A DNA stretch of 64,000 nucleotides from Bacteroidia bacterium (lineage in GTDB: Bacteria; Bacteroidota; Bacteroidia; J057; JAIXKT01), in assembly GCA_026932145.1 (NCBI GenBank), contig JAIXKT010000007.1, positions 266,673-330,672 on the forward strand, in the 5' to 3' direction. The notes beneath the pieces were generated by a model. That model was not told the origin of the DNA. It ran no database searches and saw only the letters and a list, made by a program, of their open reading frames with translations. The first letter of the stretch is position 1. The number at the start of each line of letters is the position of its first letter. The translations under genes were made by a program, and so were the position numbers. Of the stretch, positions 1-64,000 are shown one piece after another.

Positions 1-72
1 CCCAGAGTACAACTACACCCACCAAACCCACCACACCCCAGAGTACAACTACACCAGCCAAACCCAGTACAC
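1..72 (+). repeat. Two 36-bp direct repeat units coding a PQSTTTP linker
   Basis: The block starting at base 1 recurs at base 37 with a few differences. Each copy encodes twelve residues beginning PQSTTTP. It is an in-frame linker repeat cut by the window edge, so the total copy number is unknown. Confidence 0.7.
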
Positions 73-692
73 CCTCTACCACAACAACACCACAAGCTAC
101 TCCCAAACCAGCAACTACTGCCGGCGGGCAGGAACGGGTTATCTTAGTACAAATAAATCAATACACTAAGCCACATCGCTATGATTGTTGGATGCCTAAG
201 CATGAACTTAAAAAGGTAACTATCTTCGTTAATGACGATGATGTGTTGGGTAGTATTGGAGATGATGATAATGACGATGATGACGACGAGCAGTATAACG
301 AACTTGGCTGTATGGTGCCAACCTTAAAAGTTATATTTAAGGATTATACCTATGTTTTTTCAACCTATTGTACCGCCAGTTTAAAGTTTAAAAATTCATC
401 TCCTTATATTCCTTCCGGAATCTCTGTCCCCACAGATTTTATCTATAATGCCAATACACTTTCGTACTTAGAAAAACTACAACTTAAACATTTTGGTATT
501 CAACCACAAAGTGCCTATAGGCAAACAGCGGCTACCTATCGAAAACAAAATGCAGATGACGATAAAGATGAAGATATTGACTTAGATGATGATGACTTAG
601 ACTCACAAATTGATTCGGCAGGCGGAAATGATGATTATTTACTTGATTCCGATGATGATGACCTACTTGACGATTTAGATGATGATTTTTAA
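3..692 (+). CDS. C-terminal part of a Pro/Thr-linker protein with acidic Asp-rich tail (5' end outside window)
   Basis: The reading frame is open from base 3 with no stop before 692, so the ATG at 192 is probably internal and the gene begins upstream of the window. About 40 residues of Pro/Thr/Ser/Gln-rich linker come first, with a 36-bp period visible in the DNA. A globular part of about 100 residues follows, interrupted by an Asp run (GDDDNDDDDDE). The last 45 residues are dominated by Asp and end in LDDDF. I do not recognise the family. The linker and acidic tail suggest an envelope or exported protein, but the N-terminus is missing, so this is inference. A similar Asp/Leu tail occurs on the lipoprotein at 11994-12494. 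It converges with the minus-strand gene ending at 796. Confidence 0.75.
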   Translation, partial: QSTTTPTKPTTPQSTTTPAKPSTPSTTTTPQATPKPATTAGGQERVILVQINQYTKPHRYDCWMPKHELKKVTIFVNDDDVLGSIGDDDNDDDDDEQYNELGCMVPTLKVIFKDYTYVFSTYCTASLKFKNSSPYIPSGISVPTDFIYNANTLSYLEKLQLKHFGIQPQSAYRQTAATYRKQNADDDKDEDIDLDDDDLDSQIDSAGGNDDYLLDSDDDDLLDDLDDDF

Positions 693-795
693 GGGCGTTT
701 TATCCTAAAAAAAACAACAGATTTGGTATCAATTTTGATACAATAAAGCAATAAAAAAACTGGAAGTTTGTATTATCCTTCGCTGCTGAACTAAT

Positions 796-1785
796 TTAGG
801 AAGAAATCTCTGCGGACTTTGGGGTTTGTAAAATAAGGTAAAAGTAGGAAACTGCCCCCAATGAAACCAGCATCAATAACTGAGATGTATGTAGAAAAAG
901 TGCTAAAATACGCCCCCAATCGGCAGCAGAGACCCCTAAAAATGCTATAAAAGTAAATATCACTGCATTATGAAAAGGCCCTACCCCCCCCGGCACTGGT
1001 ATTACCATACCAATACCCGTCATTGTCATGACTATCCACGCAAAATAAAAACTTAACTCAGACGTAGGGGGGTACGCAACAAAAGCAAGGTAAGTAGCCA
1101 ATGTGTATAAACCCCATAACAAAACTGTATATACCAAAAACAAACGTACCTCCCGAAGATTGCGAATACTCGCTGCTGCCTGTAAAATATTCTTTACCAA
1201 AGCTATTATTGCCCGAACAAATGTGATTTCAGCAATCCTTTTCCGCAAAAGCCAAACGACACCGGCTAAAATTCCACCAATAATCAGTGTATAAAACCAA
1301 ATAGTTTGATAAAATGGCGTTGTACTTTTTTCGGTCTTGTCAAAATAACTTAATAAACGGCTGGATTCCAGCAGAAAAGCTATTAATACTTGCAGTGCTA
1401 ATGCAATAACATCTAAGGCTCGTTCTGTGAGAACAGTGCCGGCTCCGGTAGTGAAAGGCACTTTGTTTGAGCGTGTTAAAATAGAGCAACGGGAAACTTC
1501 CCCTAAACGTGGTACGGCATTGTTAGCCATATAACCTACCAATAATGCCGCAAACGTATTCTGAATAGGAGGGGAGTATCCGGAAGCCTTTAAAAGCAGA
1601 TTCCAACGTAATGCCCGAACAAAATGGCTGGATAATGAAGCCAATAAACCGACTAACAGCCAAAGATAACTTACTTGACCTAAAGCATCTTGTAGTAATT
1701 TCCAGTCAAAGTCTTTAAAAGCAAGATATAGCAATCCGCCTCCTAAACCCAAACCTAGTACATATTGAATTATTGTTTTAATCAT
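796..1785 (-). CDS. Lysylphosphatidylglycerol synthase TM-domain / UPF0104 family integral membrane protein
   Basis: A 329-residue polytopic membrane protein with about eight hydrophobic segments. The family signature region (about residues 75-110) reads AALLVGYMANNAVPRLGEVSRC, the conserved NxxxPxRxGE-type motif of the YbhN/UPF0104 and MprF flippase-like fold. C-terminally, PVPGGVGPFHNAV matches the second conserved glycine-rich motif. Family members are proposed lipid transporters; the substrate here is unknown. The start overlaps the panC stop by 4 bp, so the two are translationally coupled in an eno-panC-this operon. In related genomes, as I recall, panD lies between panC and this gene; it is absent here. 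Confidence 0.85.
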   Translation of the reverse strand: MIKTIIQYVLGLGLGGGLLYLAFKDFDWKLLQDALGQVSYLWLLVGLLASLSSHFVRALRWNLLLKASGYSPPIQNTFAALLVGYMANNAVPRLGEVSRCSILTRSNKVPFTTGAGTVLTERALDVIALALQVLIAFLLESSRLLSYFDKTEKSTTPFYQTIWFYTLIIGGILAGVVWLLRKRIAEITFVRAIIALVKNILQAAASIRNLREVRLFLVYTVLLWGLYTLATYLAFVAYPPTSELSFYFAWIVMTMTGIGMVIPVPGGVGPFHNAVIFTFIAFLGVSAADWGRILALFLHTSQLLMLVSLGAVSYFYLILQTPKSAEISS

Positions 1786-2633
1786 TCTAATAAAAACATA
1801 TTATCAATTAGGCGAGTAGTTCCAATATATCCGGCAACTAAAGCTATGGGCTTTTGTGAATGTTCTATTCTATCTAACCCAGATAGTGTGTAGCCATTCC
1901 TGATCTCAGCGTATTGTAACTGAAAATAGCCGTCTGACTGAGCAAACATCGTTTCCATAAGCTGATTCAGTAACGGAAGAGAGGCCCCTTCTTGAGCTGC
2001 TAAACGAACTTGAGATAGCACCTGATGTAGCACTAATGCTTGTTTTCGCTCACTTTCACTTAGATAGCGATTTCGGGAACTTAAAGCTAAGCCGTCTAAA
2101 TCACGAATAATTGGACAAATAATAACTTCTGTATCTATACAGAGTTCTTGAACCAACTTCTGTATCAAAATACCTTGTTGATAATCTTTTTGGCCAAAAT
2201 AGCTTCGGGTAGGTTTAACCAACAACAATAGCTTTGCTACAACTCTGGCTACTCCTTCAAAGTGATTCGGGCGAAATTTATCACACAATATTCCGGTAAG
2301 AGACGGAAAAATAATCTTAATTTCTTCATCCGGAGAATACATTTCTGCTGTAGTAGGTACAAAGACAGCGTGTATTCCGGCGGATTTTAACAAATCACAA
2401 TCAGCCTCGAAAGTTCGGGGATATTGAGAAAAGTCTTCATTCTGGCCAAATTGGGTTGGGTTTACAAAAATACTGGCTATTCCGTAGTCATTTTCTGCGA
2501 CTGCCTTTTGCATCAAACTAAGATGACCTTTATGCAGCGCACCCATTGTAGGCACAAAGCCAACACTTTTTCCTGCTTGAAGAATTGAAAGCAAATATTG
2601 CTTCAGATCTACCCGGGTTGAAATGATTTTCAT
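1782..2633 (-). CDS. panC: Pantoate--beta-alanine ligase (pantothenate synthetase)
   Basis: Joins pantoate and beta-alanine with ATP to make pantothenate, the CoA precursor; cytosolic. 283 residues is the usual length. The class I nucleotidyltransferase HxGH motif is at H34-H37 (GALHKGH) after FVPTMG. FVNPTQF, the FGQKDYQQ segment and the DLDGLALSSRN ATP-binding loop are all present. It lies 20 bp downstream of eno on the same strand and overlaps the membrane-protein gene by 4 bp. The ATG start places VGFVPTMG at the usual position. Confidence 0.97.
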   Translation of the reverse strand: MKIISTRVDLKQYLLSILQAGKSVGFVPTMGALHKGHLSLMQKAVAENDYGIASIFVNPTQFGQNEDFSQYPRTFEADCDLLKSAGIHAVFVPTTAEMYSPDEEIKIIFPSLTGILCDKFRPNHFEGVARVVAKLLLLVKPTRSYFGQKDYQQGILIQKLVQELCIDTEVIICPIIRDLDGLALSSRNRYLSESERKQALVLHQVLSQVRLAAQEGASLPLLNQLMETMFAQSDGYFQLQYAEIRNGYTLSGLDRIEHSQKPIALVAGYIGTTRLIDNMFLLE

Positions 2634-2653
2634 TCAGTATTTTGCAACTTGGC

Positions 2654-3994
<1,341 letters not shown>

Positions 3995-4101
3995 CTAAAT
4001 TAAACGATTTCAATAGACCAAGCGATGAATTTTATCGTCAATCTAAGTTAGATTAGACATGGTTTAGTTAAATTGACCGCTATTTTCGCCACAATTAAAA
4101 G

Positions 4102-5436
4102 TTAAACATCAGGTGGCTTGATTAGTTCTACAATTAAATGGTTTGAGTCTATTGCGATGATTTTCACAGAACTACCGCGGGTAACAAACGTCCCTTTTGT
4201 CTGAACATCGCGAATCTTACCCTCAAAATCAGCTTGACCGATTGGTTTTAAATCCGTAACTGTAATTCCCTCTAAACCAATAAGTTTTTTTAACTCACTG
4301 GAAATAGAGGTAACTCCTGCAAGGGTGTTGGCATTTAAAACCGCACTTGAATAACCAATTGAGATAAGATAACGTGTTAGCCAAACTGCGCAAATAATAC
4401 CTACAAAAAACGCTACTACCACAATGGCCGAAGATTCAAGTAGTTTATTGGTAGAAACAAAGGTTAAGTCAAGGTTGTAATTATGGATTAATCCGGCTAC
4501 TAAGCCTAAGGTCATCAACAATATACCCACAACTCCAAAGAAGCCAAAACCGGGTATTATGAGTATTTCTACGGCCAGAAAAATCGTTCCTAATACAAAA
4601 ATGGCTATTTCCCATATATCTGCCAAACCTTCTACATAATGGGGGGTAAAAAATAAAATAGAACAAACAAAAGCCATTCCTATGGGGAAGCCAAGCCCGG
4701 GTACTTTGAGCTCTAAAATAACCCCAATAAAAATCAACAGTAATAAAAATGACGATACGGCGGGGTGTACTAACCAACTTATGATAGTATCAACTGCGCT
4801 GGGTGTGTGTGTTATTACTTTGTAACCACTCCATTGGCTTTTAACTAAGTGGTCGAAATCTTCAAAAATACCTTTGGCATACTTTACCCGAACAGCTTCT
4901 TGAGCAGACAAAGTTAAAATAGTATTATCGGGAGCTGCCTCCGGAATAGAGATGCTGGCATCAACCATTTTTTCAGCAATTTTAGGGTCTCGTTGATTTA
5001 CTTCGGCAGACCCGCGCATCAGCCCGCGCATATAAGACTGATATTTTTCGGGAGCCGGATCAGAACTATTCCCCATAAGAACCGTAGCTGCGCCAATAGT
5101 AGAACCCGGTGTCATATACATTTCCTTACAACTGATTGCAATCAAAGCACCGGCAGATGCTGCGTTATGGTTCACAAAAGAAACAGTCTGGAACGGGGCA
5201 TTAAGTAATAATGAACGAATTGAATCTGCTGACTCTAATAAGCCCCCAAAAGTGTTTATCTCAACCAAAAATACCTGCGCCTCTGATTCCTTCGCTATCC
5301 TCAGTGCTTCACGTACCTGACGAACCATAAATGGATCTACATCTCCCTGAATCTTAATATGATACAAAGACTGCCCGCGTAATAATATCGGGAAAAATAC
5401 GATGCAACTAAATAATAACTTTTTTATAAACACCAC
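4102..5436 (-). CDS. NfeD-type membrane-bound ClpP-class serine protease
   Basis: A 444-residue long-form NfeD/stomatin-operon protease. It has an N-terminal signal or anchor (residues 1-22) and a ClpP-class domain with the nucleophile motif AASAGALIA (Ser94). About four hydrophobic segments follow (residues 215-320). A C-terminal NfeD OB-fold domain (about 370-444) contains GITVTDLKPIGQADFEGK. Known relatives cleave stomatin-like membrane proteins; no stomatin gene is adjacent here. The start is GTG at 5436, and the next codon is also GTG, so either may be used. Monocistronic in appearance. Confidence 0.9.
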   Translation of the reverse strand: MVFIKKLLFSCIVFFPILLRGQSLYHIKIQGDVDPFMVRQVREALRIAKESEAQVFLVEINTFGGLLESADSIRSLLLNAPFQTVSFVNHNAASAGALIAISCKEMYMTPGSTIGAATVLMGNSSDPAPEKYQSYMRGLMRGSAEVNQRDPKIAEKMVDASISIPEAAPDNTILTLSAQEAVRVKYAKGIFEDFDHLVKSQWSGYKVITHTPSAVDTIISWLVHPAVSSFLLLLIFIGVILELKVPGLGFPIGMAFVCSILFFTPHYVEGLADIWEIAIFVLGTIFLAVEILIIPGFGFFGVVGILLMTLGLVAGLIHNYNLDLTFVSTNKLLESSAIVVVAFFVGIICAVWLTRYLISIGYSSAVLNANTLAGVTSISSELKKLIGLEGITVTDLKPIGQADFEGKIRDVQTKGTFVTRGSSVKIIAIDSNHLIVELIKPPDV

Positions 5437-5458
5437 AACCTCAAATTATACTTTGCCC

Positions 5459-5466
5459 CAAATATA
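5459..5466 (-). promoter_or_regulatory. -7 element for the NfeD gene
   Basis: Minus-strand TATATTTG fits TAnnTTTG. The predicted transcription start near 5454 leaves about 18 nt of leader. Confidence 0.45.
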
Positions 5467-5543
5467 CGAAAGATCAGATAAAATGTTTTGCATCCTGAAA
5501 ACTTCTGTATAAGAAAGTGGGTTCTGATTCAGAAAGCATGATA

Positions 5544-5567
5544 AAAATTATTTAGGACACTATTGAA
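5544..5567 (+). other. Possible solitary IS-end relic
   Basis: These 24 bases match 22 of 24 bases at 54246-54269, which lies just downstream of the IS4-type transposase relic. The shared core is TTTAGGA followed by ACTATTGAA. No transposase is adjacent here, so it could be a solo end left by an excised or deleted copy, or a chance match. Confidence 0.3.
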
Positions 5568-5615
5568 GTAGTAAGTATAAAATATCTTTACCCGTCCAAT
5601 ATTTTTTGGGTAGTG

Positions 5616-5623
5616 TAACTTTG
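5616..5623 (+). promoter_or_regulatory. -7 element upstream of the DUF4294 gene
   Basis: TAACTTTG fits TAnnTTTG exactly. I see no TTTG at the expected upstream distance. It lies 50 bp before the ATG at 5674. Confidence 0.4.
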
Positions 5624-5673
5624 GAACACTTTTTGACGTTTAAATTCAGTTGATAACAACGACACACACAACC

Positions 5674-6273
5674 ATGAAATTTTTCGGATGTTTTCTATTT
5701 TGCTGGATAACTCTCTGGGCAACCGCACAGCCACAAAGACAGGGGGAAATCTTTTTAGCTGCCGACTCAAACGGGATTCCTATTTCTTTTTTAGACCCGG
5801 TTATTATTGAGGGAAAAACACCTACTAAAAAAGAGCGTGAAGCCTATCTAAAAAAGATAGAAGCCTATAAACGCTATGTGCGTAACATCGTATTGGTATA
5901 TCCATTAGCCAAAGAAGCAGCCCGCATTTTAGCACAATTAAATGCAGAAATGGCTAAATTACCTACTGAAAAAGACCGTGAAAAATACTTCCGCCAGCGC
6001 GAAAAAGAACTCTTTCGCCAATATGAACATAAACTCAAAGACCTAACCGTTTCTCAAGGAAATTTATTGGTCAAACTGATAGACAGAGAAACCGGCAGCA
6101 ATGCCTACAGCCTGATTAAAGACCTGAAGAGTGGACGTTCTGCTTTTTTCTGGCAAACAGTAGCCCGTATCTTCGGAGGAAATCTCAAAATGGAGTATAA
6201 CCCCCAAGAAGAACAATTTATCGAAATGATTATCCAAAAAATTGAAAATCACGAAGATTTGGGATTAGAGTAA
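5674..6273 (+). CDS. DUF4294 family exported protein
   Basis: I chose the ATG at 5674 rather than the upstream TTG at 5650, because it puts a signal peptide (MKFFGCFLFCWITLWATAQ) at the N-terminus; this gives 199 residues. The mature part has the DUF4294 layout: a short N-terminal segment, an EAYLKKIEAYKRYVRNIVLVYPLA core, a charged helical region, then KDLTVSQGNLLVKLIDRETG and a C-terminal helix. The function of the family is unknown; it is widespread in Bacteroidota. The protein is Lys/Glu-rich and probably periplasmic. The following lipoprotein gene has its own promoter. Confidence 0.8.
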   Translation: MKFFGCFLFCWITLWATAQPQRQGEIFLAADSNGIPISFLDPVIIEGKTPTKKEREAYLKKIEAYKRYVRNIVLVYPLAKEAARILAQLNAEMAKLPTEKDREKYFRQREKELFRQYEHKLKDLTVSQGNLLVKLIDRETGSNAYSLIKDLKSGRSAFFWQTVARIFGGNLKMEYNPQEEQFIEMIIQKIENHEDLGLE

Positions 6274-6289
6274 AAAAAGCCTAACTTTG
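6258..6289 (+). promoter_or_regulatory. Complete Bacteroidota-type promoter for the repeat lipoprotein
   Basis: TTTG at 6258-6261, a 20-bp spacer, then TAACTTTG at 6282-6289. This matches the -33/-7 consensus and spacing. The -33 box overlaps the end of the preceding gene. Confidence 0.75.
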
Positions 6290-6336
6290 GAACAAAAATT
6301 GCTATATTCAATAATAAACATTTAATTAGAACCGCC

Positions 6337-8043
6337 ATGAAACTTAATCATTTAGCTATCATAATCTCAACTACCCTACTGTTGTTGAGTTGTAGTGGTT
6401 CAAAAAATACCACTGGCTCCAACTATGACGATGTGTATGCGTCTTCATCTAACCGGAATCAAAAGCAAAATAACCCTAATGGAAATACTACCAATCAAGA
6501 AAATAATCCACCTACCTACCGGCAGGATCAAGATTATAGAAACGATAATGGAAACAATAGTAATAACTCTGAATATGACTATACCAAAGCCGATAAGAAC
6601 GGGAATAATTCCTATTACAACCAAAATGGATACGGAAATAACGGAAACGGAAGTTATTATTACGACCCAGATGATGACTTCTATTATGCAAGACGCATTC
6701 GCCGTTTTAGCCGCCCTACTTTCTACAACTATTATAGTCCCTACTATACTGATGACATATACTACCTAAATTATACCTACAACGGTTGGTCAAATTGGCA
6801 GTATTATAACTCTTGGAATTATCGGAATAATTGGTATAATTGGTGTTATGGCCCCACAACCAATGTTTCGGTTTCATTTTCAAATGGCTGGTACTCAACA
6901 ACTTATTCTTATGGATACAACCCATGGTGGGGATATGATCCTTGGTATGGAACCAGAAGTTACTGGGGCTATTCTCCTTGGGCGATGCCTTATCGCTATA
7001 ATAACTGGTGTAATAATTATTGGAATGGTTACAACTATGGCTATTACAATGGATACAATAACGGCTACTATCAAGGATACTATAATGGTTACAATCAAGG
7101 AGTTGGAAATTATTATGGCGGAAGTAGCTCCGATAATAGATACTATTATGGTCATAGAAATTCTGGTTCAAGTGCTAACACATATACCCCGGAAGGGAAT
7201 AATCGTCCTGGTGGACGTTTTCGTGAAGGGAATCCCAACACCAATCCTGCTACAAATCCGACCAATAATACCACTACTCCACGTGGGCAAACCCAACCTA
7301 CTGATTATACTACAGTTCGCCCGGGTAGTAATCCAACACCTTCGGGAAGCCCAAACGACCCAAAGAATACACCTACTCCATCCGGAAACCGCTCTGTTGA
7401 TAACTATACACCAGCTCCTAATTCCGGCAGAACTGTAACCGACCAGCAATCTAAGGATAACACTATTTCTACTCCAAATTCCGGCCGCCAGACAGATAAT
7501 AACGGCTCTAATTTTAGCACTCCTTCAACCGGCAGAGACTATCAGTCTGATGCTCCCAGCCGCAATAACTACAACACAAACCCTACACCTAACCGTAGCT
7601 ACGAGCAGCAACCTACTCCACAGCCCAGCCGCAACAACTACAACACAAACCCTACACCTAACCGTAGCTATGAGCAGCAACCTACTCCACAGCCCAGCCG
7701 CAACAACTACAATACCAACCCTACGCCTAACCGCAGCTATGAGCAGCAACCTACTCCACAGCCCAGCCGTAACAACTACAATACCAACCCTACGCCTAAC
7801 CGCAGCTATGAGCAGCAACCTACTCCACAGCCCAGCCGTAATAACTACAATACAAACCCTACACCTAACCGCAGCTACGAGCAGCAACCTGCCCCGCAAC
7901 CCAGCCGTAATAACTATGAAACCAGACCTACTCCTAACCGCAGCTATGAACAACACTACTCACCCCAGCCCAGCCGCGGCTATGAATCCAGACCTTCCCC
8001 AGGTTTTTCCCCGAGTTCTTCCCCACGTCGTAGCCCTCGCTGA
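6337..8043 (+). CDS. Tyr/Asn-rich lipoprotein with tandem 23-residue repeats
   Basis: 568 residues. The N-terminus is a lipoprotein signal with lipobox LLLLSC (Cys about residue 19). An Asn/Gln/Asp-rich linker follows, then a Tyr/Trp/Asn/Gly-rich section (about residues 95-275) with many NGYN, YYNGY and NNWYN units. A Pro/Thr/Ser/Asn-rich stretch follows, then tandem 23-residue repeats starting SRNNYNTNPTPN. The C-terminus is basic (PRRSPR). I do not recognise the family. The composition resembles low-complexity, prion-like or adhesive surface proteins, but that is inference. Large antisense ORFs here are shadows of the biased composition. Confidence 0.85.
   Translation: MKLNHLAIIISTTLLLLSCSGSKNTTGSNYDDVYASSSNRNQKQNNPNGNTTNQENNPPTYRQDQDYRNDNGNNSNNSEYDYTKADKNGNNSYYNQNGYGNNGNGSYYYDPDDDFYYARRIRRFSRPTFYNYYSPYYTDDIYYLNYTYNGWSNWQYYNSWNYRNNWYNWCYGPTTNVSVSFSNGWYSTTYSYGYNPWWGYDPWYGTRSYWGYSPWAMPYRYNNWCNNYWNGYNYGYYNGYNNGYYQGYYNGYNQGVGNYYGGSSSDNRYYYGHRNSGSSANTYTPEGNNRPGGRFREGNPNTNPATNPTNNTTTPRGQTQPTDYTTVRPGSNPTPSGSPNDPKNTPTPSGNRSVDNYTPAPNSGRTVTDQQSKDNTISTPNSGRQTDNNGSNFSTPSTGRDYQSDAPSRNNYNTNPTPNRSYEQQPTPQPSRNNYNTNPTPNRSYEQQPTPQPSRNNYNTNPTPNRSYEQQPTPQPSRNNYNTNPTPNRSYEQQPTPQPSRNNYNTNPTPNRSYEQQPAPQPSRNNYETRPTPNRSYEQHYSPQPSRGYESRPSPGFSPSSSPRRSPR
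7558..7971 (+). repeat. Six tandem 69-bp coding repeats
   Basis: Units begin at 7558, 7627, 7696, 7765, 7834 and 7903. The first four encode identical 23-residue peptides, the fifth has Thr to Ala, and the sixth is diverged (NYETRPTPN). A degenerate seventh follows. Synonymous differences between units show that the copies are not all of the same age. The length is a multiple of three, so copy-number change keeps the frame. Confidence 0.95.
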
Positions 8044-8050
8044 TAATTTT

Positions 8051-8058
8051 TAGCTTTG
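8051..8058 (+). promoter_or_regulatory. -7 element upstream of the OMPP1/FadL-type gene
   Basis: TAGCTTTG fits TAnnTTTG. No clear -33 box. It sits just after the previous stop codon and 30 bp before the ATG at 8089. Confidence 0.4.
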
Positions 8059-8088
8059 CCAAAAATTTAAGCCTAACTCCTAAGAATT

Positions 8089-9723
8089 ATGTCTAAAAAA
8101 AATATTACAGAGCACACTTTCATTATGTGTGCTCTGTTTATAACACTGCTCTTTCAGAAAGAGAATATTTCAGCACAAAATGAGCTTGATGTGTATCGGC
8201 TTTCTTTTCAGGGGATTACTGGAACAGCACGTTCCCAAGCTATGGGAGGAGCTTTTTCGGCAGTAGGCGCAGACTTTTCCGCCGCCTCCCTAAACCCGGC
8301 CGGACTTGCACTATACAAAAAAAGTGAAATATCTCTCTCCCCAACATTCCGAGTAGCTACCACTAACTCAAACTTTATCGAAGGAGCCCCATATAAGATT
8401 TCTCGCAACACATTTGGATTTTCCCAGTTAGGATGCGTTATTCATGGTTCAACCGGAAAAAGTTCTGACATCGTTAGCTATGCAGTCGGATTTGGGTATA
8501 ATCAATTAGAAAATTTTAACCGAAAAGTAGATGCTACCGCCTATAATCCCTACAACTCTATCACGGATTGGTTTGCAATGGAAGCCGGCAGACGCAGCTA
8601 TAACGACCTTAATGATAATTACGAAAACCCAAATGATGTTGCTGCTATGGCTTATCAAACCTATTCCATAAACCCCTTAGACAGCTTAGACCCTCGATAT
8701 GCAGAGCAAAGTTACATCGGTGCAGCCCCTTTCGGAATGGTTTATCAACAATACAACCGAGTAGAATCCGGCAGAATCAACGATTGGAACATCAGTTTTG
8801 CCGGAAATTGGTATAATAAGCTATACATCGGAGCCGGACTGGGAATTGTGGGGGTGAAATATACCACTGAAATCAGTACTTGGGAGCGGGATTTAGACAA
8901 TAACTATCGTTATGAATTGGATTCATTAGGCTTCAAAAGTTTAAATCTATACGAAGAATTTGCAACCTCCGGAGTTGGAATCAATGGTCGGTTAGGGCTA
9001 ATTTACAGACCCTCAGACTTTATCCGCGCCGGATTTTCAATAACTTCTCCCACTATTTACACCCTTAAAGATAAATATACCCGAGAAATAGAGCAAACTT
9101 TTGACCGGCAAATACAAACAAGCAGCGGACTAAAATCTAAAATCAACCAGCAATCATCAGAAGGAATCTCGGATTGGCAGTTGGTAACTCCCTTCCGTTT
9201 AACACTTGGTTTAGCCGGTTTTATTGCCCAAAAAGCTATGATTTCCGCTGATTTTGAACTCATTGACTATTCCAGCTCTCGTATGTCTGACCAAAGCGGA
9301 AACTACAACTATAAACAAGAAAACGACAATATAAAAAACCTTTTTCAGACAGGGTATTCCTTTCGTTTAGGAGCAGAGTATAGGTTAGGAACATTTTATT
9401 TTCGAGGCGGAACTGCTCTTATGACCTCTCCGCTAAATGCCGGCGCTTTACGATACCAAGACTTCAAAACTGCTGCCGTAAAAAGTACCAAAGGGGGTAA
9501 GCAATCTTTTACTGGAGGAGTGGGTTATCGAACAGAGTCTTTTTTTATTGATTTTGCCGCCGTTTTGACAAACTTTACAGACAAATTTACGGTATATTCA
9601 GTCCCAAGTAGTTTCTTTGCCGCTGGAAAAGGAATTTCACCATACATTATTAACAGTAGAAATCTACTCTCTTTCACATTTTCCGTAGGTATTAGATTTG
9701 GGAAATATGTAGAAGAAGAGTAA
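8089..9723 (+). CDS. OMPP1/FadL/TodX-type outer membrane transport protein
   Basis: A 544-residue predicted outer-membrane beta-barrel with an N-terminal signal sequence ending near ISAQ. The mature N-terminus contains ARSQAMGGAFSAVGADFSAASLNPAGLAL, the conserved MGGA..A...NPA segment of the OMPP1/FadL/TodX family. Alternating hydrophobic/aromatic strands run to the C-terminal strand FTFSVGIRFGK. Characterised relatives carry hydrophobic molecules across the outer membrane; the substrate here is unknown. It is followed after a 135-bp gap by an orphan acyl carrier protein. Confidence 0.85.
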   Translation: MSKKNITEHTFIMCALFITLLFQKENISAQNELDVYRLSFQGITGTARSQAMGGAFSAVGADFSAASLNPAGLALYKKSEISLSPTFRVATTNSNFIEGAPYKISRNTFGFSQLGCVIHGSTGKSSDIVSYAVGFGYNQLENFNRKVDATAYNPYNSITDWFAMEAGRRSYNDLNDNYENPNDVAAMAYQTYSINPLDSLDPRYAEQSYIGAAPFGMVYQQYNRVESGRINDWNISFAGNWYNKLYIGAGLGIVGVKYTTEISTWERDLDNNYRYELDSLGFKSLNLYEEFATSGVGINGRLGLIYRPSDFIRAGFSITSPTIYTLKDKYTREIEQTFDRQIQTSSGLKSKINQQSSEGISDWQLVTPFRLTLGLAGFIAQKAMISADFELIDYSSSRMSDQSGNYNYKQENDNIKNLFQTGYSFRLGAEYRLGTFYFRGGTALMTSPLNAGALRYQDFKTAAVKSTKGGKQSFTGGVGYRTESFFIDFAAVLTNFTDKFTVYSVPSSFFAAGKGISPYIINSRNLLSFTFSVGIRFGKYVEEE

Positions 9724-9858
9724 TTTTCACCAAGTTATTATAGCCAATGTCCTTTTTACCTTTAATTTAAGGTATTAAAATCTCAAAATATTACTTATTT
9801 AGCGAATTGAATAGATTTTAGTTCAATTTATATCCTAATTTTTATTTATTTTGTAGGT

Positions 9859-10098
9859 ATGACTGATGTTGTTGAAACATTAAAGGTAGTTTTTCGCAAA
9901 ACATTTGAAAATAAAAATCTGGAAATCACGCGGGAAATGACCGCCCAAGACGTTTCCGGCTGGGATTCCTTGACACACGTTACCCTTATAAACAACGTAG
10001 AATCAACTTTTGGAGTTCGATTTAAACTTAAAGAAATTAAGCAAATGAAAAATATTGGAGATTTAATAGATACTATAAGTCGCCATCTTTCTGCATAA
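9859..10098 (+). CDS. Stand-alone acyl carrier protein (PP-binding)
   Basis: 79 residues, the usual ACP length. The phosphopantetheine attachment motif GWDSLTH is present with Ser37. The sequence begins MTDVVETLKVVFRKTF. It resembles the dedicated ACPs of specialised pathways (for example those paired with FkbH-like or acyl-transfer enzymes) more than AcpP, whose motif is usually LGADSLD. No synthase, acyl-activating enzyme or transferase lies next to it, so its partner is elsewhere. The peptidase gene starts 5 bp after the stop, so the two may be co-transcribed; a functional link is not evident. Confidence 0.85.
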   Translation: MTDVVETLKVVFRKTFENKNLEITREMTAQDVSGWDSLTHVTLINNVESTFGVRFKLKEIKQMKNIGDLIDTISRHLSA

Positions 10099-10103
10099 AA
10101 ATC

Positions 10104-11897
10104 ATGAAAAGAAGTATTTTATTTTTTAGCATCTATTTGATAATCAATTTATTAAATGCTCAAGATAAAGGTTATCAAAAACTAAGCCGGCAGCTAACAT
10201 CCGAAAAACCGGCTGAAGAATTATCCATTTACTTTAAGGATAAGTTACCGGAACTTGCCCATTCTGAAATACGCTTACTATATGACCGTTTTTCTGCAAA
10301 AGGTAGGCACATAACCTTTGCGCAGTTTGTAGAGAACCTTCCGGTATATCACGGTATGCTCAAAGTAAATATGAATCAGCAGTTGTATGCTTATGATTAT
10401 TTCAATGACCTCGTTGATATAACGCTACCTGTAAAGGGGAAATTTCAGTTTGATATTGATAATTGGGCAAACCATATACGGGAAACACGTGGAGGGTATC
10501 CTTATTTTAAAACCTCCGTTCAACCAATTGTTTATGCAACGAACCAAGAAGCTGTTTTTGCTTATCAGGTTACAACACATAACGACAGACTTAGCGGAGC
10601 ATACGAATTTATAGTAGATGCCGAAAAGGGGAGTATTTTAACAGAACGCCGCATTGCCAGTGATTCAGATACCTCCGGACGTGGAAAAGTATTTTATCCT
10701 GACCCGCTTACTTCCGCTATGCGCACGTACGGAAGCCCTTATGTAGATAATAGCAACCAAGATATAGCTGTTTTAAATAATGAACGCATTGAAGTTACCT
10801 TAACAGACATCACTTATGATTCTAATTTAGGGATTTTTAAGTTAGAAGGTCCTTACGTAAAACTCAGAGATTTAAGTCCGCCTGTAATCCCACCAGTAAC
10901 CAGCACAACCGGTGATTTTTTCTATACACGCGCTCAAAACGGCTTTGAAGATGTGAACGCCTACTATCATATCAATGGATACCAACGTTATGTACGTAGC
11001 CTTGGCTTTGACGACGGGCTACTGCAAGTGCCTCTATTGTTAGACCCACATGGCGGAACGGACGATAACTCATACTTTTCTCCAGATTCAGAGGAGCCAT
11101 CTATCAATATGGGTACTGGAGGTGTTGACGATGCCGAAGACGCTGACGTGTGCATCCATGAATACGGCCATGCACTGTCTTATGGTGCTTCACCAAATAC
11201 AAATGGTAACGATAATGAACGCCGCGGCCTTGACGAAGGATTTGGGGATTATATGGCCGCATCTTATTCTAAAAGTATCTCTAATTATCGCTGGAACGAA
11301 ACCTTTACATGGGACGGCCATAACTCTTTTTGGGACGGAAGACTTGCTAATAAAAATCAGAACTACTCTACTAATCTAATGAACTTCTATGACTACGGAG
11401 AAATATGGGCTTCTGCTCTGATGATGGTTTATGATAGAATCGGCAGAACCGCCTCTGATGCCAATTTCTTTACTGAATTGTATATGAACTCAACTAACAC
11501 TAACGTAAAAGCCGCTGCAAACAAAATTATTGTTGCAGACTCCATAAACTTTTCTGGCCAGCACACCAATGACTACATTATAGCCTTTTGTGCCAAAAAG
11601 ATATTTACCGGTGCAATCTGCAATTCAGTGTCAAGAGAAGTTTTATTAGAAAGGGCAAAAACAGAACTTAGTGTATTCCCCAATCCGGCTAATGGAAGTA
11701 TTTGGCTACAAGTGGACGGCAAATTAGTTACCTCCGGCCAAGCCAGAATTTGGAATATTCATGGCCAACTTGTTCGGGAAATTAATGTAATCCCAGAAAC
11801 CCCAATAGACGTATCAAACTTAACACCAGGAGTTTATCATATTGACTTTATCGTAGATAACCACATTTGGAACACTCGTTTTGTACTTACAGACTGA
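10104..11897 (+). CDS. Secreted M36/fungalysin-like zinc metalloprotease with T9SS sorting domain
   Basis: 597 residues. The signal peptide ends near LLNAQ. The propeptide-like region (about 30-180) contains a segment resembling an FTP/PepSY propeptide. The catalytic domain carries the HExxH zinc motif HEYGH at H352-H356, and RRGLDEGFGDY about 25 residues later supplies the third ligand Glu. The last 75 residues are a T9SS type A sorting domain: LSVFPNPANG, IWNIHGQLV, then LTPGVYHIDF. It is therefore probably exported by T9SS and surface-attached or released. M36 is my best family assignment; another gluzincin family is possible. Confidence 0.88.
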   Translation: MKRSILFFSIYLIINLLNAQDKGYQKLSRQLTSEKPAEELSIYFKDKLPELAHSEIRLLYDRFSAKGRHITFAQFVENLPVYHGMLKVNMNQQLYAYDYFNDLVDITLPVKGKFQFDIDNWANHIRETRGGYPYFKTSVQPIVYATNQEAVFAYQVTTHNDRLSGAYEFIVDAEKGSILTERRIASDSDTSGRGKVFYPDPLTSAMRTYGSPYVDNSNQDIAVLNNERIEVTLTDITYDSNLGIFKLEGPYVKLRDLSPPVIPPVTSTTGDFFYTRAQNGFEDVNAYYHINGYQRYVRSLGFDDGLLQVPLLLDPHGGTDDNSYFSPDSEEPSINMGTGGVDDAEDADVCIHEYGHALSYGASPNTNGNDNERRGLDEGFGDYMAASYSKSISNYRWNETFTWDGHNSFWDGRLANKNQNYSTNLMNFYDYGEIWASALMMVYDRIGRTASDANFFTELYMNSTNTNVKAAANKIIVADSINFSGQHTNDYIIAFCAKKIFTGAICNSVSREVLLERAKTELSVFPNPANGSIWLQVDGKLVTSGQARIWNIHGQLVREINVIPETPIDVSNLTPGVYHIDFIVDNHIWNTRFVLTD

Positions 11898-11932
11898 TGT
11901 GAAGATTTTCCACACATTGGGGAAAAGTAGTT

Positions 11933-11964
11933 TTTGTAATATTGTGCAAAACAATTTAATTTTG
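11933..11964 (+). promoter_or_regulatory. Complete promoter for the HMA-lipoprotein operon
   Basis: TTTG at 11933-11936, a 20-bp spacer, TAATTTTG at 11957-11964. Good match in sequence and spacing. The predicted transcription start is about 11969, 25 nt before the ATG. Confidence 0.75.
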
Positions 11965-11993
11965 GACTTTCAGAAGCAGTTTAAAAACAAATT

Positions 11994-12494
11994 ATGTTTT
12001 CACTTCAAACGAAGCACTTATTCATAGGGTTAGGATTACTCGGTGCTTCTTGCGTCTTTCACGCATGCAAATCTACTAGTGCTAGCATCACTTTAGAGCT
12101 ATCTGGTCCTTGTGAAAACTGCCCACCAGATAGGCTAAATACGGTTCTAAAGGATGTCAAAGGAATTGAAGCCGTTAATTTTAGTGATGCTAATAACGAA
12201 ATTAATATTCAATACGACTCCTCGCTGGTTAAGTTAAGTTCAATTATTGGAATACTAAATGAATCCGGTTATGATGCCGGTGAGAATCTATCCACTATGG
12301 TTAGCAATCCCTCCCCTTGCTGCGTACTATCCGCAGAAGGAATTACAGATGAATTAGACATTGAAGAAGACGAATCCGAAGCAGATTCCTTAGCTAATGA
12401 CCTTGATTTATCTGACTTAGATGATTTGGATCTTGATGATGTAAACCAGAATGACGATATTAATTTAGATGAATTTGACAAACTTGATATTTAA
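11994..12494 (+). CDS. HMA-like metal-binding-fold lipoprotein with acidic tail
   Basis: 166 residues. Signal sequence with lipobox VFHAC (Cys about residue 25). Residues about 30-100 look like a heavy-metal-associated (HMA) beta-alpha-beta-beta-alpha-beta domain: ITLELSG, then CENC in place of the usual CxxC loop, then NTVLKDVKGIEAVNF, INIQYD and IGILNESGYDA. A second Cys pair (SPCCVL) follows. The last 50 residues are almost all Asp, Glu, Leu and Ser. It overlaps the next gene by 1 bp (TAATG). An extracytoplasmic metal- or thiol-binding protein is likely; the metal is unknown. Confidence 0.75.
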   Translation: MFSLQTKHLFIGLGLLGASCVFHACKSTSASITLELSGPCENCPPDRLNTVLKDVKGIEAVNFSDANNEINIQYDSSLVKLSSIIGILNESGYDAGENLSTMVSNPSPCCVLSAEGITDELDIEEDESEADSLANDLDLSDLDDLDLDDVNQNDDINLDEFDKLDI

Positions 12495-12862
12495 TGACAA
12501 TTTATGAAGTTGTAATACTGTTGCTTGTAGGGGCAATGGGAGGGATTTTAAGTGGCGTTGTGGGCGTAGGAGGCGGCGTTATCTTGGTTCCTTCCTTAGT
12601 GTTTTTCTTAGGGTTTTCGCAGCATACTGCTCAAGGAACGTCATTAGCTATGATGGTTCCTCCCGTTGGCATTTTAGCTGTATTGAACTACTACCAAAAA
12701 GGTCATGTCAATATTAAAGTTGCAGCAATACTATGTTGTAGCTTTATAGCCGGTTCCTATATAGGCTCCAAAATAGCCATTGGCCTAACCCCAACTCAAA
12801 TTAAAAGAACTTTTGGCTGCATATTATTCTTAGTATCCATTAAATTTATCCTCGGAAAATGA
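12494..12862 (+). CDS. Half-size TauE/SafE family membrane transporter
   Basis: 122 residues with about four hydrophobic segments. This is roughly half a normal TauE/SafE protein (about 250 residues with two homologous halves). The family signature GGILSGVVGVGGGVILVPSL is complete, as is HTAQGTSLAMM. The protein ends naturally after FILGK. Family members move sulfite, sulfoacetate or other organosulfur anions, and some are linked to HMA domains. As a half-unit it would presumably act as a dimer (inference). Start and stop overlap both neighbours, so it is translationally coupled in the operon. Confidence 0.85.
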   Translation: MTIYEVVILLLVGAMGGILSGVVGVGGGVILVPSLVFFLGFSQHTAQGTSLAMMVPPVGILAVLNYYQKGHVNIKVAAILCCSFIAGSYIGSKIAIGLTPTQIKRTFGCILFLVSIKFILGK

Positions 12863-13338
12863 ACCCAATTATTTGTATAGATTTTTCAGACTTTTTATAT
12901 GCCTTAGAAAATCGGGATATAAAAACCACGTATTATTTGGATAAAAATACCGGCGAAATTATTCCGCATTCACGTGAAGAAGAAGAAGAAAATCAGGAAG
13001 ATACAGGTGATACAGAAGCCACTAAACTTCCTCCATTTTCAGAGCTCCTTCAACGCTTCCCTGAACGTTATCTGCCAATTATTGCCTTTCCATCAAAAGA
13101 TTACTTTTCTACCATGCGCAGCTTTATAAGGCAGTTACCTAATAGTTTGGCCAAAACATTGCTGGGCAAAGCCTTAGATATGCCTAAACCTACCATGAAC
13201 TTTAAACAATATCTAAAAAGATACCCAAACGAGGCAGCACAATGGTATAGTTTTTATGACGAAAAACTACAAACTTTTGGCGAAGATTGGCTAAAATCTA
13301 ACCAAATAGATTTTTCTTGGAAAGATACTGACGAATAG
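12859..13338 (+). CDS. UPF0158 family protein
   Basis: 159 residues, no signal or membrane segment. Begins with a short strand-rich region (TTYYLDKNTGEII) followed by a very acidic loop of Glu and Asp. Then FPERYLPIIAFPSKDYFSTMRSFI, ALDMPKPTMNFKQYLKRYP and WYSFYDEKLQTFGEDWLKSN follow. This arrangement matches UPF0158, a family of unknown function. The ATG overlaps the TauE/SafE stop by 4 bp, and a MarR-type gene follows after 15 bp. It is probably the cytosolic member of the same operon. Confidence 0.75.
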   Translation: MNPIICIDFSDFLYALENRDIKTTYYLDKNTGEIIPHSREEEEENQEDTGDTEATKLPPFSELLQRFPERYLPIIAFPSKDYFSTMRSFIRQLPNSLAKTLLGKALDMPKPTMNFKQYLKRYPNEAAQWYSFYDEKLQTFGEDWLKSNQIDFSWKDTDE

Positions 13339-13353
13339 CTCTAATTTATCTGT

Positions 13354-13806
13354 GTGAAAATAGAAGAAGAAATCCATAGCTCCTTTGCAAGCAACCGACA
13401 AAAAATCGGTATAAACCTGATTTACACCGGAAATTGGTATCTTTATCATTCTACCACATTCTTCAAACGCTTTCATCTTACCGGACAGCAATACAATATT
13501 TTACGCATTTTACGTGGTGCTGAATCTAAGGTTTCCGTTAAATATATCAAAGAAAGAATGTTAGACAGGGTTTCTGACGTTTCCAGGGTTGTAGAAAAAC
13601 TAAGACTACGAGGACTGATAACTCGAAGCGAATGTAACATAGATAGACGCTTGGTTGATATTTCCATTACACTAAAAGGTATTAAACTCTTAGAAACTAT
13701 TGACCCTGAATTAAGTTGCTTAGATAGTTTCTTTACACATTTTACCGAAGAAGAACTTATCGAATTTAACCGGTTAATGGATAAACTCAGAGAACGAAAC
13801 AAATAG
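13354..13806 (+). CDS. MarR family transcriptional regulator
   Basis: 150 residues starting at GTG. Winged helix-turn-helix of MarR type: FHLTGQQYNILRILRG (helices 1-2), VSVKYIKERM and VSDVSRVVEKLRLRGLI (recognition helix), then the wing CNIDRRLVDISITLKG, where the usual Asp-Arg pair is present as IDRR. The C-terminal helix EEELIEFNRLMDKLRE would dimerise. As the last gene of the 11994-13806 operon it may regulate that operon. I see no obvious palindrome at the operon promoter, so target and ligand are unknown. Confidence 0.88.
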   Translation: MKIEEEIHSSFASNRQKIGINLIYTGNWYLYHSTTFFKRFHLTGQQYNILRILRGAESKVSVKYIKERMLDRVSDVSRVVEKLRLRGLITRSECNIDRRLVDISITLKGIKLLETIDPELSCLDSFFTHFTEEELIEFNRLMDKLRERNK

Positions 13807-13974
13807 CCGCGATAACTATTGCTATACCTACAAACGATACACAGAGATTAAAGATTATAATTGAGAAGTTTTCTTACTTTTAACTATTTGATTATCAATA
13901 GATATTTTATAGTTTTTTTTGCAAAAAGAGTCTTATCTGTTTATGCTATCTAAAATCCAATATACAGATGAAGT

Positions 13975-15087
13975 TTAGACTTTTTTAATTTGGGCTTTGG
14001 TTAGGCTAATCCACCCCCCGCCCACAACGTCATCTCCTTCATAAAAAACTGCCGCTTGCCCGGGTGTAATTGATTTTACGGGTTCAGCAAAATAAACAAG
14101 AGCTTCTTGCTCGTTTTGCTGCGAAACAATCGAATAACTTCCCCTATCTCGATAACGAATTTTGGTATTTACGGGTAATTTTTCGGGAATAGTTTGATAT
14201 TTTACCAAATTTAACTTTTTGACCAACAGTGAGTTATTGTATAAATCTGCTTCTTTTCCGATTATAACTGTATTTGATTCCGGAATAATCTGCACTACAT
14301 AGTAAGGTTCCCCCATAGCCACAATTCCTTTACGCTGGCCAATGGTATAGTACGGATATCCTTGATGAGTTCCGACAACTCGCCCGTCTGTGGTAACAAA
14401 ATTACCCTCTGAAAGTTGGTTAATAGCTTCCGGATTGCGCCGGCCTATAAAGCCCCGGTAGTCATTATCCGGAATAAAACAAATTTCATACGATTCTGAT
14501 TTATTTACTAAGCTCTGAAACCCCATCTGAGAAGCCATCTGGCGAATTTCTGTTTTTAGAAATTTACCCATCGGAAAAAGTGTACGTGTCAAACTTTCTT
14601 GAGATAACCCCCAAAGTACATAAGATTGATCTTTTTGATTATCAACGCCTTTTGAAATTATATGACGATTATTTTCTGTACGCACATTTGCATAATGCCC
14701 TGTTGCAATAAACTCACAACCCAATTTATCTGCTCTTTTGAGCAAAGCATTCCACTTAATGTAAGTATTGCATACAATACACGGATTAGGGGTTCGGCCG
14801 GCAAGATATTCAGCTACAAAGTAATCAATTACAGATTCATTAAATTCTTCTCTGATGTCAAATATGTAATGCGGGAATCCTAACCTAACGGCAATATCTC
14901 GTGCGTCATGGATAGAATCTAAACTACAACAGCCTGTTTCCTTTTTTTCTCCCCCGCTGCTGGCATAGTCCCACGTTTTCATCGTTAGGCCAATTACCTC
15001 ATAACCAGCTTCATGTAACAAAACAGCGGTTACAGAACTATCTATTCCGCCGCTCATAGCAACTAATACTCGGCCATGCTTACTCAT
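13975..15087 (-). CDS. mnmA: tRNA-specific 2-thiouridylase MnmA
   Basis: Puts the 2-thio group on U34 of the Lys, Glu and Gln tRNAs, using ATP and a persulfide relay. 370 residues, normal length. The PP-loop SGGIDSS is at residues 12-18. The catalytic cysteines are C103 (NPCIVCN) and C203 (SYEICFIPD), matching the Cys102/Cys199 pair of E. coli. YTIGQRKGI and the C-terminal beta-barrel are present. It lies 17 bp downstream of comB on the same strand, so the two are probably co-transcribed. It converges with the MarR gene. Confidence 0.97.
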   Translation of the reverse strand: MSKHGRVLVAMSGGIDSSVTAVLLHEAGYEVIGLTMKTWDYASSGGEKKETGCCSLDSIHDARDIAVRLGFPHYIFDIREEFNESVIDYFVAEYLAGRTPNPCIVCNTYIKWNALLKRADKLGCEFIATGHYANVRTENNRHIISKGVDNQKDQSYVLWGLSQESLTRTLFPMGKFLKTEIRQMASQMGFQSLVNKSESYEICFIPDNDYRGFIGRRNPEAINQLSEGNFVTTDGRVVGTHQGYPYYTIGQRKGIVAMGEPYYVVQIIPESNTVIIGKEADLYNNSLLVKKLNLVKYQTIPEKLPVNTKIRYRDRGSYSIVSQQNEQEALVYFAEPVKSITPGQAAVFYEGDDVVGGGWISLTKAQIKKV

Positions 15088-15104
15088 TTAGCAGACAACA
15101 ATAT

Positions 15105-15836
15105 TCAGGCATGAATTGGTTCAGCAAAAGGGAGGCGAACGAGTTTATCTCCGTCAAAAACAGGGATTACGGGGTGAGTATCTTTACGAAGACAATATTT
15201 TACGTCTTCTTGTAAATTTAGTGAAATCAGTTTCGTATAGTGAGAAGAATTTTTGATATAAAAACGTTTATCGGCAACGGCGCATTTATAGAGTGTTAAA
15301 GAAAGCATTGCGGCATCGTCAATGGGGGCATAGTGCCCTTGTAAGGCGGTTATCATTGCTCCGGCAAATACGGTATCTTCTAAATTTACCCGATTTTTCC
15401 AACCGGAACATAAAAAGATTACTTCCCGTTGCTGTGTTTTTAGATATTCTATGAGAATACTCATGTTTGAAAATGACCCTATCAAAATTTGATATGAGTT
15501 TTTAGCAGCATGGATAGCTTGGGTGCCATTGGTAGTTGTCATGGCAATTTTAGCCCCTTTAATTTTGGAAGAATTATAGGAAAATGGTGAGTTTCCAAAA
15601 TCATAGCCGGGTATCGGGATCCCGTTCCGTTCGGCTCCACATAAGTAGCCTAATGAACGGTATTCTTCGCAACTTTCTACCTGCTCTACCGGCACAATAA
15701 ATTCCGCCCCGCTGTCTAACGCTGCACACATACAGGTAGTTGCCCGTAAAATATCAATAACCACTACATTAGAATCTTCCGTTCTAAGTGTAGGTAGTAG
15801 CATCGGGGATAAACAAACTTTCGCCTTGGGCAACAT
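15105..15836 (-). CDS. comB: 2-phosphosulfolactate phosphatase (ComB family)
   Basis: Family reaction: 2-phosphosulfolactate to 3-sulfolactate, first described in coenzyme M synthesis. 243 residues from the ATG at 15836. A longer frame begins at TTG 15860, but that codon overlaps a TAATTTTG promoter element, so I reject it. Family segments seen: VVVIDILRATTCMCAALDSGA, LCGAERNGIPIPGYDFGNSP, AMTTTNGTQAI and VIFLCSGW. ComB proteins occur in many bacteria with no coenzyme M, where the role is unsettled. I infer a sulfonate-related role only weakly. Upstream partner of mnmA. Confidence 0.88.
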   Translation of the reverse strand: MLPKAKVCLSPMLLPTLRTEDSNVVVIDILRATTCMCAALDSGAEFIVPVEQVESCEEYRSLGYLCGAERNGIPIPGYDFGNSPFSYNSSKIKGAKIAMTTTNGTQAIHAAKNSYQILIGSFSNMSILIEYLKTQQREVIFLCSGWKNRVNLEDTVFAGAMITALQGHYAPIDDAAMLSLTLYKCAVADKRFYIKNSSHYTKLISLNLQEDVKYCLRKDTHPVIPVFDGDKLVRLPFAEPIHA

Positions 15837-15857
15837 ACGCAGAACTGTTTCGTATAG

Positions 15858-15865
15858 CAAAATTA
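15858..15865 (-). promoter_or_regulatory. -7 element for comB-mnmA
   Basis: Minus-strand TAATTTTG. Predicted start of transcription near 15853, about 17 nt before the chosen comB ATG. It rules out the upstream TTG start. Confidence 0.5.
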
Positions 15866-16002
15866 ATAAAACAATCTTTTAGAAAAGACAATTTTTAGAT
15901 AATCGTCTTGATAATCTGTAAAATTTTACCCCAAGATAACATCGCCAAGAGCTAAACCACAGCTATTCAACTAACTATTTTTAAGGGTTTTGATTAGCTA
16001 TC

Positions 16003-17016
16003 TTACTGATTTTTTTGAAAAAATTCTTCTACTTGTTTTATTCTACGTTGCTTGCTTTCGGTGTCTAAAAAACTGGCTATGAAAGAATTTTTGGCTAACT
16101 GGGTAATCTCTTGTTTGGTTAGGTTCAGGGCATTTGCAATAGCGAGGTAGTTTTCGTTTACATATCCGCCAAAATAGGCGGGGTCATCAGAATTTACGGT
16201 TGCCAAAAGCCCTAACTGGAGCATTTTTCGGATAGGATGATTTGACATTTCTGGCACAACCCTCAACTTTAAATTGGAAAGCGGGCAAACGGTAAGGGGC
16301 ATTTTTCTGCGAATCAGTTCTTGAACTAATTTTTCATCATCCAAAGAACGGTTTCCATGATCTATTCTCGAAACGTTCAGTAAATCAAGGGCTTGCCAAA
16401 CATATTCTGCGGGGCCTTCTTCGCCGGCGTGGGCTACTGTCAAAAATCCTTGTTGCCGAGCTTCTGCAAATACACGCTCAAATTTTTCCGGTGGATTTCC
16501 CACTTCGGAAGAATCTAAACCCACCCCGACAATAAATTCCCTGTAAGGTAACGCCATTTCTAAGGTAGCAAAAGCTGAATCCTCATCTAAATGCCGTAAA
16601 AAACACAGTATCAACTTATAAGAAATTCCCAACTTGGACTGCCCGTCTTGCAATGCCTCGTTAATTCCCTCAAAAACAGTTTTGAAAGCAACGCCTCTTT
16701 CGGTATGCGTTTGGGGATCAAAAAATATTTCTGTATGACAAACGTTTTGGGTATGAATCTTGGTTAAATATGCCCAAGTCATATCATAAAAGTCTTGTTT
16801 ATGTAGCAAAACAGATGCTCCGGCATAATAAATATCCAGAAAATCTTGCAGATTACTAAAGTTGTAAGCCTGCTTTAATGCCGAAATGCTGGAATAGTTG
16901 AGCTTAACTTGATTTCGCTTGGCAATTTCAAACATCAACTCCGGCTCAAATGTGCCTTCAATATGCAGATGCAATTCTGCTTTTGGAATATGCTGAATAA
17001 AATCTTGAATAGACAT
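16003..17016 (-). CDS. Adenine deaminase (adenosine-deaminase-like, ADAL type)
   Basis: 337 residues, amidohydrolase TIM barrel. Metal and catalytic residues are in place: H16 and H18 (ELHLHIEG), H196 with E199 (VAHAGEEGP), H220 (RIDHGNR) and D277/D278 (VNSDDPAYFGGY). The N-terminus PKAELHLHIEGTFEPEL, the YYAGASVL segment and FFDPQTHTERG are typical of the subgroup whose characterised members (Pseudomonas, yeast Aah1) deaminate adenine to hypoxanthine rather than adenosine. Role: purine salvage in the cytosol. Stands alone on the minus strand. Confidence 0.88.
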   Translation of the reverse strand: MSIQDFIQHIPKAELHLHIEGTFEPELMFEIAKRNQVKLNYSSISALKQAYNFSNLQDFLDIYYAGASVLLHKQDFYDMTWAYLTKIHTQNVCHTEIFFDPQTHTERGVAFKTVFEGINEALQDGQSKLGISYKLILCFLRHLDEDSAFATLEMALPYREFIVGVGLDSSEVGNPPEKFERVFAEARQQGFLTVAHAGEEGPAEYVWQALDLLNVSRIDHGNRSLDDEKLVQELIRRKMPLTVCPLSNLKLRVVPEMSNHPIRKMLQLGLLATVNSDDPAYFGGYVNENYLAIANALNLTKQEITQLAKNSFIASFLDTESKQRRIKQVEEFFQKNQ

Positions 17017-17068
17017 AAAAAATTACTACTGCAAGTTTAATGGTTTTATTGGCATTCGTTACATTGAT

Positions 17069-18838
17069 TTATGTTTTTTTAGATGGCTTTATTAGCTGGT
17101 AGCCTAAAATAGAAATAGCACTCAATAAGGTTATTCCGGATGCTAATACTCCAATCCAATCTCCTATTTGGGTATAAACTGTTTGCGCTTGATATAAAAG
17201 CAGTTTATTATCCAAAACAGCTGGAGTATCATATTGAGACATTTGGGTTATATTCCCCTGATTATCAGTAAATAATGAAGTTCCGGTATTAGCTGATCTG
17301 GCGATACATCGGCGAATTTCGATTGACCGTAAGGTGCTGTGATAGCGGTGCTGAATGTATCCAGAAGATTGCTTCCACCATCCGTCATTGGTAATAATGC
17401 AGGCTAATTGAGCTCCTTTCTGGGCAAATTTTCGGGTATGGTCTCCAAAAACAGATTCATAACAAATCCAAAACGCTACCGGAACTCCCGTAAAAGTTTT
17501 CAAACAGAATAAAGAATCCGGATAACCGCAATTTCCAAAATTGCCTCCTAAGTCAATATGAAACTTTTTCAAAAAATTCAGGGATTCTAAAAATGGCATT
17601 CTTTCGATAAGCGGCACCAATTTTGCCTTTTGATACGTAAATTCATCTCCTCGTCCATTCATAATCGCTACCGAATTATAAAGTTCAAAAAATAAATCAT
17701 TAGAATACGGTCGGGCACTTGCCGGCGGAGTGCCTTTAGGGCGAAAAATATGATACTCAACCAATCCTGTGGCCAAAGAAATATGCGGATTCTCTTCGAT
17801 AATTTTTCGGACAGGTGCTAATAGTGGTATAGTAGCAAACTGGTCTCGCAATATTCCTTCGGGTATTGCAGTTTCCGGCCAAACCACCAAATCAATATCA
17901 GATAGACTGTGAAGCGTTGTTAATGAGCATAACCTCGCTATCTGTTGTTCGGGAGTTAGTACTTGAAACTTCTGGTAAGGGTCAATATTGGGTTGAATAA
18001 CTCGAACATTCAAATATCCGTTCGACTTAAAAACATCTCTATTTTCATTTAAAATCCAAAAATTTGAAATAAAGGGGATTAGCCACAGCGTTAGTAGAAT
18101 AGTAGCGCGGATGAAAATCTTCCGAGAAGAGTAGGTATCAAAAAATACCATAAACTGAACAATCAGTAAATTGCTTATCCATATCAAGGCAGAGCCCCCC
18201 AAAACTCCCGTAAATTCGTAATACTGAACATAATAAGGAAAGGGCGCAAAGGCATTTCCAAGCGTTAGCCACGGCCATGTTAAATCCCAACGAAAGTGTA
18301 AATACTCAAAAGTCAGCCAAAGCGGCAGCAATAACCACAAAGAAAGTAGCTGATTAGTTATAAATTTCCTCAAAAATCCCCAAACCAAGATTGGAATAGT
18401 CATCACTAATGGATTTAGCACTACTGCCGCTAAACCAGCTAAAGCACTAATAATAGCCTCTGTTAAATCAGGTGCGCTTAATGCCGTGAGAATCAACCAA
18501 TAGCAACAAAGTAAGTTCCAAATAAAAAAACTTGTGTAGCTATAAAAAAATAGCTGGCTTAGAGCCGAAAATGACTTCACCGTCTTGGGAGCTATCGTTG
18601 CTTTTTTTCGTAACCACGTAAAAATAATGATGTTCCAAACCGTCTGCCTACCTGCACGTAAATACGAAATCCACACAGGCTCAGTAGGTTGTTCTTGAAT
18701 ATTTATCAACAACCATACCAACGGAACTAAGGCCCCCAAAGCTACAAAAGCTAAAGGTATAGGGGGAAAACTGAATGCTAATAGAACGCCGGCAAAAGCG
18801 GCTAATCTAAATGGATGCTTTTCTGCAACGAACAGCAC
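17069..18838 (-). CDS. lnt: Apolipoprotein N-acyltransferase
   Basis: Adds the third acyl chain to the N-terminal Cys of lipoproteins at the inner membrane. 589 residues, somewhat longer than the usual 500 or so. About seven or eight hydrophobic segments come first (residues 8-265), then a nitrilase-type domain. The catalytic triad is visible as E322 (WPETAIPEG), K404 (YQKAKLVPL) and C459 (WICYE). NDGWWKQSSGYIQHRYHSTLRSIEIRR is the usual C-terminal motif region. The start is GTG, with an in-frame stop three codons upstream. The M23 peptidase gene lies 31 bp upstream on the same strand. Confidence 0.95.
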   Translation of the reverse strand: MLFVAEKHPFRLAAFAGVLLAFSFPPIPLAFVALGALVPLVWLLINIQEQPTEPVWISYLRAGRQTVWNIIIFTWLRKKATIAPKTVKSFSALSQLFFYSYTSFFIWNLLCCYWLILTALSAPDLTEAIISALAGLAAVVLNPLVMTIPILVWGFLRKFITNQLLSLWLLLPLWLTFEYLHFRWDLTWPWLTLGNAFAPFPYYVQYYEFTGVLGGSALIWISNLLIVQFMVFFDTYSSRKIFIRATILLTLWLIPFISNFWILNENRDVFKSNGYLNVRVIQPNIDPYQKFQVLTPEQQIARLCSLTTLHSLSDIDLVVWPETAIPEGILRDQFATIPLLAPVRKIIEENPHISLATGLVEYHIFRPKGTPPASARPYSNDLFFELYNSVAIMNGRGDEFTYQKAKLVPLIERMPFLESLNFLKKFHIDLGGNFGNCGYPDSLFCLKTFTGVPVAFWICYESVFGDHTRKFAQKGAQLACIITNDGWWKQSSGYIQHRYHSTLRSIEIRRCIARSANTGTSLFTDNQGNITQMSQYDTPAVLDNKLLLYQAQTVYTQIGDWIGVLASGITLLSAISILGYQLIKPSKKT

Positions 18839-18869
18839 AAGTGATAATCAATTGGAGGAGCTATGATTT

Positions 18870-19763
18870 TTAGCGTTGTTTCGAGTAGTAATAATCTTCG
18901 GGATTTATTTTTACACCATTTTTGATTACTTCATAATGTAGGTGCGGGCCGGTGGACCATCCGGTGCTTCCAACCAAGCCAATTAGCTGCCCGCGACTTA
19001 TCGCCTGGCCTACTTTTACTAAACTCTTACTCATGTGGGCATATTTCGTTACAAAACCATAGCCATGATTTATTTCCACCTGAATTCCGTATCCGGTTTC
19101 TGTAATGCCTGAGGTGATAACTTTACCGTCTCCGGTAGCATAGATTTTGTCACCAATATGGGAGTCAAAGTCTATACCGGTATGAAAGAAACCTGCCCCA
19201 AAAAACGGGTCATTTCGGTAGCCAAATCCACTGGAAGTTCTGGTATTTAGCGGTTTTATGGCGGGTATATGGCTTAGTTCATTTGACTTCTCTGGAGCTA
19301 ATTTTTCGATAGTCGAAAAACTATTATGCTGCAACTTTGTTCTATACAGTAACTTATCGCTCAAAATAGCAATTGGGCGAACTTCCGGTAACAGTTTGGT
19401 GTACTTTGCAGACCCCCCAGTACCTCCTTCCCACACATCAGCATCTAAGGGGGTTAAACTTAAGAGCGAACGATAATATCCATTGTCATTATCATGTATT
19501 GTACCCAATCTCTTTTCTAATTCTTTGTACTTTGCAAGTAGCTGGTCATTTTTAGCTACCTTTTGCTGCCAAGCCCATTCCAGATAAATAATCTGTAAAT
19601 CTCCTAACTTCTGCTCTATAAAATAGAGGCCGAAACCAGCTATTACAATAGAAAGTAATGAAACTATCAAAATCCTGTGCTTCAATAATTTAGCATCATA
19701 ACGAGCTGCTCTATATTGAAATGTTTCTGGATTAAGTACGAATTTTCCTTTTTTTGTCCGCAT
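18870..19763 (-). CDS. M23 family (LytM-type) metallopeptidase, membrane-anchored
   Basis: 297 residues. One transmembrane segment (about residues 30-50), then a coiled-coil-like stretch, then a C-terminal M23 domain (about 170-290). Zinc ligands: His and Asp of FFHTGIDFD, and the second His of the GPHLHYEV motif; KYAHMSK is also present. Likely cuts peptidoglycan cross-links or acts as an amidase activator in the periplasm. The topology and coiled coil resemble the Bacteroidota M23 proteins that flank division and envelope genes. Probably co-transcribed with lnt, 31 bp downstream. Confidence 0.92.
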   Translation of the reverse strand: MRTKKGKFVLNPETFQYRAARYDAKLLKHRILIVSLLSIVIAGFGLYFIEQKLGDLQIIYLEWAWQQKVAKNDQLLAKYKELEKRLGTIHDNDNGYYRSLLSLTPLDADVWEGGTGGSAKYTKLLPEVRPIAILSDKLLYRTKLQHNSFSTIEKLAPEKSNELSHIPAIKPLNTRTSSGFGYRNDPFFGAGFFHTGIDFDSHIGDKIYATGDGKVITSGITETGYGIQVEINHGYGFVTKYAHMSKSLVKVGQAISRGQLIGLVGSTGWSTGPHLHYEVIKNGVKINPEDYYYSKQR

Positions 19764-19988
19764 TAGTTCAAGGTGGTTTTTACATTCCCTAATTAATATT
19801 TCAAGGCGCGAAGTTATAACTTATTTTTAATTATCGAGCGTTTTTTTAGTAATTATAATTTCTTTTTTCTTCACAACAATTTATCTCTCAACAAATTAAG
19901 CATACGTATTTCTACCAAAGTTATGAATTTATGAAAATATTCTTAGGTATAAAATAGATGTTTCTGTTAGCTTATTACTGAATACTAC

Positions 19989-20486
19989 TTAGCTCGTATG
20001 GTCTGCAATAATTTTCCATTGTTTTTTGATTTTTTGAAAAATCAGCAGGAAGTGCCCCTGAATTATTTCATTTTTTCGTTCTATTTTCCACTTTCCAATC
20101 ACATAAGCATTATTCGGATTTAGTGGTTTTATTTGATATATCTCAAAATTTAAAGTACCCCGTTTTTCGGGTGAATCATAGTTTTTCTGATAATTATTCA
20201 GTACCGGCTCCCAGCCCCAAGTTAGGCCGGATTTTCCTACAAATACCAATTTATCTGAATGCCAGTAACCTTGCATAAACTCTTCTATTCGCCCTTTATT
20301 CCAATCAGTTTGCTGTTTTTCAAGAACTTGCCTTATTTCTTGTGAATTTTTATCTTGGGCATTTAGGTTTTGAAATTGACATATTAATATTCCCCACAAC
20401 ATAGTAGTCAGTAAGTTCTTAGATGAAATAGACACAAATAGCGTTTGCATAGCAAGAGTCCGGTACAGTAATTTTAAAGTTCTCAT
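19989..20486 (-). CDS. Exported NTF2-like (DUF4440/SnoaL) protein
   Basis: 165 residues from the ATG at 20486. A hydrophobic N-terminal stretch ends near FQNLNAQ, a signal peptide. The mature part is one NTF2-like fold: IRQVLEKQQTDWNKGRIEEFMQGYW, LVFVGKSGLTWGWEPVLNNYQKNY, YVIGKWKIER, then FLLIFQKIKKQWKIIADHTS. Function unknown; family members bind small ligands or act as isomerases. A TATCTTTG promoter element ends 3 nt before this ATG, so the true start could instead be the ATG at 20450. Confidence 0.8.
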   Translation of the reverse strand: MRTLKLLYRTLAMQTLFVSISSKNLLTTMLWGILICQFQNLNAQDKNSQEIRQVLEKQQTDWNKGRIEEFMQGYWHSDKLVFVGKSGLTWGWEPVLNNYQKNYDSPEKRGTLNFEIYQIKPLNPNNAYVIGKWKIERKNEIIQGHFLLIFQKIKKQWKIIADHTS

Positions 20487-20489
20487 AAA

Positions 20490-20497
20490 CAAAGATA
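20490..20497 (-). promoter_or_regulatory. -7 element for the NTF2-like gene
   Basis: Minus-strand TATCTTTG. It covers a TTG start at 20492 and lies directly before the ATG at 20486, implying a leaderless message or use of the ATG at 20450. Confidence 0.45.
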
Positions 20498-20688
20498 TGC
20501 AATTTATTTAGCAGCTTCAATTATACTACAAAAAGCGTAATATAGAAGAGCAGCCTTTTCATCCATAAAAATACATAAACGGATAGATATTCTAAGTAGA
20601 AATCTTTTATTACTTTAATTATCTGGTTATCAGCTATTTTTTTATAAAAAAATAGCTGATATAGTAATATTTTTAGGTAAAAAAGTGT

Positions 20689-20696
20689 TACATTTG
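20689..20696 (+). promoter_or_regulatory. -7 element for the PhoD-like phosphatase
   Basis: TACATTTG, 14 nt before the ATG at 20711. No TTTG at the expected upstream position; the upstream region is very AT-rich. Confidence 0.5.
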
Positions 20697-20710
20697 CCAT
20701 AGAAATTTAT

Positions 20711-22486
20711 ATGAAAAAAGTATTATCATCAGTTATATTTGCTTTGTTTGTAGCAAGTTGTTTGGGTCAGGTTTTGCGGCAAGCACCTTTTGTGGGGGCA
20801 GTTACGGAAAATCAGGCAAGGTTTTATGTGCGCACAAGTCAAGCTACTCCGGTAGTGTTGCTTCTTTCAACAGATTCGGCAGCTTTCTCAAATCCGATTA
20901 CCGTCAATGGAGCTACCATAGCTGCTGACGACTCTTCCGGTATTTTATCCGTTACGGGGCTTTCTCCAAATACCCAATATTTTTATCGAATAAAAATTAA
21001 CGGGACATTTGTGGGTAAAGTTCAATCATTTTGGACGTTTCCGGCACCGGGTACATCCGGCCATTTTACTTTTGCTTATGGTTCTTGCCAAAACGCTCCG
21101 GCTGGACCTGAACCTATTTTTCAGCAGGTCATAAAAGCGAATCCACGCTTTTTTGTTCAATCCGGAGATTGGGGATATCCAGATTCTACGGATAATATGC
21201 CCAATAACAACGATTTCTATGCAGCAGACTTTAATCGGGTGGTAGCAGCCTATCGAGCCCGCTACTCAGGGCCGGATATGGCCGAAATGCGGGAAAAAGT
21301 TCCCGTAGATTATGTTTATGATGACCATGACTTTGTAAACGATAATTCCAGTAAAAACTCATCTTCATACTATCAAGGGCCATACGTAGAAGTTGCTTAT
21401 CCTTCGGGCACCCGCAGAAACGTTATTGATGCCTACACCCGATTTTTTCCCCATTATCCGCTGCCAGATACCTCACAGGGAATATACCACAGCTTTCGCT
21501 ATGGAAATATTGAGTTATTTGTGATAGACAACCGTTCATCCAGAAGCCCTAACTTAGATGCCTTAAACCAATCAAGCAGCACATTTACTTTTTCACCCCC
21601 TCCCGGGCGCACTATGTTAGGTGATATTCAACTTAATTGGCTGAAAAATGCCCTAAGAACTTCCACTGCAACATGGAAATTTATCGTAGGTCAAGTTCCA
21701 TTCAACAAAGGTTACCGCCGTTTGATAGATGCTTTATCTGGAAACACAACGGCGCAAATAATCGGAATTCCGGGGGTCGGCTCGGCTAAATCCTTACTTT
21801 CAGAATACATCGAAAAATGGTCAGGTTTTCCCCAAGAACAGGATTCTATATTGGCATTTATTACTCAAAACAACATTCAGAATGTCGTTTTCTTGTCCAG
21901 TGATGCCCATTCTTCGGCTATGGACGATGGCCGAAATGCCGGCTTAATCGAGATGATGGCCGGTAACTTACATCAAACTAACCTTCGAGAGCCGGCTATG
22001 TTTAGCACACTCGGTACAATTTTACGAACTGACTTAAATATCTGGAACGCCGGCGGGCAGGGAATCGGGAATAGTAATTTTAATGATGCCTACGGAAAAG
22101 TAGAAGTCTTTGGAGATGATTCACTAAGACTTTCGCTGATAGATGACCAAGGCGTAACTTTTGCCAAAATGACCGTTTGCCCCGGTGGCGTTTTATGCCA
22201 AGTTTCTCAAATCGAAAATCAAAAGCTGAATGAACAATTAGCTATATTTCCGAATCCGGCAACGAACAGCATCCGCATCTCATTAGGAGAGCAAAGTAGG
22301 GCAAACACTTCCAAAGGCGGAGAAATTATCATTTCTTCAGTAGTAGGCCAGCGAGTAAGAACCATTTATCTGGAACCCACTAAGAGTGATTATGATATTT
22401 CGATAGCTGATTTGCCGCCCGGCTTATACCTCGTTGAGTTAAACCAAGCTAACAAACTGTTTGCCCGTAGCTTTATCAAGCAGTAA
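20711..22486 (+). CDS. PhoD-like metallophosphatase with T9SS sorting domain
   Basis: 591 residues. Signal peptide, then an N-terminal fibronectin/PhoD_N-like domain (about 22-115: APFVGAVTENQARFYVRTS). The metallophosphatase domain (about 120-440) shows YGSCQN, QSGDWGYPDS, VYDDHDFVNDN, VIDNRSSR and FLSSDAHSSA, in the order typical of alkaline phosphatase D. Mature C-terminus: a T9SS type A domain beginning LAIFPNPATNS and ending GLYLVELN..RSFIKQ. It should be a secreted or surface phosphomonoesterase or phosphodiesterase for phosphate scavenging. I cannot tell whether it is Pho-regulated. Confidence 0.93.
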   Translation: MKKVLSSVIFALFVASCLGQVLRQAPFVGAVTENQARFYVRTSQATPVVLLLSTDSAAFSNPITVNGATIAADDSSGILSVTGLSPNTQYFYRIKINGTFVGKVQSFWTFPAPGTSGHFTFAYGSCQNAPAGPEPIFQQVIKANPRFFVQSGDWGYPDSTDNMPNNNDFYAADFNRVVAAYRARYSGPDMAEMREKVPVDYVYDDHDFVNDNSSKNSSSYYQGPYVEVAYPSGTRRNVIDAYTRFFPHYPLPDTSQGIYHSFRYGNIELFVIDNRSSRSPNLDALNQSSSTFTFSPPPGRTMLGDIQLNWLKNALRTSTATWKFIVGQVPFNKGYRRLIDALSGNTTAQIIGIPGVGSAKSLLSEYIEKWSGFPQEQDSILAFITQNNIQNVVFLSSDAHSSAMDDGRNAGLIEMMAGNLHQTNLREPAMFSTLGTILRTDLNIWNAGGQGIGNSNFNDAYGKVEVFGDDSLRLSLIDDQGVTFAKMTVCPGGVLCQVSQIENQKLNEQLAIFPNPATNSIRISLGEQSRANTSKGGEIIISSVVGQRVRTIYLEPTKSDYDISIADLPPGLYLVELNQANKLFARSFIKQ

Positions 22487-22547
22487 ATTACCGGCATATA
22501 TCAATCAAAATCATCTCTTTCTTTCGGAACTCCGACATTCTATTTTT

Positions 22548-22594
22548 AATAAACATAAGAGGCTGTCTTTTTCGGGCAGCCTCTTGTGTTTATT
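22548..22594. terminator. Long hairpin, probably a bidirectional terminator
   Basis: An 18-bp stem (22548-22565 with 22577-22594, one G-T pair) with an 11-nt loop. It separates two convergent genes. The U-tract is poor, but the arms are A/T at their ends. It shares the AAGAGGCT/AGCCTCTT core with the hairpin at 38970-39020. Confidence 0.75.
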
Positions 22595-22645
22595 AAATTA
22601 GACTTATATGAAATTAGGCTTATTTTCTATGAAATTTAAGTCTTT

Positions 22646-23047
22646 TTATTCAGACTTTGAATCTGTATTGGGATTTTTTCCTTCTAATTCGGCTAACTTA
22701 CTTCTAAGCAGTTCGTTTTCTGCCTGCATCTTTTCAAGTTTTTGCTGAATTTCAGATAGCGTTTCATCTACTCCATAATAATTACAAATAGAAATATGCT
22801 CTACACGAATTTCTACCTTTTTTTTATGGGAAGATAAGTTGTTATTGAGAAAATCTTCAGGTAAAAAATCTGCCAAAGAGAGATTTAACTTTTGAACGAT
22901 TTTTAACAGAAGTTCAAGGTCTATGCTTACTTCATTTCGCTCTAAACGCCCATAAGTAGAAGAAGATACACCAATGAAGTCGGCAAACTCTGCCTGACTC
23001 ATTCGTGTATCTTCCCTACATTGATGTAACTTAGCACCCAATTTCAC
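22646..23047 (-). CDS. XRE-family helix-turn-helix regulator with C-terminal coiled coil
   Basis: 133 residues. HTH_3 domain at residues 8-62: CREDTRMSQAEFADFIGVSSSTYGRLERNEVSI. The C-terminal 35 residues (LSEIQQKLEKMQAENELLRSKLAELEG) form a leucine-zipper-like coiled coil, which should dimerise it. Compact size and lack of a ligand domain suggest a housekeeping or stress repressor. No toxin partner is adjacent, so I do not call it an antitoxin. Target unknown. Confidence 0.87.
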   Translation of the reverse strand: MKLGAKLHQCREDTRMSQAEFADFIGVSSSTYGRLERNEVSIDLELLLKIVQKLNLSLADFLPEDFLNNNLSSHKKKVEIRVEHISICNYYGVDETLSEIQQKLEKMQAENELLRSKLAELEGKNPNTDSKSE

Positions 23048-23111
23048 ACAAACTAATTCATTATTGGTTGGAAAATAGGTGTGTATTTTGTTCGGATAAT
23101 TTCCTCAAAAA

Positions 23112-24068
23112 TTAAAGTACAGGCTTCCAACTCCACTCAGAGCAAGCATTCTGGGTTTGGACATCTGTAGCCACAGTGGGATAAGCTACATAACCACTTA
23201 CTTGCTCTACTTTTAAGCTATTATTAACTCCGGCTGGGTGCACAAAAGATTTTGAACTATTTCCGCTAATGGTTCCTTGCAGCACACCATTCACATAAAA
23301 CCGATAAGGATTACTCGAAGTGATAGTTACAGTAGTTTTTGCTGTAGCGTTTCTGGCACAATCTTGGGGATTTTTGAGGGTAAATGATTTATTCGCATAA
23401 CGGGTGTCCGTTCCATTAGATACTGCTAATTTTACATTTACTTTTAGTTCCGGTAAATTTGCCGCTCCCGAATTACTTGGCCATTGAACATTAAACCCGG
23501 CATCCTTAGTAGTAGCTGAGTAAGGGGTAAAAGGATCATAAGCACTATTTTCAAAATTTAAAGTCCAATTGTAGCTGGTTGCACCCGTTGAGCTGTTTGT
23601 AAGCGTTAAAGCTAGGGGAGCAATACCGCTTGTTGTATTCATCCAAAAATCAGCAACTAACGGGCCTAACGGGCCGGGATTTTTGAGGGTAAATGATTTA
23701 CTCACATAACGGGTGTCCGTTCCATTAGATACTGTTAATTTTACATTTACTTTTAGTTCCGGTAAATTTGCCGCTCCCGGATTACTTGGCCATTGAACAT
23801 AAAACCCGGCATCCTTAGTAGTAGCTGAGTAAGGGGTAGAAGGATCATAAGCACTATTTTCAAAATTCAAAGTCCAGAGGTAGCTGGTTGCACCCGTTGA
23901 GGTGTTTGTAAGCCCTAAATATGCGGTAGCAATACCGCTTGTCGTAGCCATCACAAAATCAGCAACTAACGGGTTATTGTTATTGCTGGGGGGTTGATCT
24001 TTATCCTTTTTACAAGAAATTACAAAAAGGAAAGCGCTCATGAGCATGATTAATTGAATTCTTTTCAT
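23112..24068 (-). CDS. Lipoprotein with two near-identical PKD-like domains
   Basis: 318 residues from the ATG at 24068; this start gives a proper lipoprotein signal (lipobox FVISC). The longer frame adds 23 residues with a Phe run encoded by a poly-T tract and has no support. After an Asn/Pro linker come two tandem 103-residue PKD-like domains, each with VADF..TTSGIA, LTNxSTGATSYxWTLNFENS and KVNVKLxVSNGTDTRY. A C-terminal domain of about 75 residues follows (TKTTVTITSSNPYRFYVNGVLQGTISG). Probably surface-exposed binding. Function unknown. Confidence 0.82.
   Translation of the reverse strand: MKRIQLIMLMSAFLFVISCKKDKDQPPSNNNNPLVADFVMATTSGIATAYLGLTNTSTGATSYLWTLNFENSAYDPSTPYSATTKDAGFYVQWPSNPGAANLPELKVNVKLTVSNGTDTRYVSKSFTLKNPGPLGPLVADFWMNTTSGIAPLALTLTNSSTGATSYNWTLNFENSAYDPFTPYSATTKDAGFNVQWPSNSGAANLPELKVNVKLAVSNGTDTRYANKSFTLKNPQDCARNATAKTTVTITSSNPYRFYVNGVLQGTISGNSSKSFVHPAGVNNSLKVEQVSGYVAYPTVATDVQTQNACSEWSWKPVL
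23367..23984 (-). repeat. Two 309-bp direct repeats within the PKD lipoprotein
   Basis: The segment starting at 23367 recurs at 23676 with few differences, a period of 309 bp (103 codons). High nucleotide identity suggests recent duplication or gene conversion. Confidence 0.9.
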
Positions 24069-24091
24069 TGTGTTGAATTTATTCCACAAAG

Positions 24092-24106
24092 AAAAAAAAA
24101 AAAAAA
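24092..24106. repeat. Homopolymer run of 15 A (15 T on the coding strand)
   Basis: A mononucleotide run that lies 24-38 nt upstream of the chosen start of the PKD lipoprotein, in its likely promoter or leader. Runs of this length are prone to slippage. Confidence 0.85.
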
Positions 24107-24219
24107 TACGATACAACTCTTTTTTGGTATCTTTCAACCCATTTTTGGGTTAAAAAATACCAAAATCATGAGAATCCTCCCCTATTTTTACAGTAATAGA
24201 TTTACTGCCCAAATCTATG

Positions 24220-24975
24220 TTATTCTTTTACTTTAATTACCCTAACTTTCCAGTCATCAGGGCCTTCTGCTAAGTATTCCCACCGAAAAGGTTCTTTACT
24301 CTCGGCTTTCATTTGATAATAAAGCGGTTTGGGGTCATGGTCATTGATAAACTCAAAGGCTTCTCCGGCTTTAATTTCGTCAAATGCTTGATAAAACATT
24401 TCATGTCTATCTGCTGGGGAGTAGGGGCGGATGTCAAAAGATTTAACGACAGCATAGCCATCGTCTCCCAGCCCGCTATCGCCTTTTTTGGTGATATGGA
24501 TGATAAATTCTCCTGGGACTTCTTTTTTGTATTCCCAAGTGTGTTTGTTTTTGAATTTTTCATCAAAAATTGCATGGATTTCTGTTGGTTCGGTATCCGC
24601 TATTAATGCCATTTTATCTTCTTTAAGCATCATACTGTAGCGATGAAAAACAACTTGTTTCCATTCTTTTTTGTCAATTTTTCTCAAATCTAATAATGTG
24701 GAAACTTCACTCATATCTCGTTTTTGGGATTCACTTTCACGAGTTACTTGAACTTTCCATTCTCTATTATCTTTGTTTAGGTATTTCCAGCCTACCACAT
24801 TGCCATGAATTGAGCAAAATTCATAATACAGTGGAATCGGGTCATGGTCATTGATAAACACAAAGCTATCATTGACAGGTAGTTCGGTAAACATTTTGAG
24901 CAATAATTCGTGTCTTTTAATGGGAATTAAAACTCTAACGTCAAATTCTCCATTCTTATTTAATACTCCTTCCAT
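24220..24975 (-). CDS. Multi-domain DUF2249 protein
   Basis: 251 residues, no signal. Two clear DUF2249 domains: residues about 12-80 (FDVRVLIPIKRHELL, FVFINDHDPIPLYYEF, WKYLNKDNREWKVQV) and about 180-250 (FDIRPYSPADRHEMF, FEFINDHDPKPLYYQM, WEYLAEGPDDWKVRV). The middle section (about 90-165) keeps the same strand pattern but lacks the NDHDP loop, so it may be a degenerate third copy. DUF2249 proteins often occur with nitric-oxide, nitrite or hemerythrin genes. It has a full promoter and stands alone. Confidence 0.85.
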   Translation of the reverse strand: MEGVLNKNGEFDVRVLIPIKRHELLLKMFTELPVNDSFVFINDHDPIPLYYEFCSIHGNVVGWKYLNKDNREWKVQVTRESESQKRDMSEVSTLLDLRKIDKKEWKQVVFHRYSMMLKEDKMALIADTEPTEIHAIFDEKFKNKHTWEYKKEVPGEFIIHITKKGDSGLGDDGYAVVKSFDIRPYSPADRHEMFYQAFDEIKAGEAFEFINDHDPKPLYYQMKAESKEPFRWEYLAEGPDDWKVRVIKVKE

Positions 24976-25011
24976 AGTTATTGTTTTTGTAGTTATTGGT
25001 TATATTTTTCA

Positions 25012-25043
25012 CAAAAGTATTTAGGATAAGGATTAAAAGCAAA
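25012..25043 (-). promoter_or_regulatory. Complete promoter for the DUF2249 gene
   Basis: On the minus strand: TTTG (25043-25040), a 20-bp spacer, then TACTTTTG (25019-25012). About 32 nt of leader before the ATG at 24975. Confidence 0.7.
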
Positions 25044-25249
25044 GAGAAACTTTTATTTAGTCTAAGTTTATTTTTAAATAATTGAATTAAGTATAAAACG
25101 AATTATGAATCAGTTAGTTATGTAAATTAACTTCTGGGAAAGTGTGATTTGGGGGTATTTGGATTTTTGTTTATCATTATTTAAGAAAAATTTTTTATAT
25201 TGATTTTAAGTAGATTATATGAATTTTATTATTTTTTTGTATTTTTTAG

Positions 25250-25279
25250 TTGGTTGGGATAAATTTTGGAGTATCTTTG
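25250..25279 (+). promoter_or_regulatory. Promoter of tRNA-Asp
   Basis: TTG at 25250-25252, a 19-bp spacer, then TATCTTTG at 25272-25279. It sits 12 bp before the tRNA, as expected. Confidence 0.75.
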
Positions 25280-25291
25280 CAACTCGAAAAC

Positions 25292-25365
25292 GGTCTGGTC
25301 GTTCAGTTGGTTAGGATGCCGCCCTGTCACGGCGGAGATCACGGGTTCGAGTCCCGTCCGGACCG
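25292..25365 (+). tRNA. tRNA-Asp (GTC)
   Basis: 74 nt including the discriminator G. Acceptor stem GGTCTGG pairs with CCGGACC with one G-U. The anticodon arm is CCGCC-CTGTCAC-GGCGG, so the anticodon is GTC (Asp). The T-arm contains GGTTCGA. CCA is not encoded. It is followed directly by a strong terminator. No attachment-site repeat is seen. Confidence 0.97.
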
Positions 25366-25366
25366 C

Positions 25367-25393
25367 AAGCCTTCTTCTTAGAAGGCTTTTTTT
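25367..25393 (+). terminator. Rho-independent terminator of tRNA-Asp
   Basis: A perfect 9-bp stem AAGCCTTCT/AGAAGGCTT with a 4-nt loop followed by a T run. Confidence 0.92.
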
Positions 25394-25405
25394 GTGGTTA
25401 TTTCT

Positions 25406-26047
25406 ATGAATACTCTAAGCCTTTCTGAAATAGATTTAATCCGCTACTTTCCAGCTATTTCTGATTATCAGCAAGAATTATTGGTTCAATTTGCCCAAGA
25501 AATAATCTTTTGGAATAGTCAAATCAACTTGATTTCTCGAAATGATATTTCTCATTTATGGGAAAGGCATTTGTTTCATTCGCTGGCTATTCATCATTTT
25601 GCGACTTTTGAAGATGGTACAACCGCCATTGACGTTGGTACCGGTGGCGGATTCCCGGGAATACCTTTAGCTATCATGAACCCAAATGTTCATTTTACTT
25701 TGTTAGATTCAATAGGTAAAAAAATCAATACTTTAACCAAAATAGCTGCATCTCTTAAGTTAGATAACGTTACCACAATACAAGAACGTATTGAAAATCA
25801 TAATCTTAAATATGACTACGTGGTAGGTCGAGCTGTTACTGATTTGAATCTTTTTTATGCGGATGTGAAGCATTGTATAGCTCGGAGATCCGACAAAAAG
25901 GTTTCCGGAGCCGGAATTTGGTATCTTAGAGGGCCTGATATTGTTAGCCCTAAAAAAATAGCTGCTAAAATATTCCCTTTAAACCAATTATATCCACAGA
26001 TTTTTTTTGAAACAAAATTACTTGTTTATATTCCAACCTATATCTAA
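25406..26047 (+). CDS. rsmG: 16S rRNA (guanine-N7) methyltransferase RsmG
   Basis: SAM-dependent methylation of G527 of 16S rRNA. 213 residues from the ATG at 25406; the in-frame GTG at 25394 abuts the tRNA terminator and adds only three residues. Motif I is AIDVGTGGGFPGIPLAI. Upstream FWNSQINLISRND, LWERHLFHSL, and YVVGRAV further on are typical of the family (GidB). C-terminus ends near LLVYIPTYI, about normal. Followed 18 bp later by nuoA. Confidence 0.94.
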   Translation: MNTLSLSEIDLIRYFPAISDYQQELLVQFAQEIIFWNSQINLISRNDISHLWERHLFHSLAIHHFATFEDGTTAIDVGTGGGFPGIPLAIMNPNVHFTLLDSIGKKINTLTKIAASLKLDNVTTIQERIENHNLKYDYVVGRAVTDLNLFYADVKHCIARRSDKKVSGAGIWYLRGPDIVSPKKIAAKIFPLNQLYPQIFFETKLLVYIPTYI

Positions 26048-26065
26048 TTTTGGCCCCGAAGCGAT

Positions 26066-26422
26066 ATGATACAAGAATATATACCGATTTTTATTTTATT
26101 GGGGCTTGCTTTAGTGCTATCGGGAGCGTTAGTAGCCTTATCTGTTTTATTAGGGCCAAAACGACCGGATAAAATTAAAGATATGCCCTACGAAAGTGGT
26201 ATGGATCCGGTTGGTACAGCCAGAGATAGGTTTGCGATTAAGTTTTATTTAGTGGCAATGCTCTTCATTTTGTTTGATATAGAAGTTGTGTTTATGTATC
26301 CTTGGGCAGTACAATACAAGCAATTAGGTCTTTTTGCGTTTGTGGAGATGCTGGTGTTTGTGGCAATACTCTTTGTGGGTTATATTTACGTTATCAAGAA
26401 ACACGGGCTTCGTTGGGATTGA
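26066..26422 (+). CDS. nuoA: NADH-quinone oxidoreductase subunit A
   Basis: 118 residues with three transmembrane segments. The conserved loop between helices 1 and 2, [49 protein letters not shown], is complete, including the ESG motif and the FDIE motif of the membrane arm of complex I. It is 53 bp upstream of nuoB. Neighbouring nuo genes beyond nuoB are absent, which is unusual because nuoA-N are commonly contiguous. Confidence 0.95.
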
Positions 26423-26475
26423 GTACTATTATTGAGTTCAATTTTTGTTAAAGATTATTTTATTATTGATGCGAA

Positions 26476-26958
26476 ATGGGAATTGAGAAGGCATTAGCGG
26501 CGAATGGGTTCATACTTTCTACTATGGATGCATTGGTTAATTGGGGACGGACTAATTCACTTTGGCCGATGCCTATGGGTTTAGCTTGTTGTGCTATCGA
26601 GATGATGGCATTTGCGGGTCCTAAATTTGATGTGGCACGTTTTGGGAGTGAGCGTTTTAGTTTTTCTCCCCGTCAAGCAGACGTTATGATAGTTGCCGGC
26701 TGGTGTTCATATAAGATGGCTCATGCGGTAAAACGGATTTGGGATCAGATGCCTGACCCCAAATGGTGCATTGCTATGGGAGCTTGCGCCTCTACTGGCG
26801 GAATGCACCGCGTTTATGGCGTAGTTCAAGGAATAGACACCTTCCTGCCGGTTGATGTGTATATCCCAGGATGCCCGCCACGCCCAGAAACAGTTCTGCA
26901 CGCCTTAATCACATTGCAGGAAAAAGTCCGCAAAGAACACTCTATCGCCCAAGAATAA
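26476..26958 (+). CDS. nuoB: NADH-quinone oxidoreductase subunit B
   Basis: 160 residues. Carries the N2 iron-sulfur cluster next to the quinone site of complex I. Cluster ligands visible: C38 and C39 (GLACCAIEM), C104 (GACASTGG) and C133 (PGCPPRPE). [11 protein letters not shown] and ADVMIVAGW are conserved. The next gene starts 21 bp after the stop but is not nuoC, so the usual operon is interrupted here. Confidence 0.96.
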
Positions 26959-26979
26959 GCTACTATTCATGCTATAGTA

Positions 26980-27525
26980 ATGAAAAACGGTCAAAAATAT
27001 ATCTTGACCTTAGATACGACTGCAAAAGTTATAAGTGCTGCTTTTATTGTTGTAATTATAACTTTAATGCTCGTTTATATCGTTATGGTTACTTTTTTTA
27101 ATCACTCGTTTGAAATAGACGAAGAAAATTTACCGTTTTTATTAGCTTTAAATTCTTTGCTGCTGCTGTTATTACTATTGCCTTGCTATTTATATGCCCC
27201 GCTTTCTTATGAACTTACAGATACTCAACTACTAATATCGCGCCCAATTGGTACACTGTCATTTCCATACAAAGAGATGAATAAAATTACCCCCATGGAG
27301 AAGTGGGGAGGAATAACCAGTTTTATCCGCTTATTGGGCGTTGGAGGGCTTTTTGGCTATTATGGACTAATGTATTCCAGAACAGAAGGACGTTTTTGGG
27401 CATATTTAAGTGCATTAAAACCAATTATATTTATCCAACTGAAAAACGGAAAAAAAATAGCTGTTAATTTAGTACATCCTGACTTTTTAAATCAGCTAAC
27501 AGAAAAAGTGAACCCATCAAAATGA
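26980..27525 (+). CDS. Two-TM membrane protein with bacterial PH-like domain
   Basis: 181 residues. Two transmembrane segments near the N-terminus (about 16-42 and 48-70), with PCYLYAPLSYELTDTQLLISRPIGTLSFPYKEM beginning a PH-like beta-sandwich. The remaining segment (IFIQLKNGKKIAVNLVHPDFLNQL) fits the last strands and terminal helix. Function unknown; such proteins are common and poorly characterised. It overlaps the next gene by 4 bp, so the pair is coupled. A protein with a similar layout is at 52981-53490. Confidence 0.7.
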   Translation: MKNGQKYILTLDTTAKVISAAFIVVIITLMLVYIVMVTFFNHSFEIDEENLPFLLALNSLLLLLLLLPCYLYAPLSYELTDTQLLISRPIGTLSFPYKEMNKITPMEKWGGITSFIRLLGVGGLFGYYGLMYSRTEGRFWAYLSALKPIIFIQLKNGKKIAVNLVHPDFLNQLTEKVNPSK

Positions 27526-28421
27526 CATTTGAGCAAAGATTATTGCTTTTGATCTGGATAAGTTTGGTTTTAATGACGTGCTCTCCTCCATTAGAACGCC
27601 CCAAAATAGCCATAATACCCGTAATTGAATGGGAATATGACTATCCGGAAAAATCAATTCTACAAGATCAAAAAAAACTGCAAGAATTTAATTTTAAGGA
27701 AATTACACTTTGCTTACCGATTAAAGTTAATGTTGAAAAAGGATTAGTTTTGCAGGATTCTGTGTTAATTCAGTCTTTTATTCGGGCAGCTCAGAGCTAT
27801 TTACAGATTTACGGATCTTATACATTGTGTTTTCGTTTTGAAGGAGATACCGAAGTCTGGTTAGCCCAGCAGCAAGATTTACTTCCTTTTTTCAGTTCAT
27901 ATCAACGTTGGATTACCAAAATAATAACTTTATTACCGAAACCTCCGGAAAGAATTATTTTAGGGAATGACATTTATTCTGTTCACCAAGAAATAGCTTG
28001 GGAGTTTTTAATCAAGCAGTTACGAAAAAACCAAATACAGGGTAAGTTTCTTATCGCAAGCCTTCCGGAAAGGATTTATGCCAATATTCCTTGGCAACTG
28101 TGTGATGAAATCGGGATTCTCTTTAACTCACCGGAAGATGGAAATTATAAAAAATACGCCAGGAATCATCATCCCAAAATTGCTGCGTTATCAGACCAAC
28201 TAAAAAAACCGATATACATAGTTCGGCCAAACCTATTGGAAACCCATGCTACAATTCCCTTTAAAAACTTACTGCGCTTTTGGCCTGATTCTACCAAAAT
28301 ATCTGGTATTCAAATAAGTACAATTTTCCCAACACCTGTATTTTCTGATACCAACCAACCATACGGACGCGCAAAGGATGTTGAATTTCTCCAAACTATT
28401 CGTAGCTACACCGCCCAATAA
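27522..28421 (+). CDS. Lipoprotein of unknown function, possibly a TIM-barrel glycosidase-like fold
   Basis: 299 residues. The N-terminus is a lipoprotein-type signal with LVLMTC (Cys about residue 20). The pattern of short hydrophobic strands separated by helices (IAIIPVIEWEYD, EITLCLPIKVN, YTLCFRFEGD, RIILGNDIYS, FLIASLPERIY, EIGILFNSP, PIYIVRPN) suggests a beta/alpha barrel. I recognise no catalytic motif with confidence. Coupled to the PH-like membrane protein gene by a 4-bp overlap. Confidence 0.65.
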   Translation: MTFEQRLLLLIWISLVLMTCSPPLERPKIAIIPVIEWEYDYPEKSILQDQKKLQEFNFKEITLCLPIKVNVEKGLVLQDSVLIQSFIRAAQSYLQIYGSYTLCFRFEGDTEVWLAQQQDLLPFFSSYQRWITKIITLLPKPPERIILGNDIYSVHQEIAWEFLIKQLRKNQIQGKFLIASLPERIYANIPWQLCDEIGILFNSPEDGNYKKYARNHHPKIAALSDQLKKPIYIVRPNLLETHATIPFKNLLRFWPDSTKISGIQISTIFPTPVFSDTNQPYGRAKDVEFLQTIRSYTAQ

Positions 28422-28542
28422 GTAGCACGTTATTTTACTATTAAGATAGATTTAGGTTTTTAGAATCATCTTTTTGGTTAAACTCGCAATCAAATTTAGG
28501 TGCTATCACGCATCAGTAGTTCATCATTAAGCTTCGGGACGT

Positions 28543-30663
28543 ATGTCCAAGAAAAAAAAACATTCACTAAAATTTCCGGTAGATTTACCTCAGTTGGTAT
28601 CTTCTTATTTGGAACAAAACTCAGGCAAAGCATTTAATCCCAAGCAGTTACTTTCTAAACTAAATCTACGAGGACTGGTAGATAGCCAAGTTATATTGGA
28701 TACTTTACGAACCTTAGTTAGCCAAAATAAAGTACAAGAGGTTCAGTTTAGTAGGTTTCAGTTTCGATATGAACATGAGTTTTATGAAGGCATTATCGAA
28801 TTTAACAGAGACGGCTACGCATTTGTAACTCCTCAGGAAGGTATCAAAATCCAAATATTTCCTGACGATACCGGAAAAGCGTTATTTGGGGATTTAGTGC
28901 GGGTAGAAACATATAGCAAGAAAAGTGGCTCATACAAAGGGCGGGTGCAAACGGTGCTTCACCGGAACAAAACTGAATTTGTAGGCACTGTTTTCACCAA
29001 AGGAAGAAATCTTTTTTTTGACCCGAATGACCCCAAAATTCATGTAACCTTTAAAATTAACGATAAATCTACACAGTATGTAAAAAATGGAGAAAGAGCT
29101 TTGGTAAGACTCACCAATTGGTATGATATAATGCCGGAGGCTGAAATAATCCATGTTTTAGGCGCTGCGGGTTCCCACCAAGCAGAAATTCATACAATCA
29201 TATTAGAATTTGGATTCCAAACAGAATTTTCGCCGGAAGCTATTCAGGAATCCGCAAATATACCAGCACAAATAACTGAAAAAGAAATACTTAATAGAAA
29301 AGATTTTCGCCAAACTACAACTTTTACCATTGACCCTGTTGATGCCAAAGACTTTGACGATGCTTTATCATTCAAGATTTTACCCAATGGTAATACCGAA
29401 ATCGGGATTCATATAGCAGACGTTACCCACTATGTATTACAGGGAAGCGCCCTTGATAGAGATGCTGCCTACCGAGCTACCTCCGTCTATTTGGTAGATA
29501 GAACCTTACCAATGCTACCCGAGAAATTAAGCAACGAACTTTGCAGCTTACGCCCAAATGAAGATAAATTAACGTATTCAGTTGTAGTTGAGTTAAATGA
29601 AAAAGCACAAGTAGTGCAGCAATGGTTTGGTAAAACAATTATTCATTCTGATAAAAGATTTACCTATGAAGAAGTTCAGGCTATTTTGGATGCCCAAAGC
29701 GGGGAATTTTACACAGAATTAAATCAATTAAATTTATTAGCCAAAAAACTACGAAAAACTCGCTTTGAACAAGGAAGTATTAATTTTGAAAGCGAAGAGA
29801 TACGCTTTCGCTTAGATGACAACTTTCATCCTGTTGAAATAATCAAGAAAATACGGGTAGATTCCCATAAGTTAATAGAGGAATTTATGTTATTAGCTAA
29901 CAAATTAGTGGCAAGTTATGTAGCTCAAAAAAGACGAAAGCCGCCATTGCCATTTGTGTATCGGGTTCATGATTCTCCGGACACAACCAAACTACAGCAG
30001 CTTGCCGGCTTTGCTACTCACTTTGGATACAAACTGAACTTTGATGACGAAAAACAAGTCTCAGGAAAGTTAAATCAGTTAGTTGATTCCATCGAAGGAA
30101 AGCCGGAACAGTCGGCCATTACCCAAGTAATGATACGAGCTATGGCAAAAGCTGTTTATTCTACCGAAAACATTGGTCATTACGGACTTGCATTTCGTTA
30201 CTACACCCATTTTACATCCCCAATAAGACGCTATCCGGATATTTTAGCCCATCGGTTACTAACACAATATTTGAGCCAACCGATAACCGAGATAGGTTCA
30301 TCACAAACACTCAAAGACCAATGCCAGCACTGTTCCGAAATGGAAAAGAAAGCCGCAGATGCAGAGCGCGCCTCTGTAAAATATAAACAGATAGAATATA
30401 TGTCTCAGTTTATCGGCAGAACTTTTAAGGGATTTATATCCGGTATTACAGAATTCGGGATTTTTGTGGAACTGAAAGACCAATATTGTGAAGGAATAGT
30501 ACGCCTAAAAGATATTGCCTATGACTATTTTGAATTTAAGCCGGATAAACTTTGCTTAATTGGTAGAAAATCCCGAAAAATGTTTAAACTCGGAGATGCT
30601 ATCCGAATAAAAGTTGTAAAAGCAGATGTTATTAAACGTCAATTAGATTTTATTTTGGCGTAA
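28543..30663 (+). CDS. rnr: Ribonuclease R
   Basis: Processive 3'-5' exoribonuclease, cytosolic. 706 residues, normal. An N-terminal winged-helix-like region, then cold-shock domains, then the RNB catalytic domain with IDPVDAKDFDDALSF at about residues 263-277 (the Asp cluster binding Mg). LRKTRFEQGSINFES and HFTSPIRRYPDILAHRLL are typical RNB motifs. The S1 domain is C-terminal (about 620-706: GFISGITEFGIFVELKD). Start ATG at 28543. The gene has no close partners. Confidence 0.96.
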   Translation: MSKKKKHSLKFPVDLPQLVSSYLEQNSGKAFNPKQLLSKLNLRGLVDSQVILDTLRTLVSQNKVQEVQFSRFQFRYEHEFYEGIIEFNRDGYAFVTPQEGIKIQIFPDDTGKALFGDLVRVETYSKKSGSYKGRVQTVLHRNKTEFVGTVFTKGRNLFFDPNDPKIHVTFKINDKSTQYVKNGERALVRLTNWYDIMPEAEIIHVLGAAGSHQAEIHTIILEFGFQTEFSPEAIQESANIPAQITEKEILNRKDFRQTTTFTIDPVDAKDFDDALSFKILPNGNTEIGIHIADVTHYVLQGSALDRDAAYRATSVYLVDRTLPMLPEKLSNELCSLRPNEDKLTYSVVVELNEKAQVVQQWFGKTIIHSDKRFTYEEVQAILDAQSGEFYTELNQLNLLAKKLRKTRFEQGSINFESEEIRFRLDDNFHPVEIIKKIRVDSHKLIEEFMLLANKLVASYVAQKRRKPPLPFVYRVHDSPDTTKLQQLAGFATHFGYKLNFDDEKQVSGKLNQLVDSIEGKPEQSAITQVMIRAMAKAVYSTENIGHYGLAFRYYTHFTSPIRRYPDILAHRLLTQYLSQPITEIGSSQTLKDQCQHCSEMEKKAADAERASVKYKQIEYMSQFIGRTFKGFISGITEFGIFVELKDQYCEGIVRLKDIAYDYFEFKPDKLCLIGRKSRKMFKLGDAIRIKVVKADVIKRQLDFILA

Positions 30664-30761
30664 AAATGTTGTATTTAAAAGCGTAAAGTATTCAGATAAG
30701 TTTCCTTTTTTCTTTCTAATTAAGCAGAAAATCGTAATATTGCGCCATAGTTTTCTACAAT

Positions 30762-31583
30762 ATGAGTATTTATTTACGAACTTTTGGAGTATTTGTTTTT
30801 GCTATGTTATTTTGTTTAAGTAGCTATTCTCAAAAAAACAAACAAGACCCACCTAAGAACTCTACCGGAACCGGTTCACCTGCTCCAACGACCATCCCAC
30901 CCTCAGGCAATCCTAACCCAAATCCCAACTCCAGTCTCTCAAAGGATACTGTTGATGTAGATTTAATGATTTACAGTTTTGCACTGAAAAATAATGATTA
31001 CGAAGTAGCTATCAATAGTTTATATCGCTTGATTGTACGCTATCCCAGTGCTTCCGGGTTATTAGACACGTTGGCTAATCTATATTTTTATTCAAATCGC
31101 TATGTTCAATGTATTTCGGTTGCTAAACAGCTACTTCAAACAGATCAAAATAATGTTCATTTGTTAGAAATGGTAGCCGTTTGCGAGCAATATATCGGCG
31201 ATACAAAGTCTGCATTGGCAGCCTATGAAAATCTTTATGGTAAAACAAAATCTGTGGCACATTTGTATCAAGTAGCTGTTTTACAATATGTTCTCAAGCG
31301 AATTGGGGAATGTTCACAGTCTATTAATACAATTCTTCAGAATGCCCATGATTCCGTAAAGGTAAATATCACTATTTCAGAACAATATCGCCAGCGGGTT
31401 TCGGTAAGAGCAGCGGCCTTAAATCTTCGCGGGGTTATTTTGCGTGAGCAAAAAAATTATGCAGAAGCGCGTATCTCTTTTGAGCAAGCTCTTAAAATTG
31501 AGCCGGAATTTATCCTGCCCAAAGGAAATTTAGACGATATGCTACGCCCCTCAACTCCCGTCAATAACAATAAACCAAAATGA
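30762..31583 (+). CDS. Exported TPR-repeat protein
   Basis: 273 residues. Signal peptide (MSIYLRTFGVFVFAMLFCLSSYSQ), a Pro/Asn/Ser-rich linker (about 30-65), then TPR-like helix pairs: DVDLMIYSFALKNNDYEVAINSLYRLI, ASGLLDTLANLYFYSNRYVQCISVAKQLL, and ALNLRGVILREQKNYAEARISFEQALKI near the end. Likely a periplasmic scaffold. The stop overlaps the start of the OmpA-type gene by 4 bp, so the two proteins are probably made together and may interact. Confidence 0.78.
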   Translation: MSIYLRTFGVFVFAMLFCLSSYSQKNKQDPPKNSTGTGSPAPTTIPPSGNPNPNPNSSLSKDTVDVDLMIYSFALKNNDYEVAINSLYRLIVRYPSASGLLDTLANLYFYSNRYVQCISVAKQLLQTDQNNVHLLEMVAVCEQYIGDTKSALAAYENLYGKTKSVAHLYQVAVLQYVLKRIGECSQSINTILQNAHDSVKVNITISEQYRQRVSVRAAALNLRGVILREQKNYAEARISFEQALKIEPEFILPKGNLDDMLRPSTPVNNNKPK

Positions 31584-33061
31584 TAATTCGGTTTATTAGG
31601 CTGATATTCAGCTTATTATCGTTATGTCAATTTGTTTTTTCACAGCCAGCATATAAAAATACAGCACCTGATTCGGCTCTAATTCCGAACGGATCATTTG
31701 AACGCTACCTTAATCTACCAGAAGAAGAGAATAATTTTTATGGCTATATCCAGAATTGGGATGTAAATGCCTCTAAAAAATCCCCTTTTTTAAGGTCTCC
31801 TTCATTTTTGCATCAGCATAAATATTCAAGAGAGAATAAGGTTCAGCCACATTCTGGCTACGGAATGGCTTCTATTGAGTTTAACTGGCAGTCTGCTGAA
31901 CGTAGTTATTTGCAAACAAAGTTATCAAAAGCACTCATTCCCGGAAAGAGATACCAATTTTCATTCTGGGTAATGCTGGATAATACAGCTAATTGTCAAG
32001 ATGTTTTTCCTGAACTTGGATTTCTATTTACGGTTAAAGACGTTGAGCCGGACACAAATTATCTGCTTCCGTCAAAACCACATTGGTATATGATGCACCC
32101 ACTTGAAACAACTCAGTGGCAAAAAGTGCAAGTTATATTTACACCACAGCTTCCTTATCAGTATTTATCCGTAGGTTCTTTTTTGGACATCTCCGATATT
32201 GCATTAGCCAAACGCCCAACTTGTAGCCGGATAATATTAGATGATTATAACTTAATAGAGGTTCAGAATACCGATAATTTTGATTTTTTTAGTACGGTTT
32301 CGGTTCCCGGAGGTAACTTAGGCGGTATTGTTTCGGTTGATAGACCAGATTTGCTGTCAATTCCCAGCGAAGATATACGTATTGTAAAGCCTATTCCGGT
32401 ACCCGGAAGACCCGGAAATATATCGCTTCGCGGAAGAGTGCTTGATGCTTCTACCCAAAAACCCATTGTAAACTCAAAAATTATTGTCTTAGCTCAACCT
32501 CATGATAGCGTGATTATAGAAACCAAAACGAATGTAGCACGTGAAGTTGAAGGAAGCTATAAATTAGAGATTCCCAAGTATAAGCAAAAAACCACATACT
32601 ACATAATTGCCTCAAAATCAAATTATTACTTTTCTGACACTACTATTATTCCTACCGATACAACGTCTGATGAAAAAATTAGCCATACTTTTTATTTAAA
32701 ACGCTTAAAAGAAGAAGAGCCAATCCAGCTAAAAAATATTCATTTTCAAAGTAGTGAAGCAATATTAACGCCCGAGTCTTTTCCGGAGTTAGATAAACTC
32801 GTTTGGCTGTTAGGAGAAAAACCAAGAACCCAAGTTTTGGTTGCCGGGCATACTGACGACCAAGGGGATGAAAAGTTCAATACAATTCTTTCTGAAAAAC
32901 GTGCACAAGCCGTTGTTGAATATCTTGTAAGTAAAGGTATTGCAGAAAGTCGCCTACAATTTAAAGGTTATGGAAAGACCAAACCCATAGCAAGCAACCA
33001 AACCCCGGAAGGACGTTCCAAAAATCGGCGCGTAGAAATCATACTCTCTGAGCAGCAGTAA
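31580..33061 (+). CDS. OmpA-family protein with N-terminal carbohydrate-binding-like and CarboxypepD_reg-like domains
   Basis: 493 residues. Signal peptide ending near FSQP. Residues about 28-220 resemble a jelly-roll, carbohydrate-binding-type module (PNGSFERYLNLP, GYGMASIEFNW, YQFSFWVMLDN). Then a CarboxypepD_reg-like module at about 275-375 (SLRGRVLDASTQKPIVNSKII). The C-terminal OmpA domain (about 385-490) shows the peptidoglycan-binding signature VAGHTDDQGDEKFN..SEKRAQAVVEYL and ends KNRRVEIILS. An outer-membrane or periplasmic anchoring protein. Coupled to the TPR gene. Confidence 0.85.
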   Translation: MIIRFIRLIFSLLSLCQFVFSQPAYKNTAPDSALIPNGSFERYLNLPEEENNFYGYIQNWDVNASKKSPFLRSPSFLHQHKYSRENKVQPHSGYGMASIEFNWQSAERSYLQTKLSKALIPGKRYQFSFWVMLDNTANCQDVFPELGFLFTVKDVEPDTNYLLPSKPHWYMMHPLETTQWQKVQVIFTPQLPYQYLSVGSFLDISDIALAKRPTCSRIILDDYNLIEVQNTDNFDFFSTVSVPGGNLGGIVSVDRPDLLSIPSEDIRIVKPIPVPGRPGNISLRGRVLDASTQKPIVNSKIIVLAQPHDSVIIETKTNVAREVEGSYKLEIPKYKQKTTYYIIASKSNYYFSDTTIIPTDTTSDEKISHTFYLKRLKEEEPIQLKNIHFQSSEAILTPESFPELDKLVWLLGEKPRTQVLVAGHTDDQGDEKFNTILSEKRAQAVVEYLVSKGIAESRLQFKGYGKTKPIASNQTPEGRSKNRRVEIILSEQQ

Positions 33062-33114
33062 ATTAGCTATCAAAAAATAACTCGATTTATATCATATCTA
33101 AATCATTCACTATT

Positions 33115-33546
33115 TTAGAGTGAAAAAAAATGAACGATTTTAGTTCCTGCAAAGGCGCAAACAAAAGACCAAAAAAGCATACTTAATGACATAGTTATGA
33201 TGATTTTGGATTTCGGAGTATTGAAAGCCAAGGCTAAAGCTGTTCCAAAAGGAGGACTAATAATTGGCGGAGTTAAAAAAGCCGTCCCGATTAAACCGTA
33301 TTTTTCCCATAAAACAAGAGCCCATTGCTTTTGAGTAGGCTGCTTTTGATTCTTATTTTTTTGAAATTTTTTGCGAATAGCAGAACCAAAATAAGTAAAG
33401 ATAACGATTCCTAAAATCCCCCCTATTAAAGTGCAAGTTACTTGCTCCCAGAAACTTACCCCTTTTGTGATACACATAGCCACACCGAGCATAAACTTTA
33501 CACTACTTGCAAGCATAGCTATTATGAAAAACAGTAACTCTGTCAT
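33115..33546 (-). CDS. Small membrane protein of unknown family
   Basis: 143 residues with three or four hydrophobic segments (about 4-24, 37-57, 88-106, 116-138) and a short basic loop of Lys and Gln between the second and third. I do not recognise the family. SPPFGTALALAFNT lies at a membrane boundary and could be a re-entrant loop. It converges with the OmpA-type gene, 53 bp away. It is a plausible gene by composition and length but unassigned. Confidence 0.6.
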   Translation of the reverse strand: MTELLFFIIAMLASSVKFMLGVAMCITKGVSFWEQVTCTLIGGILGIVIFTYFGSAIRKKFQKNKNQKQPTQKQWALVLWEKYGLIGTAFLTPPIISPPFGTALALAFNTPKSKIIITMSLSMLFWSFVCAFAGTKIVHFFSL

Positions 33547-33623
33547 AAAAAACGCTCTAAGTTAAGGATATTTATAGAAAGATAACTCTATCTTCTGCAA
33601 AGTTCTGTAAAACCCAAAAAATA

Positions 33624-33651
33624 CATTAGCCCTGTTGCAACAGGGCTAATG
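33624..33651 (-). terminator. Palindromic terminator of the large T9SS gene
   Basis: A perfect 28-bp palindrome (14-bp arms) built on TTAGCCCTGTTG. On the minus strand it is followed by a T-rich tract, so it probably terminates the 33679-38733 gene. Confidence 0.8.
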
Positions 33652-33678
33652 CTCAATAATTTGATAACTTATTTATTC

Positions 33679-36600
33679 CTAATTCTTGATTATTTTTCCT
33701 GAATAAACTTTTCCGTTTATGGCTAACTTATAGAAATAAATTCCATTAGATAAGTGGGTTACTGAATGTTGGATATTATAATAACCACTGGGTAAAGATT
33801 TATTAATCAGGTTTTCGGTAATTTTTCCGGTATAATCAAAAATCTCAAACTGAATATCAGCAGCTTCTGTAAGTTGGAACTCCGTATAAAAACACTCATT
33901 AAAAGGATTTGGGTAAACTCGTGCAAATAGTTTATCATCAATAGGGACTACGATAGATTTAACTTCGGATTCTTTGGTTGCTCCATTAAAATCGTGTTGT
34001 GTTAAACGATAGTAGTATGTTTTTCCGGGTGTTAGTGTGGACTTATCAATAAATTCATAGTTATTTTCGAGCGAACTTCCTTTTCCTACAAGTTCTGGAT
34101 AGTTTTCAAAAGTAGCTATTGTATGGAAGTTTAACATATCATTATCAGAACGTTGTATGCTAAATCCTGCATTATTAACTTCATGAGCAGTAATCCAGTC
34201 TAAATCTGCCTGTTTTTCTTTGGGATTATAGTTAGCATTAAATTTTAGGTATTGAACCGGTAGTGGGTCTCCGGTAGAACCTACGACAAAGTCGCTAAAT
34301 GTAGTCCAATTAACCGTAGAAATCAAAAATCCGGTAGAAGTATTGCCATAACCTCCTGGCCCTGCCGGGGTAAGATTATCCCAATTAAGACCGTCTGCAC
34401 TTTCTTTCAACAATCGTAATGTAGTTTCTGAAAGCAAACTAAGTGAGGTAGCATCGTCTTCGTTATATTGAATGATTACTTTGGCATAGCTGATGGTTGT
34501 TGGTTGAATTTTTGAAATTGTAAAGTAGTGAGCATTGGAGATAAAGGGTACTTCTTCGGGAAGGGTAGGTGTAGTTCTGCTAGGAGGTGCAGCGTTAAAT
34601 TGCTCGCCAACAATCTCTGTATTAATATCGTCGCCTAAGCGCATAGATAATTCAAATGGCAAATACACACCATCTTTACCGATTGTATAAAATTTAGTGA
34701 TGATAGCAGCAGAGGAGTTAAAGATAAAACTCATTTGACCATTCACATAGCCGTTAGTTCCTTTTTTGTTTACTCCAACAGCACTTGCAGCAGCCATCAT
34801 TCTAACCCGTTTACCGGAACAGTTTATCCGTGCACGGTTATTGGTTGTAAAGTTTAGTGTGCTGTTAATATAAATGTCGTGGAATAAATTAATATTACCT
34901 GCTCCTTTATTCATTTCTAAGTTATTGAATTTTTGTGCATTTGCATTATTGATATTTTGCCCAACTATTCCGGTAAAATAAACTGTTCCATTTCTGGGTG
35001 TAAACAAGCCATTAGTGCCCACCCAATGGCCGCCGCGCATATAAACGCCATAATTACCTGTGCCCACATCAAAATTTCCGCTGGTAAGTGATATATCTTT
35101 ATCAATTCGAATGTCATCTAACAAACGGGTAGTGTTAGATCCGTTGTTAATCGTTATATTATAGAAAGCGTTTGTAGCACCACTCGCTATTGAGTTGGAA
35201 TTTCCCACGAAACGAACGTTGCTGCCGGTTTGCGGTAGAAATATCCCTTTGTTCATTAGCCAATTACCCCAAATGTCAATAATACCATTGGAAATGAGTG
35301 TATCTAATGAAGATTCCATTTCAAAGTTTCCTTTTATTGTTAATTGCTGATTGGTAGTATTCAACTGAATCGCATTTGTAGCTCCTGAGCGCATTGTTAG
35401 GTTGTTGCAATTACTTGCGGCATCAACAGTTATTGTATAAGTGCCGGCACAATGAGTATGGTCGAGCAATACGTTATCTATATTTGTAGGGATAGGTACA
35501 ACAGATCCACCTAAGTTACGCCATTTACTGGGCGCATCATTCCAATTTCCAGTAGTAAAATTGCCCCAGTAAATATAATTATCAGACCACGAAATAACTC
35601 CGGGCGTAGTTGTTCCGACAGGATCTTTCTCGTATTTTGGCCCTGAAAGGTTTCCTTTAGCGTTATTAAATGTTGATATTAAAGCACCAGATGCTCTATA
35701 GACATTAAAGTGTGTGCCTACAGATGGATTTCCTGAATAATAAAATAAAACTTCTTGGATAGGACCAACGGTTAGATTAGGAAGGTTTAAAAGTTGGCCG
35801 GATGTTTGGGTAAAGTTACTAAATGAGCAATAGCTAAAATTTTTAGTTGCATCAATTGCGGAAGCACCTGAAACATTTATACCGCTACCATTCATATACT
35901 CAAAGTCTGTATAGATAGCGCTAACAGTTGGAGCACCTGCTGATAAGTCAAAGGTGTAAGTACCATTTCCTTGTCTGGTAACTAAGCAACGTTTATCTGG
36001 AAGGCCATCAAAAATTACTGCTGCGCCTGTACCAGTTGTCCTGATTGTAAAGCCAGAATTTATAGAGAGTATAGAGCCTTGGTTTAACGTTAAGGTTGCA
36101 GAACCAGCTACGCCACTGCTTATATTTAAGTTATTGACATACAAAGTGTATTGATTTAATTCTAAGGTAACAGTTTGCCCACTTGCACCGGTTAGTAAAA
36201 TTGATGTTCCTAAAGCACCTGTTCCGGTACCGGGGCTAGTTGCATACATATCATCGGATAGTTGATAAACACAGCTTCCGCTTGCTACCGGGTCAAAAGA
36301 AATCGTACTGAACACCTGACCACGCGATAAAATTGTTTTTGTGCTGGTTGTATTACTCGCAAAAGTAATTCGGCTACCCACTGGAGTAAAGTACCCACCG
36401 TTGTTTGTCCAATTTCCCCTAACATTCAGGTTTCTTTGTTGGTTCACAAATACTATATTTCCATTTGTTAAGGTAAAATCTACTACATTGCAATTATCTC
36501 CTGCGTTGCTAATAAAGATATTTCCTGCCATTTCTACATTTCCAAAAGTGTAGGCATTATCCCAAGCTGTAACGCCAAAGAATTCTGTGGTAGAATTAGA

Positions 36601-38733
36601 GGCAGCAGAGAAGTTCGCTGCGGTCGTGAATGTAAAACCATATTTTACACGTAAACGTGAATTAGCCGGCAAGCTAAATGTTCCTGACGCAGTAGATTTG
36701 TTAATAGATCCGGTTACGGTAAGTACCTTTGCATTCACATCAAAAATAGTCTTGGCGGCTACGTTTGCCGTGATAGAGAGATTGAAAACCGTTACATCGG
36801 CTTCCAAAACAGGGTATCTGGTGGATGCTGCTGTTGGTATTACGATATTATCTCCTGCTACCGGAACTATCCCTGATAACCAGTTACCGGCAACATACCA
36901 ATTTGTGCTAACAGCACCTGTCCATGTTTGGGTTGCCCCTGTATTATTCCATTGAATTTTCCCATCTGTATCTGGGAGGCCGCCACCCGGGGTTGGATCT
37001 GCCGGATCGGTTTCGTAACCTGGGCCGGAACGAACCCCATAACAATTACGAAAAGTAACAACGCCAACGGCAGCCGCAGGCCTAGAACAGTTCTTAACGA
37101 TTGCAGAATAATTAAAATTTACATTCTCGATAGTTGTTCCTCCGGGAATGTCATTATTAAGTGTTAGATATGTAATACTTGCACCGGCGTTTGTTTCATT
37201 AAAAGTGCCGTCACTTAGATTATTGGGGGCATTATCCAAAGTAGAGCCGGACTTCATAATTAAACCGGACTGATGAATTAGATTTATCACGTAATATCTG
37301 GCGGATAGAAATCCCCCATCGTTAATTTCTACTCTAAAATAGTTTCCAGATAAAGCATCTCGTTGAATCCGTACAAGTGCCTGATTAGAAGTTCCGACAA
37401 AATTTATTCTTCCACCGTTTCCTGTGGTTTGTAATATTGGACCGGGAACATCCACTGATGAAAATAGCAGGGAAGAACCTCCGTCGCAATCTAATACACC
37501 GGCAGCGTGTACATTAAACGTTCCGGCATTCGGGCTGGCTAAGGCATTTCCGAAAATTAGGGTACGCCCATTTAGGCGAAAAGTTCCGGAAGAGACCACA
37601 CAAGAATCTAAAATACGGCAACCGTCATTTTCTAAGTATAAAACTGAGGCAGTATTGACAATTACAGAAGGAAGAACACAGCCTCTCAACAAACTGTTTC
37701 CAGCATTGTAAGCCGTAACAGGACTGTAGCCACGAATAACCTGATTAACAGCTGGGTCTGAACCATTGAACGTAAAAAGTGCCTTTCTATCTGTGTAGTT
37801 AATTCCATTAGCAGTGTTAGCAGATACATTTCTACTTGGAGGTAATGTATTGAAATCAATTAAGTTACGTCCGATTTGGATTTCAACATTTCTGACTCCA
37901 GCTGTGTTATTCAGAAATAACGCAGCATCTCCTACTATACGTAAATCTACTTTAACAATTAGGTCTATACCAACACTTGGATTAATGACTAACTCTCCTT
38001 TTTGTATCTCTAATGAATTATTGATTGTAACTGGGTCAGTAATCGTAATGGCTTGCGCTCCGCTACTTTTAGAAATATTAACATCATAAAATGTTAGGCC
38101 AAGCGAGCTAGAACCTCCTATTGTTTTGTCTATTCCGCCGTCAAAAGTAACTGCTCCAAAGTTAGGTTGAAATTTTCCGCCATTACTAACCCAGTTACCA
38201 TCAACTTCTAATGGGTTAGAGCCTGTTCCTGAGCCTAAGCAAAACAAGCCGGAAACTAATGTTACATTGCCCGTTACTACGGTAACCGCTTGGATATACA
38301 CAGAATCAGCCGGAGAAAGTGCGGTATTGTTTATCGTAATATTTTGAAAAGTATTACGTCCGGCTATAATTTGTTTACTATTTGTTGATTTGAACTCAAC
38401 AGTACCCCCATTTGCCGTAAAAACCGAAGCATTGGCTTTTGACCAATTGCCATAGACCTCTAAGGTACCACCGTTCATCGTAAACATAACCGCGTTAGTC
38501 ATAGATAGCGTTCTACACCGATAGGTTCCTGAATTGATAACCGGATAGTTCGGTAATAACGCCGTATTGATATTAACGTTATCTATTAATGTAGGTATCT
38601 GATTAGGTGTCCAATTTAATGGATCTCCCCAATCGGTGGAAACACTGCCATTCCAAATTATTTGCGAAAAACCGTTGAACGGAAAGATATAGAATGTAAA
38701 AATTATTAAAAATAACTGTAAAACGTTTTTCAT
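33679..38733 (-). CDS. Giant T9SS-secreted surface protein with three repeated modules
   Basis: 1684 residues, ATG at 38733. Signal peptide ending near NGFSQ. Then three long beta-rich modules, each opening with a Trp/Asn motif. The first is at about residue 27 (WNGSVSTDWGDPLNW), the second at about 602 (WTGAVSTNWYVAGNW) and the third at about 1053 (YWGNFTTGNWNDAPSKW), each followed by P..(I/V)DN(V/I). Short repeats such as GGTLEVYGNWSK and GNWTNNGGYF occur within modules and suggest a beta-helix (inference). The last 80 residues are a T9SS type A domain (ARVYPNPFNE, IFDYTGKI, SNGIYFYKLAING). Probably a cell-surface adhesin or matrix protein. Confidence 0.9.
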   Translation of the reverse strand: MKNVLQLFLIIFTFYIFPFNGFSQIIWNGSVSTDWGDPLNWTPNQIPTLIDNVNINTALLPNYPVINSGTYRCRTLSMTNAVMFTMNGGTLEVYGNWSKANASVFTANGGTVEFKSTNSKQIIAGRNTFQNITINNTALSPADSVYIQAVTVVTGNVTLVSGLFCLGSGTGSNPLEVDGNWVSNGGKFQPNFGAVTFDGGIDKTIGGSSSLGLTFYDVNISKSSGAQAITITDPVTINNSLEIQKGELVINPSVGIDLIVKVDLRIVGDAALFLNNTAGVRNVEIQIGRNLIDFNTLPPSRNVSANTANGINYTDRKALFTFNGSDPAVNQVIRGYSPVTAYNAGNSLLRGCVLPSVIVNTASVLYLENDGCRILDSCVVSSGTFRLNGRTLIFGNALASPNAGTFNVHAAGVLDCDGGSSLLFSSVDVPGPILQTTGNGGRINFVGTSNQALVRIQRDALSGNYFRVEINDGGFLSARYYVINLIHQSGLIMKSGSTLDNAPNNLSDGTFNETNAGASITYLTLNNDIPGGTTIENVNFNYSAIVKNCSRPAAAVGVVTFRNCYGVRSGPGYETDPADPTPGGGLPDTDGKIQWNNTGATQTWTGAVSTNWYVAGNWLSGIVPVAGDNIVIPTAASTRYPVLEADVTVFNLSITANVAAKTIFDVNAKVLTVTGSINKSTASGTFSLPANSRLRVKYGFTFTTAANFSAASNSTTEFFGVTAWDNAYTFGNVEMAGNIFISNAGDNCNVVDFTLTNGNIVFVNQQRNLNVRGNWTNNGGYFTPVGSRITFASNTTSTKTILSRGQVFSTISFDPVASGSCVYQLSDDMYATSPGTGTGALGTSILLTGASGQTVTLELNQYTLYVNNLNISSGVAGSATLTLNQGSILSINSGFTIRTTGTGAAVIFDGLPDKRCLVTRQGNGTYTFDLSAGAPTVSAIYTDFEYMNGSGINVSGASAIDATKNFSYCSFSNFTQTSGQLLNLPNLTVGPIQEVLFYYSGNPSVGTHFNVYRASGALISTFNNAKGNLSGPKYEKDPVGTTTPGVISWSDNYIYWGNFTTGNWNDAPSKWRNLGGSVVPIPTNIDNVLLDHTHCAGTYTITVDAASNCNNLTMRSGATNAIQLNTTNQQLTIKGNFEMESSLDTLISNGIIDIWGNWLMNKGIFLPQTGSNVRFVGNSNSIASGATNAFYNITINNGSNTTRLLDDIRIDKDISLTSGNFDVGTGNYGVYMRGGHWVGTNGLFTPRNGTVYFTGIVGQNINNANAQKFNNLEMNKGAGNINLFHDIYINSTLNFTTNNRARINCSGKRVRMMAAASAVGVNKKGTNGYVNGQMSFIFNSSAAIITKFYTIGKDGVYLPFELSMRLGDDINTEIVGEQFNAAPPSRTTPTLPEEVPFISNAHYFTISKIQPTTISYAKVIIQYNEDDATSLSLLSETTLRLLKESADGLNWDNLTPAGPGGYGNTSTGFLISTVNWTTFSDFVVGSTGDPLPVQYLKFNANYNPKEKQADLDWITAHEVNNAGFSIQRSDNDMLNFHTIATFENYPELVGKGSSLENNYEFIDKSTLTPGKTYYYRLTQHDFNGATKESEVKSIVVPIDDKLFARVYPNPFNECFYTEFQLTEAADIQFEIFDYTGKITENLINKSLPSGYYNIQHSVTHLSNGIYFYKLAINGKVYSGKIIKN

Positions 38734-39061
38734 AGAGTAAATCCCAAAATATGCTGAGAGTAAATTGTGTAATAATACGTCATTCTTAGGTTATTAGTTT
38801 CATATCGCTTTCAAAAATAGCAATAATTTAAAAAAATGTTAATAACTATTATTTTAGGTACATTTTTTCAACCGTATAGTATCTAATTTTTTAAATAAAT
38901 ATTTTTGTTTTTTATCAAAAATATATTTTTGTAAGTATTTTTACGATAACAACTATCCTTATGGTAATACAAATAACAGAAAGAGGCTCTCCTTTTCGGA
39001 GAGCCTCTTTCTGTTATTTGATGTTTATGAAATGATTACTATCGTTCAGATAGCTATATTC
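38734..39061. other. Intergenic region with a long hairpin
   Basis: No ORF. It holds the upstream region of the giant T9SS gene (AT-rich, without an exact TAnnTTTG) and the hairpin at 38970-39020. I see nothing else. Confidence 0.7.
38970..39020 (-). terminator. 23-bp perfect hairpin, terminator of the T9SS esterase gene
   Basis: Arms 38970-38992 and 38998-39020 with a 5-nt loop. It follows the 39062-40288 gene on the minus strand. There is no long U-tract. It shares the AAGAGGCT/AGCCTCTT core with the hairpin at 22548-22594. Confidence 0.75.
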
Positions 39062-40288
39062 TTACTCAAATATAAATTTGCGAGTATATTGGCGATTATC
39101 TTGGGTTACTAATTGCAAGACATAGAGGCCATTAGATAGGTCTTCACGCGGAATGCGAATAGTTTCCTGTCCTTGAGTATTCATGCGGAATACTTCTTGC
39201 CCATGAACATTTAGCAGTGAAATCACGCAGTTTTGGGATGCAGCACTTCCTAATTCAACAAATAACTGATTATTAGCTGGATTTGGGAATAGTCGTACTT
39301 CTTGAGCTAAGGTTGGATCCTGTGGGCGTGCACTAATAGAATTACATACCCAGCCTTTAACATTCCGAGACACAAATGCTACTGTAGAATCCATAGCTTT
39401 TTGGTCAGTAACATAGGGAACGTGCCCAGCTCCCTGCCATGTAAATAACTGGCTGGAAACATTTATCGTTTTAGCAAAAGAATCTATTACATAGCTACCA
39501 TCTACCAAAATTATGTTCAATGTAGATACTTTAACATAACCACTTTTGTAGGGAACTGTTGCATCGTCTGTTCCGTGCATACTAATAAAAGGAACATTAC
39601 CGGGTTCTAACCATTCTTTTTTGGCAAGTGCTCCACATAAATTGATAACCCCATGAACGCGGGTTGAAAATCCTGGATTCCCGCTATTACCTTCTAAACC
39701 GCCCAAACTATCTAAACTTCCTTGTGTACCAATTTCGGTAAATTCACTATCTTTGTCTAAGTACGCTAAATGTAAGGACAACAAAGCACCGGCAGAAGAG
39801 CCACCTATATAAATCTTATTTGTGTCAATATTGTAAGGATTACCATTTTCTATTACAGAACGATAGAAATAACGTACAGCTGCTTTACCATCTTGAACGG
39901 CTCGGATAGCAGAACGCAACATAATAACTGCGTCTGGTGGAAAACCGTCTAAGCCTAAACGATAGTCTATGGTTGCCGTTGTGTAGCCACGCTTCGCAAA
40001 TGCACGAGAAAGATACTTTACATCATAATCGTTACGAGTACCACTGATAAAACTACCACCATGGCAAAAAATAATTAAAGGACGTTTAGCCATTGTATCT
40101 CCCTTGGGAGTATAAACATCCATAACTAAATCTATTGGGGTGGTAGATTGAGCTGGAACTGCACTTCCATAAACTACCTTTACTGAATCAAATTCAGTAG
40201 CAATCTCTGAGTCATAGCGGCCAGACGGGCACTGTGCAGAAACCTGCAGATATAATGCCGCAAAAATTAAACCAATTACTTTCTTCAT
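39062..40288 (-). CDS. Secreted alpha/beta-hydrolase (esterase) with T9SS sorting domain
   Basis: 408 residues. Signal peptide, then an alpha/beta-hydrolase fold with oxyanion motif IIFCHGGSFISG, the nucleophile elbow GGSSAGA, an acid region near SMHGTDDATVPY, and the catalytic His in GHVPY. This is the carboxylesterase/BD-FAE layout. The last 80 residues are a T9SS type A domain (VRLFPNPANNQ, LLNVHGQEV, LSNGLYVLQLVT). Probably a secreted carbohydrate or lipid esterase; substrate unknown. Stands alone. Confidence 0.9.
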   Translation of the reverse strand: MKKVIGLIFAALYLQVSAQCPSGRYDSEIATEFDSVKVVYGSAVPAQSTTPIDLVMDVYTPKGDTMAKRPLIIFCHGGSFISGTRNDYDVKYLSRAFAKRGYTTATIDYRLGLDGFPPDAVIMLRSAIRAVQDGKAAVRYFYRSVIENGNPYNIDTNKIYIGGSSAGALLSLHLAYLDKDSEFTEIGTQGSLDSLGGLEGNSGNPGFSTRVHGVINLCGALAKKEWLEPGNVPFISMHGTDDATVPYKSGYVKVSTLNIILVDGSYVIDSFAKTINVSSQLFTWQGAGHVPYVTDQKAMDSTVAFVSRNVKGWVCNSISARPQDPTLAQEVRLFPNPANNQLFVELGSAASQNCVISLLNVHGQEVFRMNTQGQETIRIPREDLSNGLYVLQLVTQDNRQYTRKFIFE

Positions 40289-40647
40289 TTTGAGTAAAAA
40301 ATAAACTGCGCAAATTTCGGAATTTTAACAATTACTTCAGCATTTATCTATAAAAACTTTGGTATCTTTTAATTTAAGTATTGATGTTTGTGATACCATG
40401 CTTTTTTAGCAATTCAAAAAAACGCTGCCTCGCTATATACAAAACTATTGGTTATGATGTACTTTATAGAGCTAATAATCAGCGATTAATGTAAAATATG
40501 ATTTTTCTTCTCAAAAAATAAGGTTACAAATTCTAAGTTTTCCTATTAATAATAGGATTGAGCAATTTATTAATTGCTTCCATTTTGAAGCAGAGATGCT
40601 TGCACGTGAGACATAGAGTAAAGTCTGACACATAGTTTGAGAGAGTT

Positions 40648-40687
40648 AACAAGTCTTATCCAGCGGGTAAGACTTGTTATTTTTTTA
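40648..40687 (+). terminator. Strong intrinsic terminator upstream of aconitase
   Basis: A 12-bp perfect stem (TAACAAGTCTTA/TAAGACTTGTTA) with a 9-nt loop, followed by a T run. No annotated plus-strand gene ends here, which suggests an unannotated transcript. Confidence 0.8.
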
Positions 40688-40720
40688 TAAAAACCATTTA
40701 TTCAGTAGCTAATAAGATTG

Positions 40721-40728
40721 TAAATTTG
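40721..40728 (+). promoter_or_regulatory. -7 element for aconitase
   Basis: TAAATTTG, preceded 20 bp upstream by TTTA (one mismatch to TTTG). About 15 nt of leader before the ATG at 40748. Confidence 0.55.
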
Positions 40729-40747
40729 CAGTATAAAAAACATCCAA

Positions 40748-43012
40748 ATGACGTTTGACATCGAAATGATACGGGCGGTATATGCTCGTATGCCTGAGAG
40801 AGTTGATGCAGCCCGTAAATTAGCGGGTAAGCCACTCACTTTATCTGAAAAAATCTTATATGCTCATTTATGGGAGTCCTTACCATCAAGTTCTTATGTG
40901 CGAGGAAGTTCTTATGTGGATTTTGCACCAGACCGCGTAGCTATGCAAGATGCAACAGCTCAGATGGCATTATTACAGTTTATGCAAGCCGGACGTAGCA
41001 AAGCAGCAGTCCCTTCTACGGTTCATTGCGACCACTTAATAGTTGCCCAAAAAGGTTCTTCGCCCGACTTAGCTACCGCAGTGGTAGATAATAAGGAGGT
41101 ATATGATTTTTTAGCTTCCGTTTCTAATAAATATGGAATTGGCTTTTGGAAGCCCGGAGCAGGGATTATACATCAAGTAGTACTTGAAAACTATGCCTTT
41201 CCGGGTGGAATGATGATTGGAACTGACTCTCATACTGTTAATGCTGGAGGTCTTGGGATGCTGGCTATTGGAGTAGGAGGAGCAGATGCCTGTGATGTTA
41301 TGGCAGGTTTAGCTTGGGAGCTAAAATGGCCAAAACTTATCGGCATAAAACTTACCGGTAAGCTATCCGGGTGGGTTTCTGCCAAAGATGTGGTACTAAA
41401 AGTTGCCGGAATACTTACCGTAAAAGGTGGAACAGGCTGCATCGTTGAGTATTTTGGAGAAGGAGCAAAAAGCCTAAGCTGTACCGGAAAAGGAACTATT
41501 TGCAATATGGGCGCAGAAGTAGGTGCTACAACATCAACTTTTGGTTATGACGATAGCATGAGCCGTTACCTCCGCTCTACCGGAAGAACTGATGTAGCAG
41601 AATTAGCTGATCAAATCCGGGAATACCTTACCGCAGACCCAGAAGTCTATGCTAATCCACAACAATATTTTGACCAAGTAATAGAAATCAACCTCAGTGA
41701 GTTAGAACCATTTGTAAATGGCCCTTTTACGCCAGATTTAGCTACCCCGATTTCAAAAATGCGGGAAGTAGCTGCCCAAAATGGATGGCCTCTAAAAGTA
41801 GAAGTGGGTTTGATTGGTTCTTGCACCAACTCTTCATACGAAGATATTTCCCGTGCGGCTTCATTAGCCAAGCAAGCTGTTGCCAAAAAATTAAAGCCGA
41901 AAGCCGAATTTACCATTACACCGGGATCAGAGCAAGTTCGATACACTATTGATAGAGACGGACTTATAGATATTTTTAATCAAATGGGAGCTAAGGTATT
42001 CTCCAATGCTTGCGGCCCTTGTATTGGTATGTGGAACCGTATGGGAGCAGATAAAAAAGAAAAAAATACAATAATTCACTCCTTTAATCGCAACTTTCAA
42101 TCCAGAAATGACGGAAACCCGAATACCTGTGCTTTTGTGGCTTCTCCCGAAATTGTTACAGCTCTTGCAATAGCCGGTGATTTAGGGTTTAACCCAATGA
42201 CAGATACATTAATCAACGAAGATGGTCAAACCGTTCGCTTAGATCCGCCAACCGGAGATGAACTTCCGACAAAAGGCTTTTCCGTTGAAGATGCAGGCTA
42301 TCTCGCACCCGCCAAAGATGGAGCTTCGATAACAGTTGCGGTTTCCCCAACATCTACCCGCCTACAACTCCTTAACCCATTCAAAAAATGGGAAGGAACT
42401 GACATAAAAGGACTTAAACTCTTGATTCGGGTAAAAGGAAAATGTACAACAGACCATATTTCAATGGCTGGCCCTTGGTTAAAATACAGAGGGCATCTCG
42501 ATAATATTTCCAATAATCTACTAATTGGTGCTACAAATTCATTTAACGGAAAAATAAATTCTGTTAAAAATCAGCTAACCGGTGAATACAACGAAGTACC
42601 GCAGGTTCAACGTGCCTATAAAGCAGCGGGTTTTGGCTCAATCGTTATTGGGGAAGAAAATTACGGGGAGGGTTCATCACGCGAACACGCCGCTATGGAG
42701 CCAAGACATCTTGGCGTAAGAGCTATTTTGGTTAAATCTTTTGCCAGAATTCATGAAACGAACCTTAAAAAGCAAGGAATGTTAGCATTAACGTTTGCAA
42801 ACCCAAGCGATTATGACAAAATTCAGGAAGACGATACTTTTGATATAACAGGCTTAACTAACTTCACTACCGGAACGCCTTTGTCTTTGGTTATTCATCA
42901 CAAAGGTGGTTCATCCGAAACAATTTCTCTAAATCATTCATATAACAGCCCTCAAATTGAATGGTTTAAGGCCGGTGGAGCGTTAAATATTATTAGAGCT
43001 AACGCTCAGTAA
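40748..43012 (+). CDS. Aconitate hydratase
   Basis: Citrate to isocitrate in the TCA cycle; [4Fe-4S] enzyme, cytosolic. 754 residues, the length of mitochondrial-type aconitases. Cluster cysteines are C359 ([10 protein letters not shown]), C422 and C425 ([10 protein letters not shown]). [33 protein letters not shown], and the C-terminal swivel-domain motif [15 protein letters not shown] are present. Own promoter and terminator, so monocistronic. Confidence 0.97.
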
Positions 43013-43032
43013 TAATTCATAGACGATATTTT

Positions 43033-43066
43033 AATGGCCTCTAACAATTCGGAGGCCATTTTTTTT
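43033..43066 (+). terminator. Terminator of the aconitase gene
   Basis: A 9-bp perfect stem AATGGCCTC/GAGGCCATT with a 10-nt loop and a T run. Confidence 0.93.
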
Positions 43067-43077
43067 GAGAGAGAAAT

Positions 43078-44613
43078 TTAGTTTTTTAGGGTGTCGTTTT
43101 CCTGCTCTTTTTTGCTATCGTAGGTAATGTCTTTGAGGCGGTCTAAGCCGGCTTTGGCTTTTTGCTCTAAGCCTTTTTGAAAATCATAATTGCTGAAAGA
43201 GAGTGCTAAACGATAAAACCGTCTGGCAGAATGCCAATCCGCCAAGTTTTCCATCAATACGCCGCTGTAATAATGTGCATAGACTTTCATCCAGAGGTTG
43301 TAAGTTGGGTTTTGCTGGATAGCTAAGTTTAGGTATAATTTTGCTTTAGGATAATTTTTTTTTTCGAGAAAAAGCCTACCCATTCGGTAATAAACTTCGC
43401 AACGCTCGTCATAGTTAAGCTGTTGGATTTTGCTGATGAGTATTTCGAGGGTTTCTTGGCAGGCGATGAAGTATCCGCCATCAAATTGGTTTCGTGTTTT
43501 AAGTAAGACGGTTTCTGTTTCGGTAAGGGGTCTTTTAGAGAGCATTCCTGCCCATTTTTTGGCATAGTTATCTTCATCTAAATCGGTGCTGGGGAGTTCT
43601 AAAACGGATAAATATTGTTTTCGGGCAGATTCTCGATTTCCTAAAAGTTCGGCACATAGTGCTTTTTTGTAAGATACTTCACTGCGAATATTTTTCCCGC
43701 GATACTGGCCTAAAAACTTTTCATAATACTGAGCAGATTCAAAATATTGCTGCTGAAAGAAATATGTTTTGCCAAGTAAATATTCTAAGAATGGGAATGA
43801 TATTGCGGGCGTTGTTTCTTGTATTTTTTCGGCTTCATGGAGCAGTAAAATGGCTTGATTGTTTTTCTTTTTATCCATACTTAAATTTGCTTTTAGGTAT
43901 GTAAAGAGTAAGTTACTGGGGTCAGTTTTGTGGAGGGAGTCAATTTGTTTGTAAGCGCCGTCTATATCTGCGAGGATATGTTTTTGGACGTATATGAGCA
44001 GAATTTCACATTCAGTTCTCATCAGTTCACTTTTTTGGGCAGCAAAACGAAGTTTTGCAATTCCTTCTATAACATTTCCTTTGTAGCCTAAAAGTTCTAT
44101 AATACCTTTAAACTCAGATGGAATAGTTGTGAGCGCGATTTCATAGAGACCTAACAAACGTTTGGTCATAACTATATTCGGGTAGTTTTTCAGGTTGTTT
44201 GTAAGTATGTTATGCGATTTTCGGATTTCATTAGCGGCAGAAAGATAATTTCTGGTTTTTAGGTTTAGCACGGCTCTTTCAAAGAGAAATTCTGCCATAA
44301 AGACGTTGCGCATTCCGTCGGGCTTCTTTTTTTCTAATGTTGCATAAGCTAAATTTGTTACAGCATTAAATTCATCTTGATAGCCTTGATTTTCACTAAT
44401 AAGAGCTTTGTAAAAAGCTATATGATGTGAAAAATACGTTTGGTAAATTGGATTATATTCATATTCAATAAGTTGTGATGCTTTGTCTAATTCTAATCGC
44501 AAGCAGTACTTTTCAATTCGTTCTCGAACAGTACCATTTTCTTGCCCGTAGGCAAACAGCGGCCATAAAACTCGGCTTAGTAAACAACCATAAAAGAGTA
44601 ATCTTTTCCGCAT
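43078..44613 (-). CDS. Exported TPR-repeat protein
   Basis: 511 residues from the ATG at 44613, which starts a signal peptide (MRKRLLFYGCLLSRVLWPLFAYGQ); the longer frame from 44673 is not supported. The rest is helical with TPR-like pairs, clearest at FPFLEYLLGKTYFFQQQYFESAQYYEKFL, EVYYRMGRLFLEKKNYPKAKLYLNLAI and YAHYYSGVLMENLADWHSARRFYRLALSF. Probably periplasmic. No partner domain is seen. Divergent from the LysM gene across 108 bp, so shared regulation is possible. Confidence 0.78.
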   Translation of the reverse strand: MRKRLLFYGCLLSRVLWPLFAYGQENGTVRERIEKYCLRLELDKASQLIEYEYNPIYQTYFSHHIAFYKALISENQGYQDEFNAVTNLAYATLEKKKPDGMRNVFMAEFLFERAVLNLKTRNYLSAANEIRKSHNILTNNLKNYPNIVMTKRLLGLYEIALTTIPSEFKGIIELLGYKGNVIEGIAKLRFAAQKSELMRTECEILLIYVQKHILADIDGAYKQIDSLHKTDPSNLLFTYLKANLSMDKKKNNQAILLLHEAEKIQETTPAISFPFLEYLLGKTYFFQQQYFESAQYYEKFLGQYRGKNIRSEVSYKKALCAELLGNRESARKQYLSVLELPSTDLDEDNYAKKWAGMLSKRPLTETETVLLKTRNQFDGGYFIACQETLEILISKIQQLNYDERCEVYYRMGRLFLEKKNYPKAKLYLNLAIQQNPTYNLWMKVYAHYYSGVLMENLADWHSARRFYRLALSFSNYDFQKGLEQKAKAGLDRLKDITYDSKKEQENDTLKN

Positions 44614-44709
44614 AAAAATTATACTGCAAAGATGTTCACTCTTACTGGTAGGTTCTACACTCTTTTTCCACACAATTTCTACATTAGGTGCATATTTCGT
44701 ACCAAAGCC

Positions 44710-44717
44710 TAATTTTG
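44710..44717 (+). promoter_or_regulatory. -7 element directly upstream of the LysM gene
   Basis: TAATTTTG ends 4 nt before the ATG at 44722. The predicted start of transcription falls on or beside the ATG, so a leaderless mRNA is likely if this is the promoter. Confidence 0.5.
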
Positions 44718-44721
44718 CAGT

Positions 44722-45678
44722 ATGATACGGGTAGGTATATTTTGGTTAGTTTTGAGTTCGCTACTTTATGCTAAAGAATTTGATGCGGATTCAGTTGGTA
44801 ATAAAATAATTAACGGGAAAAAGTACATTCTGTATGAAGTGGAGCAGGGTGAAACCCTTACCCGAATTGCTAAAAAGTATGGCATTACTGTTCAGCAGCT
44901 ACGGGTTATCAATAAATTGGGAAATGATAATCTTACTCCCGGCCAAATTATTAAGATTCCCCCCACAGAACCATTAGAGAACACAAATACTTCTAATACT
45001 GAGCCTAAAACCCAATCGGTTCTTATCAAGAAACCTCGTTATTATACCTGCGTTAAGGGAGATAACTTGTATTTAGTTACTAAAAAAAATAAGATTTTAC
45101 TACGCGATTTACTGGATATAAACGAATTAAATAGTCCTGTTTTGTCTGAGGGTCAGGTTATTATTATTGGTTATGACGAAGAGCGGGTTACTGTTCCCGT
45201 TGAGCCAGAAGTAGCCGCTAATCCCACCACAAAGCCCTCTCAAAAATCCAATCCGGAAACACCTCGTGAACGTGCACGTAAAGATTCGCTGGCAATGTTT
45301 CCTAACCCGCAAGAAAAAATCATGGATGCTCCGGAAGGCCGTTTGCCTGATATGCCCGCTTATGCCACTGTAAAAGAAAAAATTGATGCCAAGAAAAAAG
45401 CCTACTTTGAAGTAAGCGAAGCAGGAAAAATGCAACTTATTGAAAATCAAGGAAAAGACGCATTTCGGTTAGTTATTTATCATCCAACTCTTCCGGTGGG
45501 CACAGTGGTAGAAATTCTTTCAAATACAACCAACAGAACCGTTAGTGCTGAGGTAATTGGTAAATACGAATACAATCCAGATACAAATTACATCATCAGC
45601 GGAACAGACCGCGTTTTTAGGTATTTGGGAGCAGCTAAATTAGAACCTATGGAGATTACAGTTCGTTATCGGCTATAA
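44722..45678 (+). CDS. Exported protein with two LysM domains and an RlpA-like C-terminus
   Basis: 318 residues. Signal peptide (MIRVGIFWLVLSSLLYA). LysM 1 at about 37-80 (YEVEQGETLTRIAKKYGITVQQLRVINKL, LTPGQIIKIP) and LysM 2 at about 108-152 (YTCVKGDNLYLVTKKNKILLRDLLDINEL). A Pro/Lys linker (about 155-200) precedes a C-terminal domain (about 230-318) with AFRLVIYHPTLPVGTVVEILSNTTNRTVSAEVIGK, which resembles the double-psi beta-barrel of RlpA. Likely binds peptidoglycan in the periplasm. Enzymatic activity is not evident. Confidence 0.85.
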   Translation: MIRVGIFWLVLSSLLYAKEFDADSVGNKIINGKKYILYEVEQGETLTRIAKKYGITVQQLRVINKLGNDNLTPGQIIKIPPTEPLENTNTSNTEPKTQSVLIKKPRYYTCVKGDNLYLVTKKNKILLRDLLDINELNSPVLSEGQVIIIGYDEERVTVPVEPEVAANPTTKPSQKSNPETPRERARKDSLAMFPNPQEKIMDAPEGRLPDMPAYATVKEKIDAKKKAYFEVSEAGKMQLIENQGKDAFRLVIYHPTLPVGTVVEILSNTTNRTVSAEVIGKYEYNPDTNYIISGTDRVFRYLGAAKLEPMEITVRYRL

Positions 45679-45729
45679 AAATTCAGCTACCAAAATTCAG
45701 ATAGGCTTGATGTAAGGAAATAAAGTCAA

Positions 45730-47319
45730 TTATTTCGCTGCGTTATACAGTTCAGACTGTATTAACTGCTGAATAACTATTTTTTGGTTAAAAACTTGCT
45801 CCAAAAGTCCTTTCATTTCGTTAGCACTTTCTACTTCAATATTTAAGAAATCATCTCCTTTTATATTGATAATCAATTCTTTGGGATTTCTGGCATCTAC
45901 TTCAATGTACCTAACCATACCTCGGTGCCCGCGGTCGAGGTTATCAGCAATACGTAAGATTCCGGATAAAGTACGCACCATTAGCTTGGTATCTTGCGGC
46001 AAAATATTGAAATGCAAGTGGTCCCGGGTTGGAAAGCCTTTTCGATGATAACGGACGATATTTCCCAATAAAATCAGTTCATCGGTAGAGAATCCCTGCA
46101 AGCCGCTATTCATAATAACGTATTGGCCGTGTTTGTGATGCCCGCTTCGGGCAATAAAGTGGCCAATGTCGTGGATTATTGCAGCATATTCTAATAACTC
46201 CTTTTCGGCTAACCCATAGTGATGTAAAAAACGGGTTTGGTCAAATAATGACAACGCAATTTTAGCTGTTTGGGTAGCGTGCCCAGAGTCATATTGATAT
46301 TTTTTCCCCAATGCTCTGATAGCTTTTAGCCGTAAGCTATGCTCATCAGGGTTTATCTGCACTTTGTTGTTGTTTCTATGTGTATCCAAATAGTCATATA
46401 AAATTCCTTCTTTTAGGGCATACAAAGATATTTCAAACAAAGTTGCTTTTGTTTCTTGCATCAAGAAGTGAATTAAGATACTGCTATAAACGATTATATC
46501 TATGCGCATTGGGTCCATTCCGGGCATTGCAGCACGGTCAGACCGGTTTGAAGAAAGTAGCCGATAATGTATTTCTAAAAATTTTTCTCGGTTAAATTTA
46601 TATCCGTTTAGGTTTTCTAATGAAAGTAAATCATTATTTTGGTTAGCGATTAGAGCTGCTATTGTTTCAAACGACCCGGAGCTGCCAACAATTTTTTTTA
46701 TTTTAAATTCTTGAATTTCAGCAAGTAGTTCTTTTAATTCTTGGGCGAAATAGGTGTGTATTTTTCCAATATCTGAAGATGAGGGTTGGTCTTGAAAGCG
46801 GAATTTATCCAATAATCTGGCAACACCGATATTTAAGCTACGTAATAGCTTTACTTGATGAGAGTTAGCTACAATAAATTCTACTGACCCGCCGCCAATA
46901 TCAATCATCAGTACATCTTGGTCGTAGGGAAGCTGAATTCCATTTTTGATTCCGGTATAGATAAATGCTGCTTCTTCATTTCCATTAATGATGCTAACCT
47001 CAATTCCCGTTTGTTGTTTAACTTGCTGAATAAACTCTTTTCCATTTTCAGCACTACGAATAGCACTGGTAGCATAGGCAAACACCTGTGTAGCTCCGTG
47101 AGAGTCAATAAGTTTCTTTATATTCGAGAGGGCTTTTAGCCCTCGTTGAAAAGCATCATTTGAGATTTGGGCATTTTGGATGCCATTTTCTCCCAACTTA
47201 ACGGGTTCTTTATATTTTTCTATAATAACAAACTCTTCCCGTTCACCAATTTCGACTATCAATAAATGAAACGTATTGGTACCTAAGTCAATAATTGCAA
47301 CCGTTTCGCGCACGTTCAC
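45730..47319 (-). CDS. Exopolyphosphatase / Ppx-GppA phosphatase with C-terminal HD-type domain
   Basis: 529 residues. An actin-like ATPase-fold N-terminus with IIDLGTNTFHLLIVE, VFAYATSAIRSAENG, MIDIGGGSVEFIV and VGSSGSFETIA. The C-terminal HD-type domain (about 320-500) has HATQTAKIALSLFDQ, IIHDIGHFIARSGHHKHG and ILRIADNLDRGHRG. Cleaves polyphosphate or (p)ppGpp. The start is GTG at 47319 (a second GTG follows two codons later). A TATTTTTG element ends 4 nt before it. Confidence 0.92.
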   Translation of the reverse strand: MNVRETVAIIDLGTNTFHLLIVEIGEREEFVIIEKYKEPVKLGENGIQNAQISNDAFQRGLKALSNIKKLIDSHGATQVFAYATSAIRSAENGKEFIQQVKQQTGIEVSIINGNEEAAFIYTGIKNGIQLPYDQDVLMIDIGGGSVEFIVANSHQVKLLRSLNIGVARLLDKFRFQDQPSSSDIGKIHTYFAQELKELLAEIQEFKIKKIVGSSGSFETIAALIANQNNDLLSLENLNGYKFNREKFLEIHYRLLSSNRSDRAAMPGMDPMRIDIIVYSSILIHFLMQETKATLFEISLYALKEGILYDYLDTHRNNNKVQINPDEHSLRLKAIRALGKKYQYDSGHATQTAKIALSLFDQTRFLHHYGLAEKELLEYAAIIHDIGHFIARSGHHKHGQYVIMNSGLQGFSTDELILLGNIVRYHRKGFPTRDHLHFNILPQDTKLMVRTLSGILRIADNLDRGHRGMVRYIEVDARNPKELIINIKGDDFLNIEVESANEMKGLLEQVFNQKIVIQQLIQSELYNAAK

Positions 47320-47323
47320 GGGG

Positions 47324-47331
47324 CAAAAATA
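47324..47331 (-). promoter_or_regulatory. -7 element for the Ppx/GppA gene
   Basis: Minus-strand TATTTTTG. Transcription would begin at about the GTG codon (47319), giving a leaderless or nearly leaderless message. Confidence 0.45.
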
Positions 47332-47382
47332 AGTTAGTCTTTATTGCGAAATATATTTTTGTTGAAAAATTTTATCAAAACT

Positions 47383-48738
47383 TCAAGATATTGTTTTTTC
47401 GGGATGAAACTCTCCTTCCCACTTGGCTACGACACAACTTGCTAAACAGTTTCCAATAACATTAACTGAAGTTCTGGCCATATCCATTAGTTCATCAATT
47501 CCCAGTATGATGAATATTGGCTCTACCGGTAAATTAAAACTTGCCGCTGTGCCCAATAAGATAACCAAAGATGCTCTTGGAACTCCTGCAACTCCCTTAC
47601 TGGTAAGCATTAGCGTAAAAACCATTATTAATTGGGTTCCCCAGCTAAGTTCTATTCCGGCGGCTTGGGCTACAAAAATAGAGGCTAAAGCCAAGTATAG
47701 TGTTGTGCCGTCTAAATTAAAACTATAGCCGGTGGGCATCACGAAAGCAACTATTTTTCTGGGAACACCCAATTTTTCCATCGCTTCCATTGCTTTGGGG
47801 AGTGCGGCTTCAGAGCTGGTAGTCGCAAAAGCTATGGAAACCGGCTCACTCACCAAATTGATAAACCGCCGTATCGGTAATTTGATAAACCACGCTATCG
47901 GCAACAGCACACCCACTAAAAATAATGCTAAAGCACCATATAAAGTTAATAATAAGGCAAATAGATTTTTTAAAATCCCGATTCCCATGTGCCCAACTGT
48001 AACAGCAATGGCGGCACCTACCCCTATCGGTGCAAAATACATGATTAGTTTGGTAAACTTAAACATCGTTTCTGATAAAGATTCAGCAAAAGAAAGCATT
48101 GGCTGCCTTTTGGAAACCGGCACTAATATTAACGCTACCCCAAAAATCACACTAAAAACCACAATTTGCAGCACTTGACCGTCAGCAATAGATTTAGCAA
48201 TATTTTCTGGAAATATATGCAAGATAATATCGGCTGTTGTTTGCTTTACCGGAGGGGCTATCCCTTCATGATTCTCCGGTGGCGGAAGCTGTATTCCCAC
48301 GCCTGCTTGGCTAACGTTTATGGCTATCAAGCCAATAAACAATGCAATGGTGGTAACAACTTCAAAATAAACCAGTGATTTGATACCCATTCTGCCTACC
48401 TGCTTTAAATCAGAATGACCGGCAATTCCGACAACCAAGGTTCCAAACAATAGCGGAGCTATTATAGTCTTAATCAGTTTTAGAAAAATCTTACTAAGCA
48501 CCTTGAGGTTTTGGGAAAACTCCGGAAAGTCTAAACCAATTTCTGCACCGATTAACATAGATACTAATATCCATGTAGTCAGCGATTTATGTTTAATAGC
48601 GTAAAAGATAAAAGTCAAAATAGTAATCCACCGAGCTAACGAGAGTACCTTTTCTGATATATCAAATTGGTGTAAGACAGCCGTAACCCCGCCACAAGCT
48701 AAGGCAATTAAAAAAATAACGCCGGTTTTTGTTTTCAT
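47383..48738 (-). CDS. Dicarboxylate/amino acid:cation symporter (DAACS family)
   Basis: 451 residues with about eight transmembrane segments plus two re-entrant loops. Core motifs: ATTSSEAALPKAMEAMEKLGVPRK (hairpin 1 with Ser-rich tip), FVMPTGYSFNLDGTTLYLALASIFVAQ (NMDGT-like motif with Asn/Leu/Asp) and ASKGVAGVPRASLVIL-type helix. Probably imports glutamate, aspartate or C4-dicarboxylates with sodium or protons; the substrate cannot be read from sequence. Minus-strand TAGCTTTG lies 18 nt upstream of the ATG at 48738. Confidence 0.93.
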   Translation of the reverse strand: MKTKTGVIFLIALACGGVTAVLHQFDISEKVLSLARWITILTFIFYAIKHKSLTTWILVSMLIGAEIGLDFPEFSQNLKVLSKIFLKLIKTIIAPLLFGTLVVGIAGHSDLKQVGRMGIKSLVYFEVVTTIALFIGLIAINVSQAGVGIQLPPPENHEGIAPPVKQTTADIILHIFPENIAKSIADGQVLQIVVFSVIFGVALILVPVSKRQPMLSFAESLSETMFKFTKLIMYFAPIGVGAAIAVTVGHMGIGILKNLFALLLTLYGALALFLVGVLLPIAWFIKLPIRRFINLVSEPVSIAFATTSSEAALPKAMEAMEKLGVPRKIVAFVMPTGYSFNLDGTTLYLALASIFVAQAAGIELSWGTQLIMVFTLMLTSKGVAGVPRASLVILLGTAASFNLPVEPIFIILGIDELMDMARTSVNVIGNCLASCVVAKWEGEFHPEKTIS

Positions 48739-48755
48739 AGCTAAACCTTAGTGCG

Positions 48756-48763
48756 CAAAGCTA
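48756..48763 (-). promoter_or_regulatory. -7 element for the symporter gene
   Basis: Minus-strand TAGCTTTG; about 13 nt of leader. Confidence 0.45.
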
Positions 48764-48880
48764 CGGAAAAGCAATACATTTTTTATGACTGGTAAATTTA
48801 AAGCCATAACGATAACCAACAAGATAGCTCATAGCATGGGCGTGCTGTTAAACTTATCCTGATTACGCGCCGGCATTTTG

Positions 48881-48888
48881 TATCTTTG
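48881..48888 (+). promoter_or_regulatory. -7 element for leuS
   Basis: TATCTTTG, 13 nt before the ATG at 48902. An in-frame TTG at 48878 lies upstream of it and would have to be transcribed from elsewhere, so I reject that start. Confidence 0.5.
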
Positions 48889-48901
48889 CGCCATATTTGG
48901 A

Positions 48902-51682
48902 ATGGGACACTATAATCACAGCGAAATAGAAGCTAAATGGCAGCAAATTTGGCAACAAAATTCATCTTTCTCGGTATCAGATGACCATAAAAAACCGAAG
49001 TTTTATGTATTAGATATGTTTCCCTACCCTTCGGGGTCTGGGCTTCATGTAGGGCATCCCTTAGGTTATATCGCAACGGATATTGTAGCACGCTACAAAC
49101 GTTTGTGTGGCTACAACGTATTGCATCCTATGGGATACGATGCTTTTGGATTACCGGCAGAGAACTACGCAATCGCTACCGGAACGCATCCGGCACATTC
49201 TACCGAAAAAAATATAGCTCGCTATCGCCAGCAGCTTACCAAAATGGGCTTGGCCTACACTCCCAATACCGAAATTCGTACATCAGATCCAAACTATTAT
49301 AAATGGACACAATGGATTTTCTTAAAATTATTCAATAGCTGGTACAATAATTCGTTAGATAAAGCCCAGCCCATTGAAACATTGGTTCAGCAATTTGAGG
49401 AAAACGGAAATACAGCTATTTCTGCCTGCACAAGTTTTGAAGAAACATTTACTGGCGAAGAATGGAAAAACTTCTCTCCCAAACACCAACAAGAGATTTT
49501 GCTGCACTACCGTTTGGCTTATCTATCTTGGATGGAGGTAAATTGGTGCCCTGTTTTGGGAACTGTTTTAGCCAATGAAGAAGTTAAGGACGGGCTTTCT
49601 GAGCGTGGCGGGCATCCTGTTTATCGTGTGCCTATGCGTCAGTGGTCATTGCGCATTGTGGCTTACGCAGAACGATTACTTCAGGGGCTAACCGAAATAA
49701 ATTGGCCAAGTTCGGTTGTAGAAATGCAAAGAAACTGGATAGGCCGCTCTACCGGAGCATATTGTTTTTTCTCCATAGATTCAAAGCCGGAAATAGCTCC
49801 TGTTAAAATCTTTACTACTCGACCGGATACGCTTTTCGGAGCTACTTTTTTAGCCTTAGCACCGGAACATCCTGTTGTAAAAGAAATTACGACACCGGAA
49901 CAGCAAGAGGCAGTATTTACCTATTGCGAAACTTCCGCCCGCAAGTCAGAGCGAGATAGAATCGCTAATCTCAACACCACAACGGGCGTGTTTACCGGAG
50001 CCTACGCCCTGCACCCAATCACCCAACAAAAAATCCCAATATGGATAACTGATTATGTATTAGCATCTTATGGCACAGGCGCAATTATGGCCGTTCCAGC
50101 CCACGATGCAAGAGACTTTAAGTTTGCACAAAAATATAACTTACCAATTATTCAAGTTATTCAAAATAAAAACGTTAAGGAAAACTCTGCTTATGAAGCC
50201 AAAGAAGGCATCCTGATTCAGTCAGACTTTCTGAATGGAAAATCTGTCTTAGAAGCCATTGAAGCAATGGGGCAATATTTAGAACAAGCCGGATTCGGTA
50301 AAGTAACAATTCAATATAGGTTTCGGGATCCCGTTTTTTCTAGACAAAGATATTGGGGGGAGCCGTTTCCTATTGTTTATCAAGATGATATACCATATCC
50401 TTTGTCTGAAAATGATTTACCGGTTACGCTTCCAAACGTTCAAAGTTATAAGCCGGCCGGAAATGGAGAATCTCCCTTAGCGAATGTTTTTGACTGGCTA
50501 AACCACCCAAAGGGACGCCGAGAAACCAACACAATGCCGGGTTGGGCAGGCTCCAGTTGGTATTTCTTACGATACATAGACGTAGAAAATAACAATCAAC
50601 TAATTGATTTTCAGAAACAAAAATACTGGATGAATGTTGATTTGTATATCGGAGGGGCTGAACACGCTGTAGGGCATTTATTATATGCCAGATTTTGGGC
50701 AAAATTTTTATACGACATAGGAGTCATTTCTTTTCAAGAGCCATTTCAAAAGTTGGTTAATCAAGGAATGATTTTGGGAAATTCCTGTTATTTATTCAAA
50801 AAGAAAAACGAACAAACATTTGTTTCTAAAAATGTATTAGACCCAAAAGAATCCTACATTAAAGTACGAACTGATGCTTCTTTTGTTCAAGACGAAGTTT
50901 TAGATATAGAAAGTTTTAAAGAATGGATGCCTGATTACAAGTCAGCTACATTTGAAATGGATTCTACTGGGAAGTTTTATTGCCATATTGAGGTAGAAAA
51001 GATGTCTAAGACTTTTTATAATGTGGTAAATCCCGATCAAATTTGTGAAACTTATGGAGCTGACACCTTACGGATGTTTGAAATGTTTTTAGGTCCTTTA
51101 GAGCAAACGAAGCCTTGGAGTTCGCAGGGAATCAGCGGAGTTTATTCTTTCCTAAAAAGATTTTTTAACTGGCTTACCGATGATACCGGAAATATTTGCT
51201 GGACTACTGAAGAGCCTACGGCAGAAGAACAGCGGGTTTTGCATACCACCATAAAAAAAGTAGCCGAAGACATCGAAAAGCTGTCTTTTAATACCAGTGT
51301 TTCACAATTTATGATTGCCTTAAATGAGTTAATTCGCCTAAACTGCCGTAAACAGGCTATTTTTGAGCCGCTTTTGGTTGTCTTATCTCCCTTTGCGCCT
51401 CATTTAACTGCTGAATTGTGGGGATGTGCCGGAAATAAAACACTTATCCATGAAGCTAATTACCCAAAATTTAACGAAAAATATTTACAATCAGATACTT
51501 ATGATTATCCTGTTTCTATAAACGGAAAAATGAAGTTTAAGATAAATTTAGATATTCAGCTTTCAGAGGCGGAAGTTCGAGAATTATTAGCACAACACGG
51601 TGATTTTCAGCGTTATTTAGGGGATAAGTCCCTGAAGAAAATCGTGTATGTTCCGGGAAAAATTATAAACGTTGTGGTATAA
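48902..51682 (+). CDS. leuS: Leucine--tRNA ligase
   Basis: 926 residues from ATG 48902. Class I synthetase: HIGH-type motif HVGH at H49-H52 (PSGSGLHVGHPLGY). An editing (CP1) domain runs about 250-430 with TTRPDTLFGATFLALAPEHP and VPAHDARDFKFA. The KMSKS-type motif is about 700-704 and reads KMSKT, a conservative Ser-to-Thr change. The C-terminal anticodon-binding helical domain is complete. It overlaps the glycosyltransferase gene by one base (TAATG), implying coupling. Confidence 0.97.
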   Translation: MGHYNHSEIEAKWQQIWQQNSSFSVSDDHKKPKFYVLDMFPYPSGSGLHVGHPLGYIATDIVARYKRLCGYNVLHPMGYDAFGLPAENYAIATGTHPAHSTEKNIARYRQQLTKMGLAYTPNTEIRTSDPNYYKWTQWIFLKLFNSWYNNSLDKAQPIETLVQQFEENGNTAISACTSFEETFTGEEWKNFSPKHQQEILLHYRLAYLSWMEVNWCPVLGTVLANEEVKDGLSERGGHPVYRVPMRQWSLRIVAYAERLLQGLTEINWPSSVVEMQRNWIGRSTGAYCFFSIDSKPEIAPVKIFTTRPDTLFGATFLALAPEHPVVKEITTPEQQEAVFTYCETSARKSERDRIANLNTTTGVFTGAYALHPITQQKIPIWITDYVLASYGTGAIMAVPAHDARDFKFAQKYNLPIIQVIQNKNVKENSAYEAKEGILIQSDFLNGKSVLEAIEAMGQYLEQAGFGKVTIQYRFRDPVFSRQRYWGEPFPIVYQDDIPYPLSENDLPVTLPNVQSYKPAGNGESPLANVFDWLNHPKGRRETNTMPGWAGSSWYFLRYIDVENNNQLIDFQKQKYWMNVDLYIGGAEHAVGHLLYARFWAKFLYDIGVISFQEPFQKLVNQGMILGNSCYLFKKKNEQTFVSKNVLDPKESYIKVRTDASFVQDEVLDIESFKEWMPDYKSATFEMDSTGKFYCHIEVEKMSKTFYNVVNPDQICETYGADTLRMFEMFLGPLEQTKPWSSQGISGVYSFLKRFFNWLTDDTGNICWTTEEPTAEEQRVLHTTIKKVAEDIEKLSFNTSVSQFMIALNELIRLNCRKQAIFEPLLVVLSPFAPHLTAELWGCAGNKTLIHEANYPKFNEKYLQSDTYDYPVSINGKMKFKINLDIQLSEAEVRELLAQHGDFQRYLGDKSLKKIVYVPGKIINVVV

Positions 51683-52959
51683 TGCCAAACAAAGTAGTTT
51701 TATTTGGCCCGGGTCCACAGTTTAAAGGGGGGATTTCTAACTATAACACCTCCTTAGCCCGCGCAATAGACAAATTTCAAGGTTGGGAAGTTTATATTGT
51801 TTCTTGGACCCAGCAATATCCTGCTATTATTCCCAGAGATTTTATAGACCGTTCCAGCCGATCTAATCTCTTAGAAGGCACTCAGATTCAGGTGGTTTAC
51901 GTAACAAATTACAATAACCCGCTTTCTTGGCTCAAAACAGTCAAAATAATTCAGGAAATAAATCCCCAGAAGATTGTTTTTCAGTGGGCAATTGCGCTAC
52001 AAGGGCTACCAATGGGGTTTATTGCCAGAAAGTTATACCATTCTACCCAAGCTGAAATCATCTTTGACCTGCATTTGGTTGTTCAAAAGGAAGCCAGTTT
52101 ATTGGATAAGTTATTTACAAACTACGGCTTAAAGGTAGCACACACATACGTTACCCACGCACACAAAACTGCTGATGAGTTAGAAACGTTATTTCCTAAA
52201 ATTTCTTTTAAAAGAATAGAATCCGGAATCCGTTTTCCAAAACCAACCCGAACTATCTTAAAGCTGTATCATCCGGTTTATGATATGTTTCGCGAAGACC
52301 CCAACTTTGATATACCAGCATTTAAACAAAAAATGGGGCTAAAAAAACACGTATTTCTATTTTTTGGCTTCATCCGAAAATACAAAGGACTACACCACGT
52401 GATTCCGGCTTTTGCTAAAGTCGCAGAAAAAAGAAATGACGTTTCACTGTTGATTGTAGGAGAATCTTTTTGGAAAACATTAGACCAAACCAAATTTTCT
52501 ACTCGATTGAAACAGCATCTTTTTGGTTTAGCGAAAAAAATATTTCTTCGGAACTCTGACGATGAATCTAATTATCAGCCACTTAGTTTAATAGAAACCT
52601 ACCATTTACAGGAAAATGTTCGGGTTGTAAATTCCTTTGTCCCGAATGAGGAAGTACACCAATATTTTCAAGTTAGCGATGCAATTGTAACTTATTATTT
52701 AACAGCTACGCCGTCTGGCGTGGAGTCTTTGGCCTATAATTTTAAGATGCCGGTACTTGCTACGCGGGTAGGGCATTTCCCAGAAACCATTCAAGATGGC
52801 TACAACGGATATTTAGCTGAGCCGGAAAACATTGATTCTATGGCTGATACGATGTTACGCTTCTTAGAAAGTCCGATAAACCGTGAAAACGTAGCCCAAT
52901 CAGCCCAGACAATGAGTTGGGAAAATTATGCTGCTTGCCTCCTTGAAGCCAAAAAGTAG
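51682..52959 (+). CDS. Glycosyltransferase family 4 / group 1-type protein
   Basis: 425 residues. GT-B fold: N-terminal FGPGPQFKGGISNYNTSLARAI, then LRAIDKF-like helix, DLHLVVQKEASLLDKLF, and in the C-terminal half HVFLFFGFIRKYKGLHHVIPAFAKV, LLIVGESFW, VVNSFVPNEEVHQYFQVSDAIVTYYLTATPSGVESLAYNFKMPVLATRVGHFPETI (the nucleotide-sugar-binding E-x7-E-like region). Likely cytosolic side of the inner membrane, adding a sugar to a glycolipid or polysaccharide. Donor and acceptor unknown. Follows leuS by one-base overlap; converges with a minus-strand gene. Confidence 0.88.
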   Translation: MPNKVVLFGPGPQFKGGISNYNTSLARAIDKFQGWEVYIVSWTQQYPAIIPRDFIDRSSRSNLLEGTQIQVVYVTNYNNPLSWLKTVKIIQEINPQKIVFQWAIALQGLPMGFIARKLYHSTQAEIIFDLHLVVQKEASLLDKLFTNYGLKVAHTYVTHAHKTADELETLFPKISFKRIESGIRFPKPTRTILKLYHPVYDMFREDPNFDIPAFKQKMGLKKHVFLFFGFIRKYKGLHHVIPAFAKVAEKRNDVSLLIVGESFWKTLDQTKFSTRLKQHLFGLAKKIFLRNSDDESNYQPLSLIETYHLQENVRVVNSFVPNEEVHQYFQVSDAIVTYYLTATPSGVESLAYNFKMPVLATRVGHFPETIQDGYNGYLAEPENIDSMADTMLRFLESPINRENVAQSAQTMSWENYAACLLEAKK

Positions 52960-52980
52960 TCACTTACTTTCAAACATAGA

Positions 52981-53490
52981 TTAAGGCTTTGGCTCATCTG
53001 AAATCAATGAGTATTCTGCTTCTTTATTTTGTTTATAGTAAAGTGGTATATTTTTTCCCTCAAATAGCTTTCTGATGTCCATTAGCTTTGTTGTTCCTGC
53101 TTCGATTTCGTAGTTTTTTTGCTCCGTCTCAATGTTAATCGTTATATTGGTGCTAAATTTTGCCCCTTTATTGTGCAGCTTAATTGCTTTTATATCATCA
53201 TAACTAATTTCCCACTGGGTTTTTCGGAACCAATAGAGATTACTTTTTAGCGTTTTGCCATCTCCTTTATAGATAGTTAATCGTATAGCTTGAATTAAAA
53301 ACGGTACAAAAATCCCGATTTTTACCATCCATTCAAACAACGATGTCTCTTCGGATTCAGGGTTTTCTCTTGGAAAAAATGTAACAAGAAATATCATTAC
53401 CAAAAAAAGTAGTGCTAAAATCAGATAAACATAAGATAATACAAGGTTAAAACTTCTAATTTCCCAATGGTCTTTTTTGTGATGTATCAT
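52981..53490 (-). CDS. Small membrane protein with PH-like C-terminal half
   Basis: 169 residues. Two transmembrane segments (about 16-36 and 55-72), then a beta-rich segment (TLKSNLYWFRKTQWEISYDDIKAIKLHN, STNITINIETEQKNYEIEAG) and a terminal helix, a layout seen in bacterial PH-domain membrane proteins. Similar in organisation to the 26980-27525 protein but with little sequence identity. Function unknown. Confidence 0.65.
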   Translation of the reverse strand: MIHHKKDHWEIRSFNLVLSYVYLILALLFLVMIFLVTFFPRENPESEETSLFEWMVKIGIFVPFLIQAIRLTIYKGDGKTLKSNLYWFRKTQWEISYDDIKAIKLHNKGAKFSTNITINIETEQKNYEIEAGTTKLMDIRKLFEGKNIPLYYKQNKEAEYSLISDEPKP

Positions 53491-53579
53491 ATAAGTGAGC
53501 TAATATTGTTTTTTAAAACCACTTACGGTGTAAGAATACTAATTTTATCATTGATAATGAGCAAGTTGCAATATACACT

Positions 53580-54270
53580 ATAAGTCCGCAAATTTAGACA
53601 AAGAACGAATAAAAGGAAGATATTGTTCCTTTTATGTTGAAAAACAGAAGGTGTTTTTTTGTGATTAGACATAAAGACAATATTGATTTCAGAAGTGTAA
53701 AAGAAAATCCGTTGCCTGACAATCGTCATCAACACATCTTGATTGATGAAACCATTGAATTAACTGGTAATCAAACAAAAAACAAATACACTAAGAAGCT
53801 ACGAAGGATTGCTGTATGGGATGCGGAAAACAAACAAGAGATAGAGCTCATTACCAATCAATTTACTTGGACAGCAAACACGATTAGCGAGCTTTATAAG
53901 GCAAGATGGCAGGTAGAAATATTTTTTAGAGAGAAAGCAGCTACTCCATATAAAATCTTTTATAGGAACATCCGAAAATGCGGTTATGATACAAATATGG
54001 ACTGCGTTAATAGCTATTCTCGTCCTAAAGGCACTTAAAGCAATGGCTAAATATCCTTGGTATTTATCAAATTTAGTGGCTTTCATCAGGCTGAACATCT
54101 TTGTTAAAATTAACCTCCAAAATTGGTTAGACGAACCATTTGTCGACCCTGAGCCTCCACCTAAAATACTATACAGGGGTTCTTTTTTTTAACGTGAGAA
54201 AAAACAGCACGTATTCCAATGGATACCTTAGATTTTTATTGTTAGAAAATTGTTTAGGATACTATTGAAA
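53580..54270 (+). mobile_element. Degraded IS4-family insertion sequence
   Basis: Contains the transposase relic and, at 54246-54269, a segment that recurs at 5544-5567 and may be its right end. The left end and most of the coding region are missing, so boundaries are estimates. Confidence 0.6.
53634..54192 (+). pseudogene. IS4-type transposase relic (5'-truncated and frameshifted)
   Basis: Only the C-terminal half of a DDE transposase remains. The first frame reads RCFFVIRHKDNIDF and then YKARWQVEIFF. After a shift near 53934 the frame continues as KQLLHIKSFIGTSENAV and QIWTALIAILVLKALK up to the stop at 54192. The two parts together give the YREK motif of IS4 (Y-x2-R-x3-E-x6-K) if 2 nt are missing, so it is a frameshift and not two genes. 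The N-terminal half with the first Asp residues is absent. No complete inverted repeats are visible. Confidence 0.88.
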
Positions 54271-54341
54271 AAATATTAAAAATATGTAATATTTAGTAGG
54301 AATTACAAAAATAAAATAGCTAACTTTACCAACGAGTTACA

Positions 54342-54737
54342 ATGTCATCGAATAGGTTAGCAAGTAATTCATTAGCACACTTTTTCGTTGGGCTAATGAA
54401 AGCGGATGGAGGGTTATCTATTTCTGAAGAAGAAAAGATAGAGATTTTGATTTATAAAATGCGTCATCATTTACCTGGTAATTATGAACACACGATAGAA
54501 CAAACTAGGGGGATTCGTCATGCTGAAGAATACGCATCGTGGGTGCCAGGCGAGCATTTAGAAAAAGGGTTGGAATTTTTAGATAAGTTTGTTGCAAGTG
54601 GTGGAGCTGAGCCAGACCATTTTACGGGCATCATGGAAACATTGGAAATTATCATGGAAGTTGGCTCAATAACTCCGGGCGAAAAAGAATATATTGATAG
54701 GATGCACCGCGAGTTTACCCAAAAATATATTAAGTAA
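54342..54737 (+). CDS. TerB-like protein
   Basis: 131 residues, all-helical, no signal. Pattern resembles the TerB/TerD-associated fold: FVGLMKADGGLSISEEEKIEILIYKM, then a middle helix and ETLEIIMEVGSITPGEKEYIDRMHREF. TerB-family proteins often use clusters of Asp and Glu in these loops to bind metal. No other tellurite-resistance gene is adjacent, so the role is unknown. It is 25 bp upstream of the nucleotidyltransferase gene on the same strand. Confidence 0.65.
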   Translation: MSSNRLASNSLAHFFVGLMKADGGLSISEEEKIEILIYKMRHHLPGNYEHTIEQTRGIRHAEEYASWVPGEHLEKGLEFLDKFVASGGAEPDHFTGIMETLEIIMEVGSITPGEKEYIDRMHREFTQKYIK

Positions 54738-54762
54738 GTTCTTTTTTTAGTTTCTTTGCTGC

Positions 54763-55761
54763 ATGAATATAATCGTTCCCATGGCTGGTTTGGGCAAACG
54801 ACTCAGGCCGCATACATTATCAACACCCAAACCGCTTTTTCCGATAGCCGGCAAAACCATTGTCCAAAGATTAGTGGAAGATATTGCCAATATTTATCAA
54901 GGTGATATTCAGGAGGTTGCCTTTGTTGTAGGTAAGTTCGGCACAGAAGTAGAAGATAATTTGCTGTCAATAGCGGCATCATTGGGAGCTACCGGTAAGA
55001 TTTTTTATCAGGAGGAGGCATTGGGAACTGCCCATGCAATTTGGTGTGCCCGTGAATGTTTGGTTGGCGAAACCATCATAGCTTTTGCAGATACATTATT
55101 TCGAGCAGATTTTTCCGTAGATAAATCCAAAGACGGAGTTATCTGGGTGCACCCTGTAGAAAACCCACGTAACTTCGGCGTAGTTACACTCGATAACACT
55201 GGAAACATTGAGCAATTTGTGGAAAAACCGGAAAATTTTGTTTCTGATTTAGCAATCATCGGAATTTATTACATCAAAGACGGAGACACCCTAAAAAAAG
55301 AAATCCAGTATTTGTTAGACAATAAGGTTCTGAACAAGGGAGAATATCAACTTACAGATGCCTTAGAAAATTTAAAATCAAAGGGATACAAGTTTGGGCC
55401 GGGAGTCGTAACTGCTTGGATGGATTGCGGCAATAAAGAAGCTGTTTTAGATACAAACCAAAAAGTGCTAACTTTTGACAAAAAGTCTGTCTGTATTTCC
55501 CCAAATGCCAAACTAACGAACTGCGTAATTATTGAGCCTTGCTTTGTCGGTAAAGATGTTGAAATTCAAGATTCAGTTATTGGGCCTTACGTTTCCATAG
55601 AAGCAGGAACAAACATCCATAATGCGGTTATCAAAAACAGTATTATCCGAGAAAAAAGCCAAGTAAACGGCCTTTTTTTGCAAGATAGCATTGTAGGAAG
55701 ACATACTTGTGCCGCAAAAGACCCCGGAGTTTTAAACTTAGGAGATCACACAAGTTTGTGA
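54763..55761 (+). CDS. Sugar nucleotidyltransferase (NDP-sugar pyrophosphorylase type) with left-handed beta-helix
   Basis: 332 residues. N-terminal nucleotidyltransferase domain with the signature MAGLGKRLRPHTLSTPKPLFPIAGKTIVQRL (G-x-G-x-R-L..PKPL), then FADTLFRADF and the FVEKPEN region. The C-terminus (about 245-332) is a hexapeptide-repeat beta-helix (SPNAKLTNCVIIEPCFVGKDVEIQDSVIGPYVSIEAG). Makes an NDP-sugar from a sugar-1-phosphate and NTP; the sugar and nucleotide cannot be read from sequence. Likely feeds the glycosyltransferases nearby. Confidence 0.88.
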   Translation: MNIIVPMAGLGKRLRPHTLSTPKPLFPIAGKTIVQRLVEDIANIYQGDIQEVAFVVGKFGTEVEDNLLSIAASLGATGKIFYQEEALGTAHAIWCARECLVGETIIAFADTLFRADFSVDKSKDGVIWVHPVENPRNFGVVTLDNTGNIEQFVEKPENFVSDLAIIGIYYIKDGDTLKKEIQYLLDNKVLNKGEYQLTDALENLKSKGYKFGPGVVTAWMDCGNKEAVLDTNQKVLTFDKKSVCISPNAKLTNCVIIEPCFVGKDVEIQDSVIGPYVSIEAGTNIHNAVIKNSIIREKSQVNGLFLQDSIVGRHTCAAKDPGVLNLGDHTSL

Positions 55762-55770
55762 ATCAGTTAG

Positions 55771-56994
55771 TTAATCGGAGAGTTGCTCCCAAAAGCTAAA
55801 TAACGTTATAAAACTTACCCCGACCTGTCTTTCTAATATAGATTCGGTGAGCATTGCAACCAAAACAACACTCCAAAAGGCTAACTTTCGGTAGGAAATT
55901 TTTTTGCCTCTATATCCCCAAAAAATAATATTAACTAAAAATAGTATTCCTACCAAACCAAGCCCAACTCCGGTTTCAATCCATTGATTATGAAAGTCAT
56001 GCAGATAGCATTCTGGTTTCATATTTACTTGGTTTTGGATATATTTTTCCTGTAAAACGTATTTTGCGTCTCCATTTCCGACCCCTAACAATGGGTTTTC
56101 ACGAAAAATTTGCCATCCTATTTGCCAAGTTGCTAAACGCATGGACACCGAACGCCAGCTAATATCCCCTCCGGTTTTCCAAATACGAATATCTTCTTGG
56201 GAGTTCCAAATACGTTTATTGAATGAAGTACTTGTGTAGTAAGCTATTACAGGAGTTATTCCCAAAGAAATAAGTCCTAAGATTGCCCATTTCCAGAGTT
56301 TTTCTCGGAACATCCATACCAGTAATATTAAGCCGATAGCGGCATATAAAGCAATAAGCCCCGTTCGGGCTGCAAAAATGTGAACACAGCAAAATAGAAA
56401 ACAACATATTCCCAAAGCTACCCAACGAATAATTTTATCAGAATTTTTTCTAAAATGATAAAATGACAAAATAACCGCCCAAGCCGCCAACATACTGAAG
56501 TAGATATGAGACATTTTTGGCTTTATCGGAACTTCTTGAGATTGAGCTACTAACTCGTTAATCTCCTTGTAATGAAGAAAGTAGTTTGTTAATGTAGCTA
56601 CTGCTGAAACCATAACGGCAGCTAAAAAAGTGAGTTCTACCCACGTTCGCTGTTTTGAAGATAATTTTTGTACCGCAATCCAACCCAATGGAACCAGCAA
56701 AAAAGGTAGCTTGATTCTGATTTCTTCCTGAAAATCATCCAAATGCGTTTCCTGAAAAAAACCAATTAACAAAACCACATAAAAAGCTATCCAACTAATA
56801 AACAATGGATTCCATAGTTTATTTTTTTGTATTTTGAGCAAGCCAAGCAAAGCAATTCCACCAACACCGATACTGATTAGTGCCGGAGATAAGGTTAAAC
56901 CTGCTACAATACTGAATGAAAAAATAAGTGTTAATGCAGTATAAAGATTACTATTTAAAAATTTTGAAAACAAAGTATCGGTGCGTTGGAACAC
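55771..56994 (-). CDS. O-antigen ligase (WaaL/Wzy_C) family membrane protein
   Basis: 407 residues, about ten to twelve hydrophobic segments. The long periplasmic loop before the last helices has RLATWQIGWQIFRENPLLGVGNGDAKYVLQEKY and HDFHNQWIETGVGLGLVGILF, the Wzy_C/WaaL pattern with the conserved His. It would join O-antigen or similar glycan to lipid carrier or core. The listed GTG start at 56994 touches the last base of a TACTTTTG promoter element (57001-56994), so the real start is probably an inner codon, for example the TTG at 56973. Converges with the nucleotidyltransferase gene. Confidence 0.82.
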   Translation of the reverse strand: MFQRTDTLFSKFLNSNLYTALTLIFSFSIVAGLTLSPALISIGVGGIALLGLLKIQKNKLWNPLFISWIAFYVVLLIGFFQETHLDDFQEEIRIKLPFLLVPLGWIAVQKLSSKQRTWVELTFLAAVMVSAVATLTNYFLHYKEINELVAQSQEVPIKPKMSHIYFSMLAAWAVILSFYHFRKNSDKIIRWVALGICCFLFCCVHIFAARTGLIALYAAIGLILLVWMFREKLWKWAILGLISLGITPVIAYYTSTSFNKRIWNSQEDIRIWKTGGDISWRSVSMRLATWQIGWQIFRENPLLGVGNGDAKYVLQEKYIQNQVNMKPECYLHDFHNQWIETGVGLGLVGILFLVNIIFWGYRGKKISYRKLAFWSVVLVAMLTESILERQVGVSFITLFSFWEQLSD

Positions 56995-57001
56995 AAAAGT
57001 A
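56994..57001 (-). promoter_or_regulatory. -7 element near the start of the O-antigen ligase gene
   Basis: Minus-strand TACTTTTG, with TTG 18 bp further upstream (57022-57020). It overlaps the GTG codon at 56994, making that start unlikely. Confidence 0.45.
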
Positions 57002-57102
57002 GTAATCTTGCTAAATTTTCAATGACTTAGTTTCAATATAATTGAATTATATTTTAGCGTTTAAGTTGGTATGCTATCCAATTACGGTAAAAAAACATTT
57101 TG

Positions 57103-57110
57103 TAAATTTG
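57103..57110 (+). promoter_or_regulatory. -7 element for recR
   Basis: TAAATTTG; leader of about 17 nt to the ATG at 57132. Confidence 0.5.
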
Positions 57111-57131
57111 CTGATTAAATTCTTTTTGTAA

Positions 57132-57758
57132 ATGGAGTTTCCGTCCCAGTACCTTGGTGAAGCTGTAAAACAATTATCGCAATTACCCGGTATTGGTAAA
57201 AAAACGGCTTTACGCCTTGTTTTGCATATTTTAAATTTACCGGAATCTACTGTTTCTGGCCTTGCACAGTCGTTGATTCAACTGAAAACGTCTTTGCTGC
57301 GTTGTTCTCGTTGTAATAATATTTCTGATACGCAGATATGCAGCATTTGCCAGAATCCTCGACGGATACAAAACCAGATTTGTGTTGTTTCAGACATCCG
57401 CGATGTGTTGGTTATAGAGCAAACGAATCATTATCATGGATTATATCATATTTTAGGCGGAATTTTAGATCCGTTGGCGGGAATAGGACCTGATAAATTA
57501 TTCATAGAACACCTTCTCCAAAGATGCCAAACAGAGCCTATTCAAGAGATTATTTTAGCATTAAATTCTGATTTAGAGGGAGATACGACTGCTTTATATG
57601 TTGCCACAAAAGTTCGCCAAGTTTCTTTAGATATTCGTATATCAAATTTAGCGCGGGGCGTGGCTTTCGGTGCTCCACTTGAATATGTTGATGAAATCAC
57701 CTTAGCACGTGCATTGCAACAAAGAACAGATTATTTGCTCCCATTATCCAACTCATAA
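57132..57758 (+). CDS. recR: Recombination protein RecR
   Basis: 208 residues, normal. Helix-hairpin-helix LPGIGKKTALRLVLHIL (residues 18-34), zinc finger CSRCNNISDTQICSICQ (four Cys), and Toprim domain beginning ICVVSDIRDVLVIEQ with ALNSDLEGDTTALYV. Works with RecF and RecO to load RecA at gaps. The GT2 gene begins one base after its stop, so they are probably co-transcribed although functionally unrelated. Confidence 0.97.
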   Translation: MEFPSQYLGEAVKQLSQLPGIGKKTALRLVLHILNLPESTVSGLAQSLIQLKTSLLRCSRCNNISDTQICSICQNPRRIQNQICVVSDIRDVLVIEQTNHYHGLYHILGGILDPLAGIGPDKLFIEHLLQRCQTEPIQEIILALNSDLEGDTTALYVATKVRQVSLDIRISNLARGVAFGAPLEYVDEITLARALQQRTDYLLPLSNS

Positions 57759-57759
57759 T

Positions 57760-59724
57760 ATGCTGCTGTCCATTGTAATTGTAAACTATAATGTAAAGCA
57801 TTTTTTAGCACAAACACTAAATTCTGTTCAAAAAGCTATTCAAAATATTGAAGCAGAAGTATTTGTAGTTGATAATAACTCGGTAGATGGTAGCACTGCA
57901 TTTGTTCAAGAAAAGTTTCCTTGGGTAAAACTAATAGCCAGCACGGAAAATTTAGGATTTTCTAAGGGAAATAACTTAGCTATTCGGAGAGCTTTAGGGG
58001 AGTATGTTTTACTCCTAAACCCGGATACAGTTGTTGAAGAAGATACCTTCCAAAAAATTCTGGATTATTTAGACAAAAATCCGGATGTAGGAGCATTGGG
58101 AGTTCGTATGATTAACGGAGAGGGTAAATTTCTACCAGAATCAAAACGTTCAATACCAACTCCTTGGGTTGCATTTAATAAGATATTTGGCTTATCCAAA
58201 CTTTTTCCTAAAAGTAAGCGATTTGGAAAATATCATTTAACATATCTTCCTGAGAATCAAACAAATGACGTAGAGGTATTATCCGGTGCATTTATGATGC
58301 TTCGGAAAAAAGTCTTAGATGAGGTTGGCCTCTTAGATGAAGATTATTTCATGTATGGCGAAGATATAGACTTGTCTTATAGGGTTTTAAAGGCAGGCTA
58401 TCGAGTTGTTTACTTTGCAGATACACGCATTATTCACTACAAAGGCGAAAGTACTAAGAAAGGAAGTTTAAATTATGTAGTTGTTTTTTATCAGGCGATG
58501 CTCATTTTTGCGCGTAAGCATTTTTCTGGAGGGAGGCAGTCTGTATTTTTAGGAATTATTCAGGCTGCTGTATTCATACGGGCGGCATTGGCGATTTTTA
58601 GGCGGGTTATTTCATCAATAGGTTTGGCTGTTGCAGATTTTACCGGCTTTTTGCTGATAGCATTATTGGTTAAAGATATATGGGAATATTTTGTGCATCT
58701 GCCTAATGGCATTCCGTATCCGGCGGTATTTTCAACGATAGTAGCTCCTTTGTATGCGTTTATTTTTACGGCACTATTATACCTAACCGGCGGGTATCGC
58801 CGGCCTTATCAACTGCGTTCCATCACTTTTGGTGTCTTGTTAGGCTTTATAGGTATTGCTACACTCAGTTTCTTGTTTCCAGATATTAATTTTTCTCGGG
58901 GGATTGTCTTTTTTACGGCAATAGGAGCCTTTATGAGTAGCTCTTTATTCCGGATGTTAGATAGTTATTTTCGGTTTGGAGTTCCTTTTTTTACGGAAAA
59001 GGTTCACCAGAAAGTAGTGCTTGTGGGAGATGCACAAGAAGTGCAGCGTGTTTGGCAACTGTTGAAGTATGATATTAAATATCCGGCAGATATTATTGGT
59101 TGGGTACATACTGAGTCTCAGACAATTCCGGCCTTAGAGTGGCTTGGGAATTTAGCACAACTTCCTGAAATTTGCCGGTTTTACAACTTAGATGATTTGA
59201 TTTTTTGCAACAAAAGCCTAACAGCCCAGCAGATTATGGAATGGATGCAGGTGCTTGCTCCAATGGGTGTGAATTACAAAATCGCTCCGGCAGATGGTAA
59301 CTATCTCATCGGGCCAAACATCATTTTGATGGGTAATCATAGCTATGAATATTTTAGGATTAATAATCAGGTAATTAGCTTACAGAAGAAGATTTTTGAT
59401 TTGGTGGCCGGCCTTATCTTGTTATGTTTATTTCCGGCTATTTTTTGGGTATTTCAGTCTCCGCAGTTAGCTTTAAAACAACTGTTTTTTACATTAATTG
59501 GTCGCTTTCATATTGTTTCGTTTACGAACTTAAATAACCCCAAACTCCCTAAGTTGAAACCCGGCTTGCTGACGCCGGCAGTAGCTTCTTCGTTTCCTAA
59601 CCGTTTAACACAGCAAGAACTTGATGACCTTGATTTAGATTATGCTTTACATTACTCATTGGGCTTAGATTGTAGAATTTTTGCCAAAGGATTTCGGCAT
59701 ATAGGCGATAGATCTGTTTTATGA
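57760..59724 (+). CDS. GT2 glycosyltransferase fused to membrane, Rossmann-like and sugar-transferase-like segments
   Basis: 654 residues from the ATG at 57760; the frame continues upstream into recR but MLLSIVIVNYN is the standard GT2 start. GT2 domain (about 1-225): VFVVDNNSVDGS, LLNPDTVVEED, LSGAFMMLRKKVLDEVGLLDEDYFMYGEDIDLSYR. Then about five transmembrane segments (280-420), a Rossmann-like segment (about 430-540: KVVLVGDAQEVQRVWQLLK) as in WbaP-type initiating transferases, and a C-terminal part (about 545-654: LQKKIFDLVAGLILL, LDYALHYSLGLDCRIFAKGFRHIG) that looks like a reduced sugar-transferase domain. Probably adds sugars to a lipid carrier. Overlaps the next gene by 4 bp. Confidence 0.85.
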   Translation: MLLSIVIVNYNVKHFLAQTLNSVQKAIQNIEAEVFVVDNNSVDGSTAFVQEKFPWVKLIASTENLGFSKGNNLAIRRALGEYVLLLNPDTVVEEDTFQKILDYLDKNPDVGALGVRMINGEGKFLPESKRSIPTPWVAFNKIFGLSKLFPKSKRFGKYHLTYLPENQTNDVEVLSGAFMMLRKKVLDEVGLLDEDYFMYGEDIDLSYRVLKAGYRVVYFADTRIIHYKGESTKKGSLNYVVVFYQAMLIFARKHFSGGRQSVFLGIIQAAVFIRAALAIFRRVISSIGLAVADFTGFLLIALLVKDIWEYFVHLPNGIPYPAVFSTIVAPLYAFIFTALLYLTGGYRRPYQLRSITFGVLLGFIGIATLSFLFPDINFSRGIVFFTAIGAFMSSSLFRMLDSYFRFGVPFFTEKVHQKVVLVGDAQEVQRVWQLLKYDIKYPADIIGWVHTESQTIPALEWLGNLAQLPEICRFYNLDDLIFCNKSLTAQQIMEWMQVLAPMGVNYKIAPADGNYLIGPNIILMGNHSYEYFRINNQVISLQKKIFDLVAGLILLCLFPAIFWVFQSPQLALKQLFFTLIGRFHIVSFTNLNNPKLPKLKPGLLTPAVASSFPNRLTQQELDDLDLDYALHYSLGLDCRIFAKGFRHIGDRSVL

Positions 59725-60353
59725 AAAAAGATTTACACTATTGGGCTGTTTTTTTACTGTGGGGTTTTCTGGTGAATAACACCTTTGGGCAAATTATAGA
59801 GCCGATTCGGGTAAAGTTTGGAGGGTCTATCGGAGCCGGTGGGCTGCACGCTTTTTTTCAACCCAGTGCAGACGTTCATTGGCGTGGTGCCTCCCTGAGA
59901 TTAAGTGCCGGAACTCATTACATAGGAATAGGTTACAGCCAAAAAATAGGATTTTACAGACCCATTCTCTGGTGGAGAAAACCCACCAGACGGCTCGATA
60001 GACCAATATTTCTATCATTTAACTATTTAGAAGACTACTGGTTAGCTAACAAAACTCCCAGAGGCACCCCCAGACGAGATAGAGATATTTTTATGCTCCT
60101 TGCCGGCGTTCATGCAAACTTAAACTATGTTGGGTCGGTTTACTTTCAGGTAGCTTTTGGAGCTATGTATCTCATTGAAAAATACAATCCAGTACTCGGA
60201 AAACCTATTAAAAATATCCATATCATAACCCCCATGGTAGAAGTTCGTCTTGGCGGAATCATCGTGAGCCATAAAACTCATGATAGAAAACCCGGATATG
60301 GTAAGACTATTTTAATAAAACGAATACCCACTCGGCACCGAATTTACCGATAA
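59721..60353 (+). CDS. Exported protein of unknown function, possibly outer-membrane
   Basis: 210 residues. Signal peptide ending near NTFGQ. The rest has alternating hydrophobic strands (IRVKFGGSIGAGGLHAFF, SLRLSAGTHYIGIGYSQ, LAGVHANLNYVGSVYFQVAFGAMYL, TPMVEVRLGGIIV) with basic turns, suggesting a small beta-barrel. The basic C-terminal tail (ILIKRIPTRHRIYR) is odd for a barrel end. Coupled to the GT2 fusion by a 4-bp overlap, so it may help export or modify the same glycan. Not recognised. Confidence 0.6.
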   Translation: MKKDLHYWAVFLLWGFLVNNTFGQIIEPIRVKFGGSIGAGGLHAFFQPSADVHWRGASLRLSAGTHYIGIGYSQKIGFYRPILWWRKPTRRLDRPIFLSFNYLEDYWLANKTPRGTPRRDRDIFMLLAGVHANLNYVGSVYFQVAFGAMYLIEKYNPVLGKPIKNIHIITPMVEVRLGGIIVSHKTHDRKPGYGKTILIKRIPTRHRIYR

Positions 60354-60361
60354 GCATTCAA

Positions 60362-61066
60362 ATGGAAACCTTCGCAGAAAAAGTAATTGACTTCAACCGT
60401 AATTTACATTATACAGGCAAACTTCCGGCAGGCTTTCAAGTAATGAACCCATATATGGATAATCTTGAAACCATAAAGGTAATGCAACAATTTTACCATA
60501 AGTATTATAATGATAATATACGGCGTAAATTTATTATAGGAATAAACCCTGGTCGCCATGGCGCAGGAATAACCGGAATCCCATTCACAGATACGAAACG
60601 ATTAGAAAATAGTTGCGGCATAAAAATGACTTCAGCACATACACACGAAATCTCTTCTGTATTTGTGTATGATATGATTGCTGATTATGGCGGAACAGAT
60701 ATGTTTTTTAAACACTTTTATATCAACTCTCCATTCCCATTAGCGATTATACGAAAAACAGAAACCGGAAAATACTTAAATGCAAATTATTACGATGATT
60801 CAATACTCTTTGAAATGCTGAAAGAGTTTATGATATTGTCATTAAAAAAACATATTAATTTGGGATTAGATACAGATAGAGTTTTTGTTTTGGGAAAGAA
60901 AAATGCCGATTTTATTCAACAATTAAATAATGAAGCAAATTTATTTAACCAAATTGTGGTATTAGAACACCCAAGATTTATCCAACAATACAAGTCAAAA
61001 GAAAAACAACAGTATATCAACAAATACCTACAAGCCTTTAATAGCTACGTAACCCAAGAAGGATAG
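60362..61066 (+). CDS. SMUG2-type uracil-DNA glycosylase family protein (DUF4918)
   Basis: 234 residues. The glycosylase-fold motif is GINPGRHGAGITGIPFTDTKRLENSCG (residues about 61-87), the SMUG2/DUF4918 signature. The C-terminal part has FVLGKKNADFIQQLN and VVLEHPRFIQQY, with the catalytic-type His in the HPRF motif. Likely removes damaged or deaminated bases in base-excision repair. Starts 8 bp after the preceding gene. No repair partner is adjacent. Confidence 0.85.
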   Translation: METFAEKVIDFNRNLHYTGKLPAGFQVMNPYMDNLETIKVMQQFYHKYYNDNIRRKFIIGINPGRHGAGITGIPFTDTKRLENSCGIKMTSAHTHEISSVFVYDMIADYGGTDMFFKHFYINSPFPLAIIRKTETGKYLNANYYDDSILFEMLKEFMILSLKKHINLGLDTDRVFVLGKKNADFIQQLNNEANLFNQIVVLEHPRFIQQYKSKEKQQYINKYLQAFNSYVTQEG

Positions 61067-61100
61067 ACCTTTTCTGCAATAAAATTCTCTACTTTTAAAT

Positions 61101-61108
61101 TAATTTTG
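61101..61108 (+). promoter_or_regulatory. Possible second upstream -7 element in the nirK region
   Basis: TAATTTTG matches the consensus, but lies 250 bp before nirK and has no -33 box. It could be a distal promoter or chance. Confidence 0.2.
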
Positions 61109-61256
61109 GTTACCTTTACCAGCGTTGAGTGCTGACAGATTCGTCGGGTAATTAATATAATTACATTCACAAACCCTTAAATCTTTTTTACCGAAAACCA
61201 ACAATCATTATTGGCAACCACAAAACACTACTAATAAGATATACTTTACTTTTTTT

Positions 61257-61270
61257 GTGATTTTTATCAC
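61257..61270 (+). promoter_or_regulatory. Crp/Fnr-family operator for the nirK operon
   Basis: Perfect inverted repeat GTGAT-TTTT-ATCAC. A further half-site TGTGAT starts at 61278. A TAnnTTTG-like sequence, TAGTTTAG (61292-61299, one mismatch), follows. If transcription starts near 61305 the palindrome is centred at about -41, the class II activator position. A DNR/NnrR/FNR-like regulator is the natural candidate; none is in the window. Confidence 0.6.
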
Positions 61271-61358
61271 TAAATAGTGTGATACAATACATAGTTTAGT
61301 ATAATAAAAATTAAGAACTTAGTGTAAATTTTTAATAATCAACCATTAATTTTTTTAT

Positions 61359-62810
61359 ATGGAAATACCATTTAAATTCAGGAATATAGCTTTGGCTATT
61401 TGTATGTGCATCGGTGCAACGTCTTGTAAACAAGATGGCAAAGGCACTACCGATTATGCGAGTATCAAAATTCAGGGCGGGGAGGCTGTGCAGGCAGAGC
61501 TAACCTCACCACCACTTGTCCCCAAACCCATTGGAAATAGACCAGCTCAAAAGCTGAGAGTAGATTTAGAAATTATCGAAAAAGAAGGAGAATTAGATAA
61601 TGGTGTAAAATATGTCTTTTGGACTTTTGGCGGAACTGTTCCAGGTTCTTTCATACGTACCCGTGTAGGCGATGAAGTAGAGTTTCACTTAAAAAATCAT
61701 CCCAATAATAAATTACCGCATAATATTGACTTACACGCTGTTACGGGTCAAGGTGGCGGTGCTGAAGCTTCTTTTGTAGCACCGGGTCATGAAAAAGTTT
61801 TTGACTTTAAATTGATAAACCCGGGATTATACATTTATCACTGCGCAACAGCTCCGGTAGGGATGCACATCGCTAACGGTATGTATGGCTTGATTTTGGT
61901 AGAGCCGGAAGGCGGCCTACCCCCTGTGGATAAAGAATTTTATGTGTGCCAAGGCGACTTCTATACTGCCGGCAAGCACGGAGAAACCGGCTTGCAAGCA
62001 TTTGATATGCAAAAAGCCTTTGATGAAAAACCCGAATACGTTGTATTCAATGGAAAAGTTGGCTCTATAGTCGGCGAAAATGCCTTAAAATGTAAAGTAG
62101 GCGAAACCGTAAGGCTCTTTATCGGAAACGGAGGCCCAAACCTCGTATCTTCTTTCCACGTTATCGGAGAAATATTTGACAAAGTTTATATCGAAGGCGG
62201 AAAACATATTAACGAACAAGTTCAAACAACATTAATCCCTGCTGGTGGAGCAGCTATCGTAGAGTTTAAAGTGGAAGTTCCCTCTAAGTTGATCTTAGTA
62301 GATCACTCTATATTCAGAACCTTTAACAAAGGATCTTTGGGAATGTTAGTCGTTGAAGGAGAGAAAAATGAGCATGTATTTAAAGGAGTTGTTACCGAAG
62401 GTGTTTACAACCCCGAAGGCGGTACAATCCACGAAACCCCAAAACCAGAAGAGTCAGGTAAGCCTGCAAAGGTTCTATCAAAAGCAGAAAAAATAGAGGC
62501 AGGAAAGATTCTCTACTCTAAATCATGCTTTGCTTGCCACCAAAATGACGGAGCCGGAATACCTAATGCTTTCCCGCCATTAGCTAAGTCTGACTTCTTA
62601 AATGCAGATAAAGACCGCGCTATCAACATCGTATTAAAAGGCTTAACAGGCGAAATTACCGTAAATGGTAAAAAATATAACAGCGAAATGCCTGCCCAAA
62701 AATTAACCGATGAAGAAATAGCCAACGTATTAACGTACGTCTATAACTCATGGGGAAATAATGGTACAGAAATTAAATCAGAAGACGTTAAAAAAGTACG
62801 AGCTAAATAA
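61359..62810 (+). CDS. nirK: Copper nitrite reductase (NirK/AniA type) lipoprotein with C-terminal cytochrome c domain
   Basis: Reduces nitrite to nitric oxide. 483 residues. Lipobox GATSC (Cys23), then two cupredoxin domains. Copper ligands: type 1 H121, C162, H170 and M175; type 2 H126, H161 and H316; catalytic D124 and H267 are also in place. All fit the AfNiR spacing. A C-terminal cytochrome c domain (about 375-470) has CFACH (Cys390, Cys393, His394) and a likely axial Met444 in SEMPAQKL. The fusion suggests direct electron delivery from a donor via the haem. It is the first gene of nirK-nirV-sco. Confidence 0.97.
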
Positions 62811-62855
62811 AAGCTAAAATCCAATAAACGTAACCGGGCGTAAACTAAATAGATT

Positions 62856-63629
62856 ATGAAAAATATCCTTGTCGTTCTATCACTGTTCCTATCAAATGTT
62901 CTTTACAGCCAAACAAAAATGAACCTGATTAAAGGGGGAAGTTACAAACCGTTTTTTGGCTCTACAGAAACACCAGATGTTCAGGTTCAGGATTTCTATC
63001 TGGATGTTACCCCGGTTACTCATCAACAGTTTGCGGAGTTTGTCAAAAACAACCCAAAATGGCAAAAAGGAAATGTAAAAAAAATATTTGCCGATGAAAA
63101 CTACCTTAATGGTTGGGCATTGCCGAATACCGCACCAGCCGAGTTTAGCAACAAACCGGTAAATTATATTTCTTGGTTCGCCGCTAAAACCTACTGTGAA
63201 TGTCAAGGAAAAAGATTGCCAACCCTTGAAGAATGGGAATACGTAGCAATGGCAAGCCCCAAGAAGCGAGATGCCCGAAAAGATAGCCTGTTTATCAAAA
63301 AAATCCTAAGTGGCTATGAAACCCCCAAAACATATCTCTTTGATATAGGAAAAACAGAAGCCAATATCTGGGGAATCAAAGACTTACATGGAGTTGTTTG
63401 GGAATGGGTCTATGACTATAATTCGGTTATCTTAGGCAACGAATCCAGAAAAAGACGTGAAGATAACGCTGACTTTTGTGGCGCCGAATCAGTAGGAACT
63501 ACTGACCTAATGAATTATGCCGCATTTATACGCTTCGCACTTCGCGCTAGCCTAAAAGCAAACTTTTGTATCGCTAATCTCGGTTTCAGATGCGCCAAAA
63601 GTATCCCCACAAAAACACCAAATCTGTAA
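62856..63629 (+). CDS. nirV: Formylglycine-generating-enzyme-family protein, NirV-like
   Basis: 257 residues. Signal peptide (VLSLFLSNVLYSQ). SUMF1/FGE fold: FYLDVTPVTHQQFAEFV, VNYISWFAAKTYCECQGKRLPTLEEWEYVAMA, DLHGVVWEWVYD, and a C-terminal GFRCAKS. In several nitrite-reducing bacteria a NirV protein of this family is encoded beside nirK. Role not settled. It begins 45 bp after nirK. The usual FGE catalytic Cys pair is not clearly present, so it may be non-catalytic. Confidence 0.88.
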   Translation: MKNILVVLSLFLSNVLYSQTKMNLIKGGSYKPFFGSTETPDVQVQDFYLDVTPVTHQQFAEFVKNNPKWQKGNVKKIFADENYLNGWALPNTAPAEFSNKPVNYISWFAAKTYCECQGKRLPTLEEWEYVAMASPKKRDARKDSLFIKKILSGYETPKTYLFDIGKTEANIWGIKDLHGVVWEWVYDYNSVILGNESRKRREDNADFCGAESVGTTDLMNYAAFIRFALRASLKANFCIANLGFRCAKSIPTKTPNL

Positions 63630-63640
63630 TTTAATTCAAC

Positions 63641-64000
63641 GTGAAAACTATTATAACTTGCTTATTATTAATCGGAAGTTTAGCTGCTTGTAAAAAAACT
63701 GCATCTACTCCAGAAAAACAAACCATTAGTGAACTATCTATCTACAACTTAGAAACAGAGTGGGAAAACCAAGAAGGAGAAAAAATACAGTTTAAAGACC
63801 TACAAGGAAACGTCTTAGTAGTAGTGATGATTTACACATCCTGCAAAGCTGCCTGCCCAAGGCTGGTAGCCGACATGAAAAATATCCAGAAAGCAGTAGG
63901 AAAATCATCTGGAAAACCTATCCGCTATGTGTTGGTTAGCATTGACCCCAAAAAAGACACTCCCCCAAAATTAAAAGAATTTAGTATCGAAAACAACATG
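63641..64000 (+). CDS. SCO1/SenC family copper chaperone lipoprotein (3' end outside window)
   Basis: Open to the window edge, 120 codons seen, GTG start. Lipoprotein signal (lipobox SLAAC). Thioredoxin-like fold with the copper-binding motif CKAAC (CxxxC) in MIYTSCKAACPRLV, and VLVSIDPKKDTPPKLKEF. SCO proteins insert copper into CuA or cupredoxin sites. Eleven bases after nirV, so co-transcribed. It likely serves maturation of the nearby nitrite reductase or another copper enzyme. Confidence 0.92.
   Translation, partial: MKTIITCLLLIGSLAACKKTASTPEKQTISELSIYNLETEWENQEGEKIQFKDLQGNVLVVVMIYTSCKAACPRLVADMKNIQKAVGKSSGKPIRYVLVSIDPKKDTPPKLKEFSIENNM

Follow-up and report, generated by a model that had tools for sequence, protein, structure and literature searches.

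A row of four genes in a Bacteroidia genome and the recurrent place of its HMA-domain lipoprotein gene behind an M36 peptidase gene

Layout and promoter of the row

In a stretch of 64,000 nucleotides from a Bacteroidia bacterium, the whole of which is called the window here, genes for a lipoprotein with an HMA-like domain, a half-size TauE/SafE protein, a UPF0158 protein and a MarR-family regulator follow each other on one strand (Table 1). Do they form an undescribed-looking compact system of capture and export, as a preliminary description of the locus had it, or are they ordinary genes that happen to be neighbours? The layout itself is as described, with four same-strand open reading frames and overlapping stops and starts: the stop codon of the lipoprotein gene shares one base pair with the start of the half-size TauE gene (TAATG), the latter overlaps the UPF0158 gene by 4 bp (ATGA), and the MarR gene, which does not overlap, follows after a gap of 15 bp. 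Such tight spacing suggests co-transcription of the four genes, and co-transcription in one species can be compatible with a shared role. Overlaps are frequent in the window, however, being present in 8 of its 35 pairs of neighbouring same-strand open reading frames (13 pairs lie within 20 bp), so that the main support for the row being special falls away.

Table 1. Features of the four-gene row and its surroundings (positions in the window)
Feature	Position	Strand	Remarks
Acyl-carrier-protein-like gene	9859-10098		lone gene; PP-binding, E 9.9e-5; ends five bases short of the M36 gene
M36 (fungalysin-like) zinc metallopeptidase gene	10104-11897	+	T9SS C-terminal sorting domain
Bacteroidota-type promoter TTTG-N20-TAATTTTG	11933-11964	+	about 30 bp 5′ of the lipoprotein ATG
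Lipoprotein gene	11994-12494	+	166 aa; predicted lipobox (C25 by alignment), HMA domain with GPCENC, distal CC, acidic tail
Half-size TauE gene	12494-12862	+	122 aa; TauE/SafE (TSUP) membrane protein, four long helices and one short, presumed homodimer
UPF0158 gene	12859-13338	+	159 aa; UPF0158 family protein
MarR gene	13354-13806	+	150 aa, GTG start; MarR-family regulator of a type present in most Bacteroidia genomes
mnmA (tRNA 2-thiolation)	13975-15087	-	adjoins the row, convergent
2-Phosphosulfolactate phosphatase gene	15105-15860	-	adjoining region, convergent with the row

The promoter that had been supposed to precede the row was located as a match to a Bacteroidota-type promoter pattern, and its element recurs in relatives. 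The pattern TTTG-N20-TAATTTTG occurs four times in the window against 2.7 matches expected, that is, no more rarely than by chance, and the single site is therefore weak proof. The element TAnnTTTG was present upstream of the HMA gene in all six relatives from the same order that were read, as in the window (seven members of the order), and this in varied gene contexts; its distance to the ATG is mostly 16–37 bases among the six relatives, with 95 in one of them (L172), and the shuffle probabilities per sequence are 0.04–0.21, the six relatives not all being independent. Judged by this recurrence, the HMA gene has its own predicted promoter element, which is kept wherever the gene sits within the order. 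A sigma-70 scan returned promoter-like and terminator-like sites no more numerous than in shuffled sequences, and no forward terminator was found in the scan.

Conservation of the gene order

Among 22 genomes of the same order, close relatives of the half-size TauE gene were present in seven genomes other than that of the window, and the three partner genes were not near them. A wider search was made in a collection covering about 85,000 species, from which the best 80 half-size TauE loci were read with flanks of up to 6 kb: homologues of the lipoprotein, UPF0158 or MarR genes lay within 6 kb in none of the 80, many of the TauE genes stood before an M20-like amidohydrolase gene, and others were near unrelated genes. 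In the loci read, the UPF0158 gene was never beside the other three, and relatives of the lipoprotein gene were found in contexts other than the row. The check that the preliminary description had itself put forward, a neighbourhood search with the TauE half as query, thus turned out against it: the row was not kept at any distance compared. This comparison covers genomes of other families and higher ranks, and species closer to the window may still share the row; at the level of the family and above, the gene order is not kept, and the reading as a four-gene system is thus not supported.

According to that reading the lipoprotein would capture a metal or a thiol or sulfite compound, the TauE protein would export it, the MarR protein would sense it and the UPF0158 protein would assist. 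We consider it very improbable: the tight spacing, the single promoter, the compatible predicted roles and the sulfur genes nearby (mnmA and that of 2-phosphosulfolactate phosphatase) all speak for it, but the four genes stand in this order in no genome searched, the best 80 half-size TauE loci lie in unrelated operons, and the UPF0158 gene is rare. What had looked undescribed is composed of four known gene types in an order that relatives do not share. Since relatives of each of the four genes occur in different contexts, which supports the absence of a dedicated system, the row is likely to be peculiar to its lineage, four ordinary genes that follow the promoter of the lipoprotein gene, with an HMA protein that acts autonomously; the half-size TauE gene and, carried along with it, the UPF0158 and MarR genes would be read through from that promoter.

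The half-size TauE protein

The 122-residue transporter with a family signature was described correctly; it scores well over the cut-off of the Pfam TauE model (PF01925; 77.4 bits against 32.6, E 1.7e-21), with a match that covers only model positions 127–236 of 237, the C-terminal half. It shares the family signature with the TauE/SafE proteins of the TSUP family (PF01925, TC 2.A.102) and differs from them in having one repeat of about 120 residues rather than two; the chain comprises one half, where the family has two homologous halves of four helices each. Used as a query, it matches each half of a full-length paralogue in the same genome. The TSUP family has been described as poorly characterised (PMC5840216). 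A literature search returned nothing on half-size TauE proteins.

Open reading frames of this kind, mostly of about 119–130 residues and 36–61% identical, were found in Bacteroidota, Planctomycetota, Omnitrophota, Ignavibacteria, Nitrospirae, Cyanobacteria and others; the half-size protein of about 120 residues is a common form in many phyla and not a reduced oddity. It was considered whether the gene is a truncated pseudogene, which was rejected as it has the full length for its type. DsbD_2-type proteins also bear the name TauE/SafE in databases; assignment to them was rejected because Pfam gave PF01925 and not DsbD_2. A gene for a TauE protein of 120 residues should accordingly not be taken for a broken or specialised one.

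An AlphaFold model computed from an alignment of 58 sequences (pLDDT 87, pTM 0.71) has four long helices and one short helix. Neither the model (best E 2.7) nor the profile of the protein had a significant match among the structures and chains of the PDB. A homodimer is the natural inference from the single repeat; dimerisation would rebuild a two-repeat TSUP carrier, which might move an anion or a sulfur compound. The products of mnmA and of the 2-phosphosulfolactate phosphatase gene, convergent with the row, both deal with sulfur, a possible clue to the substrate of the TauE protein.

In two genomes of another family, a gene for a short Lys/Glu-rich lipoprotein lies directly before the half-size TauE gene (L039:5332-5604 and L041:2420-2740, both on the minus strand). 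This gene (in G003 and G004) was considered as the same gene as that of the HMA lipoprotein and rejected, its product being without CxxC and without an HMA domain. A thiolase-like gene adjoins the half-size TauE gene in one genome (L042:563-2267) and the HMA gene in another (L170:5740-7538), possibly by coincidence.

The UPF0158 and MarR proteins

The UPF0158 protein matches its Pfam family (PF03682) over nearly the whole length, with 52 bits against a cut-off of 21.1 (E 1e-13), and has no marked difference from other members. The family is rare, being present in 16 of 295 genomes of the class; a search against PDB sequences gave no significant match, and a literature search returned nothing on the function of UPF0158. 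The regulator scores 31.4 bits with Pfam MarR_2 (cut-off 27), and MarR matches are found in 212 of the 295 genomes. Its best relatives are about 45–50% identical over the full length and adjoin YceI-like, pirin-like, nitroreductase-like and other genes (named by eye); while MarR-family regulators of Bacteroidia are often beside YceI-like genes, that of the window is behind a UPF0158 gene instead. The tests run gave no link of either protein to a metal or to sulfite.

The HMA lipoprotein

The HMA-like domain attributed to the lipoprotein emerged from both profile matches and structure prediction. As a single sequence, the protein remains under the cut-off of the Pfam HMA model (PF00403; 19.0 bits against 24.8, E 0.0019); a profile of 11 relatives, searched against the PDB, matched ATP7B (E 3.3e-22) and CopA (2e-12), and also CopZ and MerP. 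A single-sequence AlphaFold model of residues 27–117 (pLDDT 69.7, pTM 0.60) has the order beta-alpha-beta-beta-alpha, its last strand being poorly predicted; its best match in the PDB is MerP (TMt 0.76), followed by others including CopZ (0.74) and the copper chaperone for SOD. A ferredoxin-like HMA fold is thus well supported by profile and model, and the structure prediction that had been proposed as a check gave the fold expected.

CENC is at residues 40–43 and the second CC pair at 109–110; the tail that follows has 56 residues, of which 43% are D or E. In 11 relatives, drawn from two separate groups, neither the two cysteines of CxxC nor the CC pair some 66 residues further on vary, and the D/E-rich tail is present in 11 of 11 (27–46%), so that the three features pointed out in the preliminary description are not only present but conserved. 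With MerP, CopZ and the domains of CopA and ATP7B (PF00403) the protein has in common the fold and a CxxC loop ending the first strand. It differs from them in that the loop is one residue shorter (GxCxxC instead of GMxCxxC) and in having the CC pair after the domain, the acidic tail and the lipoprotein signal. Through its CxxC the domain probably binds a soft metal, likeliest Cu(I), perhaps with help from the distal CC; the acidic tail would be a flexible appendage and may bind additional cations or a partner of basic charge. Outside the cytoplasm, the lipoprotein may by itself buffer the metal or act as its chaperone.

The residues after the lipobox cysteine, KSTSAS, are without the acidic surface-export signal of lipoproteins (defined in PMC5080379), which favours a lipoprotein facing the periplasm; it is probably anchored on the periplasmic side of the outer membrane, as far as its sequence can tell. 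The lipobox cysteine could alternatively be C20 and not C25, and in two relatives (L178, L179) the signal peptide lacks a lipobox.

Similar in features are secreted HMA proteins of Bacteroidota that end in CCKYRD and are encoded beside TonB-type receptors; they have the same short GxCxxC loop, distal CC and signal peptide, but no acidic tail, other gene neighbours and an identity of only about 27–31% to the window protein. As loop and distal CC are found in such secreted proteins across the phylum, the second CC is shared by a larger group, and it is the acidic tail that distinguishes the family of the window protein. By these motifs, the acidic-tail HMA proteins appear as a recognisable extracytoplasmic family of Bacteroidota, with GxCxxC, CC and acidic tail; a literature search returned nothing on acidic-tail HMA lipoproteins of this phylum. 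It might be asked whether the lipoprotein is a copper-tolerance factor akin to the CCKYRD proteins which has moved out of their cassette, as the profile search does reach those proteins with their shared loop and CC pair (and also L180 and L181); the low similarity, the lack of an acidic tail in the CCKYRD proteins and a window locus without a receptor gene or a gene for a small Cys-rich partner render this quite unlikely.

The M36 peptidase gene and its pairing with the HMA gene

Upstream of the row, outside the part covered by the preliminary description, lies a gene for an M36 peptidase. Pfam gave Por_Secre_tail (E 1.3e-8) and Peptidase_M36 (E 1.2e-4); as in fungalysin M36 peptidases with a T9SS tail, HExxH, a downstream E and the Por sorting domain are present, while the M36 score of 21.9 bits is slightly under the cut-off of 23.3. 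Nothing significant was found among PDB sequences. Orthologues with 31–41% identity are present in nearly all genomes of the order.

The M36 gene directly precedes the HMA gene on the same strand in the window and in L172, L178 and L179, four genomes from three families, at 31–35% identity and with an intergenic gap of about 78–127 bp; the three other M36 proteins are 32–35% identical to that of the window, and HExxH (H352, E353, H356) and the downstream E-G (E378) are invariant in all four. The flanks of the pair are the acyl-carrier-protein-like and TauE genes in the window, and an IMPACT/YigZ-like gene before and a LepB-like gene after it in the others (by eye). Since the flanks differ, the M36-HMA pair is the smallest shared block, and M36 is the only neighbour that the HMA gene keeps in relatives. 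What is worth keeping from this locus is hence not the row, which is ordinary, but the HMA family with its CxxC, CC and acidic tail and its repeated place behind M36.

The pairing may come from function or from old synteny. A functional version would have the lipoprotein work with the peptidase, delivering or withholding metal for a secreted zinc enzyme or being itself matured by M36, with the three downstream genes as bystanders. The recurrence of the pair in three families while the flanks differ argues for this, and by position alone such an adjacency has a chance of about 1 in several thousand per genome. We nevertheless hold it unlikely: the HMA gene is away from M36 in three other genomes (G001, G003, G004), most M36 genes of the order and the class are without an HMA neighbour, the HMA gene is preceded by a promoter of its own, which argues against a unit of the two, and ancestral synteny without shared function would give the same pattern. 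Moreover, CxxC HMA domains usually handle Cu(I) and not zinc, the metal that M36 uses. Its more specific form, an outer-membrane HMA lipoprotein acting as metallochaperone or metal guard for the type IX-secreted M36, in a pairing kept in three families, has a slim chance of being correct. For the metal supply of exported metalloenzymes in type IX secreting bacteria, the M36-HMA pair would be a simple test case.

Other neighbours of HMA genes were seen in single groups of loci. In a separate family (L174-L177) the HMA protein has an extra N-terminal membrane segment, and its gene adjoins a 2-oxoacid dehydrogenase-like gene in four of four loci. In two genomes (L171:5157-6989 and L173:3549-5339) genes that by eye are UbiX-like, 2Fe-2S ferredoxin-like and IscX-like are close to the HMA gene and may connect it with iron-sulfur metabolism.
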